A stretch of 64,000 nucleotides of DNA from NCBI GenBank assembly GCA_017163975.1, contig JAFFSR010000035.1, positions 1,206,001-1,270,000 of the forward strand, in the 5' to 3' direction. Position 1 is the stretch's first letter. Every line of letters starts with the position of its first letter. The DNA is from Anastatus disparis. Taxonomy: Eukaryota; Arthropoda; Insecta; Hymenoptera; Eupelmidae. The position numbers and the translations under genes are program-made. The notes under the pieces are model-generated. The model saw only the letters and a list, made by a program, of their open reading frames with translations, made no database searches and was not told where the DNA came from. Of this stretch, positions 1 to 64,000 are shown piece by piece.

Positions 1-164
1 GTGTATAGCACAAAATTAAATATTTTGGGCAATATCCTTCAGTTTCGCGATACCGCGCAAATATATATACATAAGACTATCGCGCAGATGAAACCCGTTT
101 CGGTAGTACATAAAATTTTACACAACCATACACCGGTCGGTATAAAGTCGTTTCACGACATTAA

Positions 165-755
165 GATGGGCGCACTTTTACTTTAGATGAAAACAGTAAA
201 CATATTGTAGTAGATGTGGAATGTCTTGAACCAGCGTATTTTTTAACCGAAGAAGGCAATGATATAGATGCAAACCTAAATTCTAACATTAACAGCAATG
301 CACATAGAAGATCCCCAAAACGATTTCTTTCGCTGAATTTGAATTTGCCTACAAGCGCCACAGTGCACAAACTCGTTGATAACGCAGAGATCAAGGTGTC
401 GCAACGCCCGCCCTCTAGTGTAGCTAAAGATAATGTGCAGAATAATAACTGCGAATGAAGTAACCTCTTGATACAGCAGTCTATAGACAAAGACTATGAT
501 ATTAACACAGAGGATAAGACCTTGCAACCCCTCTTCTCTAAGACTAATGACTCTGCACCCTGTGCAAGTAAAACACTTAGCCAAGAGCTATCTTATGTCG
601 GTAAATCAGATTCCGTTGCCGGGCCTTGTATTATAACATACGAGGTTCTTATACATAAAGTTGATGACATGGAAAAGTTATCGCACGGGGAGGGTGATCA
701 CAGCCTCAGCAGTGATACTCAAACGACCAGCGATAGGTTTTTTTTTTACACATAA
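165..755 (+). pseudogene. Unidentified open-frame remnant with an internal stop
   Basis: One reading frame stays open from about 165 to 755 except for a single TGA at 456-458. The predicted protein is rich in Asn, Ser, Asp and Leu, with no membrane segment, Cys cluster or catalytic motif that I recognise. A further stop lies just upstream, at about 162. The composition is more coding-like than the surrounding AT-rich DNA. It could be an exon, a decayed transposon gene, or chance. I cannot assign a function. It ends in a T-rich tract at about 738-748. Confidence 0.3.
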
Positions 756-1119
756 TATGTAGAAACTTCAGATTCCTACCCCTAACCAAGACGACCCATC
801 TTCCTTTGTTATTCGATTACAGCAAACTCCCTCTATACCTAAAAGAATTAAATTTATTTCTAACATCTTGAAAAGAAACAAAATTAAAGACTAGTTTCTC
901 AAGTGTAAAAAGGATTTATTTTTCAGGGCTCAAAAAAAACCAAGCAGACAAATATTTTTAGGTTTAGAGGATATATTGAGATACTTCTTATGAGTTTCAC
1001 GTGAAAATTTCATGCATAAATATCGACTCCAAACCGAATTATATGCTACGACATGGAGTCTTCCAAGAATAAAGTCGTAAATCAGCTGCAGGATTCTCGG
1101 ATTTAAAAAAAAATTGATG
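756..1119. other. AT-rich stretch, no gene seen
   Basis: Only short, unsupported open frames are present. It ends at the TTAA that borders the next element. Confidence 0.5.
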
Positions 1120-1123
1120 TTAA

Positions 1124-1504
1124 GAGCAGGCCGAACTATCTGTCCTTGTCTAATAGTATTTTTCATCATTTATAAAAAGACCATTGGCTGTAACACTAAA
1201 AAAATGGCAGCCCCCGCTAGATACTAGTATAATAGATGAATTTTATAATAAGAACAAAATAATTATATCACGTGGTTTTTGAATAATACGAGACCTACTA
1301 AAAATCTAAAATATAACCTATCTTTTTTGGTAGGTTACATATTATTCAAAAACTACATGATTAAATTATTTTCTTCTTATTATAAAATTCAACCATTACA
1401 CTAGTATCTAGCGGGGACTGCCATTTTTTTCGTATTACAGCTAATGGTGTTTACATAAATGATGAAAAACACTATTAGACAAAGACAGATAGTTCGGCCT
1501 CTTC
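1124..1504. mobile_element. TTAA-flanked fold-back MITE, family A copy 1 (381 bp)
   Basis: The sequence is a near-complete inverted repeat. Its left arm begins with a GGCCGAACTATCTGTC core and its right arm ends with the reverse complement, GACAGATAGTTCGGCC. TTAA lies on each side, at 1120-1123 and 1505-1508. TTAA duplication is the hallmark of piggyBac-type transposition, so a non-autonomous piggyBac-like MITE is the best guess. It has no coding capacity. A second copy of identical length lies at 62967-63347. The two arms are about 85-95% alike by eye and could form a hairpin with stem arms of about 190 nt if transcribed. Confidence 0.85.
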
Positions 1505-1602
1505 TTAAACTAGATGAGTTTCTCCGTACCATGAACTTGGATATTTTGAAAATAATAAAAATTAACAAAATGACATTGTTTTAAAAAAATAATTCCATTT
1601 AA

Positions 1603-1985
1603 AAGTATATTGGATCTCTCTATTCTTTTCTTATTGAAAAATGTAGATTTTTGAAAAAACTAGTGATTACTGATATAAATTAAGAGTCGTCCGCAACTTG
1701 CATAGTAAAAAGCAACAGTTCCTCTGATGAGGATAAATTAATTTTTTGGCTTTATTTTGAAGAAAAGTTTGACATTCTTAAACATCATATTCTCTAGCCT
1801 AACTTATGACTTTGTTGTCAAACTTTTCATAAAAACAAAGCATCAAAATTAATTTGTCCTCATAAAAAAAATATTGCTTTTTACTATACAAGTTGCGGAC
1901 AACTCTTAATTAATATCAATAATGACTAATTTTTCCAAAAACCTACATTTTCAATTAGAAAAGGATGGAGAGATCTAGCGTCCTC
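1603..1985. mobile_element. TTAA-flanked fold-back MITE, family C (383 bp)
   Basis: This is an imperfect palindrome. The left arm contains AGTCGTCCGCAACTTGCATA and the right arm TATACAAGTTGCGGACAACT. TTAA occurs at 1599-1602 and 1986-1989. Read from the right end inward, the terminus resembles family B at 42.6 and 54.3 kb: GAGGACG, then ATCTCTCC, then CCTTTTCTAAT. Arm divergence is higher than in families A and B, which suggests an older insertion. It lies about 90 bp from the family A copy. Confidence 0.72.
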
Positions 1986-1989
1986 TTAA

Positions 1990-2315
1990 AAAAAAACGAT
2001 CATTTTTTGCCCAGAAAATTGGCAATTTTTTAAATATCAAAAAAATCCTAGTTCATGGTATGTAAAAACATGTTATGAATATTCACACAAAATTTCAAAT
2101 CAATATCTTAATTTTTCTTTGAGCTAGAGCTGCAGTCATTTTTGAAAAGGCAGTTTCGCATATCGAGTCTTTTAGCTTCCGCTCGGCGATATCTACACTA
2201 GCTATCCGCGCCAGCCAGGCAGTTTTGATGTTGTGGACTCTTGTCAGTCGAGCCCATATGAAAATATATATGATAAAAACAAGAAAATATTTTTTTTTGC
2301 GTTTCAGGTTATTTC
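1990..2315. other. Unassigned AT-rich interval
   Basis: A slightly GC-richer patch at about 2150-2245 has no open frame of note. No repeat structure was recognised. Confidence 0.4.
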
Positions 2316-2850
2316 TTATTTAAATCTAGTCCTAATGGAATGCCCCTCGGACTCAAGTCGCCGCTCCATGTTTATAATATGTTGATAATATGTATTTATG
2401 TATGTAGCCCAAATCTCCTCATATATTTCATCTACATTATCTTGATGCCTTATTATTGCCGAACCATAATATTTTTGGAGTTTATTTATGATTTTATAAG
2501 TTAATTTCACTGTATTTTTACTTCTTCGTCCCAAGCCTTTCACTTCCTTTTTTTCATTTCGGCTTCATGTACCAACTTCTTTTTAACGTGTAAATAACAT
2601 TCTAGCTTCTTAACGGGCGTATCATATGGATCCATATCTAAAATACCTTTAAACTTAGCAGTATCTCCGTCACCGATGTAGCGTGTATGTTTGACACCAT
2701 AATATTTGAGCGAGCGGCCGAACATTTCTTTATGCCATTGATTTCCATTTTCGCAGTCGATCCTTCGTGATTATTTTGGCAATTGTGATCAGTTAAAATT
2801 CTTAAGTTTTTCATATGCTTCTTCATCTTCCTCTTTTTTTCATCCAGTAC
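2316..2850 (-). pseudogene. Mutator-like transposase fragment, frameshifted
   Basis: Three overlapping minus-strand frames together follow the arthropod Mutator-like transposase family. An NHEG-S-x-K-M-E-x-x-G-I segment is followed by a Y-G-V-K-x-T-x-Y-I-G-D-G-D-x-x-x-F-K-G-I-L-D segment. Next comes an H-V-x-K-K region, then a KGLG...L-Y-K-I-I-N-K-L-Q-x-Y-Y-G segment and an I-W-A-T element. At least two frameshifts are needed, near 2725 and 2542, so it is not functional. Only this internal part of the family is present; the N-terminal part and the usual histidine/cysteine tail are missing. The family match comes from motif memory, not a search. Confidence 0.7.
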
Positions 2851-3186
2851 TCACACGCTTTTCACTAAGTCGATTTTACTGACGTATCAATGATTTTATT
2901 ACTATATTTTCCTGCGAGCTAAAAATAAACTTTTTTTTTTAAATGAGCGTGGGGGCAAGATATGCAGGAGATATGTGAGGGTGTCCCCGTTTGGGAATTT
3001 TTCTACGACTACCATCTCACAACTAGTGACACAGGTCTCTCAAGACCCCACTCCTGGGTGCCTCATAGCCCTGTGTCTTGGTTCGATTATTAGATTTATT
3101 ATTAGGTACTTGGACAATGATTCCAAGTTGGCACTTGTCACTGCATTCAAAAGATGGCACGTGTTTCAGTACAAAATAGGCGACCT
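2851..3186. other. Unassigned interval before fold-back element
   Basis: The segment at about 2950-3180 is less AT-rich and is open on both strands (about 100 codons on plus, 72 on minus). The predicted proteins lack recognisable motifs. It may be part of another repeat. Confidence 0.3.
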
Positions 3187-3556
3187 CCCTGGTGAAAAAA
3201 ATCAGGTGACAAGTCACCTGATTTATCAGGTGATTTATCATGCCAAAATATCATGTATCGATTTTGTTGGTTTTTACACGTTTTAAACCATGCTTAGTCA
3301 ATTTAGAACAATTTTTGAAAAATTTTGAAATTTTTGAACTTAGAAATTTTTTTGTGAAATTAGTCAAAATTTTTTCTAAGACTAAATCTAAAAAATTTTC
3401 TAAGTTCAAAATTTTCCAGAATTTTCAAAAATTGTTCTAAATTGACTAAGCATGGTTTAAAATGTGTAAAGACCAACAAAATCGTTACATGATGTTTTGG
3501 CATGATAAATCACCTGATAAATCAGGTGATTTATGACCTGATTTTTTTTAATAGGG
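3187..3556. mobile_element. Fold-back element with CAGGTG/CACCTG motifs
   Basis: This is a palindrome of about 370 bp. The left arm reads AAAAAAATCAGGTGA and then ACCATGCTTAGTCAATTTAG; the right arm carries the inverse, CTAAATTGACTAAGCATGGT, then TCACCTGATAAATCAGGTGA. The subterminal arms are short repeats of CAGGTG and CACCTG joined by TTTAT. The right end reads AATAGGG, so the deduced terminus is CCCTATTRAAAAA, like the larger palindrome at 13154-13765. No clear target duplication was seen. The centre is a run of AATTTTTGAA-type A/T palindromes. Confidence 0.8.
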
Positions 3557-4009
3557 CTGCACTTTAAATCGGGTAGCAGGTGATACTGGAGAGCAAATGG
3601 ATGGCAAAAGATGCTTGAGGATGCGCGCTAATTTTATTTTTTAAATATCACCATCCGCGTATAGTGGCCCATAGATGTGTCCGATTCCCAAAAGTTGGAT
3701 ATTAATTTAGTTAACCTGTCAGATCGAGAGGAACGGACACATCTAACGGGCGTTGATTTACACGGAGTGTGGTAACGCCCACATCACTTGAAATGCTGTG
3801 CTGATTCTCCACTACTGAAAGGTTGATTATTGGAAAAACTACCGAGTTTTTTGAGAATCGGGTTAGCCTGAAATGTATCACGCATCTTGCTGTTCATGAT
3901 AATGTGATGGTTCGTCTCGCTTGGGAGAAGAAGCGTGAGGAGAGCGATTTCCAGCCACCCGTCATTTTTTAAAGTTCGTGCAATGTCCACGGGTAGAATT
4001 TTCAGTTAA
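3557..4009. other. Unassigned interval
   Basis: There is no supported gene. A minus-strand frame at 3784-3990 overlaps the start of the LRR fragment and shows no motif. Confidence 0.35.
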
Positions 4010-4472
4010 ATTTTTAAAGGACAATAGTAAAATTTCTGAGCTTAGCCTGGTGGATTGTTCCAACATTGATCCAATGTTGCAGATGTGGCAGCTTCCTGAG
4101 AAGGTCTTCACAGAGCTTAGCTCCTTGAGTGCCTTTCACATAGAGTATAACACCATGACCACGGAACCGCTGGACTTTATCCAACAGCCAGTCCTCCACG
4201 CTCTTCCTTCTTTAATGAAGTTGAGCCTCAAAGGCAATAGATTCGTTGAGTAGAGTTTGCAAAATTTTTCAAACTATGCTCTAGTAATTTGTGTGGTTGA
4301 TCACACGGGTTTGGATATTCCCCAGCGAAGATTAAATTTCTTGGGTCTACAAAATCTGACCACGCTGAAACTGCCTTACCATCGTGGCATTGAGGACTCC
4401 TTGAAGTCTCTCTGCACCCTTCAAGTACACCTTGGTGAAGAACAACAAGGGCAAGTCACATTCTTTCAATAA
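4010..4472 (+). pseudogene. Leucine-rich-repeat protein fragment with in-frame stop
   Basis: A single frame encodes spaced L-x-x-L-x-L patterns typical of leucine-rich repeats: LSLVDCSNI, then LPSLMKLSLKGNRF, then a stop TAG at 4251-4253, then LQNLTTLKLP. LRRs are protein-binding solenoid units found in Toll-like receptors and many other extracellular or cytoplasmic proteins; the parent family cannot be named. A TTTTCAG at about 3998-4004 just upstream resembles a splice acceptor, so part of this may have been an exon. The mid-frame stop and lack of a start favour a pseudogene or a misread intron. Confidence 0.45.
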
Positions 4473-4690
4473 ATTGTGTTTTAGCCAACGCATTACTTTT
4501 TAATGTGAAAGTTAACTCACGCATGTAAATTCTTTAACGGTCAAGGGCACTACTTAAAACTTAATTAGTTAATAATAATACTTATGCTGCACTCTTTACA
4601 CTCAGCTCCTTATCATTGATTCATGCAACGTAACATACGCCAAATAAGCAATTTGTATTATAATAAATTGATGCTACTTAATTTAATAAG

Positions 4691-4835
4691 TAGACTGATT
4701 CCATTCAGATTTATGCAGGCCGTCACTGATCGAATTTTTTTTTCTCTTCTAAGTGATAAAAATATCTTCTAATATGTATATGATGATAAAATTTACCTCG
4801 TAGAGCGCCCAAAAAATGTTTTTTCCTCTGTTACG
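4691..4835 (+). repeat. Dispersed repeat, copy 1
   Basis: About 140 bp is closely matched, in reverse orientation, at 34705-34848. Shared landmarks are CTGATTCCATTCAGATT, then CCGTCACTGATCGAA, then a T-tract followed by CTCTTCTAA and GATAAAATTTACC. The flank of this copy appears to keep the sequence that the long-TIR element at 31.8-34.7 kb interrupted. Confidence 0.7.
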
Positions 4836-5107
4836 AACTCTGATTTTTTCATTTAGTTTTATTTATCTATTATTAAAATAATTCAATATGATTCTGGTAA
4901 GATATATTCAAAGTAACACTAAAATTAAAATGAACTTATTTTAAGATATAAATTACTAACATAGTAATTAGGACAATAATACAAAACTAATACAAATATT
5001 AATTTGTAGACATTATAAATATAAATCATTTTCATAAAAACAAATATAAACAATCTTTCTTTTACAGATTAACAAGTTTATAAGTAAGAAGAAAATATAT
5101 ATCGTTA

Positions 5108-5275
5108 AATTATATTGTTTTATTATATTATATTGTATTGTTTATTTACATTATATTATATTGTTTTATTATAATATATTGTTATTATAATATATTTTAT
5201 TATAATATATTGTTATTATATTATATTTTATTACATTGTTTATTTATATTATATTATATTGTTTTATTTAAAAGC
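5108..5275. repeat. AT-only minisatellite
   Basis: Degenerate tandem units alternate TATTATATTATATTG and TTTATTATAATATATTG. The tract is almost pure A/T. Confidence 0.7.
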
Positions 5276-5287
5276 AAAAAGTATAAA

Positions 5288-5396
5288 GAAAGCATATGGT
5301 AAAAACTCATTTACCAACAGATTATTCAATTAATAAATTATTGATTATTTTAATTAATATTCATTATTTTAGTTACCATATGATTTCTTTTCATTT
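5288..5396. repeat. Short inverted repeat, AT-rich
   Basis: AAAGAAAGCATATGGTAA on the left is answered by TTACCATATGATTTCTTTT on the right, around an A/T loop of about 70 nt. It is possibly a small MITE; no target duplication was established. Confidence 0.5.
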
Positions 5397-5768
5397 CTTA
5401 AAATATACTAGTAATTTAAATTTATAAAGCGTATACATGGTTTAAAGTAAAAACATTTTAAAGACTTTTCAATAAAAGTATTTTTATCTAAAAATTATAT
5501 ACTGTTTTTCGTGAAATATGTACAAAAAAAATATATAATAAAATATGTAAAACATAATCTTTCTTTTTTGGCTAATCAATTAACAAATTTTATAATATTA
5601 AAGATAATAATTTAAAAGAAAATTTATTTATAAAAGGCCACAAAAAAAAGAATGTGTTGAAAGATGTGTATAGTATCAATTAACTTATTTATTGACAAGT
5701 AATACAATTTGAAAAAATTATCGAGTGGGGCTTCGTTTTTACTTAGCAACATTTACTCTTGAGCTTAT

Positions 5769-5981
5769 TGTTGAAAATATTTGAATTTACATTTTCGTAT
5801 TTACCGCGCATCGGTAATAACCTACCTTATCGATCGTACACGATTTTCTCTATACTTATGTAATCAAAACTATATAACATTGTAAAAAGACCATGAATAA
5901 ATACGCTGTCTGTAAAAGTCACATCTGGTTTTACCCTGTATTTGTTTGCCCATCTTCCACTTAAAATTAAAAATCACAACA
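5769..5981 (+). repeat. Copia 5' LTR
   Basis: It starts TGTTGAAAATATT and ends AAATCACAACA. It contains a CATGAATAAATACG segment whose AATAAA could be the polyadenylation signal. By my count it differs from the 3' LTR at six positions. Confidence 0.95.
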
Positions 5982-5995
5982 GGTCATGGGCCCAG
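5982..5995 (+). promoter_or_regulatory. Copia primer-binding site, half-tRNA-iMet type
   Basis: GGTCATGGGCCCAG directly abuts the LTR. It is the complement, with one mismatch, of the anticodon-loop region of initiator tRNA-Met (CTGGGCCCATAACC) rather than of a tRNA 3' end. Drosophila copia is known to prime from such an internal cleavage fragment of tRNA-iMet, so this element probably did the same. Confidence 0.85.
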
Positions 5996-6144
5996 TAATA
6001 TGAATAAAGGAGTATTTTTTAAATAAACAAAAAAAATATAAGTTAATATTTTTTTTGAAAAAAAAAAACTGTTTTGAAAGTTAACCTCAAAATAGTGTGC
6101 AACACGTGCTCGTGCATAGAGTTAAGTTTTTTTTTACCATTAAG

Positions 6145-6771
6145 ATGTCGACTGGAAATAATTTAACCATAGAAAAACTATCAAAAGACAACTATGCAAT
6201 CTGGAAAATCCAGATGGAAGCGGTTTTGACAAAACACGACCTTTGGGATTATGTTAATGGAACCACAGAAAGGCCTACTAGTAATGATGTAGCCTGGCTA
6301 AACAAAGACAGAAAAGCACGTGCAGACATTATACTGTGTATAAACAGTAGTGAAATAGGCTATATAAAAAAGTGTGAAACGTCGAAGCAAGTGTGGGATG
6401 AGTTAAAAGATGTGTATGAGTCCAAAGGTCCCGCTAGAAAAGCCACACTGTTAAAACCATTGTTGTTTACAAAAATGGCTGAGAACGATGATATGACAGC
6501 GCACCTTAATAATTTTTCAGAAATCGTTGATAAAATTAAAGAAATGGACGTGAACATTGACGATGATATACTTAGCATTATAATGCTTTACAGCATTCCA
6601 AATTCGTATGAAAACTTCAAATTAGCAATCGAAACGCGCGACACAGTGCTCGCATCAGATGCTTTAAAAATTAAAATATTGGATGAGGCAAAAGCAAGAA
6701 AAGAAAATAATAAGTCTACAGAACATGACCAAGCACTTTACTCAAAACATAGTTACAAATTAAAAGGTTAA
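6145..6771 (+). pseudogene. gag: Copia gag polyprotein, N-terminal part
   Basis: The frame begins at the ATG at 6145 (MSTGNN...), chosen over an upstream ATG at 6097 because the conserved Copia gag start L-x-x-x-N-Y-x-x-W-K-I-Q-M lies about 15 residues in. The body matches the helical gag (UBN2-like) family: W-D-Y-V-N-G, then S-K-Q-V-W-D-E-L-K and a central D-D-D motif region. It forms the capsid that packages the RNA. The frame ends at a TAA before the zinc knuckle, which lies in another frame downstream, so a frameshift near 6770-6812 separates them. Confidence 0.85.
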
Positions 6772-6812
6772 AAAACACATACAAATAATCAAGAACAACA
6801 AAATACGAATAA

Positions 6813-7316
6813 CTATAAAAAAATGTAAATAATAATTTTAAGCATAAAGGTATAATAAAGTGTAATTATTGTAAGCGCCCTGGTCATAAAGCAGCTTACT
6901 GCTGGAAAAAGACTGCAGCTCAAGAATCCAAACAATCAGGAATGAAAACGGAAGAAGCACTCATGGCAAGAGTTGATTATGTTGAAAAAACTGAAGCTAC
7001 GTTATATGAGGAAAAGGCGTCAATTGCAGTTGCTCTCTCGTCCAATGAAACATGCAACAATAAGTGGTGCTTGGACAGCGGAGCTACGTCGCACATGTGC
7101 AACGACAAGGCACAATTTGAAACGTTAAGTCCAGTTACTAATCAACAGACTACAAAAAATGGACGTTCTGTTTTATTTAAAGAAAACGAGGCGCTAATTT
7201 ATGGAAAAAACCAACACATAATAGCACAAGCAGAACGAGAAGGGGACTTGTACTTCTTAAATGCAACAACTACAGAATTCGCAGCTACATCAAAAGTAGT
7301 AAAAATTCAATTTTAG
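6813..7316 (+). pseudogene. Copia nucleocapsid knuckle and protease fragment
   Basis: This frame starts after a TAA at 6810-6812. It encodes one CCHC zinc knuckle (C-N-Y-C-x4-G-H-x4-C, at about 6861-6902) that binds the genomic RNA. About 55 codons later comes the aspartic protease active site W-C-L-D-S-G-A-T-S-H-M (around 7064-7096). The rest of the protease is short: after about 60 further codons the frame runs toward a TAG at 7314-7316. The downstream integrase is one frame over. The region between the active site and integrase is shorter than in intact Copia, which suggests a deletion. Confidence 0.85.
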
Positions 7317-8404
7317 ATTGGCATTATCGTTACGGACACTTAAATGAAGGAGATCTGCACAAACTGTCGTCAAACCAATTAGTAAAGGGAATGCCTGCAA
7401 TGAGCAAAGAAAAAATGCCGCAATGTGAAATATGTATTGCTGGAAAACAAACAGCCACACCAGTACCAAAATTTTCGACTTCACAAGTAAAAAATCTGCT
7501 GGATATTATTCACTCCGATGTTTGTGGTCCTTTACAACCTACATCAATTGGTGGCTCTAGGTATTTTACTACATTTATTGACGATAAGTCAAGGTATGTT
7601 CATATATACTTCTTAAAGCATAAATCCGAAGTAAAGTCTGTTTTTATAAAGTTTAAAAATCTAGTAGAAAACCAAAAGAAAAGAAAAATTAAAATATTGA
7701 GGACTGATAATGGTCTTGAATATTGTGGTTCAAATTTTTTACAGTTTATAGAAGATGAAGGAATAAAAAGGGAGCGTAGAACAGCATACACGCCTCAACA
7801 AAACGGGATCGCAGAGCGAATGAATCGCACGCTTATGGAAATGGCTAGGCGCATGCTGCTCCAATCTGACTTACCAAAAAGTTTTTGGGCAGAAGCTGTA
7901 CAAACAGCTGTGTATATTAGGAACAGATGTCCCACAAGAAGTATAAGTGCTGACACAACTCCATACGAAGGGTGGTTTAATAGGAAACCCATAGTAAATC
8001 ATCTTCGTCCCTTTGGAAATAAAGCTTATGCTTTAAACAAAGTAAGTTTAAATGAAATGAGTTCAAGTGATGAGCATGAGGATAATTCAGAGGCTGAAAG
8101 CTCCTTATCAGATGAAGAAACAAAGAATCAAGAGCAGGTCGACAAGGAGAGTGATAGTAATGAAAAAGCTTCCGATTCAAAGGAACATACGCCTTCAACA
8201 TCTACAAAAATTGGTCCTGGAAGGCCTTCTACTTTAAAGACAGGAAAGAGGGGCCGACCTAAGAAAGTATATAATCTAGTGCAAAATAAACTGGATTATG
8301 CTAACTTTATAATAGAAAATGCAGAAGAATCAGTAGATGATGCCCTATCTGGGGATCACGCTAAAGAGTGGCAAAAAGCCATGGAAATGAATTTAATTCA
8401 TTGA
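7299..8404 (+). pseudogene. Copia integrase and linker
   Basis: The GAG-pre-integrase segment W-H-x-R-Y-G-H-L...C-E-I-C-I-x-G-K supplies the HHCC zinc site. The catalytic core follows: D in H-S-D-V-C-G-P, D in R-T-D-N-G-L-E-Y and E in Q-N-G-I-A-E-R, giving the D,D35E set. Copia integrases normally continue through a K-A-Y-V/L...G-Y domain. Here, after H-L-R-P-F-G-N-K-A-Y the frame jumps straight to an acidic Ser/Glu linker, so roughly 50-100 residues are probably deleted. The frame stops at 8402-8404 and RT resumes in another frame. Confidence 0.9.
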
Positions 8405-9891
8405 AAAAAAATAAAGTTTGGACATTAGTAGAACAGCCGAAAAATTGCACGCCAATCGGTTGTCGCTGGGTGTTCAAGACGAAGTACAAAGCTGACGGAA
8501 CTGTAGAACGGCGAAAAGCCAGACTTGTAGCAAAAGGCTACGCACAACGACCAGACGTGGATTTCAAAGAGACATTTGCTCCTGTAGCTAAGTTTTCATC
8601 AATAAAGTTAGTAATATCACTGTCAGCAGAATTAAAATTAGATTTGTATCAATTAGACATAACTATGGCTTACACATATGATTACCTGAATGAAGACCTA
8701 TATATGGAACAAGCAGATTATTTTGTTGAAGCAAAAAAGGAAGATCATGTGTATCATTTGAAAAGGGCTCTTTACGGCTTGAAGCAGGCTGGGAGGCAAT
8801 GGTATGAACGTTTAGATGACTTATTTACTGCAATAGGATTGGAACACATTGATTCAGACCCTTGTCTATATATTTTAAAAGGTGATAATAAAATTTTAAT
8901 ATTGACGTCTTATGTTGATGATTTGATAATTGCCACAAATGACTATAACTTATTCGCAAAAGTGAAGAATAATTTAGAAGAAAAATTCGAGGTAAAAAAT
9001 CTTGGACGGTTAAGATTCTGTCTTGGGATGGAGTTCATTCAAGATGAAATCACAAAGAGCGTATATATTACTCAAAGAAAATATATACAAGACTTGATCA
9101 AAAAATTCCAACTAAATGAAGCTCATGTGGCATCTACTCCATTGGAACCTAAAATAAAATTATTAAAAGAAGATGATTCAAAACTAGTCGATCAAAAATA
9201 CTACCAGTCAATTATTGGCTCGTTAATGTACGCAGCAATAAATACAAGACCAGACATCATGTACTCGGTCAGTATGTTAAGCACCTTTAATACGTGTCCT
9301 AGGAAGGCACATCTAGAATGTGCGAAAAGAGTTTTAAAATACCTTAAAGGTACTCTATCATACAGTTTATTCTTTTATAACACAGCTAAGCCTCTTGAAG
9401 GATATGTGGACGCTGATTGGGGAAGCGATGTGAATGATAGATCATCGCGCAGTGGATATTTTCTCGTGCTTGGAGAAGCAGCTATCACATGGCAGTCAAA
9501 AAAGCAAAGATGTGTGGTGCTGTCAAGCACAGAAGCCGAATACATAGCTTTAGTCGAAGCAGGGAAAAAAGTTATGTATTTAAGGTCAATTTTAGATAAG
9601 ATAAACAAAGAGTCAAATAGCAAAACTCAAACTGTTGTCCACTGTGACAATTAAAGTGCTGCCAAGCTCATGAAAAATCCTGTGAATCATGACAGATCGA
9701 AACACATAGATATCAAGTACCATTTTATTCGGAACGTGTATCAAGAAAAAAGGCTAGATGTACTATATCTTCACCCTAGTGAAATGCCAGCTGATGTGCT
9801 CACGAAGAGTTTAAATAAACCTCAACATTATAAACATATCAAGAAAATGGGATTGATTGAACTTCAACCTTTTCATATATGTACGCGGTAA
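8390..9891 (+). pseudogene. Copia reverse transcriptase and RNase H
   Basis: The RT opens with W-T-L-V...G-C-R-W-V-F-K-T-K and R-K-A-R-L-V-A-K-G-Y-x-Q. It carries the catalytic aspartates in L-Y-Q-L-D-I and in the Y-V-D-D-L box (near 8911-8925). RNase H follows with Y-V-D-A-D-W-G, S-S-T-E-A-E-Y and H-C-D-N. A TAA at 9652-9654 interrupts it where family members have a Gln before S-A-A-K-L; one C-to-T change explains it. The frame then continues open through the terminal H-I-D-I-K-Y-H-F-I-R and A-D-V-L-T-K motifs to 9891, just before the 3' LTR. Active-site residues are intact. Confidence 0.92.
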
Positions 9892-9899
9892 AGGGGGCG

Positions 9900-10112
9900 T
9901 GTTGAAAATATTTGAATTCACATTTTCGTATTTACCGCGCATCGGTAATAATCTACCTTATCGATCGTACACGATTTTCTCTATACTTATGTAATCAAAA
10001 CTATATAACATTGTAAAAAGACCATGAATAAATACGTTGTCTGTAAAAGTCACATCTGGTTTTATCCTTTATTTGTTTGCCCATCTTCCACTTAAAATTG
10101 AAAATCACAACA
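9900..10112 (+). repeat. Copia 3' LTR
   Basis: It matches the 5' LTR over its full length with six substitutions, mostly C/T. It is preceded by the purine tract that primes plus-strand synthesis and followed by target duplicate CTTAT. Confidence 0.95.
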
Positions 10113-10117
10113 CTTAT

Positions 10118-10812
10118 TAACTAACAAATTGCCCACCACTGATTTTTAAATAAAGTAAGGAGGAGAAGTTAAGGAGAAATTAAAGGTCAGAGACACCTGG
10201 AATAAAAAAAAAACTTTCTATCATCAAGCCAGAATAAAATCAATAAACTAATAACCAATAAGAAGAATGTTAATAACCCCACAAAGAAGAAAAACAATAG
10301 AAAACTCTCTCCACTTTGAAATTTGGAGGGACAATGGCAATTAAGGAAAAATAATATATAAAAAAATATATCAAGAAGGGATAAGACACTCTCTGCACTC
10401 ATCACCTGGCACTTGTATACTCGTACTTGCACTCGTTTTCCATACGCAATCTCTCTGACCTTATTCACTCTCTCAAAAAAATCAATTGACAATGTTTGCG
10501 TGAAGGATAGTTTTTTTTTAATCAGTGCGTGAGCAATTAAATTAAATACGATTGTTACAATTTAATACAAGAAATTAATAAACTAAAAATATATAATTCA
10601 ATTTAAAAATTATTTGTTTATTTAAACACCCTATATCAACAAGTTAAAACAGCAGAAGTAACGTAAATTTTCATTTTTATTAAAATTTTATTGATTAAAA
10701 GTTTATCTATTTAAATTGTTCTCTATTTCAAATTACTATTTGAATATTTTCAAATATTATTAAATATTTTATTAATAAATTGATGTTTTTTGTAAAGAAT
10801 TTAGTTTGCATG

Positions 10813-10848
<36 letters not shown>

Positions 10849-11782
10849 AATTTAATGCATGAAATATAAATTGAAATATAAATATATATATGTAGATTTT
10901 CCTATAAATATATTATAAATATAAAATTTAAATTATATTTTGAGTTTTAATCTAAAAAGATTTTCATTTAAATTCAGTGTTTTCTAAATATAACTACTTT
11001 TTTGAAAAAAAAAAGGTTCAGTTTTAATAAAAATAAAGTGATATAATCATTTTCTTTAAATGAATTTATTATTTGATTTAAATAAACTTTAAAATTTAAA
11101 AGAATTGAATTCAAACTAATAGTATTAATAAGTTGTGAATAAAAATCTAAAAGTGACTCTTTATATAAACTCAGTGTTGATTTAAATATTTTGAAGTGAA
11201 TAAATTTTAATACATGTGTACATTTAAAAAGTGAACAGTGTGATCATAGAATTTCAAATTTTAATCTCTTAATTTAAAAAAATTTAATATTTCATAGTAT
11301 TTTTATGGCGTTAATATAAACTAGCAAAAAATACCTCGCTCCTAACGTCACTCGGCCGAATTTTCATATATGATATTATTATGTATAAATTAGCCAATTT
11401 TAAAATGAAAAAGAATTGCCGCAACTTATGAATTTTGATATTGTAGTTTTGTACTAAATTAAATTTTTATATTTTAATAAAAAAGAATAATTAAAGTTAC
11501 AATACGCTTAAAAATTTTTTAAATACAAATTATATCATGATGAATTAAGAATTTGTTCTACTAAATTGCATTAGAATCAATAAAAAAATATAATAGGAAT
11601 TCATTCTTTTTAATCACGTGTTGCAATCACGAACAATGAAATAATCGAAAACAGTATTTGACGTTTAATAGAACTAACAACTGCACGGAGAAAGGAAAGT
11701 ATTGTTAAAATAGGTTCTAAATCAAGTATACCTAATTTATGTACTAAGGTACTTGAAAAAAGAGTGGCGATATAATTTCAAT
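10118..11782. other. AT-rich interval, no gene
   Basis: It contains a (TA)n tract at about 10819-10845 and a minus-strand frame at 10187-10492 of hydrophobic low-complexity composition that I do not believe. A segment at about 11330-11405 (CTCGCTCCTAACGTCACTCG) recurs in the same orientation at about 13800-13870. Confidence 0.5.
11330..11405 (+). repeat. Direct repeat, copy 1
   Basis: CGCTCCTAACGTCACTCGG is followed by GAATTTTC and ATTATGTATAA. It is matched at 13803-13875 with a few changes. The two copies are about 2.5 kb apart and bracket a MITE and a large palindrome. Confidence 0.6.
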
Positions 11783-11784
11783 TA

Positions 11785-12212
11785 GGGTGAAATCAGGAGT
11801 GGAAAATATGCGACGGAACGTCACAGAACATTCATTCCGTCGCATTGTTTTCCGTCAAAGTTTTTCCCTATATTCACATGGAACGGAGTAGAAGTTCTAT
11901 GACGTTGATTAGCAATGTTATAATTAAAAAATTATGTTGTTAATTAAAATATTTGGTTATAATAACAGAATATATTTTATTTTTAAAGAAAAGAATCTCA
12001 TTAGAATAATATTGAGTGATTATTTCCAACTTTTTTAACATTTTTGTTGTTAATTTATAATTCGCAGACACCTTTGTAGGCTGTTTCAACAGTTTTTAAG
12101 CTAAATCCCGCTCCATGTAAATATAGGGAAAAAATTTGACGGAAAACCATGCGACGGAATGAATGTTCTGTGACGTTCCGTCGCATATTTTCCGCTCCAT
12201 CTGATTTCACCC
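11785..12212. mobile_element. TA-flanked MITE with ~100-bp inverted repeats (428 bp)
   Basis: Terminal repeats start GGGTGAAATCAGGAGTGGAA and end with the inverse TCTGATTTCACCC. The arms carry CGACGGAACGTCACAGAACA and its inverse for about 100 bp. TA dinucleotides at 11783-11784 and 12213-12214 fit a Tc1/mariner-type target duplication. The core of about 220 bp is unique A/T-rich sequence without an ORF. The arm ends contain a direct CGACGG/CCGTCG hairpin. Confidence 0.85.
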
Positions 12213-12575
12213 TAAGTACTATAGCTTGAATTCAGGGACCAATGTTGGTACTATTATATTATAAAGTAAGAGCATAAATTTGCGATGCTTAGTTTTTTTT
12301 TGGTACTAAGACTGATATTTCACCTACTCGATTCAAGGGCAATATTTCGCAGAAAATGTAATTATTAATCTTTTTTCGGGCAGCTTTTCCCGTTACTATA
12401 ATTAAAAATTATTGAATATAGAATTATTTACATAATATATAACACTTCAAAATTACTAATAATTAATATTTCAATTCGAGATATTTAAGGAATAAAACGA
12501 TACATATTTATCTTCCATATTCTGTTTTAAAATAGTTACTTTTGAGTTTTAAATTAATTAGTAGTAATTTAAAAT

Positions 12576-12576
<1 letters not shown>

Positions 12577-12618
<42 letters not shown>
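12577..12618. repeat. (TA)n microsatellite
   Basis: About 20 TA dinucleotides lie in an AT-rich context. Confidence 0.9.
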
Positions 12619-12622
<4 letters not shown>

Positions 12623-12689
12623 GATTGACATTATATTTATCAATTGTTGAAAATTGTTACACAATTTAATAGGTTTTACGTTAACCCTT

Positions 12690-13085
12690 TGAAGCACACA
12701 TTTTTCTACAAGGAGTTATTCACGGAAAAATGGTATACAAGGGTTTTTGGGATCACTAATTACGAATCTGATATCAGATTTATTACAGTCTGTATCCAAT
12801 ATGGTGGATTCAAAATGTCGGGAAATTATTTCCCTTTGCCATTTTGAATTTTCACAATCTGACACCGGGTTCGTATTCAACGACTCTAAAAACCCTCGTG
12901 TACGAATTTCCAGAAGCATGAGACCAAAAACGTGGTCAAAAATGAATTTTTCCCAAAAAAACGTTTTTTTGCATATGATTGCTAATAAACAAAAAATCAT
13001 TATTGTCCAAGGTATTTGCAATTTTTCTACATATTTCTTAACATCTTAAAGGTGAACGAAAAGCAAAAAACCCATTTTGAATCCG
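12690..13085. repeat. Unclassified dispersed-type repeat
   Basis: This block reads GTTTTTGGGATCACTAATTA, then GAATCTGATATCAGATT, and later its variant GGTTCGTATTCAACGACTCT. The style resembles repeats I have seen in wasp genomes, but that is memory only. Both strands are open for about 100 codons (12747-13049 plus, 12716-13021 minus). Mirror-open frames of this kind usually indicate a repeat, not a gene. Confidence 0.35.
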
Positions 13086-13153
13086 TTGTAAAGAGAATAA
13101 ATAATTAAATAGTGAAAGAATTTAGGTGGTAAGTAGACTTACCACTATGCTTC

Positions 13154-13765
13154 CCCTATTGAAAAAGATCACGTGAATAATTTACGTGAATTTTTCATGT
13201 GATTTTTGTTTCATTTCATCACGTGAATTATTCACGTAAATTATTCAATTTTATATTTTTAATATAAGAAGTATTTCAATAAATGTAATCTCTCAAATCA
13301 AAAATATTTCAATTACATAGACAGATGTGTGTTTATTTGTAAAAGTTTACAAAAAGTGATACAATTAATATGATTTTTCAAATAAAATATGAGTCACTAG
13401 AAAAAAATTTGTGTTTCATTTCATTACGTGAATTATTTACGTAAATTATTCACGTGAATAATTCATGCAAATAATTTACGTGAATAATTTACGTAAATAA
13501 TTCACGTAATGAAATGAAACACAAATTTTTTTCTAGTGACTAATATTTTATTTGAAAAATCATATTAATTTGAATACTTTTAATTTACAAAATCATATTA
13601 ATTGAAATACTTTTGATTTGAGAGATTATATTTATTGAAATACTTCTTATATTAGAAATATAAATTTCATGTGAATAATTTACGTGAATAATTCACGTGA
13701 TGAAATGAAACAAAAATCACGTGAAAAATTTACGTAAATTATTCACGTGATCTTTTTCAATAGGG
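13154..13765. mobile_element. Large palindrome with CACGTG arrays (612 bp)
   Basis: It begins CCCTATTGAAAAAGATCACG and ends with the exact inverse CGTGATCTTTTTCAATAGGG. The centre falls near 13460. The outer and inner parts of each arm are tandem ATTTACGTGAAT / ATTCACGTGAAT units, so the hexamer CACGTG and its variants recur many times. Between them lies a non-repetitive arm segment (AAGTATTTCAATAAATGTAA and inverse). The termini match the right end of the smaller fold-back at 3187-3556, so both probably belong to one class. No target duplication was identified. Confidence 0.9.
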
Positions 13766-15158
13766 TCGAGGGGTTAATAGATATTAATTATATTAAAGTT
13801 TTTCGCTCCTAACGTCGCTCGGTTGAATTTTCTTTTATTATATAATTATGTATAAGTGACTAATTTTAAGTAAATGAGACTTAATTAATTTAAGTTAATT
13901 TTAAGTACTAAATAAAATTGAAAATAATGTACACATGAGCTTAAAATAAAAAAGCGTATAATTTATTGCATCAAGTGACTATTTCTCACTCTACTTCCAT
14001 AAGAAAAACAAAGATAGTACGATATTTGATATAAATAAACTGAGAACTGGGAACTGCGTAACAACTATAATTTCCAGACCTTAATATATGATCATGAATT
14101 TGATTTATGAAATTAATTTTTACGTGAAACATGCTTAAAAAAAATTTAGTGTTTATTTCTAATAAAAATATCTTCACAAATGTATTTTATATATATGAAA
14201 TACGAAGTTTAAATTTAAAAAAACCATAAGATTAAAGTACACATTTTTGGTTAATTTTAAATTTGAATATTTTAGAATAATAAAATAACTTTTTGCAATT
14301 ACTTAACAATCCTTTTGACATCTAATATAAAATTTTAATGAGATACAAATATTACAAAGTGTATGTATCACAAGTAAGGTTTGCATGTCATAAATATTAT
14401 AATTTTTAGAAAATTATTAATAGATTATTAATTTAAAAAAATTAAATATTTTTTCATTGATGACAAGTAACTTTTCAAATATAGTTAAAATAATACTGTA
14501 AATGTCAATCAAATAACATTTTCATCAAAATAAATTTCAACGCTATAATTATTAAAATAAACATTTTTATTTAACTACGATCTATTGTAATAATTATTTT
14601 TTTAATATATATATTGAAAAAATAATAATTTTATTTGATGAATAGTTACATAAATATTACATATTTATAACTGTATAACTAAATTTATTAAATTAAAATT
14701 TTATTCAGTTATCACTCAGAGAATAAAGTATTTAAATTAGTTTTCATAAAAATATATTATTTAAAAAGTTACTTGTTAACAATTTTTATAAATAACATAC
14801 ATTTAACCTCAATTACATTTTCATTTGTACACGTGTTTGTATTAAAATGAATTGTCATTTATATAAAAATTGTTAACAATTAAATATATGAAAATTCATT
14901 TCATTAAAGCAATAATATTTTTAATAAGAGAAACATTAATTTTTAAAATACATCAAATTACCTTATTTGAAAAATTATCATTACATGATATAAAAATATT
15001 CTTTTAAAATCGTTTGAAAATAAATTTTATGGAATACAATTTTAAAAAATAATTTATTTGATATTAAATTTTTTGCAATAGTCAATTATAAAGATAGGAA
15101 AATATATGAAATATTAATAAATTTTTCTAATTATGTCTATAATTATGAATTTATATTT
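13766..15158. other. AT-rich interval, no gene
   Basis: It contains direct-repeat copy 2 at 13803-13875. A short minus-strand frame at 13986-14177 lacks support. Confidence 0.5.
13803..13875 (+). repeat. Direct repeat, copy 2
   Basis: CGCTCCTAACGTCGCTCGG is followed by GAATTTTC and ATTATGTATAAG. It is the partner of 11330-11405. Confidence 0.6.
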
Positions 15159-15173
15159 ATGAACTGTCTAGAT

Positions 15174-15538
15174 TTTTTTTTTTTTTTTTTTTTTTTTGAG
15201 ATTAATATATAAAGGATATTGTCCTCTATATGATTAACCTTTTAATATGGTGAAGTCGAGGGAGTCCCCCGCCCGGCATCTGTTTAACACATTACATCAG
15301 GCTAGGACTGTCAGACCCACCATACCGAAAACTTTGACTACCGATGGATGGTCAGCCACTTTTGTAACCAACAATCAACCGATACCCAATGAGGTCGGAT
15401 TTTTTAAAGAGTCGCGATATAAATGGCACATACACTTATTTTCTTTCGAAAAAAAAGTGAGAGGTACCTGGCCAGGATTCGAACCCATGCCCTCCGCGTT
15501 GAAGGCAAGAGCTCTATCCATTACACCACCGCGCTCTC
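15174..15538 (-). mobile_element. tRNA-derived SINE, copy 1, full length with TSD
   Basis: On the minus strand it starts GAGCGCGGTGGTGTAATGG, runs through a perfect Pol III B box GGTTCGAATCC (15475-15485) and ends in a long A tail (T tract at 15174-15196). A 15-bp duplication ATGAACTGTCTAGAT flanks it at 15159-15173 and 15539-15553. The body matches the copy at 57717-58080 along its length. A small hairpin (AAGGATATTGTCCTCTATAT region) precedes the tail. SINEs are non-coding and use LINE enzymes. The apparent 102-codon frame here is coincidental. Confidence 0.95.
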
Positions 15539-15553
15539 ATGAACTGTCTAGAT

Positions 15554-17306
15554 AGAAGTTAAATTTCGTTAAATTTCCCCTAAAAAGTAAACATATCAAA
15601 AAAAAATTTACTTATTATTTGCAAAACACTTATTAAAAATGTGGAAAAAAATAATATTCTGTAATATTACTCTAAAATTTGTATTAAATATGATCATTAA
15701 AAGTACAATTATTTCATTATGTTGAATTTGTTGTCAAAGTTTGATTATATTTCACTATAAGAAGATATAAAAATTAACTGTCATATTCAACTGTCTTTCC
15801 ATTCTATTGCTGAATTTCCATAAAAGGAATGTTAGTATGTACCATGATGATTATTTATTCAAATTTTAAAATTGCTCTAATCATTAATTTTTAACATATT
15901 TAGATTTCTGATTCCAAATAGAAAAATATTAGTAAATAATATTGGAACCCAAACTTCTCAATAACTAATGAATAGATTTATTTCCAAATTCAACTGAATA
16001 ATCTTTGTGATACATTCTATATATTAATGCATCTCTTTATTCAAAATTTTGAAATACAATGGAAATATAGTCAATATTTATCGGTGCAAGTGTACTGTCC
16101 ATTTTACATCTCCTTAAATAATTTATTCTTATAAAATTTACATAATATTTTATAAAAACTATTAAAATGATAATCATATATTTAATATTATTTTAAACTA
16201 TGAATTAAAAGTTTAAAAAATTATTATTAAGTGATAACTTATGAATAGTTATATTATTTTATTAAATACATTTCCAACTTGAATAATTATCTTCATTTTA
16301 AAACTAAATTTAATTAGCATTCCATTCCATAAGCTATTTAAAAAATTTACCATTATTCAAAGATATTGAAAAGTTATTTATAAAAAGTATTCCCATATAA
16401 AAATTCCAAACTTCTATTAATTTAATTTTTTATTCTTTACATTAGAGAATTAATTTTGATGTTGAAATTTTTTTGTGATATGCAACATATATATATGTAT
16501 ATATATATTATCTTATGGTAAAATATTTTATCACTTTGTATGAAAATTATTTTTTAAAAGTAGAATAATACTGTGAATAAACAAATGATTATAAGAAAAT
16601 ATTGAAAACTGCAAATAACAATAAAAAAGCGGTAGGCTGGAGATAAATAATGATTGTTAATTATCATTTATACATTTTTTAAATGTGTGGGTTACATGAG
16701 AGTGGAATAAGTCACATACTTCTAATTTCAAGATTTTCGTAATTTCGATATTAAAGTTTTAAATAAATATACATTTTTATTGAGTGCCATTTTTACAGTG
16801 CTTATAATATTAAAGAAAAATAAACAAAAAAGCCACTCTATTTTGAAAAATAAGTTGTTATGTTAAAGAAATGAAATATGCCACTAACTAAATATTTTTT
16901 TAAATGTAACTTATGCCACTCTCATTCTCACCCACACGAACGTTGATACTGCAAATATCCGTGAATAACTGTAAATAAATTGAAGAATACAATTATTAGA
17001 AATAACTCAAAATAAATTTTCATTTTAGTTTTTTTTACAAAAAACTTTTCTTAATGATTAAATATATATATAAATGTACAATTGCCGAATATAACCTTTT
17101 TTTACCGTTATATTATTTTTACAAATTTTATTATTATTTATTTATCATATAACAATTAATTCATAGCATTTTTCATAATTTCTTTTATTTTTCAGCTTTT
17201 AAACTAAAAAGGCAGTAAATTAAATTAAATAATATAAGAGCAAATCTTTTGAAAAACGTTCATTAAAAATGAATTAAAATTCTTAAAAGAATTTTAATTT
17301 ACAATA
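15554..17306. other. AT-rich interval, nothing recognised
   Basis: There are no long frames. A short (TA)n lies at about 16487-16510. Confidence 0.5.
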
Positions 17307-18116
17307 ATGGTTTTGACTGAGAAAGATAAATTAATTGTTAGAGGACAGGGATTGTATAGTGGGATTGTTTTTATGTTAACTGATATTCATATATTAGAAT
17401 TTAATAATATTTCAAACCGGTACACCTCGTTCAACATGCAATTAACTTGACTAATGCAAAGACCACAATATCTCAAATCAGTACCGATTGATGGAGAATT
17501 TATACAGTTATTATTTTCTAGAAATTTAGAAAAGGGTCACCGTATTTGTGTATATTATAATAATAAGGTAATATATATATATATATATATATATGACAGT
17601 TTAAATCTTAAATATCCACAAGATGAGCATAAGATTTATATAAACAGATTATTCCCAAACAAATCAGAATTGACCATAGTATTCCAAACAGTACAATCAC
17701 AAACAAAAAATTATGATATAGGCGTTTTTGTAATTGTTTTTGTTATTGCAATACTTTATAATTTAGGTCCATGTTGTTTAAGATATGATGTTTCTCAAAT
17801 GCGATTACGTTTATCAAGAATTTTTAAAACGCCACCAATAAGAATGTTTCCAGTTTTACAAAATTATAATAATGCAAATATTAGTTACGATAATCCACTG
17901 GACATGATGAGGAGGAGTTTTTGTCATAAGCAACGTCTAAATCAAATACCATTAAATTTATATTTTGCCGAGCTTGAACTATTAGAAAAAAACTCACAAA
18001 TGCATTTATTGGCAGAACAAAAAAAGATCATGGAAATGTATCGTAAACAAAAGAATTCGAATCCTGAAACAATTTTGATGGAAATTGACAATGACATTTC
18101 AGATACAAATTTTTAA
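17307..18116 (+). pseudogene. Ulp1-like cysteine protease remnant lacking its Cys
   Basis: The frame runs from the ATG at 17307 with one TGA at 17448-17450. Early motifs S/T-D-I-H-I-x-E-F-N-N and R-Y-T-S-F-N-M-Q are followed by Q-R-P-Q-Y-L. Then come a G-H-x-I-C-V-Y segment (catalytic His position), Y-D-S-L-N (catalytic Asp) and Q-S-Q-x-x-N-Y-D-I-G-V-F-V-I. In Ulp1/C48 proteases that last block reads D-C-G, with the nucleophilic Cys; here it is D-I-G. An in-frame (TA)n microsatellite inserts extra Tyr-Ile pairs between the His and Asp motifs. Such proteins are common in insect transposable elements; the parent element is unknown. It is best read as a decayed copy. Confidence 0.7.
17568..17595. 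repeat. (TA)n microsatellite inside the protease frame
   Basis: About 12 TA units encode alternating Tyr and Ile without breaking the frame. It probably expanded after decay began. Confidence 0.85.
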
Positions 18117-18360
18117 AAACCAGATAATGATATAATGGGAAACGATAAATCCTTTTAAATTATATAGATAGTAAAATTAGGACAGTTAAGAATAAATTTA
18201 ATGAAGAAAAGAACGCTGCCAAGTGCTTTGGCGGAATGCTTTCTCATAGAGCTCTTTGAGTTTCATTAATTTTTTTATATTAATTTAAATTTGATTTTAA
18301 TATAGAAAAATTGTCTAACATTAATATTTATTTATAAATTTGTACTTTAAAAGAACAATG
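18117..18360. other. No feature seen
   Basis: AT-rich sequence. Confidence 0.4.
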
Positions 18361-18364
18361 ACAA

Positions 18365-18899
18365 CGAAATTTCTAATCGTAACCACGCTAAGAAAGAAGA
18401 TAAATGAAAAATAAAAATTTGTATGAAAATTTTCAAAATTCTCTTATATTAAAATTGCTTCGAGAAAATTAGTTTCCCAAATCATATTTTCTTTAGACAA
18501 TAGCGAATAACTTGCATAAAAATTTTGGAGCAAATCTATCGAATAGTTTCCGTAAAATAGAAAAATGATAAGAAATATTTTTTTTTTTAATTTTCAAAAT
18601 GCTCTGAAATTAATAGTGCGCTAAGAAAATCAGTTAGTAAAAGCTTTTCTTCTTTTGGCAGTTGCAAATAATGTCCATGCAAATTTTCAAGAAAATTCTT
18701 CGAGTAGTTTACGTAAAATACCAAAAAAATGAAAAATCAAAATTTTTTTAAAATTATTGAAATGGCTCTAAAAAAAACTGAGCTAAGAAGATAAATTTTC
18801 AATAGCTTCTCCCCCAGTTCGACAAAAAAATAAAATGCATACAAAATTTGAAGCAAATCCATCGAGTAGTTCTCGAGATATTTTTGGGCGTACTGAAAT

Positions 18900-18900
<1 letters not shown>
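18365..18900. repeat. Diverged tandem units (about 130-180 bp)
   Basis: Recurring segments read GCTAAGAAA...ATAA, then AAATTTTxGAAGCAAATCxATC, then GAGTAGTTxxCGTAAAATA and AAAATGGCTCTGAAA. They occur near 18390, 18530, 18610-18720 and 18780-18880 with heavy divergence. The last units grade into the CA-rich duplication that follows. Confidence 0.55.
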
Positions 18901-18934
<34 letters not shown>

Positions 18935-19085
18935 GCGCGCACGCACGCACGCACGCACGCACGCACCGTTCCACACACACACACACATGCACGCACGCAC
19001 GCACGCACGAAAAAAAATAAATTGCTTGCAAAATTTGAAGCAAATCCATCGAGTAGTTCTCGAGATATTTTTGGCGTACTGAAAT

Positions 19086-19126
<41 letters not shown>

Positions 19127-19180
19127 GCACGCACGCACGCACGCATCCACCGTTCCACACACACACACACAAACACAATT
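18836..19180. repeat. Tandem duplication with CA/ACGC microsatellites
   Basis: A segment of about 180 bp is present twice. Each copy holds AAATTTGAAGCAAATCCATC, GAGTAGTTCTCGAGATATTT and GTACTGAAATCAT, then (CA)n, (CGCA)n and CACCGTTCCACACACACACA. The open frames on both strands are microsatellite translations (Thr-His or Cys-Val repeats). Confidence 0.88.
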
Positions 19181-19830
19181 TTTTTCCGAAAGGAATTTTT
19201 TATCATATATTATTATTATTTGACCAAAAAGGAACATTTTTTCTCTCTGACAAATTTTTCTATTCCTCTTAAATTCAGAGATATTCATACATCGAAAAAA
19301 ACCCTATTTTTAAATATAAAATCTTATAACTCTAGTTTAAAAGGTCGAATCTAGACGTTCGACATTGCATTTTCATTGTCGAAGTTTAAGCTTTAAAATC
19401 TATTTGGTTTTGGATTAATGTAACGATTTCTACTAAAATTGAACACTATTTTACAAAGTCAAAACAAAGTTAAAAAAAAATTCTTTTTAAACAAGGATAA
19501 GAGATACTGAAAAATGGTTTTTTTCATATCAAACCAATAATTTTTGAAAGAATTTTCAACAATCTTTCGAATCCCGTTGGAATTTTTAGGCTACGACCAT
19601 TTTTTCCAGAGTTATAAAACTTTTTAGATAAGTCAATTTTAGATGACGGGGGGCAAAAGTATCTCGGCGGCAGTGTATAAAGTTATAATAAAAACTTTCA
19701 ATGTATCGTATTTTAAGGTTAGGTTTATCGAGTTTGATATCTAATTTCGAATCTAAACTCATAAAAGAATAACAGGTCCAAATGATTTTTTATTTTAACT
19801 GTTCGTGAATAATCGGATTGGGACACCGCC
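19181..19830. other. Unassigned interval
   Basis: AT-rich sequence with no supported gene. Composition changes abruptly to GC-rich after about 19830. Confidence 0.4.
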
Positions 19831-19834
19831 TTCG

Positions 19835-20500
19835 GGTGTTTCGCGCGCATGGAGGTGGTGCGCATCTGGCATGGAGGGAAGAGAATAGGTAAAAGTCGCG
19901 TGTCTCTACGAAAAAAGTGGTAGTAGTATTTTTGACATCGACGTCTCTACATCGGCTCCTGATTTCTTCGAGTGGCTTGTGCAGTGGTAGGGGTGCCCCG
20001 AGTGCTTGAGTGCGCAATCGCGTGGCGTCGATACAGGCGTTCCCGCGACTCACGTTTGCAGTGCGCGTCTTATTATCAGCGGGCGTTCCCGCGCTTTTCG
20101 TTACAGTGCGCGTCTTATTATCAGCGGGCGTTCCCGCGCTTTTCGTTATAGTGCGCGTCTTATTATCAGCGGGCGTTCCCGCGATTTTCGGTTTCAGTGC
20201 ACGTCATAGTACAAGCGAGCGTTCCCATATTCTTCGTCTGCGGTACGCGTCCTTTTACATGTGGGCTGTTGCCGCGCGTTCCGTGACGATACCCATCGTC
20301 TACCTTTGGCTCTAAATGAACGGTAAGCGGGCTGCTCCCGCAATTTCCAAGGCCGTTTTGCGCCGTATACGAAATTCCATTTTTGTTTGTTCATTTAGTT
20401 CATCGACTATTCGATCGGCCCCTTGCGTCTTTCAAAGTTCTGACTATCGGGCTGTTCCCGTGTTTAGTTGGCCATTTGCGCTTGTTTTCTAATTGTGTTA
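19835..20500. repeat. GC-rich island, possibly a solo LTR or promoter repeat
   Basis: Local GC is far above the flanks. The motif GGGCGTTCCCGCG or GGGCTGTTCCCG recurs many times, in the tandem array listed next and again at about 20328-20340 and 20448-20462. AATAAA occurs at about 20538-20545. The arrangement would suit an LTR, with regulatory tandem repeats upstream and a poly(A) signal near the end, but I could not find matching ends, so the class is unresolved. Confidence 0.4.
20040..20290. repeat. 45-bp tandem array, about five units
   Basis: The anchor GTGCGCGTCTTATTATCAGC occurs at 20061, 20106 and 20151, with diverged versions at about 20197 and 20242, giving a 45-46 bp period. Each unit carries GCGGGCGTTCCCGC, an inverted-repeat core. 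The 45-bp period is a multiple of three, so repetitive frames (Val-Arg-Val-Leu-Leu-Ser) stay open by chance. Confidence 0.88.
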
Positions 20501-20869
20501 AGTTATCTTATAACCTTGTTCATGTAAGTTATAAAGTAAAATAAATATCATTATGATAAATACATATCGCCCAAATTTCTGTTACCCCTTCCTTCGGCTT
20601 TCCACTGAACTCTAGTTTATGTTATGAGTGTTAAGTAACATTAACAAAAATTATTGTATTAATATAGCTTTAGTACAAACAAGTCATTATATTTGTTTAA
20701 TTTATGAATTTAAAAAGATATTGATAAAATAAAAAAAGCAAAACTCAATTGCTGCAGTACCGACATCCCGTTAATAGGAAAATGGTAACAGAAGAATCAC
20801 ATAAATATAAAAAAATTTCAGAAAAAGACATTATTATGAAAATGCAAGAAACAAAAAAATAATGATAAA
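20501..20869. other. Unassigned interval
   Basis: No feature recognised. Confidence 0.4.
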
Positions 20870-20881
20870 TTAGAACTAAGA

Positions 20882-21690
20882 CGTGTTCAAGAAACTTTAC
20901 GTAAGAAAAAAGGTTATATAAAAATTAAAGAAAAACAACCGAAAAATATGACGAAAAATAAGAAAATACTAAGATAACAAAATTGAAATTCAAGGAAACA
21001 ATGATAAATTGGAGCAAATACGTGCGAATGAGGCTTTACGTAAGGAAGAAGCTTATATAAAAATTAATGAAAAAAAAACTAAAATAATATAAAGAAAAAT
21101 TAGAAAATACTAAGATAACAAAATTGAAACTCAAGGAAAAAATGAGTATTGATTAATTGGTACAAATACGTGCGAATAAAGCTTTACGTAAAATAGAAGA
21201 TTATATAAAAATTAAAGAAAAACAACCCAATATATATAAAGAAAAATTAAAAAATACTAAAATAACAAAAATGAAATCAAAGATAAAAAAGGGTACTGAT
21301 AAAGTGGAACAAATACGTGCGAATGAGGCTTTACGTAAGGAAGAAGCTTATATAAAAATTAAAGAAAAAAACCAGAATAATATAAAGAAAAATTAGCAAA
21401 TACTAAGATAACAAAATTGAAGTTCAAGGAAAAAATGAGTATTGATTAATTGGTACAAATACGTGCGAATGAAGCTTTATGTAAAATAGAAGATTATATA
21501 AAAATTAAAGAAAAACAACCTAATAAATATAAAGAAGAATAAAAAAATACTAAAATAACAAAAATGAAATCCAAGATAAAAAAGGATTCTGATTAAATGG
21601 AACAAGTACGTACAAATTAAGCTACACGTTAGAAAAAAGCTTACATAAAAATGAAAAAAGAACAACCAAATTAATATAAAAAAAATTGAA
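20882..21690 (+). repeat. 147-bp (49-codon) tandem repeats in Helitron leader
   Basis: The anchor CAAATACGTGCGAAT or a variant occurs at 21015, 21163, 21310, 21456 and 21603, with a diverged unit about 139 bp before the first. Spacing of 146-148 bp is 49 codons. Each unit encodes roughly I-R-A-N-E-A-L-R-K-E-E-A-Y-I-K-I-K-E-K, a charged, probably helical or coiled-coil repeat. Some units keep the frame; others contain TAA stops. Charged N-terminal repeats are common in insect Helitron proteins. Confidence 0.9.
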
Positions 21691-21718
21691 AATATTAAGA
21701 TATAAAAAATAAAAGAAA

Positions 21719-22325
21719 TTGAAAAAATTGCATGAAAAAGAAAAATTACGCAAAAAAGAGACTTATCGAAAAGTTATTAGTGAACAATATAATGAATATG
21801 AGAGAATGGTACAAATTAAAAATCAAAAATTGGAAAATGCCGATATTATTAAAAAAACACAAGTAAAAAATGATTGTTACCAATTAAAAGAATCACGCAC
21901 AAGGTGTAAACAAATAGAAATTGATGACAATAAACATATTTATAATGATACTACAATAAATAAACCAATAGATGAAAAAAAGCGAAAACATAAATATGAT
22001 TCTTATCAATTAAAGACATTATTTATGAAGTTTAAACGATTAAAAATTGAAGACAATAATTATAATGAAAATTAAAATAATAATAATTATAATAACAATC
22101 ATAATATTGTATTGAACAAAGTTATTGATAAAACAATAAAGGGCAAAGTAGAAAAAAAATTAAAGAAATTAAATGAAAAAATATCAACTGAAAAAATTAA
22201 TTCGAAACTGATTGGTTGTATAGCAAATATATATTTCGATAAAAATCTCATATCTAAAAATAACATTGGTTCCATAACAAATACATGTGTTTATTGTGAT
22301 GCGAAACATTTTGCTTTTGAATATA
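21719..22325 (+). pseudogene. Helitron Rep N-terminal linker and finger, 5' part
   Basis: Two open stretches (21719-22075 and 22112-22325) encode a Lys-rich region ending in C-V-Y-C-D-A-K-H-F. This is the start of the Cys/His motif that precedes the Helitron-like N-terminal domain. The mariner target TA follows immediately (22324-22325). The continuation C-C-H-K-G-K-V is found on the far side at about 23675-23700. Confidence 0.65.
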
Positions 22326-23651
22326 TAAGGTGTACAAATTAATTCGGTCCGTTTTTTAGCAATAAAAAAAGCATTTATTATAAAACCAAAACAAAAAATA
22401 CATTATTTAAAGTATTGTCCATCATTTTCTACTATATTTTCTTATCTCTTCGTCAATCGTCTGATTCCATCTCGATAAAACAACTCATCTCGTTCGCTCA
22501 TCCATGTTTCGAGCCATTTTTGTATTTCTTCGTAAGAAGTGAACCGCTGACCGGTCATATCATTCTGCATTCGTCGGAACAACCAGAAGTCTGAAGGGGC
22601 AATGTCCAGTGAATACGGCGGGTACGTTAGGACGTCCCACTTTAGCGTATCCAAGTATTGTTTCACTGACATAAGGCGTTTTTTTAGCAACATGAGGCCT
22701 TGCGTTATTGTGCAGCAGAATAACTTTTTCGTGCCTTTGCTCGTATTCTGTGCGTTTCTGGCGCAAAGCACGGCTCAAACGCATCAGCTGAACCTTTACT
22801 GATCGCCGGTGATGGTTTCACCAGGTTTCAGAAGCTCGTAGTAAGCGACACCTTTTTGGTCCTACCAAATGCATAGCATGACCTTGGAAACCATGAATAT
22901 TACGCTCAGGTGTCGATGTTAAGGTCGATGGCAACAATTCCCCAGGTCTTGCGTAATATTTTTTCTTCTTAGGATTGTCGAAAAATATCCATTTTTCATC
23001 CCCAGTCACAACTTGGTGTAAAAAACTCTTTTTTTGTCTGTGAATCAGCTGCTCGCAAGTGCATAATCGCCTTCCAACGTCTCTGGATTTCAATTCATAA
23101 GGAACCCATGTTCCTTGTTTTTGGATCATTCCCATCGTTTTTAGTCTCACCAATATTGCTTGCTGAGTCACTTTCAGTGGTTCTGCAAGCTCTTGTGTTT
23201 GAGTCGGATCATAATTCAGTAATACCTTTAATTCGTTATCTTCGAATTTTTCTGGCTGTCCGGAGCGACACCTGTCATGAACGCTGAAATCTCCATCTTT
23301 AAATCGTCGAAACCATTCCCTGCATTTTTTTCAATCAGAGCACTATCTCTGTATACTTGTACGAGCGTTCGATGCTTTTGTTTACTTTTTGTTTGAATGA
23401 AAGAAAACTTTTGTTTCAATGAAAGAAAAAAATCAATACTTCGCGCAAATGCTGCTTATTGACTTCAAAACCTGACATGTTTAATGCAGTGCTGGTCAGG
23501 CTATTTCAAGCAAGTAAAAGAGTTGTACACTGACGATTCTTAAAAAATATATAACCTCTCTAAAACCACCAAAAAACAGCTGTCATAACCTAGCATTTGT
23601 GGCAGCTAGCGACATCATTCGAAAACGGACCGAATTAATTTGTACACCTAA
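22326..23651 (-). mobile_element. mariner transposon (1326 bp), degenerate
   Basis: Terminal inverted repeats run AGGTGTACAAATTAATTCGG and inverse, then TCCGTTTT, at both ends. TA lies outside at 22324-22325 and 23652-23653. The size is typical of mariner. Joining the flanks would restore continuous Helitron reading through the finger, which independently supports the boundaries. Confidence 0.92.
22440..23455 (-). pseudogene. mariner transposase, frameshifted
   Basis: Read on the minus strand, a poorly preserved N-terminal HTH region (around 23230-23420) is followed by the middle block with T-G-D-E-K-W-I-F-F-D-N, which contains the first catalytic Asp. Next comes an H-N-N-A-R-P-H motif, normally H-D-N-A-R-P-H, so the second catalytic Asp appears changed to Asn. 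Then follows the Y-S-L-D-I-A-P-S-D-F-W-L-F block holding the third Asp. The frame changes at least three times. The enzyme would cut and paste the element at TA, but this copy is inactive. Confidence 0.88.
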
Positions 23652-23653
23652 TA

Positions 23654-24315
23654 CTAAAAGTAACAATTTCTCCAATTGTTGTCATAAAGGTAAAGTAGAA
23701 TTGTTAGGAAATCCTCTTTACCGAGAACAATTAAAGTTTTTAACAACTGAATTAACGGAAGAAATTATTGATTTTCAACGGAATGTTAGGTTGTACAATG
23801 AGGCTTCAGCATTTGCAAATTTTGGTGCCAATTTTGATACATTGCCGGGTAAAGGACCACAAGTTATTAGAATATGTGGACAAATTTACCATAATGTATA
23901 TGCGTTACATCCTAATAAAGATGAAGCACGTAAATATGGACAATTATATATTTTAGATAATGAAATGGCAACGATTGAACGGAATAAGTTTAATATAAAT
24001 TTAACATTATTAAAACATTTAGATTTCTTGATAAGAGACATTAACCTTCATGCTAAAGCCTATGAAATGATGCATAAAGTAGAAAAAAAAGAACTACTAC
24101 TACGATGTGCAAAAATCTATTGTCCTCCGAGAACTGTTACTATGTCTATTGTCCGCAATAAAAATTTATATAAAAATATATATATAATCTACCTACCTGT
24201 AATAAAGTTGCAATAGTATATGTTGGAACTCTATATTCCTCCTATTGAACGTGATATTGTCATTTACTGTAAGTATGATAAACCAATTATAGATGGCGGA
24301 AAAGAGTAAAGTAAT
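23654..24315 (+). pseudogene. Helitron-like N-terminal domain, 3' part
   Basis: The frame after the mariner carries C-C-H-K-G-K-V-E-L, then N-V-R-x-Y-N-E-A-S-A-F-A-N-F-G-A. It continues with L-P-G-K-G-P-Q-V-I-R-I-C-G-Q-I-Y-H and Y-G-Q-L-Y-I-L-D. These are signature blocks of the Helitron-like N domain that precedes the rolling-circle nickase. The frame ends at 24216. A one-base shift lets the family motif I-P-P-I-E-R-D-I-V continue to about 24300. Nickase and helicase are absent. Confidence 0.85.
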
Positions 24316-24657
24316 AGATTGATGTATGGGAAACTATTTACATAAAAAAATCAATTTATAGAAAGTGTAATCTGTAAAGAAAGATAAGAATTGAAAGATT
24401 AAGTTGGATAGAGGAGATTGAGAAAGAAAAGAGAAAAGAATAAAATAAAGAAAAAGAGAAAAAGGAAGGCTTCTAAAAAGGAGAAATATAGGTTAGGTTG
24501 CCATATAAGGCGCAAAATAGAAAGAAGAGAGAAAGTAATGAAAACATTCTGGATGGGTAAAACAAAGTTTATAGAAACGAAAAAGAAAAGAAACGAATTT
24601 GCAATAAAAAGAGAGAGATGAAGGTCAGACTGTACTAATACGAGAAGAAGGGAAAGA

Positions 24658-25628
24658 ATGAATAAAGATATTGAAGGAGACTACTCAAGCAGTCAGGAAG
24701 ACAGCGAAGGTAATAATAGTAAGGAAAGTGAAAAAAGAAAAAGAAGCCAAAGTAGCCCAGAGGTTGGAGAAACGAGAAATGAAAGTAGCATCAAGGATGA
24801 GAAACATAATAAAAAGATGGGAATGGATAGAATGGAGAGCATGGGAAAGAATGTTGAACAGATGAAAAAGATGATAGAAGAATCTGAAGTTAAATGGGAA
24901 GGAGTGAATAAGAACATGAATGAGATGATGAAAATGATGAGAGAAAGTAATAAGATGTCGAAAGATCAAATAGAGGAACGAATGGAAGAAAGAAAACAAC
25001 AAGAGGAAAAGTGGAAGAAAAGCGAAAAACGAATGGAAGAATTAGAGAAGGAGCAGAAAAGAATAGAAGAAGAGTTAAAGAGTGAATTAAAGGTGATAAA
25101 AGAAAGTCCAAGAAATGAAAAAGAAGAAGAGGGGAAAACAAGTGAAGGTAGTATAAACGAAAAGAATAAAATAAGTAAAAGAGAAAGAGAAGGTAAAGAA
25201 GAGGAGTTAGTATGGCTTTTGAAAAGAGAGGAAAGAAACAGAAAGAGAAACAATATAATAATTAAGAGGAAAATAGATAAAGAATGTAAAGAGAAGAGTG
25301 ATCTAGAGGAATGGTTTAAAGAAAAGATGCAGATAGAAATAAGAATAAATAAAATGTGGAATTTAAAAGGATAATGATAGGAAAAATAATACAATGTGAG
25401 AATAGTTTGATGAAGGACAAAATAATGGAGAATAAGAGCAAATTAAAAGGAACAAAAGTTTACATAGATAATGATCTAACAAAAAAAGAAAGAGAAAACA
25501 GAAGAGAAATAGGTAAAAAAGCAGAAGAATTAAGAGAAGATGGTGTTAAAGTTAAAAGATACTTTAACAGAGTTGAAAAGGAAGATAAAGTATGGATATG
25601 GAACGAAAGACTAAAGAAGTGGTTCTGA
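24658..25628 (+). pseudogene. LINE ORF1 (coiled-coil RNA-binding protein)
   Basis: The first 238 codons from the ATG at 24658 encode a Lys/Glu/Met-rich heptad-like stretch predicted to be a long coiled coil (about residues 60-190). After a frameshift near 25360-25374 the next frame has an RRM-like region with S-L-M-K-D-K-I-M, then T-K-V-Y-I-D-N-D-L-T-K-K-E-R and V-K-V-K-R-Y-F-N. This resembles the L1 ORF1p (Transposase_22) RNA-binding and C-terminal domains. It would trimerise, bind LINE RNA and act as a chaperone. It ends at TGA 25626-25628, just before the endonuclease ORF. Confidence 0.78.
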
Positions 25629-25641
25629 AAAGATAAAACGA

Positions 25642-26320
25642 ATGGAAAGGAAGGAGAAAAAGATGAACAAGAAGAGAGATGAAAGAAAGGATGAAAAGAT
25701 AAGTTTAACATCCTGGAATGTAGCAGGATTGATAAATAAGGGAAATGAATTCTGGAGATACATAAGAGAATTTGACATAATAGCTCTGCAAGAAACATGG
25801 ATGGAAGAGAAAAGTGAAGAGTTTGTGAAAGGAAAGTTAAAAGATTATTGTATAAAGAATAGATGGGCAAAAAGAGTACACATGAAGGGAAGAGCGGAAG
25901 GAGGAATGATTGTAGCAATAAGAAAGGAGTTAGCAGAGAATATAATATGGGACGAAGCAAGTGTAGATGGGAAAGATAACGGTATAATTAGTATGAAGAT
26001 AAGGTATAAAGGAGAAAAAATGACCTTTGCATCAGTATACATAAGAGAAGAAAGAAGTCAGAATCTGAAAGACCTAGAAAAAATTCGCTATAGAGAACAT
26101 AGATGAAAGTCTGATTATATGTGGTGATTGGAACGCTAGAGTAGGATCAGAGGAAAAGATAGAAGATAAAATGAACAAAGAGGAAACGAGAAAATCGAAA
26201 GATAAAATGATGAATAAAGAAGGTTACGAGTTATTAGATTGGCTAGCAGAGACTGGTCTTAGAAAAACAAAAGGAATAAAGAGAATCAGATCATATGCCA
26301 ATGGGGCAAAAAAATAAAAT
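25642..26320 (+). pseudogene. LINE endonuclease domain (AP type)
   Basis: The frame starting at 25642 has S-W-N-V-A-G-L (Asn motif) and I-A-L-Q-E-T-W (catalytic Glu). It then runs through G-G-M-I-V-A and F-A-S-V-Y to a frameshift near 26090. The next frame carries I-I-C-G-D-W-N-A-R-V-G, the Asp/Asn motif. These are the metal-binding and catalytic signatures of the exonuclease-endonuclease-phosphatase family that nicks target DNA for target-primed reverse transcription. The final S-D-H block was not found, and decay is heavy after 26300. Confidence 0.85.
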
Positions 26321-26880
26321 ATGAAAATAATAAGAGGATAAATAATCATAGCCAATAGTGGTTAACATAAAATGGAAAAAAAAATCCAAAAAGGATAGAA
26401 ATATTTAAAGAAAGAGAGACAATAATATGGGGTGAAAAAGAAGTGGAAGTTCATAGGAAAAACCTAGTAAAAGAAAGAAAAATAAATGATTGAAAGGACT
26501 TAAAAAATAAAATTAAAGAAGCAATGTGCAAGAAAGTTGTAAAGATAAAAGAGAAGAATGACACAGAGGACTGGTGGGATTGGGAATGTGAAAAGAAGAG
26601 GTGTGAGGTAAGAAGTAAATTGATAAAAATAAACGAAAGCGAGGAAAGGAGAGTAGAATACTGGAAAGAAAGGAGATAATACAAAATTCTAATAAAACAA
26701 AAGAAATATAAGAGAGGATTAGATATATTAGATGAAATTAAAAAGAATAAAACAGGTAAAACCTTTTGGAAAGAAGTAAATAAAAAGAGGGAAAGAAAGA
26801 ATATGGTAAAAGAAAGAATAGAAGAGAATAAGTGGATTGAGAATTTTAGAAATGAAATTGAAGTGAAAGACGATAAAGAT
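26321..26880 (+). pseudogene. LINE spacer between endonuclease and RT
   Basis: Lys/Glu-rich remnants (W-W-D-W-E-C, then K-T-F-W-K-E-V-N) are spread over several frames. They match the poorly conserved linker in comparable LINEs. No enzyme motif is present. Confidence 0.55.
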
Positions 26881-28035
26881 AAGGAAAAGAAAAAAAATAG
26901 AAAATAAAAGAATTGAGTACTCAGATATCAGAGAAGAAGAGATAAGAGAAATAATAAGAAACCTGAAAAATAAAAAAGCTACAGGAGAAGATATGATACC
27001 GAATGAAGCATGGAAAGTAGGTATAATAAACCCAATATTTAAAAAAGGAAATGCAAATGAAGCAAAAAGTTATAGAGGTATAACCCTAATGGACACAGGT
27101 GATAAAATATTTGCAGAGGTTATAAGGAAAAGATTAGAAACAGAGATTAAAGAGAAAAATCTACTAAGTGAAACACAGTTCGGATTTAGAAAGAATAGAG
27201 GAACAATAGACGCTATGTACTGCTTAAAAACAATAATAAAGAAGGAAATAAAAAAAAAAAGGGAAAGTAGTTGTATTCTTTGCAGATATGAAAGCAGCTT
27301 TTGATAGCCTAAATAGAGAAGAATTGTGGAAAATGATGAGAAGATTAAGGATAGAAGAAGAAACTAGAGAAAACATAGAAAAGATATATAAAGGAACGAG
27401 AGCGAAAGTAAGAATCGAAGGAGAGAGATATACAAAAGAATTTAAAATAGAGAAGGGAGTAAGGCAAGGATGTCCCTTGAGTGAAACAATATTTAATCTA
27501 GGTTTTTCAGATTTAGAGAGCAGTATGAAAGAAGGACAAATAGGTGGAATAGAAATAGGCAAAGAGAAGGTGTACACAATATCATATGCTGACGATGTTG
27601 CATTACTAGAAAAAAGTGCAAGTGAAATGTGCAGCCGAATGAAAAGATTTGGTAAATATATAGAAAAAAAAGGATTAGAACTGAATGTAAAGAAATAAAA
27701 AATTATGGAATTTAGAAAAGCTGGTGGAAGAAGAAAAGAAGAAAAGTATAGATGGAAAGGGAAAGAAATAGAAATTGTAAAATCCTTTGTGTACCTAGGA
27801 TATAAGCAACAAGGCAACAACAAGGATGAAAACCATATAAAAGAATAAAAGGTTAAAGTAAATAGAAAAATGGGAAAAAAGTGGAGCATAGCAGAAAGGT
27901 TATTCAAAAACAACTGGAAAAGAAGAATGGAGCTCTTTAACTCACTTATAAAAAGTATATTTATGTACGGAGTAGAAATATGGGAGTGGAAAAGGAAAGA
28001 AAAAATAGAAAGGATACAGAAAAAATTTTTAACAA
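26881..28035 (+). pseudogene. LINE reverse transcriptase, N-terminal and palm part
   Basis: It opens with K-N-K-K-A-T-G-E-D and passes G-I-I-N-P-I-F-K-K-G, then Y-R-G-I-T-L-M-D-T. After a frameshift near 27270 it carries A-D-M-K-A-A-F-D-S-L (first Asp), G-V-R-Q-G-C-P-L-S and S-Y-A-D-D-V-A-L-L (catalytic Asp pair). The N-E-A-W-K block joins directly to G-I-I-N-P, so about 30 residues usual between them seem deleted. A TAA at about 27696 and another near 27846 break the thumb region. The frame K-K-F-L then runs into the inserted element. Confidence 0.88.
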
Positions 28036-28041
28036 AAAAAA

Positions 28042-28980
28042 AACCGACTTCAAAAAATGCACTGAAAAGTAACAAATAATTTATTATCTTTAGAAATCAT
28101 ACAAATAATTGGTAAAATACAATTTTAGAAGTCGGCGTCTAATTCCTCAATGAATGTAATCGTTATTTTTCAACAATGAATGTAAACGTTATTTTTGAAC
28201 AATGAATGTGAACGTTATTTTTGAAAAAATGGACTAAGTCGTTCTGCTTACGCACCACAGATTTAGAATTAGACGCCGACTTCTAAAATTGTATTTCACC
28301 AATTATTTGTATGATTTCTAAAAATAATAAATTATTTGTTACTTTTCAGTGCATTTTTTCAAGTCGGTTTTTTTTTGTTAAAAATTTTTTATTTGTCATT
28401 TTTTAGTGCAATGTTTTTAAAATCTTATTTTTTGTAAAAAATTTTGTTTTTATTCGATACTTTTAAAGTCGGTTTTTATTTATTAAAAATTTTTTAAATT
28501 GTTTGTTTTTGTTAAAAAATTGTTATTTTCTATCTTCTAGTGAATCCCCTTACTAAAAACGCAAATATAGGTAGACCCACTAATTACATTAAACTTTCAT
28601 TATTAATTCATAACGCATGCATTAGTACACCACCAAGCAATATATAGCAGGAAAGAAAGAAGGTTCAACAGCACAGTATCGTTATGTGTGCATGTATACA
28701 TATTCAAGCTCAGGTAAGAGAGCGAGAGAGAGAGAGAGAGAGAGAAGTATAAGGGAGGTAAATGAGAAAACTAAACACCCGGTTTTTTTCTTAATTTGAT
28801 AATTGGGTCATACAAACCGAATATTGGCCCAATAATTATAGGACACGTATGGGACATTCTCTATCAGATAAGAAAAAGTTTTTTTGAATCGGTTAAGAAA
28901 TGACGGAGTTATGAGGTAACAGACAAAAAAAAAAAAAAAAAAAAAAATTCAGTCGGATCTCCTCCTTTTTGAAGTCGGTT
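28042..28980. mobile_element. 939-bp element with AACCGACTTC ends, inserted in the LINE
   Basis: The left end reads AACCGACTTCAAAAAA and the right end is the inverse, TTTTTGAAGTCGGTT. This short TIR is widespread in insect genomes in my recollection. The left third (28042-28374) is itself a palindrome (ACTTCTAAAATTGTATTT and inverse). The right part holds a (GA)n run at about 28718-28746 and a poly(A) tract at 28926-28946. It splits the LINE RT frame: the host reading K-K-F-L resumes as K-K-Y-I-K-W. The target duplication is blurred by A runs. No transposase is encoded. Confidence 0.82.
28135..28230 (+). repeat. Three short tandem units in the palindrome loop
   Basis: CAATGAATGTAATCGTTATT is repeated three times with small changes at a period of about 30 bp, at the apex of the inverted repeat. 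Confidence 0.8.
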
Positions 28981-28983
28981 AAA

Positions 28984-29764
28984 AAATACATAAAATGGAC
29001 CCTAGGACTGGAAAGAAATATGCCAGATTATGTTATAATGATAGAAACGAAAAGAAGTAGTATGGTAAAAATAGCAATAGGGAGAGTAATTAAATATGAT
29101 GAAACAATTAGTAAATACAGTGATGAAGATCTAATAAAAGTATGTTGGAAAGAAAATAAGAAAGAGTACATAAAAGAGGAAGAAAACAAAAATAAAGACA
29201 GAAGAAGAGAAAGGAATGTAAAAAAAGAGAAAAAAGAAGATGATTCCAGAAGAAAAGCCCTAGAAAAAAAGAGGTTTATCAGTAAAAGAATACTATAAAA
29301 AAATAGAAAATGGAGAAGAACTTAATGAGTTAATAGAAGAAAAGAGTAAAGAAATTGAATGGAATAAAAATTGGAGTACATTAGAGAAATCTAAATATGC
29401 AAAAGAAATAAGAATAATAGGTAATGGATGGATGGACATGCAGAACTACTTGATTAATGAAGACGAATCAAGGAGAAATAATATAAAGAAAATAGCCAGA
29501 TACAGGATGAGAAATGAGTGTAAAGAAAATAAATTCTGGATGAGCGAAGAGGATAGAAAATGCAGACTATGTCAAATAGAAGGAGAAACATTAAAGCATA
29601 TCTTTGAAGTGTACAAATATACGGAAGTAGAGGGCTTAAACTGGATAGAATTAATGAAGAAAAGTGTGAATATAGTAGCAAGGTTATCTAAAGTAAACTG
29701 GCAAAGAGAAGAAGAAGAAAAGAAAGCAAGAATGGAAAAAGACTTGGAAGAAAACAGAAAATGA
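28984..29764 (+). pseudogene. LINE ORF2 C-terminal part with zinc-finger remnant
   Basis: Reading resumes after the insertion with I-K-W-T-L-G-L-E-R-N, R-Y-R-M-R-N-E and C-R-L-C-Q-I-E-G-E-T-L-K-H-I. The last is the CxxC...H part of the CCHC-type finger common at the end of insect LINE ORF2. The final Cys expected after the His appears to be Tyr. Frame breaks lie near 29297 and 29430. The frame ends at TGA 29762-29764. Confidence 0.8.
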
Positions 29765-29765
29765 A

Positions 29766-30341
29766 AAGATAAAAAAGAAAAAAAGAAAAGAAAAAAAAAG
29801 GAAAAAGGTAAAGAAAGCAAGGATAAGATAAGATGAAAAAAGAGAAAAACGAAAGGAGAAATAAGAGGAAAAAAAAAGAAAAAATAAGAAAGCTATGAAG
29901 AAAGTGAAAGGAAATCAAAAAGTGAAGAATGATAAAAAGTTTAGAACATGAAAGGAGAGATGCAAAAGGAATAAGAAAGAAACGCCACCTGCCGAGAAAA
30001 AGCAGAAGAAACTTTAAGAAAGTAAAGAAAATGAAAAGATAAAGAAGAAACAAGTGTAGGTAAAACAGAGTTATATCAGAAGCAAAGAAATAGAAGTGAA
30101 CACGTTATCGTAAAAATAGGTTAGAATACTGGAAGGTAAAAAGACCGAAAAGACGAAGATTATAAAATAAGTAAAAATTAGAATAATTTAAGAAAGTAAA
30201 AACAAAAATCGTAGAAAAAGGTACAACTAAAAGACTATCTGAGAATAGAAGAATAAAAAAGTAGAAAAAAGAAAAAGAAAGAAAGAAAAAGGAAGAATAG
30301 CTAAAGGTGAAGAAACAGAGATATAGGTTAAGTAAGAAAGA
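29766..30341 (+). other. Purine-rich LINE untranslated region
   Basis: A/G-rich sequence without motifs lies between the first LINE ORF2 and the second ORF1. It is probably the 3' UTR of one and the 5' UTR of the other. The minus-strand frames here are Phe/Leu/Ser-rich shadows. Confidence 0.5.
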
Positions 30342-31110
30342 ATGGATGTAAATAGTGAGAAAAGTGAAAAGGAACTACCGGTGGAAGGTAGAAATAAAAA
30401 AAAAGAAAGTGGAGATAAAGATAAAAAGGAAGATATGAAAGAAGAAAGATTAAAAAAGTTAGAAGAAAAGGTTGAAGAACAAGAAAAAGAATTACAGCTT
30501 CAAAAAGAGGTGATGGATAGCATGGTGGCAAAAATGGAAAGGTTAAGCACTAAACTGAGAAGAATGGAGAGAAAAGTTGAAGAAATAGAGCCTGATAAGA
30601 TACATGGACAAAAAGAAAGTCTGAAGAAAATTGTGAACCAGCTGTGTGATAAGGAGCTGAAAATGAGCAACGAAATGGTTGAAATAAAGGCTAAGATAGA
30701 GGAGATAAAAGAAAAACCCAAAAAGATAAAGACAGAAGAAAGTGGAAACGAAAAAGAAGTGATGCAACGGAGAGGAGAGATGAGAGATAGATTGAATATG
30801 GAAGAGGTGTGCAAAATGTATGGAAGGGAAAGAGTTTTGTTGCTAAAACTAGAAGATGGAAAAAAAGGAACAGACTTAAAGGAAATCATAGAGACGGCTA
30901 TTGGATAAACCAAATGAAAAGCGTATCAGAAAAGTGAAAGAGAGGATTTATATTGGCTGGTATTTAAGGTAAAAGAAGATAGAGACTATTTACTGAAGAA
31001 ATTTAGAGAATGGAGAACGCTGAAAGGTTTTGTAGTAGATGAGCCTTTGACGAGAGGAGAAAGAATAAATAGAAAAGAAAGAGAGGAAAAAGCATATGGG
31101 AGAGAATGAG
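30342..31110 (+). pseudogene. Second LINE ORF1, coiled-coil protein
   Basis: A 188-codon frame from ATG 30342 is dominated by a Lys/Glu coiled coil (about residues 25-140). It ends with R-E-R-V-L-L-L-K-L-E-D-G, the start of the RRM-like fold. After frameshifts, K-E-D-R-D-Y-L-L-K-K-F-R-E-W and L-T-R-G-E-R-I-N-R-K-E-R extend the ORF1 C-terminal domain to about 31110. It differs in sequence from the first ORF1, so it comes from a related but distinct LINE lineage. No endonuclease or RT follows, so the copy is internally deleted. Confidence 0.72.
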
Positions 31111-31838
31111 CAAAGTAAAGTAAGATTAAGAAAAGAAAGATTAAGAAAGAAAGAAAAGAAGAATAAAAGAGATAACAAAAATAAATAAAAAAACCAAAAG
31201 TGAGTCAATCAAGAAAGAAAAAGAAGATGAAAGCTCAACAAATAATTTAAGAAAGAGACTGATTAGTTTTGATAAATAATAAGATGCAAGTTAAAATATT
31301 GTAATAAGAATACACACAAAACAATACACACAAACACAACACAAACAACACATTACACGTAAACAAATGTAAAATTTCCTTAGATAAGAATAAAGATACC
31401 AATTATTATAAATTATTTAAATTAAATCAATAAAACGTAAAATAAATTGTTTGTGTAAGTGATTTTATAATATAACGACACAAATTAATTATATTATTTA
31501 ATAAATAATTTATAATAATTCAAATACTTCCTTGACATAATTTCCATTAAAAAGTTTTTTCTTGATTTTAATCGAAGAAAAATCAAGTGGTGACAGCTGC
31601 CTACTAAAAGTTTAAAAGAAATATAAAATTCTGATTATATTCCTAAAAACAGTAATAATAAAAATAAGTTTAAAAAGTTACAATAAAAATCATCCGATAC
31701 ATCCTTTGTCAGGACTTGCTAAAAGCAGTTGCTGGAACCGCTCACGCTACTAATAGGTCAAATACATATGAAATTGAAGAAATAAATTTGTTTATATTTA
31801 TTAGTTTATACTCTCATGTCAAGACGTAACGCCTTGCT
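31111..31838. other. LINE tail and unassigned AT-rich DNA
   Basis: The purine bias stops at about 31270. A CACAAACACAACACAAACAA-type tract at 31312-31360 may belong to the LINE 3' end. Nothing was recognised after that until the long-TIR element. Confidence 0.45.
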
Positions 31839-32427
31839 ACAGCGTATTTAGTGTTGGGTGTAAAAATAAAAATAAAAAAATTTAAAATGAAGCTCAATTT
31901 TTAAATTGCAGTAGCTCCTTCAATTTTTAACCTTTTTGGACGTTCTTTTGATTAAATAATGCGGAATTCAGTCTGATTTCAAATGCCGTTTCGATTTTTA
32001 TAATACGAGTTGATCCCTTTGAGTTATTCATGAAAAACCGAAAATACCAAGAATATGCCTTTTTGCCTTATTTTTTTAAACAGATTATCAAACGTTTTTT
32101 TATATTTTCAATTTTAAAGCATTGATACCATAGCGCATCATGCCATTTTTTCTACTAATAAGTCTTTTTACAATTTATTAATGCTTTCATTTATTAATAA
32201 TTATCAAAAATATTAACAAAAATCTTCAATATGAACCCTCGATCAAATTCTTTTATCAATTAGAACTGAGGTTATGATGATTTTAAGTTTATAAAAATAC
32301 AAATTTTTTTTGTTGATAATTAAAATTGTTTATTCAGTTTGAATTTAGCGCCCACGATTTAAATTTACTTTGTAGGGAGTGACATATGCCACCGCTAGAT
32401 GGCGACGATTCGCTTTTTGCATTCTCA

Positions 32428-33935
32428 TTAACGACTTGACGTATTCAAGCATATAAGACAAGTAAGATAAAAAATAAAATTGTCTAATAAAGTTATTTCT
32501 TCATATAAATCTTCTCCTGTCAATGAAATCACTCTTAAATCAATACTATCTCCAATCGGGCATTCTTTACATTCTCTTAGTACACATTGCATATCATCTT
32601 TTGAACAAAAAAGTGAATTCATTTTTTTGTTCGAATATTTATTTTTAATTCCATTCCGAAATGTCATGTTTATTCTCTTTTTTATATTTATTCAAATCAT
32701 CGAAAGTAAGTTTCAGGTTCTCGCAATAAACGCAAAGACACGAATCGTTTGGTGGATGGGGTATAACCTACTTTGGTCTTGAGGCATAAAATATTGATTT
32801 ATCGATTTTTGTTTTAATTTCAGGATTTTCTTCTATAAATAATTGATATATTTCTTTTATGCTTCGCGTAAAAAAGCGTTTAACTTTTTTAGTTTTTATA
32901 CCATTTTCTTTAACAGATTCTGTGTCACTTTTATTTGCACTTTGATGAGAACAATTGAAATCATCGTTTCAATAATAATTTTTCACTCTCGTTATAGTTT
33001 CACTATCCAAAGAATGGCCACAATAGTTCTCAGGCTTTTTGTAAATATCTTTATTATTTACCAATGATCTTGCTTGATCAATCATATAAACAGTTACATT
33101 TGATAAAACCTTCGAGCATATACTACTGGAGGAAGCCTCCGAATGGCAGCAAGCGTTACAAGGCGAAGAGAGAGAAAGCCTCTATTTTGGTACGTGCTGT
33201 CTCTCTCTAGCCTGATTTGATTGGCTGCTTGTGTTCCCCACTAAGAAAGTGAGAGAGAGATAGCACGTACCAAAATAGAGGCTTTCTCTCTCTTCGCCTT
33301 GTAACGCAGTTAATAGCTGGGAGGCTTCCTCCAGTAGTATATGCTCGAAGGATAAAACTGATTATAAATAATTTTTGGAAATGTTGCTTGGTATAAGACT
33401 TAATAACCGCACTTTCTCAAAAAAATTTGAACAAGTGTATCTAAAGCAATTTTAATATTTTCGAGCGATGTATCACATGCTTCACATTCGTTATTTTCAT
33501 TTAATGTGGGCAAATCCATAATATCGTAGACTTTCATAATTTTACTTGCTATTTGCGAATCAAATGCATCATTTATTTGTTTTCTTTTTCGACGAGCATA
33601 GGATTTTCGCATTTTTATATTGATAATCTGAGGCATTTTGATTGGTGAAATTTTTAATTCCAAATTACTTGAAGTCTGATTGAACTGCTCTACCACAGCC
33701 TTACTATAAAAAACTTCTTCCGAAGATTTTTGACTGTTTGAGGTAGATGAAATAGGTGTATTTTTACTTCATCTAAAAATATTTTGTAACATGAAGGACA
33801 TACTTTATCCTCTCTAGAAAAAGAAGTATTTGGGTACACGCGTTTCAAATACTCCGTTAGATCACCTAATTCTCTAAACAGATTTTTGAAGCAATCGTAA
33901 ATAACTTTTTCGTGCCTTTTTTTAAATCCTTGCAC
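32428..33935 (-). pseudogene. Unknown Cys-containing protein(s) of the long-TIR element
   Basis: Three minus-strand frames follow one another. The first, 33935-33690, holds V-C-P-S-C-Y-K-I-F. The second, 33696-33400, has a basic R-K-S-Y-A-R-R-K-R-K and C-E-A-C-D. The third, 32667-32428, holds C-V-L-R-E-C-K-E-C-P, after which the frame enters the inverted repeat. Paired Cys motifs suggest zinc binding and, with the TIRs, a transposase or accessory protein, but no catalytic motif is visible. The 33110-33350 MITE and frame changes break it. Function unknown. Confidence 0.5.
33110..33350. mobile_element. 241-bp MITE with 8-bp TSD, nested in the long-TIR element
   Basis: Inverted repeats CTTCGAGCATATACTACTGG and inverse enclose a mostly palindromic body (AAAGCCTCTATTTTGGTACG and inverse). 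The perfect 8-bp duplication GATAAAAC flanks it at 33102-33109 and 33351-33358. Eight-bp duplications are typical of hAT and P superfamilies; the terminus does not decide between them. Confidence 0.93.
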
Positions 33936-34704
33936 TTAGTCTTAACAACCAGTGATGCCATTGTTAGACAATTTTATTTTTGATCTAACTTGTCTTATAT
34001 GCTTGAATGCGTCAAGTCGTTAATGAGAATGCAAAAAGCGAATCGTTGTCATCTAGCGGTGGCATATATTACTTTCTACAAAATAAATTTTAATTGTAGA
34101 CGCAAAATTGAAACTGAATAAATAATTTATCAACAAAAAAAATGTCTATTTTTATAAACTCAAAATCATCATAACTTCGGTTCCAATTGATAAAAAAATT
34201 TGATCGAGGGTTTATTTTAAAGATTTTTGTTAATATTTTTGATAAATCAATAAATAAAAGCATAAACGAATTGTAAAAAGACGTAATAATTAGAAAAATG
34301 TCATGATGTGCCATGGTATCAATGCTTGAAAATGGAAAATATAAAAAAAAGACGTTTAAAAATCTGCTTAAAAAAAATAAGGCAAAATGGCATATTCTCA
34401 CCTGTCCGTAAAGTTAATATTTTTTATGTATAAAAACATATAAAAATATCAAAAAAAAAAAAAATATATAGTTTTTGAGAAAGTTGAGTTTGAAAGAAAT
34501 CGCTTTTTTCGTTTTTTCATGAATAACTCAGAGAGATCAACTCGTATCGGCATTCGAAATTAAACTAAATTTCGTACATTTTCATTAAAAGAACGAACAA
34601 CAAGGTTAAAAATTGACGGAGCTACGGCAATTTGAAAATTTAGGTTCATTTTCAATTTTTCAATTTTCATTTTTATACCCAACACTAAATACGCTGTGGC
34701 GAGA

Positions 34705-34848
34705 AAAAAACATGTTTCCGAGCGTTCTATGGGGTAAATTTTATCTTTATATACATACTAAAAGGTATTTTTATCAATTAGAAGAGAAAAAAAAATTCGA
34801 TCAGTGACGGTCTGCATGAATCTGAATGGAATCAGTCAGTAATAATTA
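34705..34848 (-). repeat. Dispersed repeat, copy 2
   Basis: It is reverse complementary to 4691-4835 with about 85% identity by eye (landmarks TTCGATCAGTGACGGTCTGC and GAATCTGAATGGAATCAGTC). It abuts the right end of the long-TIR element. Confidence 0.7.
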
Positions 34849-35024
34849 CCTTGACAAGTTGAAAAAGCTGCAATGCATCAACCACTCCTGTAAATAAATC
34901 ATAATTAAGTGAGTAGTACACATTAACTTGCAACGTTATAGTGTGTTTGACTGCAATAACTAGTACGCAAGCTTCTGCGACCTTGTAAATTTTTTGTAAT
35001 ATTTCACAGCGAACATAATGCTTG
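34849..35024. other. No feature seen
   Basis: Short unassigned interval. Confidence 0.4.
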
Positions 35025-35026
35025 TA

Positions 35027-35459
35027 CACTTAGCAGGAAAGATATTTTTCCAAATGTGTTCCTCAAATGGCAGCGCTGCATATTTTACCACAGATGTAAG
35101 AAAACTTCGAATCATGCATTGAGTTTCGCACCTCGATTATTTTGTTTTTTCATATAGGTTATTAATGCAAAATTAAAATGATGACAACTAAAATTTTATT
35201 ACAAAGATAATTTAAATTAACAATATTTGATTCTTTATGATTATTAAACTGAGAAATAAAAATTTTATTTCATAAAATTATAATTCAGATCATGAAAAAA
35301 GAAAGTAATATTGTTTGTTTACTACCATTATATCATAAAGTAATAAGTAAATAGATGCGAAATTTGTTCCATAATTTGGAATTGTCTTATGGCTGTGGTA
35401 AAATATGCAATGTTGCTATTTGAGGTTAACATTCGGAAAAATATCCTTTCTGCCAAGTG
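35027..35459. mobile_element. TA-flanked MITE, CACTT family copy 1 (433 bp)
   Basis: Inverted ends CACTTAGCAGGAAAGATATT and AATATCCTTTCTGCCAAGTG continue inward through AAATGGCAGCGCTGCATATT / AATATGCAATGTTGCTATTT. TA lies at 35025-35026 and 35460-35461. The core is A/T-rich and non-coding. It is a Tc1/mariner-like target preference. Confidence 0.85.
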
Positions 35460-35461
35460 TA

Positions 35462-35787
35462 CATAGTAGTGCTCACACTTTGAAGTAAGCACCATAAGTG
35501 CACAATATGTAAATATATCCTAGTACGCTGATGCAATTTGCAACAAGTACTAATTACGTTTCATGCATACCATTTTAGTGTGTAGCGCAATCTTATTAAA
35601 AAATTTCTTTTTCACTGCATTCTTAAGTGAATAAGCTCACGTACAGTATTAATATTTAAATAGCGATAAATAGCTGATAAATATTAATAGTTTTCACTGT
35701 GATAAAGCATTATTTGCGAACAGGACAATATTATTTTTGTAAAAACTATAAGTACACTGTTAAAAAAAACATAAAATTTAATACATG
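35462..35787. other. AT-rich spacer between two related MITEs
   Basis: No feature recognised. Confidence 0.4.
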
Positions 35788-35789
35788 TA

Positions 35790-36220
35790 CACTTGGCGGA
35801 AAGGATATTTTTCCGAATATGTACCTCAAATGGCAGCGCTGCATATTTTACCACAGACATAAGAAAACTTCGAATTATGCAATGAGTTTCGCATCATGAT
35901 TATTTTGTTTTTTCTTATAGGTTATTCATGCAAAATTCAAATGATAACAACTTAAATATTATTGCCTATATAATTTAAATTCACAATATTAGATTCTATG
36001 TGATTATTGAACTAAGAAATAATTTTATTTAATAAAATAATAATTCGGATCATAAAAAAAGAAAGTAATATTGTTTGTTTACTAAAATTATGTCATTAAG
36101 TAATGAGTAACGATGATGTGAAATTTGCTCTACAATTTGAAATTGTCTTATGCCTGTGGTAAAATATGCAATGTTGCCATTTGAGGTTAACATTCGGAAA
36201 AATATCCTTTCCACCAAGTG
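35790..36220. mobile_element. TA-flanked MITE, CACTT family copy 2 (431 bp)
   Basis: It has the same orientation and structure as the copy 330 bp upstream, with ends CACTTGGCGGAAAGGATATT and AATATCCTTTCCACCAAGTG. TA lies at 35788-35789 and 36221-36222. The TIRs match each other better than in copy 1. Its right TA is shared with the next MITE. Confidence 0.87.
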
Positions 36221-36222
36221 TA

Positions 36223-36351
36223 CACCCAACGTTAATTGATTCTTTTTAAATCTTTTTAGATTTCTCTAATAAAAACAAAGGAAATAACGGAACGGCCCAA
36301 TGAAACTTCAGGATTTGAAAACGTTCAGAAAGAATCCATTAACGTTGGGTG
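36223..36351. mobile_element. 129-bp MITE, CACCCAACGTTAAT ends
   Basis: Inverted termini CACCCAACGTTAATTGATTC and GAATCCATTAACGTTGGGTG surround about 90 bp. TA at 36221-36222 and 36352-36353 gives a target duplication. It directly abuts the CACTT-family MITE. Confidence 0.88.
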
Positions 36352-36359
36352 TACATTAA

Positions 36360-36590
36360 TTTTCTGCGAAAATTACACATTAAATTTAATGTATTTAAAG
36401 TAATACTAAAGTATAATACACATGAAAATTAATGTTTTTCAATACAAATTTATGTTAAATTACATTATTTTCAATTCGCATTATACTTTAATATCACTTT
36501 AATGGGCAAGAGACATTAAATTTCATGTAAAAATTTTATTCAGAATTACATGAAATTTCATGTATTTTTTGCTCATTTTTAACAATTCAA
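36360..36590. repeat. AT-rich imperfect inverted repeats
   Basis: ATTAAATTTAATGTATTT, then TACTAAAGTATAATAC and, further on, GTATTATACTTTAA-like and ATTAAATTTCATGTAA segments form nested imperfect palindromes. Ends not defined. Confidence 0.4.
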
Positions 36591-37267
36591 ATCTTAAATG
36601 ATCTCTAACATGATTGTATATGTCATTCGTCTTTTTAATCTATTGTTATTGCGATTTTATAACTTATATTATTGTTTTACAAAAAAGAATGACTCTAATT
36701 GTTAGTCTATCTGTAATATAAAATATACACTTTTTTGCGCTTTTATGAAATAAATAAAATTATCCATAAAAACATTCAATTGTTGGGGGAATGATGCGTG
36801 TATGCATACTGTGTATGCGGATGGCGCTGTAAGCGCACTAATACACATCTCAGCGTATACTTGTGAACGCCTCTGCACAGGCTCATAATCAGACGAGGAA
36901 GAAGCAGCACACAAGCTGCTTGCTTGTACTTCAGTCTTACTGCGCCTGTCACTGCGCTTGGTCGCATTGGCTCTCTACCCTCCTGAAAATGGTCACGGAA
37001 CTTATGATGCAATATTTTGCGTCACTTTTTATATCATTTTTCGTGTCGCTTTATCGAGCCAAAAGTAACGCAACTTTTCCAAAAATATAATATAGAATAA
37101 ATTATAAAAATTTTATTTTTAATTTGATTTTACATAATTTCAAAGATGTTAAAATACAGAATCAAAAATATTCAGAGCATGGTTTAATTGTCTACGTTTA
37201 AAGAATTAATTTGGAAAAATTTTTGAAATAAATTAAAAATTCTTCATCTAAATTATTAAAGGAGTGT
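36591..37267. other. Unassigned interval with a GC-richer patch
   Basis: Bases 36790-37010 are clearly less AT-rich and open in both directions, but the frames show no domain. Possibly a fragment of a host promoter or repeat. Confidence 0.35.
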
Positions 37268-37917
37268 TAATAAAATAAAAACATTATTGAAAATTAAGAA
37301 GTTCAATTTTTTATGATAGAATGTGTTTGTGTGTAGGCGTGTATGTGTTGGTATTTGTATACATGTGCATGTATATATCGATGGTGGCTACGAAAACAAT
37401 TACAGCTGTGTAATTGGCTACCAAAAAAAAACACATCTCCAAAAGTGCGGCGAAAAAAAACACATCTTCAGAAGCACGGCGAAAAAAAACATCTCCGAAT
37501 GTGCAGCGAAAAAAAACATCTCCGAATGTACGGCGAAAAAAACAGCCCTTGAAAATTTTCACCGCATTTTTAAGGGGTGTTTTTCCTTGCCGCACTTTTG
37601 AAGATGTGTTTTTTTGCCGTACTTTTGGAGATGTGTTTTTTTTCGCCACGCTTTTGAAGATGTGTTTTTTTTGCCGCACATTTGGAGATGTGTTTTTTTT
37701 GGCTGCACTTTTGAAGATGTGTTTTTTTTTTTGGCCACACTTTTACAGATGTGTTTTTTTTCGTAGTCAATTACACAGCTGTGATTGTTTTCGTAGCTAC
37801 CGTCGATATATACATGCACATGTATACAAATACACACACATACACGCCTACACACATACACATTCTATCATAAAAAATTGAACTTTCTAATTTTCAATAA
37901 TTATTTTATTTTATTAT
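37268..37917. mobile_element. Fold-back element with opposed sub-repeat arrays (650 bp)
   Basis: The outer arms are inverted: TGATAGAATGTGTTTGTGTG and CACACACATACACGCC...CACATTCTATCATAAAA. Inside, short units of about 26-35 bp (AAAAAACACATCTCCAAAAGTGCGGCG) repeat about five times on the left. The inverse (CCGCACTTTTGAAGATGTGT) repeats about five times on the right. This architecture resembles Drosophila FB elements. Inverted homology extends outward to A/T tracts at both ends. No duplication could be fixed. Frames here are repeat translations. Confidence 0.87.
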
Positions 37918-40500
37918 AGTCCAATTAATAGAGACATTTTGAGGACATTAATAAGGGGCTTAATGAAACCTATATAGAATTGTTAAGGGCGATGAAAAAA
38001 CATACCTATATAAAATGTAACAAAAAAATCGCAAGAAAATGCTCCAGGAGGATGCAAAGTTGGCCAAAACAGCTTTTTTAATTCTCTGAAGCAGCCTATG
38101 CATTTTAGCAAAAAAAGTAATTAATAAAAGTATTAGAGAATAAAAAAACCTCAAATTTGAGTACTGCCGCGATTGTTTTCGTCAATTAGTTATTGCAAAA
38201 AAGTCAAAAATCCATCAAAAATGGCCATTTCTTGGATATCAATAATTTATTACAAAAATAATTTTTTAAAATATTTTTAAACTTTCATAAGGAAGCCTTT
38301 ATAAATACGAACAGAAAGAGAGGTTGTAACAGAAAATTAGTTAATTTGTTGCTGAGATATTCTTTATTATATATCCCAACACGCATAATGTTTATTGTTA
38401 TAATTTTTTTTTCATGAACATATTGAGTTGCATAAGGGCTTAAACTTTTCATGAAGGTTCAAATTTTCATATTTCGTTAAGAGCAAATGAGAAAATTGAA
38501 TTGCAATATTTTTTATAACGCCTTAAAAAAGAGGGTGTTTTTTTACAAATAAATGAAGCTGGGGCTTTATTTATAACTTCTACGAATTCGCTATTTGAAT
38601 ATTCTTATAGCTGTGTTCGAAACGAAGATTTGAAAAAAAGAACTCTTTAAGGCCAATAGGAGCCGAGATAAGATTTTTTTTTTTTAAATCATAGCCACTT
38701 TGTTTATAACAATTAAGAAACAAATCAAGCGCCATTTTTTAGTTAAAGACATATTTTTAAAATCTATGATTAGATTTTTAAAAATGCGACTCTTTATTAT
38801 TAAAACTAAAATAATAATAACATACAAATAATAACGTCAAAGTCAGAGTCGTGGTAGGGATGCTTATCTTTGCGCGTGAGGAAAGTTAACGAAGGACCCC
38901 GTTCTAATAAAATTCGTAAAAATTAACCGTATCTCCGTAAATAATGGACCGATTTGATGTTTTTTTTAAATCTGGGGTATCTTGATAAATTATTAATATT
39001 GATGCAAATAGTTTTTCAAAATAAGGTGTATTTAAGTTAAAACAACTGTACTTAAACGCAAATGAATGTTGTGGCTCACTAAATCAATATTTTTAGACGT
39101 GTAATGTCTCATTTTAAAGCTAAAAGAATATATACGATTAATATATACGAAATCCGCGCGCACCTGGAAGTTGACCTGGAAGTTGCAGGTTTATAAATTT
39201 CGGAAGCTAAACATAACGTGACTAGTACAGTTGCATTCAACTTGAAAAATTTATGTATATTAAAAAAAAATTTTTTAATTAATTTTCCATCATATAACAA
39301 TTTTGAGAGCCTGGCAGCGGCAGCGGCGAAAATCTTTTATATATAAATAGGGGGTGAGCGTACCAACCCCCATCTCGCTTCCATAAATTTAGGAAATATT
39401 TTCAAAAATTTGCAATTTTTTAATAACTTTTATTTAAAATACTGAATAATTTTAATTTTTCAAAAGTTCTTTTCAGGTTAACGTTCAATGATTTTTTAAA
39501 GAAACTAATCATCTACAATATATTCGCAGAAAAAATAATAATTATTTTTTTATTTATATTATTAAATAAAAAGAATACCTACGTTGACTGTAAAATAATG
39601 AACTAAAAAATAGTTCTATTGGTCTATAGCTCTATCAATGGAACGTTTTGTTTTGCTTTTTTTTCGATGTTTCAATGTTTTCATATTAAAAATTTTTTTT
39701 TACTAAAGTTTTAATGTAAACAGTATTAAAATTTTTGATTTCTATTTTTACTATTATATACAATTTTTAACTCTATTTAAAAATTTTATAAAGTTTATTT
39801 CTCATTTATTAAATTTTTATTATCCATTAGGATCCATAAAAAATCTCTGTGCTTTTACCATAACTTTAAATACAAATCGACCTAAAATGCAATAAATGAT
39901 TTTTTGATGTGCTCAAAAAAAAGTAAATGAATACAACACAATTTAAAAATAACCTTGAATGTATATAATATTTAACCAACTTAATTATATAATTTTTAAA
40001 ATTTCTTCATGAAGTTCATGTGAACCATTTTTACTTGGAAAATTTATACCCTTCATTCAAAAAATTAATTCGTTAGCTAATTCAAGCAAATTGTTGAATC
40101 TACTAACATAAATATATTCTTAATTAAAATTAAAAAAAATAGAATAGAATTAAATTAACATACTTGACATAATTTTTTTTACCATTGTTAAAATTTTTAA
40201 AAGTAAAAAAATAACATAACTTTTTTACGCTACATCTATATAATATCAATTGATCTGAAATTCATTTAAAATTTAGCTGAAATTTCTTAAAATTAATTTA
40301 AATTTAGCTTACTTTTAGCTAATATTTAGCTAAATTTTATATAAATTTAGCTAATTTTAATATTAAATTCAACTAACTTTTGGTTTGATGCAGCTGACTT
40401 TTATGTAAATTTAGTCAACTTCAGTTAACTTTCAGCTAACTTATATAAATGGATAATATACAGTTATAGAACATCTCAATGACATCACGGCCATATATAT
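37918..40500. other. 2.6-kb AT-rich interval, no gene
   Basis: No supported frame. Weak repeats of TTTAGCTAA/AATTTAGCT occur at about 40270-40440. A GC-richer spot lies at 39310-39385. Confidence 0.5.
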
Positions 40501-40504
40501 ATAT

Positions 40505-41516
40505 TGTGACCTTTACACATGTTCCCTACCCCTGATAATGATTGCACACAGTGCATAAACAAAGGGAATAAAGGGAAGAAGGAAAACGTATTTAATTTAG
40601 ACCCGTTTGTGGTACGAACATCATGCCGTACTCACTCCGTGGTCTCTTTATATAAGGTGTTAGTTGCTAGTATTGAGTAGCCTCTTATAGGCCAAAAAAC
40701 TCTCAAGACTTTCAGTCTTATCAAGAATACAATTCAATGAGATTTGACTGAGTTAACTTATTAAACACTGCATAAACACACTTTACTCGATATTTTACAC
40801 TATTTATTTCACAAAGTTCTAAGTATGATTTTACTTGATTATAAATGACTGAATTTTATCTTAATTTTCATGCTATAACTTTAATATAAATTTTTATGTT
40901 ACATTTACGAATAAAGATATAAGTAAATGTTAAATATAAGAATAACCCGCTATGTCTACTACCGGTACAGAGTTGGGATTCTATACCCGAATCCTTGCGG
41001 ACCTGTTAGCGGAGAAATTAGCAAAGGATTTGACTCTTCACGCGAGATTTAATTTTAAATTAGACTTTATTATTAGAGAGATGGCCAAAGAGTGCCTTAC
41101 AATGTTTTGGCTTCGATCTGCTTGAGCGTTGATCGAGCCACCGTGGCCGCAGTTCTCCCCTCACCCTAAGCAGAAGGGATACATTTATATATTCTACATG
41201 ATACTATTACAGGTGCGCTTGGATGTATGCTAGCGTACGTCACATTATAGGCGTGTATCGGCGCACATCCAAGCGCGTACATATATTCTTATTAATTTCT
41301 ATCTTGCACGCTGGTATAGCTTCTAACTGCTACACCGCGCCGACGTGCAAGATAGAAAGAGATAGTATTTTACATGAATCGGCTATACTTATACTACAAT
41401 GGTTTGAATTAGAGAAAGAATAAGTTCATTACTGATTCTCTTTTATTTAATTCTTTTTTATAGCTTATTTTCTCTCTAATTCTTTTTACTTTTATACATC
41501 ATATTTTAGTGAGGTC

Positions 41517-41519
<3 letters not shown>
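40505..41519. mobile_element. Possible solo LTR (1015 bp)
   Basis: The candidate runs from TGTGACCTTTACAC to TTTTAGTGAGGTCACA, with TG...CA ends extended to 8-bp inverted termini TGTGACCT/AGGTCACA. ATAT lies on both sides but is uninformative inside TA-rich DNA. Inside are a TATA-like CTTTATATAAGG (40644-40655) and AATAAA at about 40912. Two inverted-repeat hairpins occur at 41210-41280 and 41300-41370. A long LTR of the BEL or Gypsy type is possible; no coding region lies beside it. Confidence 0.45.

Positions 41520-41551
<32 letters not shown>
41520..41551. repeat. (TA)n microsatellite
   Basis: A run of TA dinucleotides abuts the candidate LTR. Confidence 0.9.
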
Positions 41552-41555
<4 letters not shown>

Positions 41556-42217
41556 TAGGGGGGGGTACCCTCCTGCTCGTGCTGCTCGCCAACCCCTGTG
41601 TATATTTATATTAATGAAAATATTAATCAGTAATGAAATTTGTACTGACAAAAATTATTAATAAAATTATTTATTCAATTAATATTAATTATATACTTGT
41701 TCAGACAGATTTTCACACCACCTGAAGAGGTACTGTCAATAATACCTTACAATTAATAATTTATAATATAAATTAAATAATAAACAATGTATGGTATTTT
41801 GGCGTGTTGGTTTTTTTTTGTTTTATTTTAAAATATTATGTAAAATCAATATAATAATTTTAAGTTATTTTAAGACATGTTAAAATTAATTAAAATTATT
41901 CCATTTTTTTATACAATTATTTAAAATAAAACCATGGTTCCCTTCGCCTGTAGCCCTACAAAACCATGAGAGTCTATATTCCTTCCTTCTTATACCATAG
42001 AATCTATTTCCAATCCATTCTCTACCATCAGTATTACATATTTAAACAGAGTTTTAGGAGTTATTTTATTATTTGTACAATTTGTTATTGTATTATTGTT
42101 ATATAACAATGTTCCAATTAATATTTATCTTTTTTAAATCTTTGTTTAAGTAAGTATTTTATAAATATAAACTTTAAAAATTTTCTAAAGTTTTTTTTTA
42201 ATAGTTTATAATGATTT
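41552..42217. other. No feature seen
   Basis: A GC-rich start (GGGGGGGTACCCTCC at about 41560) gives way to AT-rich DNA with no gene. Confidence 0.4.
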
Positions 42218-42600
42218 TATGAAGAGTGTATGAGGGGTATGAGGGGTTATAAAAAGTAACTTGGGTAGTGAGGGGTATCTTTTTTATCTTTTTAAAAAGA
42301 AGACATTTCAAGAGATATTTTTACGTTATTTTGAGTGGTGACTTGTGATTGATTTGAGGAAGAGAGAAATATAATAAGGGTTAGTAGTGGGAAGGGTGGT
42401 AGTAGTGGTGTAGGGAATGAGTAACAAATGCATTGGTAAAATAAGGTGTATATAGCTAAATTATCTGAGGGGTGTATGAGTGATGTATAAAGGGTAGCAA
42501 AAGGGGTGACTTGAGTAGTGAGGGGTGTCGTTTTTTTCAAAAAAGATAATTTCTAGACAGATTTTCACGTTATTTTGAGGGTTAAGTTGTAATATTTTAA
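42218..42600 (+). repeat. Direct duplication, ~240-bp period
   Basis: GAGTGTATGAGGGGT, then CTTGGGTAGTGAGGGGTATC and ATTTTTACGTTATTTTGAG recur as GGGTGTATGAGTGATG, CTTGAGTAGTGAGGGGTGTC and ATTTTCACGTTATTTTGAG. The second copy is interrupted at its end by the TTAA element. Confidence 0.75.
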
Positions 42601-42981
42601 GAGGAGGTCACGTATCTCTGTCCTTTTCTAATCAAAGAATTGAGTTTTTTACAGAAACTAATAACTTTAGCAAAAAATGAAGAGAAAGCCGCATCTCGTA
42701 TCAAAAAAAGCAATATTTTCTTTGATAAGAAAAAATTAATTTTATTGCTTCGTTCTCAAGGAAACCTTGAAGAGCCAAATTGTCCACCCTAACCTCTATG
42801 ATTTAAGTTTTTCAAGGTTTTCTTGAAAACGAAGCAATAAAATTAATTCTTTCTTATCAAAGAAAATATTGCCTTTTTTGATACGAGATGCGGGTTTCTA
42901 TTCATTTTTTGCTAAAGTTATTAGGTCCTGTAAAAAACTCAATTCTTCGACTAGAAAAGGACAGAGATACGTGACCTCCTC
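42601..42981. mobile_element. TTAA-flanked fold-back MITE, family B copy 1 (381 bp)
   Basis: Inverted arms GAGGAGGTCACGTATCTCTG and CAGAGATACGTGACCTCCTC run nearly to the centre. TTAA is intact on both sides (42597-42600 and 42982-42985). There is no coding capacity. The central loop contains CCACCCTAACCTCTATGA. It is the same length as the family B copy at 54289 and both family A copies. Confidence 0.9.
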
Positions 42982-42985
42982 TTAA

Positions 42986-43082
42986 GCATACAAAAAAGGG
43001 GGAGGAATAATAAGGGGTAGGTGAGGAGGTATATTTTGTTTTATATAACTATATAATATAGGGGTATATATATATGTATATA

Positions 43083-43133
<51 letters not shown>

Positions 43134-43290
43134 TTTATATATATGTGTATATATGTATGTTTTATATATATGTGTATATATGTGTTTTATATGTACTCAA
43201 GTTCAATAATAAACGTATTTGCACATATATATTTATAAAAAATGAATAAGTATTTACATATGCTTCAATTTTAACTACATACAAATTAAT
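42986..43290. repeat. AT-rich DNA with (TA)n and (TATG)n tracts
   Basis: (TA)n lies at about 43085-43127 and TATGTTTTATATATATGTGT repeats at about 43127-43190. No gene. Confidence 0.8.
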
Positions 43291-43329
43291 GTTTCACCAT
43301 TGCTACGTACATTATATTGTACGTATATT

Positions 43330-43640
43330 ATAATATACAACATAAAATAAGGTAGAAACTCAGAGAAATGCGACTCCGAGTTTCCGGACCAAGAGTCGCA
43401 CGATGCGCGAAGTGCTGATTTGGCACTTCGTCGCGGGCAACTTACATCGTCGTTTTAGACGACGACGAGAGACAGACCATTGCCGGACGCGCTAGAACAC
43501 AGTAGAACTAGTCTCTCTCTCACTGTATTTACTTTATAATAAATAACAGACAACTTCATATTAATTCTCTCGTTAATTTATTTTGCATCCTCACACTCCC
43601 CATAGGAGTGCGTATCAAGTAAATCCCACGTAACATATTA
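43330..43640 (+). repeat. Gypsy 5' LTR-like region
   Basis: Local GC is raised between about 43370 and 43500, with two short hairpins (GCGAAGTGC...GCACTTCGTCGC and CGTCG...CGACG). AATAAA lies at about 43542. The segment ends shortly before the primer site. The left boundary and a matching 3' LTR were not found. Confidence 0.5.
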
Positions 43641-43645
43641 TTTTT

Positions 43646-43663
43646 TGGTGGCAGCGGTGGGAT
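43646..43663 (+). promoter_or_regulatory. Primer-binding site for tRNA-Leu
   Basis: TGGTGGCAGCGGTGGGAT is exactly complementary to an ATCCCACCGCTGCCA-CCA tRNA 3' end, which I recognise as a tRNA-Leu end. This is the standard Gypsy-type priming position. Confidence 0.8.
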
Positions 43664-43681
43664 ACGCAACGAGAATTTTAG

Positions 43682-44293
43682 CAAGAAATAAAGGCCAAAT
43701 GTATAAATGAAAATACAAGTATAGATAGGCAGCATATTTTAGAGATTACAAGCGTCGTAACAGGGGAAATGTTTACGTTAGGAAGAGCAGATATGACTCT
43801 TCAAGGACTACAGTGTGAGGTCCATATTGTCCCAGATAGCTTTCCTGTAAAAAGAGATGGGCTACTAGGCTGGGAAACTATTAGTGAGCACAACGGACAT
43901 ATAAATGCCGTACATAAGTGCATTGATTTTATAAAATTATTGATTCCCTTTGAGCGGGTGGAAACAGTGGAAATTCCCGCAAGAATGAGACGCGTTATTG
44001 CTGCAAAAGTTATAAATAATGATACAGAAGTAGGCTGGGTGCCACTTCAAAATTTAGGGCCTGGAATATTATTTGGAAATTTTATTACGGAAAATAAAAA
44101 TGATAGAGCATACGCAGTATGTATAAATACAAATCATAAAGATATTGAAATTCCGACTCCAGAAATAGAAATTTTTCCATGCGAAGTTATAAGAAAAGAT
44201 AACGATTTTTATGCCGGTGAGGACGGCAACCACGAAGGAAACGAAGTTTCCGATTGCAAAAAAATTAGACGCGCAATGTCGGAGTACGCGTAA
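43682..44293 (+). pseudogene. Gypsy protease C-terminal half and linker
   Basis: The frame opens right after a TAG, only about 20 bp past the primer site, with no gag. It carries H-I-V-P-D-S-F-P-V-K-R-D-G-L-L-G-W-E, the C-terminal flap/ILG block of retropepsins. The D-S/T-G active site that should precede it is missing. The rest is the conserved pre-RT linker. A deletion evidently joined the leader to mid-protease. It ends at 44293, about 55 bp before the next in-frame ATG (44348). Confidence 0.72.
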
Positions 44294-44347
44294 CAAAATT
44301 CAGAGAAAAAAAGTGCTGATGCTGAAATAAAATATGTAGACAGATGC

Positions 44348-45560
44348 ATGGCAAATAAAACTCCATGTGAAATAAAAGAAAGAGTTGAAAAAATAATGAG
44401 TATTTTAAACTTGGAAGATTTGAACGTAGAAGAAAAAATGCACGTCAGAGAGTTGATATCCGAGAACCCCTTCGTTTTCGGGTTAGATAATGAATTATTG
44501 CCAGCAACAAATATTTTAACACACAGAATAAAAACGACTCATGAGGAGCCAGTTCGTGTGAAACCATACAGATATCCGATAGCATTAAAAAATATTATGC
44601 AGCAAGAAATAGAGAAGTTACTGAAAAAAGATATTATAGAACCATCTATGTCGAGTTATAGTAGCCCGGCATGGATAGTTAACAAGAAACCTGACCCTCA
44701 GGGCAGGAAACGCTGGCGTTTGGTGACAGATTTTCGCCAACTAAATGAAATCACTGTGGGAAGTTGCTATCCACTGCCATTAACTTGTGACATCTTAGAA
44801 AATTTAGCGTCAGCAAATTATATTACCGCCGTAGACCTTAAGGACGGCTATTATCAGGTAAAGATTGATTCAAAAGATGCACATAAAACTGCGTATTCAG
44901 GGCCATCGGGTACATATCAATACAAGCGTATGGCTATGGGGTTATGCGAAGCACCCATGACCTTTAGCAGAGCAATGGCTCTAGCTTTGCAGGGCTTGCA
45001 AGGTTCAGAGCTTGAAATTTACTTCGATGACGTAATTATACACGCCGAAAATTTAGAACAGCATACAGTAAGATTTAAGAGATTTTTAAAACGTATTGAA
45101 AAGGCAAACTTGACTATAGAACCAAAGAAATGTCAATTTTTAAGACGCGAGGTGAAGGTATTAGGACATATAGTAGGAAAATGGCAAATTAAATCAGACC
45201 CTAAAAAGATAGAAGCAGTGCATGATTATCCTAGACCAACAAATAAAAAGAAAGTAAAGCAATTTTTAGGCTTTGTTGGTTATTATCGTCGATTCATCAA
45301 AGATTTTGCAAGCATAGCAAGACCGTTACATAAATTAAGTTCAAAGAAAGAGAAATTTCTATGGCTAGAAGAGCATCAAATAGCATTTGGCACGTTACGT
45401 GAGAAGCTATGCGAAGAGCCTGTGTTGGCCGCGCCTAACTTAAGCGAGCCATTTATATTAACAACAGATGCGTCTGATTATGCGATAGGCGCAATATTGA
45501 GTCAAGGAAAAATCGGCGAAGATCGACCTTGTGTATATGCCTCAAGATGTTTAAAAGGAA
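44348..45560 (+). pseudogene. pol: Gypsy reverse transcriptase
   Basis: Canonical order: S-P-A-W-I-V-N-K-K, R-L-V-T-D-F-R-Q-L-N (finger), F-S/T-A-V-D-L-K-D-G-Y-Y-Q (first catalytic Asp), G-L-C-E-A-P-M-T-F, and the active-site Y-F-D-D-V. Then come L-G-H-I-V and the connection domain F-L-G-F-V-G-Y-Y-R-R-F-I. The box is YFDD instead of the common YLDD/YVDD. The RNase H start T-T-D-A-S-D-Y-A-I-G-A-I-L is in frame. A frameshift at about 45555 moves reading to the next frame. Confidence 0.92.
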
Positions 45561-46128
45561 GCGACTTAGGTATACTGTATATGACAAAGAATTGTTGGCA
45601 GTTGTTTTTGCAAAAGAACAGTTTAGACCTTATCTATACGGTACGAAATTTACAGTAGTTACGGATCATGAGCCGTTAAAACATTTCCATACAAGCACAA
45701 AGCCGGACTTAAGATTTAATAGATTAAAAGCAGCTTTACGAGGGTATACATTTGACGTTGTGTATAGGCCAGGAAGAAAAAATAATGCAGCTGATGCACT
45801 CTCTAGAAACCCAGTAATTGCAGGCGGCGAAGAAAATCCTGAATTACCACGTGCAGAAATGTATCAACTAGCAGATAAGCAAGAAAATCAGGAACCAAAC
45901 GCAAACGAATGCGGTCCACCAGCAAGAATTTTTATTACACGTGCAATAAATAAAAATGCGAATAAAACTAAAGAAGAAGATTCAAGTTCAGAAAATTCTG
46001 ATAATTCTAAAAAGAAAATCTTTATTAAAGAAACAAGTGACGAGTCAGAAATCAATAGTATAACCGGATCCGGAGAAAATTGGAATTATGCAAAAAGAAA
46101 GAAAGTACAAAAGGAAAAGGCGAAATAA
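45529..46128 (+). pseudogene. Gypsy RNase H, C-terminal part, and basic linker
   Basis: After the frameshift it reads Y-D-K-E-L-L-A-V-V-F-A, F-x-V-V-T-D-H-E-P-L-K, then R-P-G-R-K-N-N-A-A-D-A-L-S-R, the usual RNase H end. Next is a Ser/Glu/Lys linker that stops at 46126-46128. In typical Gypsy elements the HHCC integrase begins within 100 codons of this point, but none of its motifs appears. Confidence 0.85.
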
Positions 46129-46534
46129 GAAAGTGTTAAAAACACGTAAAAGTCAAGCAGATAGAAAGAAAAAATTAATTCAAGCTGAAAATATAATAAG
46201 TCAAGCACAAGACGACGGTAAGCTCGCATATATGCAAAAAAGCACAAACATGCGAGAAGGAATTCTTGCAGTGAGTACACCAGTAGATAAGCCACATGCA
46301 GTGTCATCAAGAAAAGAAAAGAATACGTATGAGCAAGCGAGCGAAATATCAAAAAATAAAAGCATATTGAAAAATAATAGAAACAGCTGTAACGTAGAAT
46401 CGTCATTAGAAACAATAAATATAAAATCGAAAGCTTCTCAACACAACGGCACCCAAATAGAAAAAAAAAGGAGACACAGGATGATTCACAACACACTTCG
46501 CAAAGTAAAGAAAGTAGCCGAGGAAGTATATTAA
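46088..46534 (+). pseudogene. Basic region between RNase H and OTU, unknown
   Basis: A Lys/Arg-rich frame, overlapping the previous one by about 40 bp, continues the linker for 148 codons. No integrase, chromodomain or envelope motif is present. It may be a frameshifted continuation of the polyprotein or a separate nuclear-targeting tail. Confidence 0.4.
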
Positions 46535-46536
46535 AT

Positions 46537-47766
46537 ATGATTCCAGAAATAATAACAAAAATGCGTGCTCGATTTTTAGTTGATATGCAAGAACGAGAGA
46601 TAAGTGGTAGAGAAGGTGTACAAATAAATATATGGGAAGAAACACCAGGAGGAGTAGCAGAAGCACTAAGAGGCGACGTACCTCAAGAAATAATAAATCA
46701 AACAGATTTTAATGAGCGAGAAAAAGTTCGACCTCAAATGCCAAGAGAATACTACAAATAAGTACCAAACATAAGCTTAGAAAAAGATAAAGAGAAAAAA
46801 TCATTAAGAATAAGTTCTGAAGTCGAAATTATTGACAGTGAAACAGACAAAGGCTCATATTTCGAGGATGAATTTGAGGTACAAGATACAAATAAAAATC
46901 AAGAAAAAGAAATTATAAGTGAGAGTGAAAGCGAGAGAGATAAGCATGACGTCAGTGAATCTGAGTCGCAAGACGAAAGCATGGAGCAGGAAGAGAATGA
47001 GAGTGACGTAGAGCTAGATAAGAACGATTTAGATGAGACTGAGTCGCAAGACCTTGAAGAAGAAGAAAAAACTGACGAAGAAAATGAGCATATGAATATA
47101 ATAGAAACAGTACAAAACGATGACGAGAATGGACCAATAAGTTGGAGTAATTCTTTTAATGATGGTGCAGGTGTATTCGAAGTATATGATGCAAGTGATG
47201 AATGCACACAATACTGGTTAGATTTGATAAGGGATGACAATATACCAAAAGACGGTAATTGCTTTTTTCACTCAGTAATAAAAGTATGTAATTTAGGAAT
47301 GTTCGCAAATGAATTAAGAGACGTTTTATTGGACGCAATATCATTAGGTGCCTGCGGAGACCCGCAAACGGCAGAAGCTATCTTAACGTCACGCACAAGA
47401 CACGCAGATGTAGATTGCGTATTTATATTTTCTTGTGAATTTAATCAAAACATATGCGTGCATTTTATAACAGATTATGATGAAACACTATATTGCCATT
47501 TCAAGGCAAATAGTTCAAATGATTTTATTCATCTACATTTAAAAGAAAGGCATTTTACGCCGTACCTTTATGCAAGAAATAATAATAGAGTAAAAAAGCA
47601 TCAATATAATAAAGAAAACGAAGGAAGTACAGCTTCAAGCGAAAACGATAACGAAAAACGCGATAATAATGTCAACGAGCCAGGTACTCCTATTACACCT
47701 ACGACAGACGTACTGGCGCAAAGAGAAAAGGGTCAATCACATAAGATAAGTATAGGATTATGTTAA
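46537..47766 (+). pseudogene. Acidic linker plus OTU-type cysteine protease domain
   Basis: One frame runs from 46537 to 47766 with a single TAA at 46759-46761. The middle is strongly acidic, with Glu/Ser/Asp repeats (about 46850-47100). The C-terminal part carries I-P-K-D-G-N-C-F-F-H-S-V, the D-x-N-C motif of OTU deubiquitinases (catalytic Cys near 47262). Later comes L-H-L-K-E-R-H-F-T-P-Y, matching the catalytic His block. The helix E-L-R-D-V-L-L-D-A-I also fits. OTU enzymes remove ubiquitin; here it could protect element proteins or host factors. The ATG at 46981 gives an unbroken 261-codon version. Confidence 0.8.
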
Positions 47767-48300
47767 AAAGTACAAAAACAACGAATACATTTAAATGAAT
47801 GGAGAAATAAATAAAGTAAATATTGGTAAATAAGTAAATGTACAGCGAAGCGTCAGGCAGAATAGGGCTGCGAAAATTTTCTAACTAGCCGGGATTAATT
47901 AATTAGAGAAAATGGTAACGTAATACCTAAATCATTTACAAAAGAATAGAAAACAATGTTACACAACTCAATTAGTAAAGTTTAGTATAAAGTAAATTAC
48001 AATCTCGCCTAAAGTTCCTTAGGAACATCCCCGTATTCCTTAAAGAAATATTAGGCCAATAAATGAACAAAAGAATAATTAACCATACGAATCAAAAAAA
48101 GAAAAAAAAAGAGAGAAAAAAAATAAAATTGCACGAAAATTATGGCCGATTGATTGTCTCCATGTTGTGATAAACAACTTAATAAGTCAATCGACAAAAC
48201 ATGCATAGAAAAGTAAAAGAAAAGTGCAAAAATAAAATAAAGAAAATGTCTGTTTAATACAGTAAGCTATCAATGCATGTAGCATCAATTCTCTTAATTA
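47767..48300. other. Element tail, no 3' LTR recognised
   Basis: Non-coding. An A/G tract at about 48092-48126 resembles a polypurine tract, but what follows does not match the 5' LTR-like region. Confidence 0.4.
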
Positions 48301-48331
48301 GTGAATCGGACAATGAATGTGACCGATACAC

Positions 48332-48333
<2 letters not shown>

Positions 48334-48400
<67 letters not shown>
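48334..48400. repeat. (TA)n microsatellite
   Basis: About 33 TA units open the compound satellite. Another run is at 48738-48778 and a third at 49890-49925. Confidence 0.92.
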
Positions 48401-48409
<9 letters not shown>

Positions 48410-48735
48410 ATATGTATGCGTGTAATTGTATGTGTGTATGTATGTGAATGTGTGTATGTGTATGTATATGTGTGCATAGGTGTAGGTGCAAGTGTGTGAG
48501 TGTATCTACATCGAAGTACACCGTTTTGGGACATTCCTGATTTTTAAGGGGGTCTTTCCAGGACATTTCCAACTTCCAGAACATGTCCTGGAAATTGCTA
48601 TATGATTTCTATATCTATAACTGCGATTAAGGTTGATTTACGATTATTTCTTTAGTAAATTTTTAAAATTTCGTGGGTTAATTATTATGTATACTCGGTG
48701 GGAAAAAACCCCGTCCCGAAACCATCCCTTTAACG

Positions 48736-48780
<45 letters not shown>

Positions 48781-48889
48781 ACAATTATGCAAACGATATT
48801 TCCGGGAAAAAAAGGCTCCATTCTTCATATTAATATAATAGTATTAATATAATATGAGATGATATATAAGTGATATAATAAACTTATAA

Positions 48890-49355
48890 CAGAGATGGAG
48901 TGATGGAGGCGGACAGAAGGATACGGACAAACGTAGACGGACAGACGGAGATAGAAAGACGGAGAGGCGATGACGGAGAGGTGGAGCCGGAGAGACGGAG
49001 ACAGAGAGACCAAGACGGTGAGATGGAGATGAAGAGACGAAGACGGATCAACGGAGATGGAGAGACGGGGAGGAATAAACGGAGACGGAGACAGAGATGG
49101 AGAGACAGAGTCGGAAAGACTGAGACATTAAGACGGGAAGGAAAGATGGAGACGAAATGACGGAGATGGAGGGATAGAAATGGAGATGCAGAGACGGAGA
49201 GACATAGACATATGGACGGAGATGGAGAGACGGAGAGACGGACATGGAGAAACGGAGACAGAAAGATGGAGAGAAAGAAACGGAGACAGAGAAACGGAAT
49301 GACGGAGATGGAGAGATGGAGTAATGAAGTCAAAGAGATGGAGATGGATAGGCAA
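48890..49355 (+). repeat. GACGGAGATGGAGA purine minisatellite, block 1
   Basis: Degenerate 6-bp-based units GACGGA, GAGAGA and GATGGA run for about 460 bp on the plus strand. The other strand is pyrimidine-only for long stretches. Blocks 2 and 3 are at about 49620-49770 and 50112-50345. Confidence 0.9.
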
Positions 49356-49885
49356 ATGTTCTGTACGTGTATGTGCATCTATGTATATGTGTATGTGTTT
49401 ATACTTATGTGTGTAAGTGTATGCGTTTATGTATGCATGTGAATGTGCGTATGTGTATGTGTACGTATGCATATGCGTAGGTGCAAGTGTGTGAGTGTAT
49501 ATATGTATAGATTTGACAATTATGCAAACGATATTTTCGGGAGAAAAAAGGCCTAATTGTTTACATTAATATGATGATAGTAATATAATATAACACATAT
49601 ATAAGTAATATAATAAAATAACGACGGCGATGGAGAGACGGAGAGACAGAGACGGAGATTAAAAGTCGGAGATGGAGAAACGGAGATGGAGAGAAAGAAA
49701 CATAGACGGAGAGATGAAGTGACGAAGATAGAGAGACGGAGAGGCGGAGACGAAGAGATGGAGATGGAGAGGCAAATGTTCTGTATGTATACGTACATAT
49801 GTGTACATGTATATGTGTATGTGTGTGTGTTTATGTGTATGAGTGTATGAGTTTATGTGAAATGTATATGTGAAAACGTACATGG

Positions 49886-49930
<45 letters not shown>

Positions 49931-50560
49931 TGTATACATATGAATGTACGTATGTGTATGAGTATGTGTGCATATGCGTAGGTGCAAATGTCTGAGTGTA
50001 TATATGCACATACACTCAGACATTTGTTTGAAAAAAGTCTTAATTCTCTACATTAATATAATGGTAGTTATATAATATAAGATGATATATAAGTAATATA
50101 ATTAAGTTATAACGGAGACGGAGAGACGGAGATGGAGAGACGGAGACGGTGAGACGGTGACGGAAAGACAGAGATGGAGAGACAGAGAAACGGAGACGAA
50201 GAAACGGAGACGGAGAGACGGAGAGACGGATATAGAGAGATGGAAACGGAGCGACGTAGTAGAAGAGATGGAGATGAAGAGACAGAGATGACGAGACGGG
50301 AAGAAAATATAGAGATGGAGAGACGGGGATGGAGTGACGGATATTGTGTATGTGTGTATGTGTTTACGAGTAAATGTATGTGTATGGATACGTGTATATG
50401 TGTGTATGTGTGTATATGTATGTGTGTATGTGTGTATGTGTGTATGTGTATATGCGTATATGTGTATGTGTATATGTGTATGTGTGTATGTGTGTATGTG
50501 AATGTGTGTATGTGTATGTGTTTATGTGTTTATATGCATGTGTGCATGTGTTTATTTAAT

Positions 50561-50785
50561 TGTAATCATATTTATAAAATACTAATGAAGATATGATATT
50601 TTAACAATAATGAAATGTAGATAAAAATGATCAATCTTCATTATTACAACAGAATTTCAAAGTAAGAGAATGGTCTAAGATGGAGCCGAGGGGGGGGGGC
50701 ACATAAATCAAAGGTGATGAGTGTAAGGTTTGAGGGTGAGGGGCAAAGGGGGCCTTTTTTGTTTCAAATAATGTAAATAACAATT
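50561..50785. other. Short unassigned interval with a G run
   Basis: A homopolymer of about 10 G lies at 50689-50699. No gene. Confidence 0.5.
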
Positions 50786-50787
50786 TA

Positions 50788-51000
50788 GAAGAAGAATTAG
50801 AGGTCATCAGTATCTCATTCCGTAGAGCGATAGATTCGTAATCTCGAGGCTTCCAATTTGATTCCGCTCTCGGCCGAATGATACAAGCACCATTGTACGT
50901 TACATGTGCTTTGTTTACAAAATCACTGACGACCACTCGTCGCTACTTCGCATTGCAACGATAGTATAAAATACAGTGACGTTAAATAAAAAAAAGAAAA
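50788..51000 (+). mobile_element. Possible second-type tRNA-derived SINE
   Basis: CATTCCGTAGAGCGATAGATTCGTAATCTCGAGG resembles a tRNA D-arm and anticodon arm, with loop TTCGTAA. It is followed by a decayed B box AATTTGATTCC and CGCTCTCGGCC. After about 100 bp it ends in an A-rich tail AATAAAAAAAAGAAAAA. A target duplication was not found, and it is unrelated to the two SINEs at 15.2 and 57.7 kb. Confidence 0.5.
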
Positions 51001-51610
51001 ATGTTTATTCTTTATATGTGTATTATTAAAAAAAAATAATTATATGAAATAATAATCGATCAAAAATATTAATTATTTTATATTAGATGTTATTTTATTT
51101 ATGTGTATTGTTTACGACGTATAAAGTTATTTTGAATAGCCCATCAATTAGGCAATTTTATTTCCTGACAATTGATAAATTAATTTATTAGAACATTCAA
51201 AGATATAACTTTTATTGGTCAATATAAAATAGCGTTAAAATTACAATTTATTGATTTGAATTTTAAAAAGTGATCATTATTGGTTTTTGATCAAACATCA
51301 GTAATATATAACAATGTTAACGTTCAAATAATTTTTTTAACAATTTTTAAGTAATTACTTTCTGTTAAAATACAAATACCTACATAAATATATATGATCA
51401 AATATGTATTTTTGTAAAGTGATTGTCAATAATTAATTCAATTATTATTTCATATATTAAATATAAATAGTTTTGTTTATTTTTATTCATACATTTTAAA
51501 AACACATTATCCATTGTGATTAATAACTATTTTCACATGATTCAATTTATTAATATTACGTTCCAACATAATAATATTAAACAGAATTGAATTATAATTA
51601 GAGTGTGAAA
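51001..51610. other. AT-rich interval, no gene
   Basis: Nothing recognised. Confidence 0.5.
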
Positions 51611-51618
51611 TAGTCGTT

Positions 51619-51663
51619 GGAGTGTGCGCGCGCGCGTGTCTGTGTGCGTGTGTGTGTACACGC

Positions 51664-51694
<31 letters not shown>

Positions 51695-51731
51695 CGTGTG
51701 CATGCGTGTGCATGCATGTGTGTGTATGTAC
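51619..51731. repeat. (GT)n/(CG)n microsatellite
   Basis: A GTGTGC/GCGCGC mixture runs up to the target duplicate of the hAT-like element. Confidence 0.92.
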
Positions 51732-51958
51732 GTATGTTCCAGCGTTGTTATAGAAAAAGTTTATTTATATCATTATTTTATGTAATTTGCTTTTTCATGA
51801 AAATGAAAATTAAAATAATTTAACATAGCGTTTCTTCAGTATTTTATGTTATGCCATCATTACTGAAATTATTTTTTAAATTAAACATCAAATTAGTTAA
51901 GATTAATTATAAGTCATGCGAGAAATATCCATAATTTAAGAAAAATAAATATTTAATA

Positions 51959-52263
51959 CACTGAAAAAAATAGAATCTAGAACCAATGAGAATCCGCTTG
52001 GTCGTAGAAGATTTTCGTTTTGTTTTGAGCCGTAGTGGAATTCCGCTTGACTCAAGAGGAAAATCTGCTTCAATGATATCGACTTCCTTCTAATAGATAT
52101 TATGCTACCACCTAGCAGAAATATTTTTGAAGCAACTAAACTTTAATATGATGAATATTTATCTTGATTATAGTTATTAGGTACAACTAGATTTCTATTT
52201 GATTCAAGAACTAAGAATCAAATAGATTTTTCCTCTTACTCCTAGATTCTATTTTTTTCAGTG
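51959..52263. mobile_element. 305-bp MITE, CACTGAAAAAAATA ends
   Basis: Inverted ends CACTGAAAAAAATAGAATCT and AGATTCTATTTTTTTCAGTG carry TA on each side (51957-51958 and 52264-52265). The opposite arm of the host palindrome at about 56965-56985 reads GTTCTATTAAATATTT with a single TA. It therefore preserves the site before insertion. Confidence 0.95.
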
Positions 52264-52499
52264 TAGAACACGAATGTTAATGATAAAAATATTATTCACT
52301 CCAGACGCTGAAACACAAGAACTTTCAATTTTTTAATAAAAATGTATTAATAAAATTGAATTTCTTTGCTACTAAGCTCAACCAGTGACCAATTTTTTGT
52401 TATAATAAATTTAATTATTTATAACCCTGTTAAAAATTATAAATCAAAAAACTAAGGATGATTTTGGAAATAAAATTATTTCTAATCAACATGGAAATA

Positions 52500-55400
52500 T
52501 AGTAAATAGTGTAACGTGCGATATTGTAATTACAAGATTTTTTTAGAGAGTTGCGTGTTTTCATATTTCTCGAGTTCTATCTAACCGAATGAGGTTTTAT
52601 AGGGCTTAATTCTTAGCCTAAGACTTATAAAATAAAATTGAAATTATTAAGTTTGCGAAAAATAGCCTAGCTTTAATAACGATTCTGTAATGTTCAAAAT
52701 TCGTATGAAACGAAAATCAAGAGTCGGGTTCCCTTGAGATTTCTCATACTAAAATGTTGAATAATCACTGAAAAATGCCATAAATTTATAGTTTTTTACT
52801 TGAAAATAAAGCACGATTTTTAATTTCACGAAATCAATTTTCTAACGTGAATTATTCTATTTACAAGATTTTTTTTAGACAGATGCGTGTTTTCATATTT
52901 CTTAAGTTCTATCTAACCGAATGAGGTTTTATAGGGCTTATTTTTTAGCTTAAGACTTATATAATCAAATGGCAATTGTTAAGTTTACGAAAAATTAGCC
53001 CATCTATAATTGCGATTCTGTAATGTTCAAAATTCGTATGAAACCAAAATTAAGAGTCGGTTTCACTTGGGATTTCTTATACTAAAATGTTAGATAATCA
53101 CTAAAAAATGCCATAAATTTATAGTTTTTTACTATAGAATAAAGCAGAATTTTCGAATTTCGCGATATTAATCTTCTAACCTGAAATATTCTATTTACAA
53201 GACTTTTATTTTATAGTTGCGTGTTTTCATATTTCTTGAGTTCTATCTAACCGAATGAGGTTTTATAGGGCTTATTTTTTAGGCTAAGACTTATATAATC
53301 AAACGGCAATAGTTAAGTTTACGAAAAATTAGCCCATCTATAATTGCGATTCTGTAATGTTCAAAATTCGTATGAAACCAAAATCAAGAGTTGGTGTCCC
53401 ATCAGATTTCTGATACTGAAACTTTGAATAATCACTGAAAAATGCCATAAATTTATAGTTTTTTACTTAAAAATGAAGCACGATTTTTGATTCTTACGAA
53501 ATCAATTTTCTAACGTGAATTATTCTATTTACAAGATTTTTTTTAGACAGTTGCGTGTTTTTATATTTCTTGAGTTCTATCTAACCGAATGAGGTTTTAT
53601 AGCGCTTATTTTTTAGCTAAGACTTATATAATCAAACGGCAATAGTTAAGTTTACGAAAAATTAGCCCATCTATAATTGCGATTCTGTAATGTTCAAAAT
53701 TCGTATGAAACCAAAATCAAGAGTCGGTGTCCCATCAGATTTCTGATACTGAAACTTTGAATAATCACTGAAAAATGCCATAAATTTATAGTTTTTCACT
53801 TAAAAATGAAGCACGATTTTTGATTCTTACGAAATCAATTTTCTAACGTGAATTATTCTATTTACAAGATTTTTTTTAGACAGTTGCGTGTTTTTATATT
53901 TCTTAAGTTCTATCTAACCGAATGAGGTTTTATAGCGCTTATTTTTTAGCCTAAGACTTATATAATCAAATGGCAATAGTTAAGTCTACGAAAAATTAGC
54001 CAATCTTTAATTGCGATTCTGTAATGTTCAAAATTCGTATAAAACTAAAATTAAGAGTCAGTTTCACTTGAGATTTCTTATACTAAAATGTTAGATAATC
54101 ACTGAAAAATGCCATAAATTTATAGTTTCTTACTATAAAATAAAGCAGAATTTTCGAATTTTGCGATATTAATCTTCCAACCTGAAATATTCTATTTACA
54201 AGACTTTTATTTTATAGTTGCGTGTTTTCATATTTCTCGAGTTCCATCTAACCGAATGAGGTTTTATAGGGCTTGTTTTTTAGCTTGAGAGGAGGTCATG
54301 TATCTCTGTCCTTTTCTAATCAAAGAATTGAATTTTTTACAGAAACTAATAACTTTATCAAAGAATGAAGAGAAAGCTGCATCTCGTAATGAAAAAAGCA
54401 ATATTTTCTTTAATAAGAAAGAATTAATTTAATTGCTTCGTTTTCAAGAAAACCTTGGAAAACTTAAATCATAGAGGTTAGGGTGGAGAATTTGATTTTT
54501 CAAGGTTTTCTTGAAAACGAAGTAATAAAATTAATTTTTCCTTATCAAAGAAAATATTGCTTTTTTTGATACAAGATGCGGCTTTCTCTTCATTTTTTGA
54601 TAAAGTTATTAGTTTTTGTAAAAAAATCATTTCTTTGATTAAAAAAGGACAGAGATACGTGACCTCCTCTTAAGACTTATATAATCTAATCGCAATAGTT
54701 AAATTTACAAAAAATTAGCCAATCTATAATTGCGATTCTGTAATGTTCAAAATTCGTATGAAACCAAAATCAAGAGTCGGTTTCCCATAGGATTGTTCAT
54801 ACTAAAACGTTAAATTATCACTGAATAATACCATAAATTTATAGATTTTTACTTCAAAATAAAGCACAATTTGCAATTTTAACGATATCAATTTCCTATC
54901 GTCAGATATTGTTTTGACAAGATTTTTTTTGGACAGTTGCGTGTTTAAATATTTCTCGAGTTGTATCTAACCAAATGGGGTTTTAGAAGGTTTATTTTTT
55001 AGCTTAAGACTTATATAATCAAATTGCAATGGTTAAGTTTACGAAAAATAAGCCAATCTATAATTGCGATTCTGTAATGTTCAAAATTCGTATGAAACCA
55101 AAATTAAGAGTCGGTTTCACTTGGGATTTCTTATACTAAAATGTTAGATAATCACTAAAAAATGCCATAAATTTATAGTTTTTTACTATAGAATAAAGCA
55201 AAATTTTCGATTTTTACGATATAAATCTTTTAACCTGAAATATTCTATTTACAAGACTTTTATTTTATAGTTACGTGTTTTTATGTTTCTCGAGTTCTAC
55301 TAACCGAATGAGATTTTATAGGGCTTATTTTTTAGCTTAAGACTCATATAATCAAATCGCTATTCTTTAATTCACGTAAATTTAGCCCATCTATAATTGC

Positions 55401-55500
55401 GATTCTGTTACCAAACAAAAATCGAAACTCGGTTTTCCATAGGATTGTTCATACTAAAACGTTGAATTATCACTAAATAATACCATAAATTTATAGCAAT
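52500..55500 (+). repeat. 334-bp satellite, eight forward units
   Basis: The anchor TGCGTG or a variant recurs at 52552, 52884, 53218, 53552, 53885, 54219, 54938 and 55272. Spacing is 332-334 bp throughout if the 385 bp of the MITE plus its TTAA is subtracted from unit six. Shared blocks include TAACCGAATGAGGTTTTATA, CTTATATAATCAAA and TCTGTAATGTTCAAAATTCG. Two unit types, with GATTTTTTTTAGACAG or GACTTTTATTTTATAG before the anchor, are interspersed. Confidence 0.93.
54289..54669. mobile_element. TTAA-flanked fold-back MITE, family B copy 2 (381 bp)
   Basis: It inserted in satellite unit six at AGCTTAAGAC. The right TTAA (54670-54673) is intact; the left now reads TTGA (54285-54288). Ends are GAGGAGGTCATGTATCTCTG and CAGAGATACGTGACCTCCTC. 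Neighbouring satellite units show the unoccupied AGCTTAAGACTTATATAATC. Confidence 0.94.
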
Positions 55501-55599
55501 CTCATGGAAAAGCGACTATTTATCTTGGTTCTATAAGAATATTAAATATTATACTATCGCAATCAGGGATTGGTTAATTTTTTGTGTATTATTGCGATT

Positions 55600-56715
55600 A
55601 AATAATATAAATATTAGGCAAAATAACAAGTCCTATAACCTCATTTGGTCAGATATAACTCGAGAAATGTAAAAACATGCCTCCGTCTAAAGAAAATCTT
55701 GTAAATACAATATCTGACGTTAGAAAATTAAGATCGTGAAAATCGATATTCGTTCTTTATTTTAAAGTGAAAAAGTATGAATTTATATACTTTTTCTAGT
55801 GATTATTTAACGTGTATGTAAAATCTTATGGGGAACCGACTCTTGATTTTCGTTTTATACGAATTTTGAACATTACAGAATCGCAATTATAGATGGGCTA
55901 ATTTTTCGTAAACTCAACTATTGCGATTTGATTATATAAGTCTTAAGCTAAAAAAAAAGTGCTATAAAACCTCATTCGGTTTGATAGAACTTAAGAAATA
56001 TGAAAACACGCAACTATAAAATAAAAGTCTTGTAAATAGAATATTTCGGGTTAGAAGATTCATATCGTAAAAATAAAAAATTCTGCTTTATTTTGAAGTA
56101 AAAAACTATAAATTTATGGCATTTTTAAGTGATTATTTAACATTTTAGTATGAGAGATCTCAAGGGAAACCGACTATTGATTTTCGTTTCATATGAATTT
56201 TAAATATTACAGAATCGCAATTATAGATGGGCTAAGTTTTCGAAAACTTAAATATCACCATTTGATTATATAAGTCTTAAGCTAAAAAATAAGCCCTATA
56301 AAACCTCATTCGGTTAGATAGAACTTAAGAAATATGAAAACACGTAACTGTCTAGAAAAAACCTTGTAAATAGAATAATTCTCGTTAGAAAATTGATTTC
56401 GTGAAATTGAAAATCGTGCTTTATTTTAAAGTAAAAAACTATAAATTTATGGCATTTTTTGGTGATTATTCAAATTTTCAGTATAAGAAATCTCATGGGA
56501 AAGCGACTCTTGATTTTTGTTTCATACGAATTTTGAACATTACATAATCGCAATGAAAGCTGGGCTAATTCTTCGTAAACTTAACAATTGCAATTTGATT
56601 ATATAAGTCTTAAGCTAAAAAATAAGCCCTAGAAAACGTTATTCGGTTAGATAGAACTTAAGAAATATGAAAAGACGCAACTGTCTAAAAAAATCTTGTA
56701 AATACAATATCTCAC
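55600..56715 (-). repeat. 334-bp satellite, four inverted units
   Basis: These are the same units as the forward array in opposite orientation, with anchors at about 55686, 56006, 56341 and 56674. About 100 bp of unrelated or heavily diverged DNA (55500-55600) separates the arrays. Confidence 0.9.
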
Positions 56716-56719
56716 GTTA

Positions 56720-57160
56720 CAGTATTTACCATATTTCTATGTGGATTAGAAATAATTTTATTTGTAAAATCATCCTTAGTTTCTTGATTTATAATTTTCA
56801 ACAGGGTTATAAATAATTAAATTTATTATAACAAAAAATTGGTCACTGGTTGAGCTTGGTAGCATAGAAATTCAATTTTATTTATACATTTTTATTAAAA
56901 AATTGAAAGTTCTTGTGTTTTCAGCGTCTGGAGTGAATAATATTTTTATCATTAACATTCGTGTTCTATTAAATATTTATTGCCCTTAAATTATGGATAT
57001 TTCTCGCATGACTTATAATTAATCTTAACTAATTTGATGTTCAATTTTAAAAATAATTTCAGTAATGATGACATAAATTATAATACTGAATAAGCGCTAT
57101 GTCAAATTATTTTAATTTTAATTCTCATGAAAAAGCAAATTACATAAAATAATGCAACAA
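56720..57160 (-). repeat. Inverted partner of the left subterminal arm
   Basis: It matches the reverse complement of about 51765-52500, for example AATTGGTCACTGGTTGAGCT and TATTTCTCGCATGACTTATA. It lacks the 305-bp MITE carried by the left arm. Confidence 0.9.
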
Positions 57161-57716
57161 TTAATCGATATAAAAAAGCTGGATGTAATCTTTTAAATAT
57201 TTACGATTGATTTATTTAACCTTTTGTGTCTATTGTTTGAGTATTACGCATAAATTTCTTGCTTAAGATGAGTCTCGCTCGTGGTAAGGGTCGATAAAAC
57301 ACAACATTATTTCAGTTTTAATTATCTAATTTCATATTTAAAACAATATCTTTTTGTTTATTGTATTTTATCATTATAATATAATTTATTTATAACGATA
57401 TCCGTTTGTATTTTATGTTTTTTCAATTGAAATAACGTAAAATACAAAAGAAATCCTATATCGATGCACAATTTTCAAATCATTTATAAAATTATAAATA
57501 AGTGCAATAAATTAATTTTATTATAATAACTTTTTTTTCTTTTATTTATTATTAATTATCAGATCATAAAAAATATTTTTTTAAATACTTTTTTTTGACC
57601 GATTCTGAGTATTTTTGAATTTCCCTCTCTGACGCTACCACTATTGGCATCGCATGTTTTAATATAAATATTTTCAATTTCACTAAATTAAAATTTAGTA
57701 TCATCTATATTCTTTA

Positions 57717-58080
57717 TAGGAGCGCGGTGGCGTAACGGATAGAGCTCTTGCCTTCAACGCGGTGGGCACGGGTTCGAATCCTGGCCAGGCACCTCTGACT
57801 TTTTTTCGAAAGAAAATTAGTGTATGTGCTACCCATATCGCGACTCTTAAGAAATCTGACCTCATTGAGTATCGGTTGATTGTTGGTCACAAAAGTGGCT
57901 GACCATCCATCGGTAGTCAAAGTTTTCGGTATGGCGGTGTCTGACAGTCTAGCCTGATGTAATGTGTTAAACGGTTCCGGGCTGGGCTCCCTCGACATCT
58001 CCATAGAAAAAGGTTAATTATATAAAGGATAACAATATCCTTTATATATTAATCTTTTTTTAAAATAAAAAAAAAAAAAA
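57717..58080 (+). mobile_element. tRNA-derived SINE, copy 2, full length with TSD
   Basis: It begins TAGGAGCGCGGTGGCGTAAC with an A-box-like TGGCGTAACGG and a perfect B box GGTTCGAATCC (57771-57781). The body is shared with the copy at 15.2 kb. A 3' hairpin (AAGGAT...ATCCTTTATATA) is followed by the A tail. The 17-bp duplication ATCATCTATATTCTTTA lies at 57700-57716 and 58081-58097. It is inserted within the hAT-like element. It should not be called as a functional tRNA gene. Confidence 0.96.
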
Positions 58081-58338
58081 ATCATCTATATTCTTTAATT
58101 AATGTTTACTCTAAAGAGATAAATACTCTGAGTAAATACTGATATTTTTATTTTAATAAAAATATCACCTAACCTAAATTAGCATATGTAGCGTATAAAA
58201 CTCGGCTACTGTAGCAAAAGGTGCAGAACATAAAAGTTACTAAAACTCCCTAGATTGCTTTGACACTCTACTATAGCTAAAGGAAAAAAGTGGGGGGTGC
58301 CGTGTCGAAACTTTTTCTATAACAACGCTGGTATGTTC

Positions 58339-58817
58339 GCGCGTGTTGTGACGCATTGCTTTAGTCGGTACTTGGTCGAGAACTGAACGCGCGTTTATAG
58401 CGGGCAGCTACGTCCATGCTTCTTATTGTTACTTACGCACTGTATATATAATATACATATATAATCCCTTCTCTAGCGTAAGAGAGGCGATATGAGCGTC
58501 AGCGGCTTGAAAGCGAGCCTATGTGTTAAGGCTAAGATTTAAAGAGAATCACTCTCGTGCCTGCTTAAAACTAATAAAATCATCTTAAATTTAAATAGAG
58601 TCGAGATGTGTTTTCTTCTTATAAGCAAATACTAAGACGACAAAGCAGATCAGCATACACTCGGTCTGCAAACCCGTTTATTTGCTTATAACATTAGTTT
58701 CTACTCGTACAGTAAACATACAAGTGACAATTTAGTTTCTTCTCAATAAAAACCAAGTATCACAAGCATAACATGTTAATGAGGTAGATTACTACTAATA
58801 AATATATGATTATAACG
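58339..58817. other. Unassigned interval with a small hairpin
   Basis: A GC-richer start is followed by a short inverted repeat TTATAAGCAAATA...TATTTGCTTATAA at about 58619-58692 (perhaps a tiny MITE). No gene. Confidence 0.4.
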
Positions 58818-58819
58818 TA

Positions 58820-59628
58820 CACTGAGAAAAATATATAATTAAAAATTACTATATTTTTCACTAATGGGGAGACAAACTCGACATATGCAGGAAATTTAAC
58901 ATACTTTTATGGAAATTTACTATACTTCTACGAGTTTATGATATACGCGCTCACAAAAATTGCTATTCAGTATCGTAAAAATTATGAATACAGAGAATGA
59001 CACAACGAGACTGCTGTTGCCGCGCTTAATCACTAGGTGGCGACTCATTTTTTCAATCTGCGAGCAGTAAGAGAAGTACTTGGTTGGTATATAAGAGAAT
59101 TTGAAACAGAGGCTTTTAAATATTTTCGCGTTCGTGATAATACGCTTTAGGTAGAATATGCGTTAGGTGTAGCGTGTGAGTGCGATTAACTTGTTATAAT
59201 GTGTGTAATTTAGGATAAATGTAGTATATACAACTTCGAAAAGAGCGTTTCATAATTTGCGAAAAGTGTCTTTCTAACAATAACACACAAACAAAATAAT
59301 TCTTCCTCAACTGAATTTGAAAACACAAGCGAAATTCTCAGAACGTCAACGAGCATCGGAAAATAATATTTTTAGAATTTAAAAAAAAATTCATACCCAT
59401 AATATTTAATACATGATATTTATAAAATCCAATATGCAGTATAGTAAAATTTGCTAAAAGGTGTAGAAAAATTTGATATATAGTATAGTAAAATTTGATG
59501 CTTTGAAATTTTACTATATACATATACTAAAATTTAATACATATCGAGTTTGTCTCTCCGATGTTATACAGTATAGTAATTTTTTCATTAAGTTTGTGCT
59601 AATATTTAATCATACATTTCTCTCCGTG
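58820..59628. mobile_element. 809-bp TA-flanked element, CACTGAGAAAAATA end
   Basis: The left terminus CACTGAGAAAAATATATAAT and the right terminus CATACATTTCTCTCCGTG are imperfect inverses. Inner inverted blocks GGAGACAAACTCGACATATG and CATATCGAGTTTGTCTCTCC are longer. TA lies at 58818-58819 and 59629-59630. The left end resembles that of the 305-bp MITE at 51959. The unique core (about 58980-59340) contains GGTATATAAGAGAA, a TATA-like sequence, but no ORF. Confidence 0.78.
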
Positions 59629-59734
59629 TACTTATCGCATATTTAAATTAAGATGTTGTCATAACTAGACCACGTAAATATAATGCTTTAATAATACACG
59701 AATTTGACACAATATAATTAAGGTTCGATAGCAG

Positions 59735-60296
59735 TAGCTTGCAGTGTATATGTGTGTATTTGTGTATGTATATATTTTGTTAGTGTGTATGTATTTGTTT
59801 GTCTATGTATTATATGGGTGTGTATGAGTGTGTGTTGTGTGTATGTATGGTATGTGTGTATGTATGTGCGTATACATCGTGTGTGTGTGTATTAGTAAAA
59901 GTGTTCACGTCAGTTAAAAAGTGTGTCATTTTGTATTCGTGCTACTGTATGTTTCCGTGTGCGTAAATATCGTGTGTATGTGCATTAGTGAAAATGTTCA
60001 CGTTAGTTAAAAAGTCTGTCTTTTTGTATCAGTGCCACTGTGTATATTTCTGTATGCGTATTAGTTGGTACGTCTCTGTCTATAAGTATATATGTTAATA
60101 AGGGAGCTACATGTAGTGTGCCTGTATGACAGTGTACTTGAGAAAATATTCGTGTCAGCTAAAAAGTGAGTCGTATTGTGTATTATTGTTACGTATGTGT
60201 ATGTTTTTATGTGTGTTGTGGGTTTGTCGGTGTCCGTAAGTATATTTTTATAGCAGTAAAAAAGTTTATATTAGTGAATTGCGTATAAATTGGTGT

Positions 60297-60353
<57 letters not shown>

Positions 60354-60826
60354 TGTGTTTAAACGCTGACATGGGAGTGTATGTATGTGTGTGTACATGT
60401 ATATTTTTCGTGTGTGTATATATGTATGTGTATGTGCGTTCATGTATGTTTTTGTAAATATATGGTGTAAAAGTGTGCATCAATAAAGTGTTCATGTCGG
60501 TTTAAATGTGTCTTGTATAGTATTTGTAGCTCTAGGTGTATATTTTTTGTGTGTAAGTAGGTTTCTCTATGTCAGTTAATATGTGTTTGTAGCAAAGTAA
60601 AAGTTTATGTTTGTTAAGTGCCTGTTTATAAGTTAATATGCATGCTTGTTCATTTAGGTTTTGATTGTAGCTTATATATCGGTATGTGAGTGTGTTGATA
60701 AGTATGTGAATTATGATAAGTGTGTAAATGTTATCATAAGTCTTTTGTGTATGTGTGTGTGTGTGTCTGTAAATATCAATATATTTCTTTGTGCTTTAGT
60801 GAGATTTTCAGTGTAATTGTGGGTGT
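59735..60826. repeat. TG-rich minisatellite with longer repeat unit
   Basis: TGTGTATG tracts alternate with a unit containing GTGAAAATGTTCACGTxAGT and TAAAAAGTxTGTCxTTTTGT near 59895, 59990, 60140 and 60485. A pure (GT)n lies at 60300-60358. The same unit reappears at 63955-64000. Confidence 0.85.
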
Positions 60827-60828
60827 AT

Positions 60829-61386
60829 ACAGTATAGCTCAAAAGTTCGTAAAAAAATTTTTTTTTTTTTAATTCAACTTCAAACTGCGATATTTTGGAA
60901 ACGGCGTTTAAAAGATCAGACAAAATACTACTTTGTTGTGTCCTGCCAAATATTTTTATCATTGTTTTTAACTCTATATATAATGATGGAAAAAATTTTT
61001 ATTTTTACGAATTTTTAAATTTCAATCAATCAAATGTAACTTTTTAAGAAATTGATAAAATTAAAAAATTCGAACGCGATTAAAAAGTAGAGTGAATTTC
61101 CTAAATCTTTATGCATAATGATTTTTTCGTATCTATTTCCTGCGTGTAGCTAACAATTCGCAAAAATTGAAAGTACAAGAAAATCAGTTTTAGATATGAT
61201 AATATTTTCCAATGTCGCAAATCAATTTTTGTTTACATTAGCAGAATACAAAAAGATAGTATTTTATCTAATCTTTCAAACGCCGTCCAGATCTTTGAAA
61301 TTTATCAAGCTATTTCCGAAATATCGCAGTTTGAATTTGAGTTTCTGAAAAAAATTTTTTTACGAACTTTTAAACGTTATTGTATA
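60829..61386. mobile_element. Fold-back element, AAAAGTTCG family copy 1
   Basis: The left arm GCTCAAAAGTTCGTAAAAAA is answered by the right arm TTTTTTTACGAACTTTTAAA. Inner arms AACTGCGATATTTTGGAAAC and GAAATATCGCAGTTTGAATT also pair. The left tip CAGTATA is inverse to the right tip TATACTG. It encodes nothing. A partial, inverted copy lies at 62831-63655. Confidence 0.8.
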
Positions 61387-62830
61387 CTGTCACGGTATTT
61401 TACCGTGTTTGAATCTTGCGCGCTTAGGTATTAAAAAAGGATGAGCGCTTGGTCATATACCTCGTCTAAGACGAGTAAAGAAGTGCGTATCTTGACGACC
61501 GGCACGCGAGAGAGAAGCTCGCCGGCCGTGAGGCGCTTTAGAGAGTTTCCGGCTACCGTTGTGTTAACACGAAACCTAAGCCGCGCTGTGCTTGTTAAAA
61601 GATTTTGCCACGTGGTCTTATAATACGTTAGACTAAGTTCGCAACTGATAGCGCGTAATATTGTCTTAGATAAAATTCGTTAGTTTATTTCGACTAGCGC
61701 TTCGTATTATTTTGGCTAGTTGCAACTCTCAGAAATTCTTTCTGTAGAGTTTTGCTTGACCGCTTTTCGCGTGTCTTAGCGGTCATCCATTAAGTGCCAA
61801 ATACGTTGATCGGCGTATATAGGATTCCACCGATCTATGAGAAGGCAACCACGTTGGCAGAGCTCAGTGGAATTCAGCGATCGGGAAGAGACGTATTCCA
61901 CCGATCCATTTTAGAGCATCTACGTATTGGTTACGTACAGGGGAGAGGCTACGGTAACGGGCGAGCGGCGTCTACGTGCACGTAGATAATTAGTGTAAGC
62001 TGGCCAGCGTGTTACTGTAAGTATAAATATACAGTGCGATACCCAAGTGTCTCTTCCTCGAGAGATACTTGTTCGGGTGAATTGTATTATCGGTTATATA
62101 ACTGATCAGCGTCATAAGCGAATTCTGTTAGTTCGCAACGCGCCCTTCCTTTGCTCACTCTCTCATTAGGCGCGTACATTATTTTCACATATTATATTAT
62201 TTCATTTTCGTTTAATTCATATTTTATCTTTGTATTTATATTTTTCTTATAATAAATTAATCTTGTTTTCTATTAAATCGTGCTTCATATTAATTTATAT
62301 TGCCTGACTATATATAACATAAAATATATTTCCCGTTGTTTACTCCGACACCTCCGCGGTCCTTGTGAGCAATATCATATTTACGTAATATCATATATTT
62401 TAATATAACGTACTTTGGAATCTGCCTCACAAAGGAAAACTGCGCTACCGGCCACGCGTCTCTCGATCAGGTAAGAGAGACGCACTGAGTGCAGAAAGCG
62501 ATAAATATATCACATAAGATTTTGTCGCTTATCAATAGCCTTACTAGCTAGCACAATCGGAGTTCGCTGTATAATATTTAGTAAAATTCTAACAAATTTC
62601 AGCAACTCTCATATACTAAAATTAATAGACTTAGCTAATAATAATATATAATTGAAAGCTAATTCTTTTTTTGTAACATGTAATAAATAACCGTTACAAT
62701 ACTTTTAACAAAATTATCACTAATTTCATCACAATTATTATATATGAGAGTGTCCTTTTTTCGAATAAATTAAAGTTATTTACAAATTTGATTCTTCGTA
62801 TGTATATACGAACTACAGATTTGAGCACAT
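61387..62830. other. GC-richer unassigned segment, possible solo LTR
   Basis: It starts TGTCACGGTATTTTACCGTG (itself a hairpin) directly against the fold-back. Several patches at 61430-61990 and 62420-62500 are GC-rich, and AATAAA occurs near 62252. This is compatible with an LTR, but I found neither a matching CA end with target duplication nor a second copy. Open frames at 61441-61623 and 61794-61985 have no recognised domain. Confidence 0.35.
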
Positions 62831-63655
62831 GCTGAAATGTAAACAAAAATAGACTCGCGACATTTGAAAATATTATCATCTCTGAAACTGATTTTATTGT
62901 ACATTCCATTTTTGCGCATTTTTAGCTACACGCAAGAAATAGATACAAAAAAATCATTAAACTTAAGAAGGGGCCGAACTATCTGTCTTTGTCTAATAGC
63001 ATTTTTCATCATTTATGTAAACACTATTCGGTATAACAAGAAAAAAATAGCAGCCCCCGCTAGATATTAGTATAATAAGTAAATTTCGTAATAACAACCA
63101 AATTTTTTTACTGCGTAGTTTTTGAATAATTAGAGACCTACCAAAAAAAGATAGGTTATATTTTAGATTGCTAGTAGGTCTCTAATTAGTCAAAAACTAT
63201 GCGGTAAAAAATTTGGTTGTTATTACAAAATTTACTTACTATACTAATATCTAGCGGGGGCTGCTATTTTTTTCTTGTTATACCGGATAGTGTTTACATA
63301 AATGATGAAAAATGCTATTAGACAAAGACAGCTAGTTCGGCCCCCTCTTAAAGATTTAGGAAATCACTCCACTTTTCAATCGCGTTCGAATTTTTTAATT
63401 TTATCAATTTCTTAAAAAGTTACATTTGATTGATTGAAATTTAAAAATTCGTAAAAATAAAAATTTATTCTATCATTATATATAGAGTTAAAAAAAATGA
63501 TAAAAATATTTGGCAGGACACAAAAAAGTAGTATTTTGTCTGATCTTTCCAACGCCGTCCAGATTTTTTTAATTCATTGAGTCGTTTTCGAAATATCGCA
63601 GTTTAAAGTTGAGTTAAAAAAAAAATTTCTACGAACTTTTGAGTAGTATAATATA
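62831..63655 (-). mobile_element. AAAAGTTCG fold-back family copy 2, partial, interrupted
   Basis: The segment is reverse complementary to 60829-61250 (for example ATCATTATATATAGAGTTAA and AAAAAGTTACATTTGATTGA). It lacks the last ~130 bp of the second arm. A 381-bp TTAA element splits it at 62967-63347; copy 1 shows the uninterrupted sequence. Confidence 0.85.
62967..63347. mobile_element. TTAA-flanked fold-back MITE, family A copy 2 (381 bp)
   Basis: Ends GAAGGGGCCGAACTATCTGT and the near-inverse ACAGCTAGTTCGGCCCCCTC enclose a nearly full palindrome. TTAA is intact at 62963-62966 and 63348-63351. It corresponds to the copy at 1124-1504 throughout. Confidence 0.95.
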
Positions 63656-64000
63656 TGTTTATGTATGTATGTATGTATGATTATATATGTATCTGTATAT
63701 GCACGCATGTACATTTGAGTGTGTGTATGCGTGTGTGTGTGAGTGTGTCTGTGTGAGTGTGTGTGTTTGTGCGTTGATGCGTGTATGTGTACGTGTATGT
63801 ATATGTGAGCATTTATGTGTGTATGTATTATGTGAGTGTGTGTGTATATTTTTGTGTATGATGCCAGTGTGAGTAAGTTTGTGGTGTTTGTGAATGATAT
63901 GTGTGTATATGTCTGTGCTTGTATATGTGTGCGTATGTATTGCGTATGTGTATTAGTGAAAATGTTAACGTCAGAAAAAAAAAGTATTATATTGTATTCA
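63656..64000. repeat. TG-rich minisatellite, continuation
   Basis: TATG and TGTG tracts end with the unit TAGTGAAAATGTTAACGTCAG seen in the array at 59.7-60.8 kb. The array probably continues past the window edge. Confidence 0.8.

What the first reader, a model, noticed from the sequence alone, without database searches (positions are those of the whole stretch)
51740..58330. A 334-bp satellite packaged inside a hAT-like transposon
Perfect 8-bp target duplications (GTATGTTC) and 23-bp inverted ends bracket 6.6 kb. It contains eight forward and four inverted copies of a ~334-bp satellite and inverted subterminal arms, but no transposase. A satellite array moved as cargo by a cut-and-paste transposon would be a route for seeding satellites at new loci. 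The opposing arrays also make a giant hairpin-capable locus.
Basis: partly seen in the sequence, partly recalled or inferred. Interest (0 to 1): 0.9.

Follow-up and report, generated by a model that had tools for sequence, protein, structure and literature searches.

The report
Jumping palindrome built of satellite DNA
This is one copy of a family of mirror-image mobile DNA elements, probably from an insect, whose arms are made of satellite repeats, and two almost identical copies at different places show that a whole block of satellite repeats has recently moved as one piece.

Summary
Window 51740-58330 has 23-bp perfect ends, an 8-bp duplication (GTATGTTC) and 7.8 forward plus 3.7 inverted copies of a 334-bp repeat.

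The genome holds 101 places with this end (100 listed), forming 32 close convergent pairs. Perfect 8-bp duplications flank 25 of 32, two more match 7 of 8, five have none. The duplications follow the hAT pattern nTnnnnAn.

Fifteen satellite-bearing copies carry 5.2 to 21.4 units; 13 of 15 share one inversion point. The array is thus an inherited part of the element's mirrored arms, not separately captured cargo.

Two 8.3-kb copies on different contigs, each with 17.5 units, agree at 8296 of 8299 aligned bases (13 gap columns), with different duplications and unrelated flanks: a whole array moved, recently.

The window copy is damaged: about 770 bp of its left arm are missing and three other transposons sit inside.

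Closest known: Tetris of Drosophila virilis, a foldback element with tandem repeats in its arms. New here: hAT identity, an array seen moved whole, and 31-kb relatives, one with a fragment that resembles a hAT transposase.

The parts
51732..51739 (+). left target site duplication GTATGTTC
   Evidence: pairs with 58331-58338
51740..51762 (+). left 23-bp terminal inverted repeat
   Evidence: 23 of 23 identical; 101 places genome-wide within 2 mismatches
51771..51958 (+). left arm, outer part (about 770 bp of arm are missing between it and the TIR)
51959..52263 (.). nested MITE, TA duplicated; the opposite arm keeps the uninterrupted site
52264..52504 (+). left arm, inner part
52505..54288 (+). 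forward 334-bp units L1-L5 and first part of L6 (edge to the MITE approximate)
54289..54669 (.). nested MITE in TTAA (left copy reads TTGA)
   Evidence: similar copies at 42597-42995 and 1617-1997
54670..55496 (+). forward units, rest of L6 to L8; inversion point at 55496|55497
   Evidence: same inversion point in 13 of 15 copies
55497..56726 (-). inverted 334-bp units R4-R1
56727..57164 (-). right arm, inner part, mirror of the left arm (409/438 identical with it)
57165..58307 (-). right arm, outer part, mirrored in other copies but deleted from this copy's left arm; holds the SINE
57717..58080 (+). nested tRNA-like SINE with 17-bp duplications ATCATCTATATTCTTTA
   Evidence: similar copy at 15171-15566
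58308..58330 (-). right 23-bp terminal inverted repeat
58331..58338 (+). right target site duplication GTATGTTC

Best explanation
It is a non-autonomous foldback element of the hAT superfamily. Each side is a long mirrored arm (23-bp TIR, about 1.2 kb of arm sequence, then tandem 334-bp units), and the two arms meet at one inversion point without a spacer. Shown: separate insertions with their own 8-bp duplications; one shared, hence ancestral, inversion point; unit number that differs between copies and between arms; and an entire 17.5-unit array present at two unrelated sites with different duplications. Inferred: a hAT transposase acting in trans, probably from 31-kb relatives with the same ends, moves the element; unequal exchange or repair between units and arms changes array length; the window copy arrived with an array and was then eroded by a deletion and three insertions.
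For: Perfect 8-bp TSDs in 25 of 32 convergent TIR pairs, against 0 of 306 mismatched left/right flank comparisons among 18 of those elements. TSDs follow nTnnnnAn: 30 of 50 letters against 14.0 expected, 0 of 20,000 shuffles as high. The same inversion point in 13 of 15 copies. L015 and L023: 8296/8299 identical with 13 gap columns, opposite orientation, TSDs ATGACACT and ATGGTGGC, no flank similarity, 11.8 + 5.7 units each. A 289-aa open-ended ORF in a 31-kb relative with the same ends and an 8/8 TSD, which I read, from recall of hAT sequences, as a transposase fragment.
Against: The transposase match is weak: DUF4371 at E 0.0034, 17.7 bits against a cut-off of 32.1, and no PDB sequence match. 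Five of 32 pairs have no TSD, and C296 needs the outer of two tandem left ends. L009 and L024 lack the shared inversion point. Hermes, a known hAT element, loses most activity with symmetric ends (PMC10368747, section 14), whereas full copies here have mirrored ends. In the window itself TIR and TSD identity is only weakly informative about timing: P = 0.12 for 31 of 31 unchanged at the arms' divergence.
Confidence: 0.88

Rival explanations
1. Captured cargo: a satellite that already existed was picked up by a hAT element, perhaps several times, and is only a passenger.
For: Satellite runs longer than those in the window element exist at C135, C207, C200 and C28. Related elements with the same ends carry no satellite (10 of 32 pairs lack the satellite's arm sequence). 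No origin of the unit inside the arms was found.
Against: One inversion point in 13 of 15 copies and outermost units whose nearest relative in another copy is again an outermost unit in 9 of 13 cases (no shuffle test) argue for a single origin and descent. The long runs that I could place have the element's arm sequence beside them. One single ancient capture is not excluded.
Confidence: 0.15
2. The two outer ends belong to different elements and the TSD match is chance.
For: The left flank is a GT-rich simple repeat, in which short matches are commoner; 8 window positions have an identical 8-mer at this spacing. In 5 of 32 pairs the TSD is missing.
Against: 23 of 23 bp TIR match, mirrored arms, and the same plan with perfect TSDs at other loci.
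Confidence: 0.02
3. The arrays or palindromes are assembly artefacts.
For: L019 has mirrored flanks and L013/L014 are one locus present on two contigs, so some assembly oddities exist.
Against: Same plan and inversion point at 12 loci besides the window, perfect TSDs in 25 of 32 pairs, units and arms of the window copy diverged, and nested insertions in single arms.
Confidence: 0.02
4. L015 and L023 became alike by gene conversion or segmental duplication, not by transposition.
For: Arms of some copies look homogenised: outermost units of the two arms of L020 are 99.1% alike.
Against: Identity stops at the TIR tips, the flanks show no similarity, and each copy has its own perfect, different TSD.
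Confidence: 0.03

Closest known systems
Tetris of Drosophila virilis (PMC4079207; abstract, sections 10 and 12 and part 1 of section 16 read)
   Same: Non-autonomous foldback element whose long TIRs hold tandem repeats (about 220 bp) between outer and inner domains; unit number differs between alleles (three against four); repeats also in kb-size arrays elsewhere.
   Different: Its authors suggest the Mutator superfamily (TSD 8-10 bp); it has a middle domain between the TIRs; no transposase was found. Here the TSDs are 8 bp with the hAT pattern, the arms meet without a spacer, unit number reaches 21.4 in the copies counted, and two near-identical copies show a whole array at two sites.
Galileo, P superfamily (PMC4168063; abstract read)
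   Same: TIRs of very variable length, in three D. willistoni copies extended by internal tandem repeats, other TEs or non-TIR sequence; ends better conserved than the rest.
   Different: P superfamily, TSD 7 or 8 bp with consensus GTATTAC; not built of a 334-bp satellite.
Hermes and other hAT elements (PMC10368747: passages and section 14; PMC8961557: passages)
   Same: 8-bp TSD with preference nTnnnnAn and TIRs of 10-25 bp.
   Different: Hermes needs unequal ends and retains little activity with symmetric ones; full copies here have mirrored ends of more than 1 kb.
miDNA4 of Xenopus and other tandem-repeat MITEs (reviews PMC12628747 and PMC9659126; passages read)
   Same: A non-autonomous DNA transposon with an internal satellite array of variable unit number.
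   Different: Described there as a Tc1/mariner MITE; here the arrays are mirrored in both arms of a hAT foldback element.
Macro-dyad satellite blocks of Tribolium (PMC13081366; abstract read)
   Same: Satellite arrays in mirrored orientation with conserved inversion sites.
   Different: Megabase (peri)centromeric regions, not transposon copies.

Membership tests
hAT superfamily | 8-bp target site duplication | tested here: met
   25 of 32 pairs 8/8, 2 of 32 7/8, 5 of 32 none
hAT superfamily | target preference nTnnnnAn (stated for Hermes) | tested here: met
   T at position 2 in 17 of 25, A at position 7 in 13 of 25; 0 of 20,000 shuffles reach the sum. The window's own TSD has T2 but not A7
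hAT superfamily | TIR of 10-25 bp | tested here: met
   23 bp in the window; in other copies a mirrored arm continues inward beyond it
hAT superfamily | hAT transposase on an autonomous relative | tested here: inconclusive
   289-aa open-ended ORF in the 31-kb C225 copy; DUF4371 E 0.0034, below cut-off; C-terminal domain not read; genome search with it did not complete
foldback elements | long mirrored arms between short conserved tips | tested here: met
   six satellite copies compared have outer arms mirrored at 96-99.7%; satellite-less copies are near-perfect palindromes
foldback elements with tandem repeats in the arms (Tetris-like) | tandem units inside both arms with variable copy number | tested here: met
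   5.2 to 21.4 units in 15 copies
Tetris family proper | sequence relationship to Tetris | not tested
   no Tetris sequence was fetched; superfamily and unit length differ
classical satellite DNA | long tandem arrays beyond the transposon | tested here: inconclusive
   533 matches of a unit 24-mer, with longer runs at C135, C207, C200 and C28 (first 100 places listed), but arm sequence lies beside each; interiors not read

The most novel reading that the evidence does not exclude
A hAT foldback family is the vehicle of this satellite across the genome. It moves, mirrors and lengthens arrays, up to tens of kilobases (mirrored arms 56 kb apart on C135 and 99 kb apart on C28), and its arm-plus-satellite module has passed to an element with quite different, TTAA-flanked ends (C28). 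The satellite landscape and its inverted blocks would then be products of transposition.
Probability: 0.35. Interest if true: 0.85.

Novelty: new variant of a known kind. Interest (0 to 1): 0.74.

Why it matters
How satellites reach new loci is a long-standing question, often argued from sequence resemblance alone. Here two insertions with different target duplications hold the same 17.5-unit array, identical at 8296 of 8299 aligned bases, so movement by transposition is visible directly and is recent. The family offers a graded series of unit numbers and arm lengths, and 31-kb relatives that may supply the transposase, in which array growth, exchange between arms and transposition can be told apart.

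Tried and rejected
My first reading, before the genome search answered, was that the unmirrored right end (57165-58307) showed naturally unequal ends as in Hermes. Searches refuted it: other copies mirror this stretch, so the window copy has lost part of its left arm. TIR-like motifs in the satellite unit: not above shuffles. AAGT subterminal sites: no excess. Origin of the unit in the arms: nothing convincing. Scans of IMG/VR for the TIR and for a unit 24-mer, and of the GTDB contigs for the unit 24-mer: 0 exact matches. Gene blocks inside C296 as the element's own transposase: rejected, because the array resumes in phase behind both blocks (unit positions 27|24 and 203|202), so both are nested insertions; Pfam named neither. 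Polinton-like genes as part of the family: in C204 they sit in an insertion flanked by a repeat of about 5 bp of arm. The window's element ORFs gave no transposase domain (one weak unrelated match).

Papers: ten searches listed no hAT foldback element with satellite arms; this covers that open-access library only. PMC3879986 is not held.
Full report
1. The observation. The element spans 51740-58330 (6591 bp). Its first and last 23 bp are perfect inverted copies; the first 20 bp match nowhere else in the window within 3 mismatches. GTATGTTC directly flanks both ends. The array is real: 7.8 forward and 3.7 inverted units of 334 bp. Within the window copy forward units are 79-96% alike, inverted units 74-85%, and forward against inverted 73-90%.

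2. Clean-up of the window copy. Three later insertions can be taken out of the picture. A MITE at 51959-52263 duplicated TA, and the opposite arm preserves the uninterrupted site. A second MITE at 54289-54669 sits in TTAA and has similar copies in the window at 42597-42995 (91%) and 1617-1997 (69%). A tRNA-like SINE at 57717-58080 has 17-bp duplications and a similar copy at 15171-15566 (87%). Without the first MITE the outer arms are 409/438 identical. Compared with L023 and L016, the window's left arm lacks arm positions 24 to about 793, while its right arm is complete apart from the SINE.

3. Unit order. Among the 24 pairings of L1-L4 with R1-R4, the mirrored order ranks first for each of three column sets. 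If any of the eight left units may be chosen, some other choices score slightly higher, so this test alone is modest. The closest pairs, L3/L4 at 96% and L2/L5 at 95%, lie within the left arm, so that array kept changing after the mirror was made.

4. The genome. After seven unanswered calls the genome search (939 Mb, 399 contigs, unnamed) gave 101 ends within 2 mismatches, 100 of them listed, and 0 for the reversed control. The listed ends form 32 adjacent convergent pairs under 60 kb, 3.6 to 36 kb long. Target duplications: 8/8 in 25 of 32, 7/8 in 2 (L017, L014), none in 5 (L009, L024, L019, L022, C337). L014 is the same locus as L013 on another contig, and L019 has mirrored flanks. For C296 the match needs the outer of two tandem left ends, which has 3 mismatches; the inner one gives 5/8. 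As a control, left flanks against right flanks of other elements among 18 gave 8/8 in 0 of 306 comparisons; the two comparisons with 7/8 fit the one-letter difference between the TSDs of L016 and L021, whose flanks show no similarity.

5. hAT identity. In the 25 distinct perfect duplications T at position 2 occurs in 17 and A at position 7 in 13: 30 of 50 together, against 14.0 from shuffling letters inside each, with 0 of 20,000 shuffles as high. This is the nTnnnnAn preference stated for Hermes (PMC10368747, passage). A 31-kb relative on C225 with the same ends and an 8/8 duplication holds a 289-aa open-ended ORF that I read, from recall of hAT sequences, as a transposase fragment. Pfam gives only DUF4371 at E 0.0034, below its cut-off, and a zinc finger at E 0.0095; there is no PDB sequence match. 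The same element has a 282-aa ORF with PDB matches to Ulp1/SENP peptidases (best E 3.6e-05) but no Pfam match at 0.01. Five pieces of 1.2-1.5 kb and the two ends of this copy were read; three of the five pieces hold no ORF of 75 aa or more.

6. The satellite-bearing subfamily. 22 of 32 pairs hold the satellite's arm sequence. I counted units in 15: 5.2 (L009), 7.5, 8.7, 9.1, 9.4, 9.5, 11.5 (window), 12.3, 13.4, 13.5, 15.2 (L024), 16.4, 17.5, 17.5 and 21.4 (C337); the other 7 of the 22 were not counted. The array turns round at the same place, unit position 289 to 242 without a spacer, in 13 of 15; L009 and L024 do not show it. In 9 of 13 cases the nearest relative, in another copy, of an outermost unit is again an outermost unit, among 86 units of eight copies (L015 and L024 were left out, and no shuffle test was made). 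I read this as descent from one mirrored ancestor.

7. Movement shown. L015 (C225, 8311 bp) and L023 (C294, 8300 bp) lie in opposite orientation at unrelated sites. They match in 8296 of 8299 aligned bases with 13 gap columns, have 11.8 and 5.7 units on the two arms, and carry the different duplications ATGACACT and ATGGTGGC. A satellite block of about 5.8 kb is thus present at two sites as part of one element, which is what transposition leaves.

8. Satellite-less relatives. Ten of 32 pairs lack the satellite arm. Nine of the ten were read, in full or in pieces; of C373 only the ends. They share about the first 280 bp with the satellite subfamily at about 84%. Eight of them, read whole, are palindromes with arms of about 1.7 to 4.7 kb at 97-99.6%; C204 has such arms with an insertion. 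So the ends, not the content, hold the family together.

9. Satellite beyond these pairs. A unit 24-mer has 533 matches within 1 mismatch, the first 100 listed, including runs at C135:29226931-29278703, C207:377009-386810, C200:339427-343123 and C28. Each of these has the arm sequence beside it, on both sides at C135 and C28 and on one side at C200 and C207. On C28 two arms face each other 98.7 kb apart; the stretches fetched at their outer edges are 199/199 identical and end at TTAA with another terminus. On C135 they are 56 kb apart, with no known end where I looked. The interiors were not read, so whether elements seeded these arrays is open. 42 of 78 arm hits lie outside the listed pairs, 10 of these within 3 kb of a listed end.

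10. Mechanism. Shown: common origin, TSD-flanked insertions, variable unit number, a whole array at two sites. Inferred: transposase in trans from the 31-kb relatives; array change by unequal exchange or repair. L020's outermost units on opposite arms are 99.1% alike, which suggests exchange between arms. A hairpin is possible from the anatomy; no expression data were available.

11. Known systems. Tetris (PMC4079207) has the same architecture; its authors suggest the Mutator superfamily. Galileo (PMC4168063, abstract) is a P-superfamily case. The review passages that I read (PMC12628747, PMC9659126) name no hAT element with satellite arms. I file this as a new variant of foldback transposons with tandem-repeat arms.

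12. Host. The best named matches of one window retroelement are from Trichogramma (four best hits at 54-62% identity), so the host may be hymenopteran; this is weak. The best matches of a second retroelement point to no one group.

Noticed in passing
C225:9005191-9036430, C237:2600267-2631130, C328:4745671-4776892 (L047-L052, L063-L067): Three copies of 30.9-31.2 kb with the same ends and perfect, different 8-bp duplications; each has a single satellite-arm hit about 4.5 kb from one end. The C225 copy holds a possible hAT transposase fragment and a Ulp1-like peptidase ORF: candidate autonomous partner.
   Followed up: partly
C28:126204-224931 (L045, L046): Satellite arms face each other 98.7 kb apart; the outer edges are 199/199 identical and end in TTAA plus a terminus unrelated to CAGCGTTG. 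The same arm variant occurs at C72:527106, C200:338894 and C207:376476. Possibly a giant TTAA-flanked element that shares the satellite module.
   Followed up: partly
L025 (C387), L018 (C258), L022 (C288), L011, L012, L013: Satellite-less members of the family are near-perfect palindromes with arms up to 4.7 kb at 97-99.6% identity, L025 self-complementary over its whole 9.5 kb.
   Followed up: partly
L028-L029 (C204) and L040-L041 (C246): Polinton/adintovirus-like genes lie inside arms of two family members: integrase core, phospholipase A2-like domain, Pox_A32-like ATPase and double jelly-roll domain by Pfam. Described only; in C204 the insertion is flanked by a repeat of about 5 bp.
   Followed up: partly
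L031:2837-6860 and L031:7709 to L032:4670 (C296): Two nested insertions with gene-like ORFs interrupt the satellite array and leave it in phase; Pfam named neither.
   Followed up: partly
C222:598137, 600837 and 611526 (L037, L038): Two left ends 2.7 kb apart share the same 8-bp duplication TTACCGAG with one right end, together with simple repeat at both: looks like a local duplication of an element's left part.
   Followed up: no
L013/L014 and L019: L013 and L014 are one locus present on two contigs in opposite orientation; L019 has fully mirrored flanks, an assembly oddity or inverted duplication.
   Followed up: partly
window 8365-9651, 44294-45655, 27252-27695: Reverse transcriptase ORFs elsewhere in the window: a copia-type one (RVT_2), a gypsy-type one and a third with RVT_1.
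   Followed up: no
window 1617-1997, 42597-42995, 54289-54669: Three copies of a palindromic MITE, TTAA-flanked where checked; its start TTAAGAGG resembles the terminus seen at C28.
   Followed up: no
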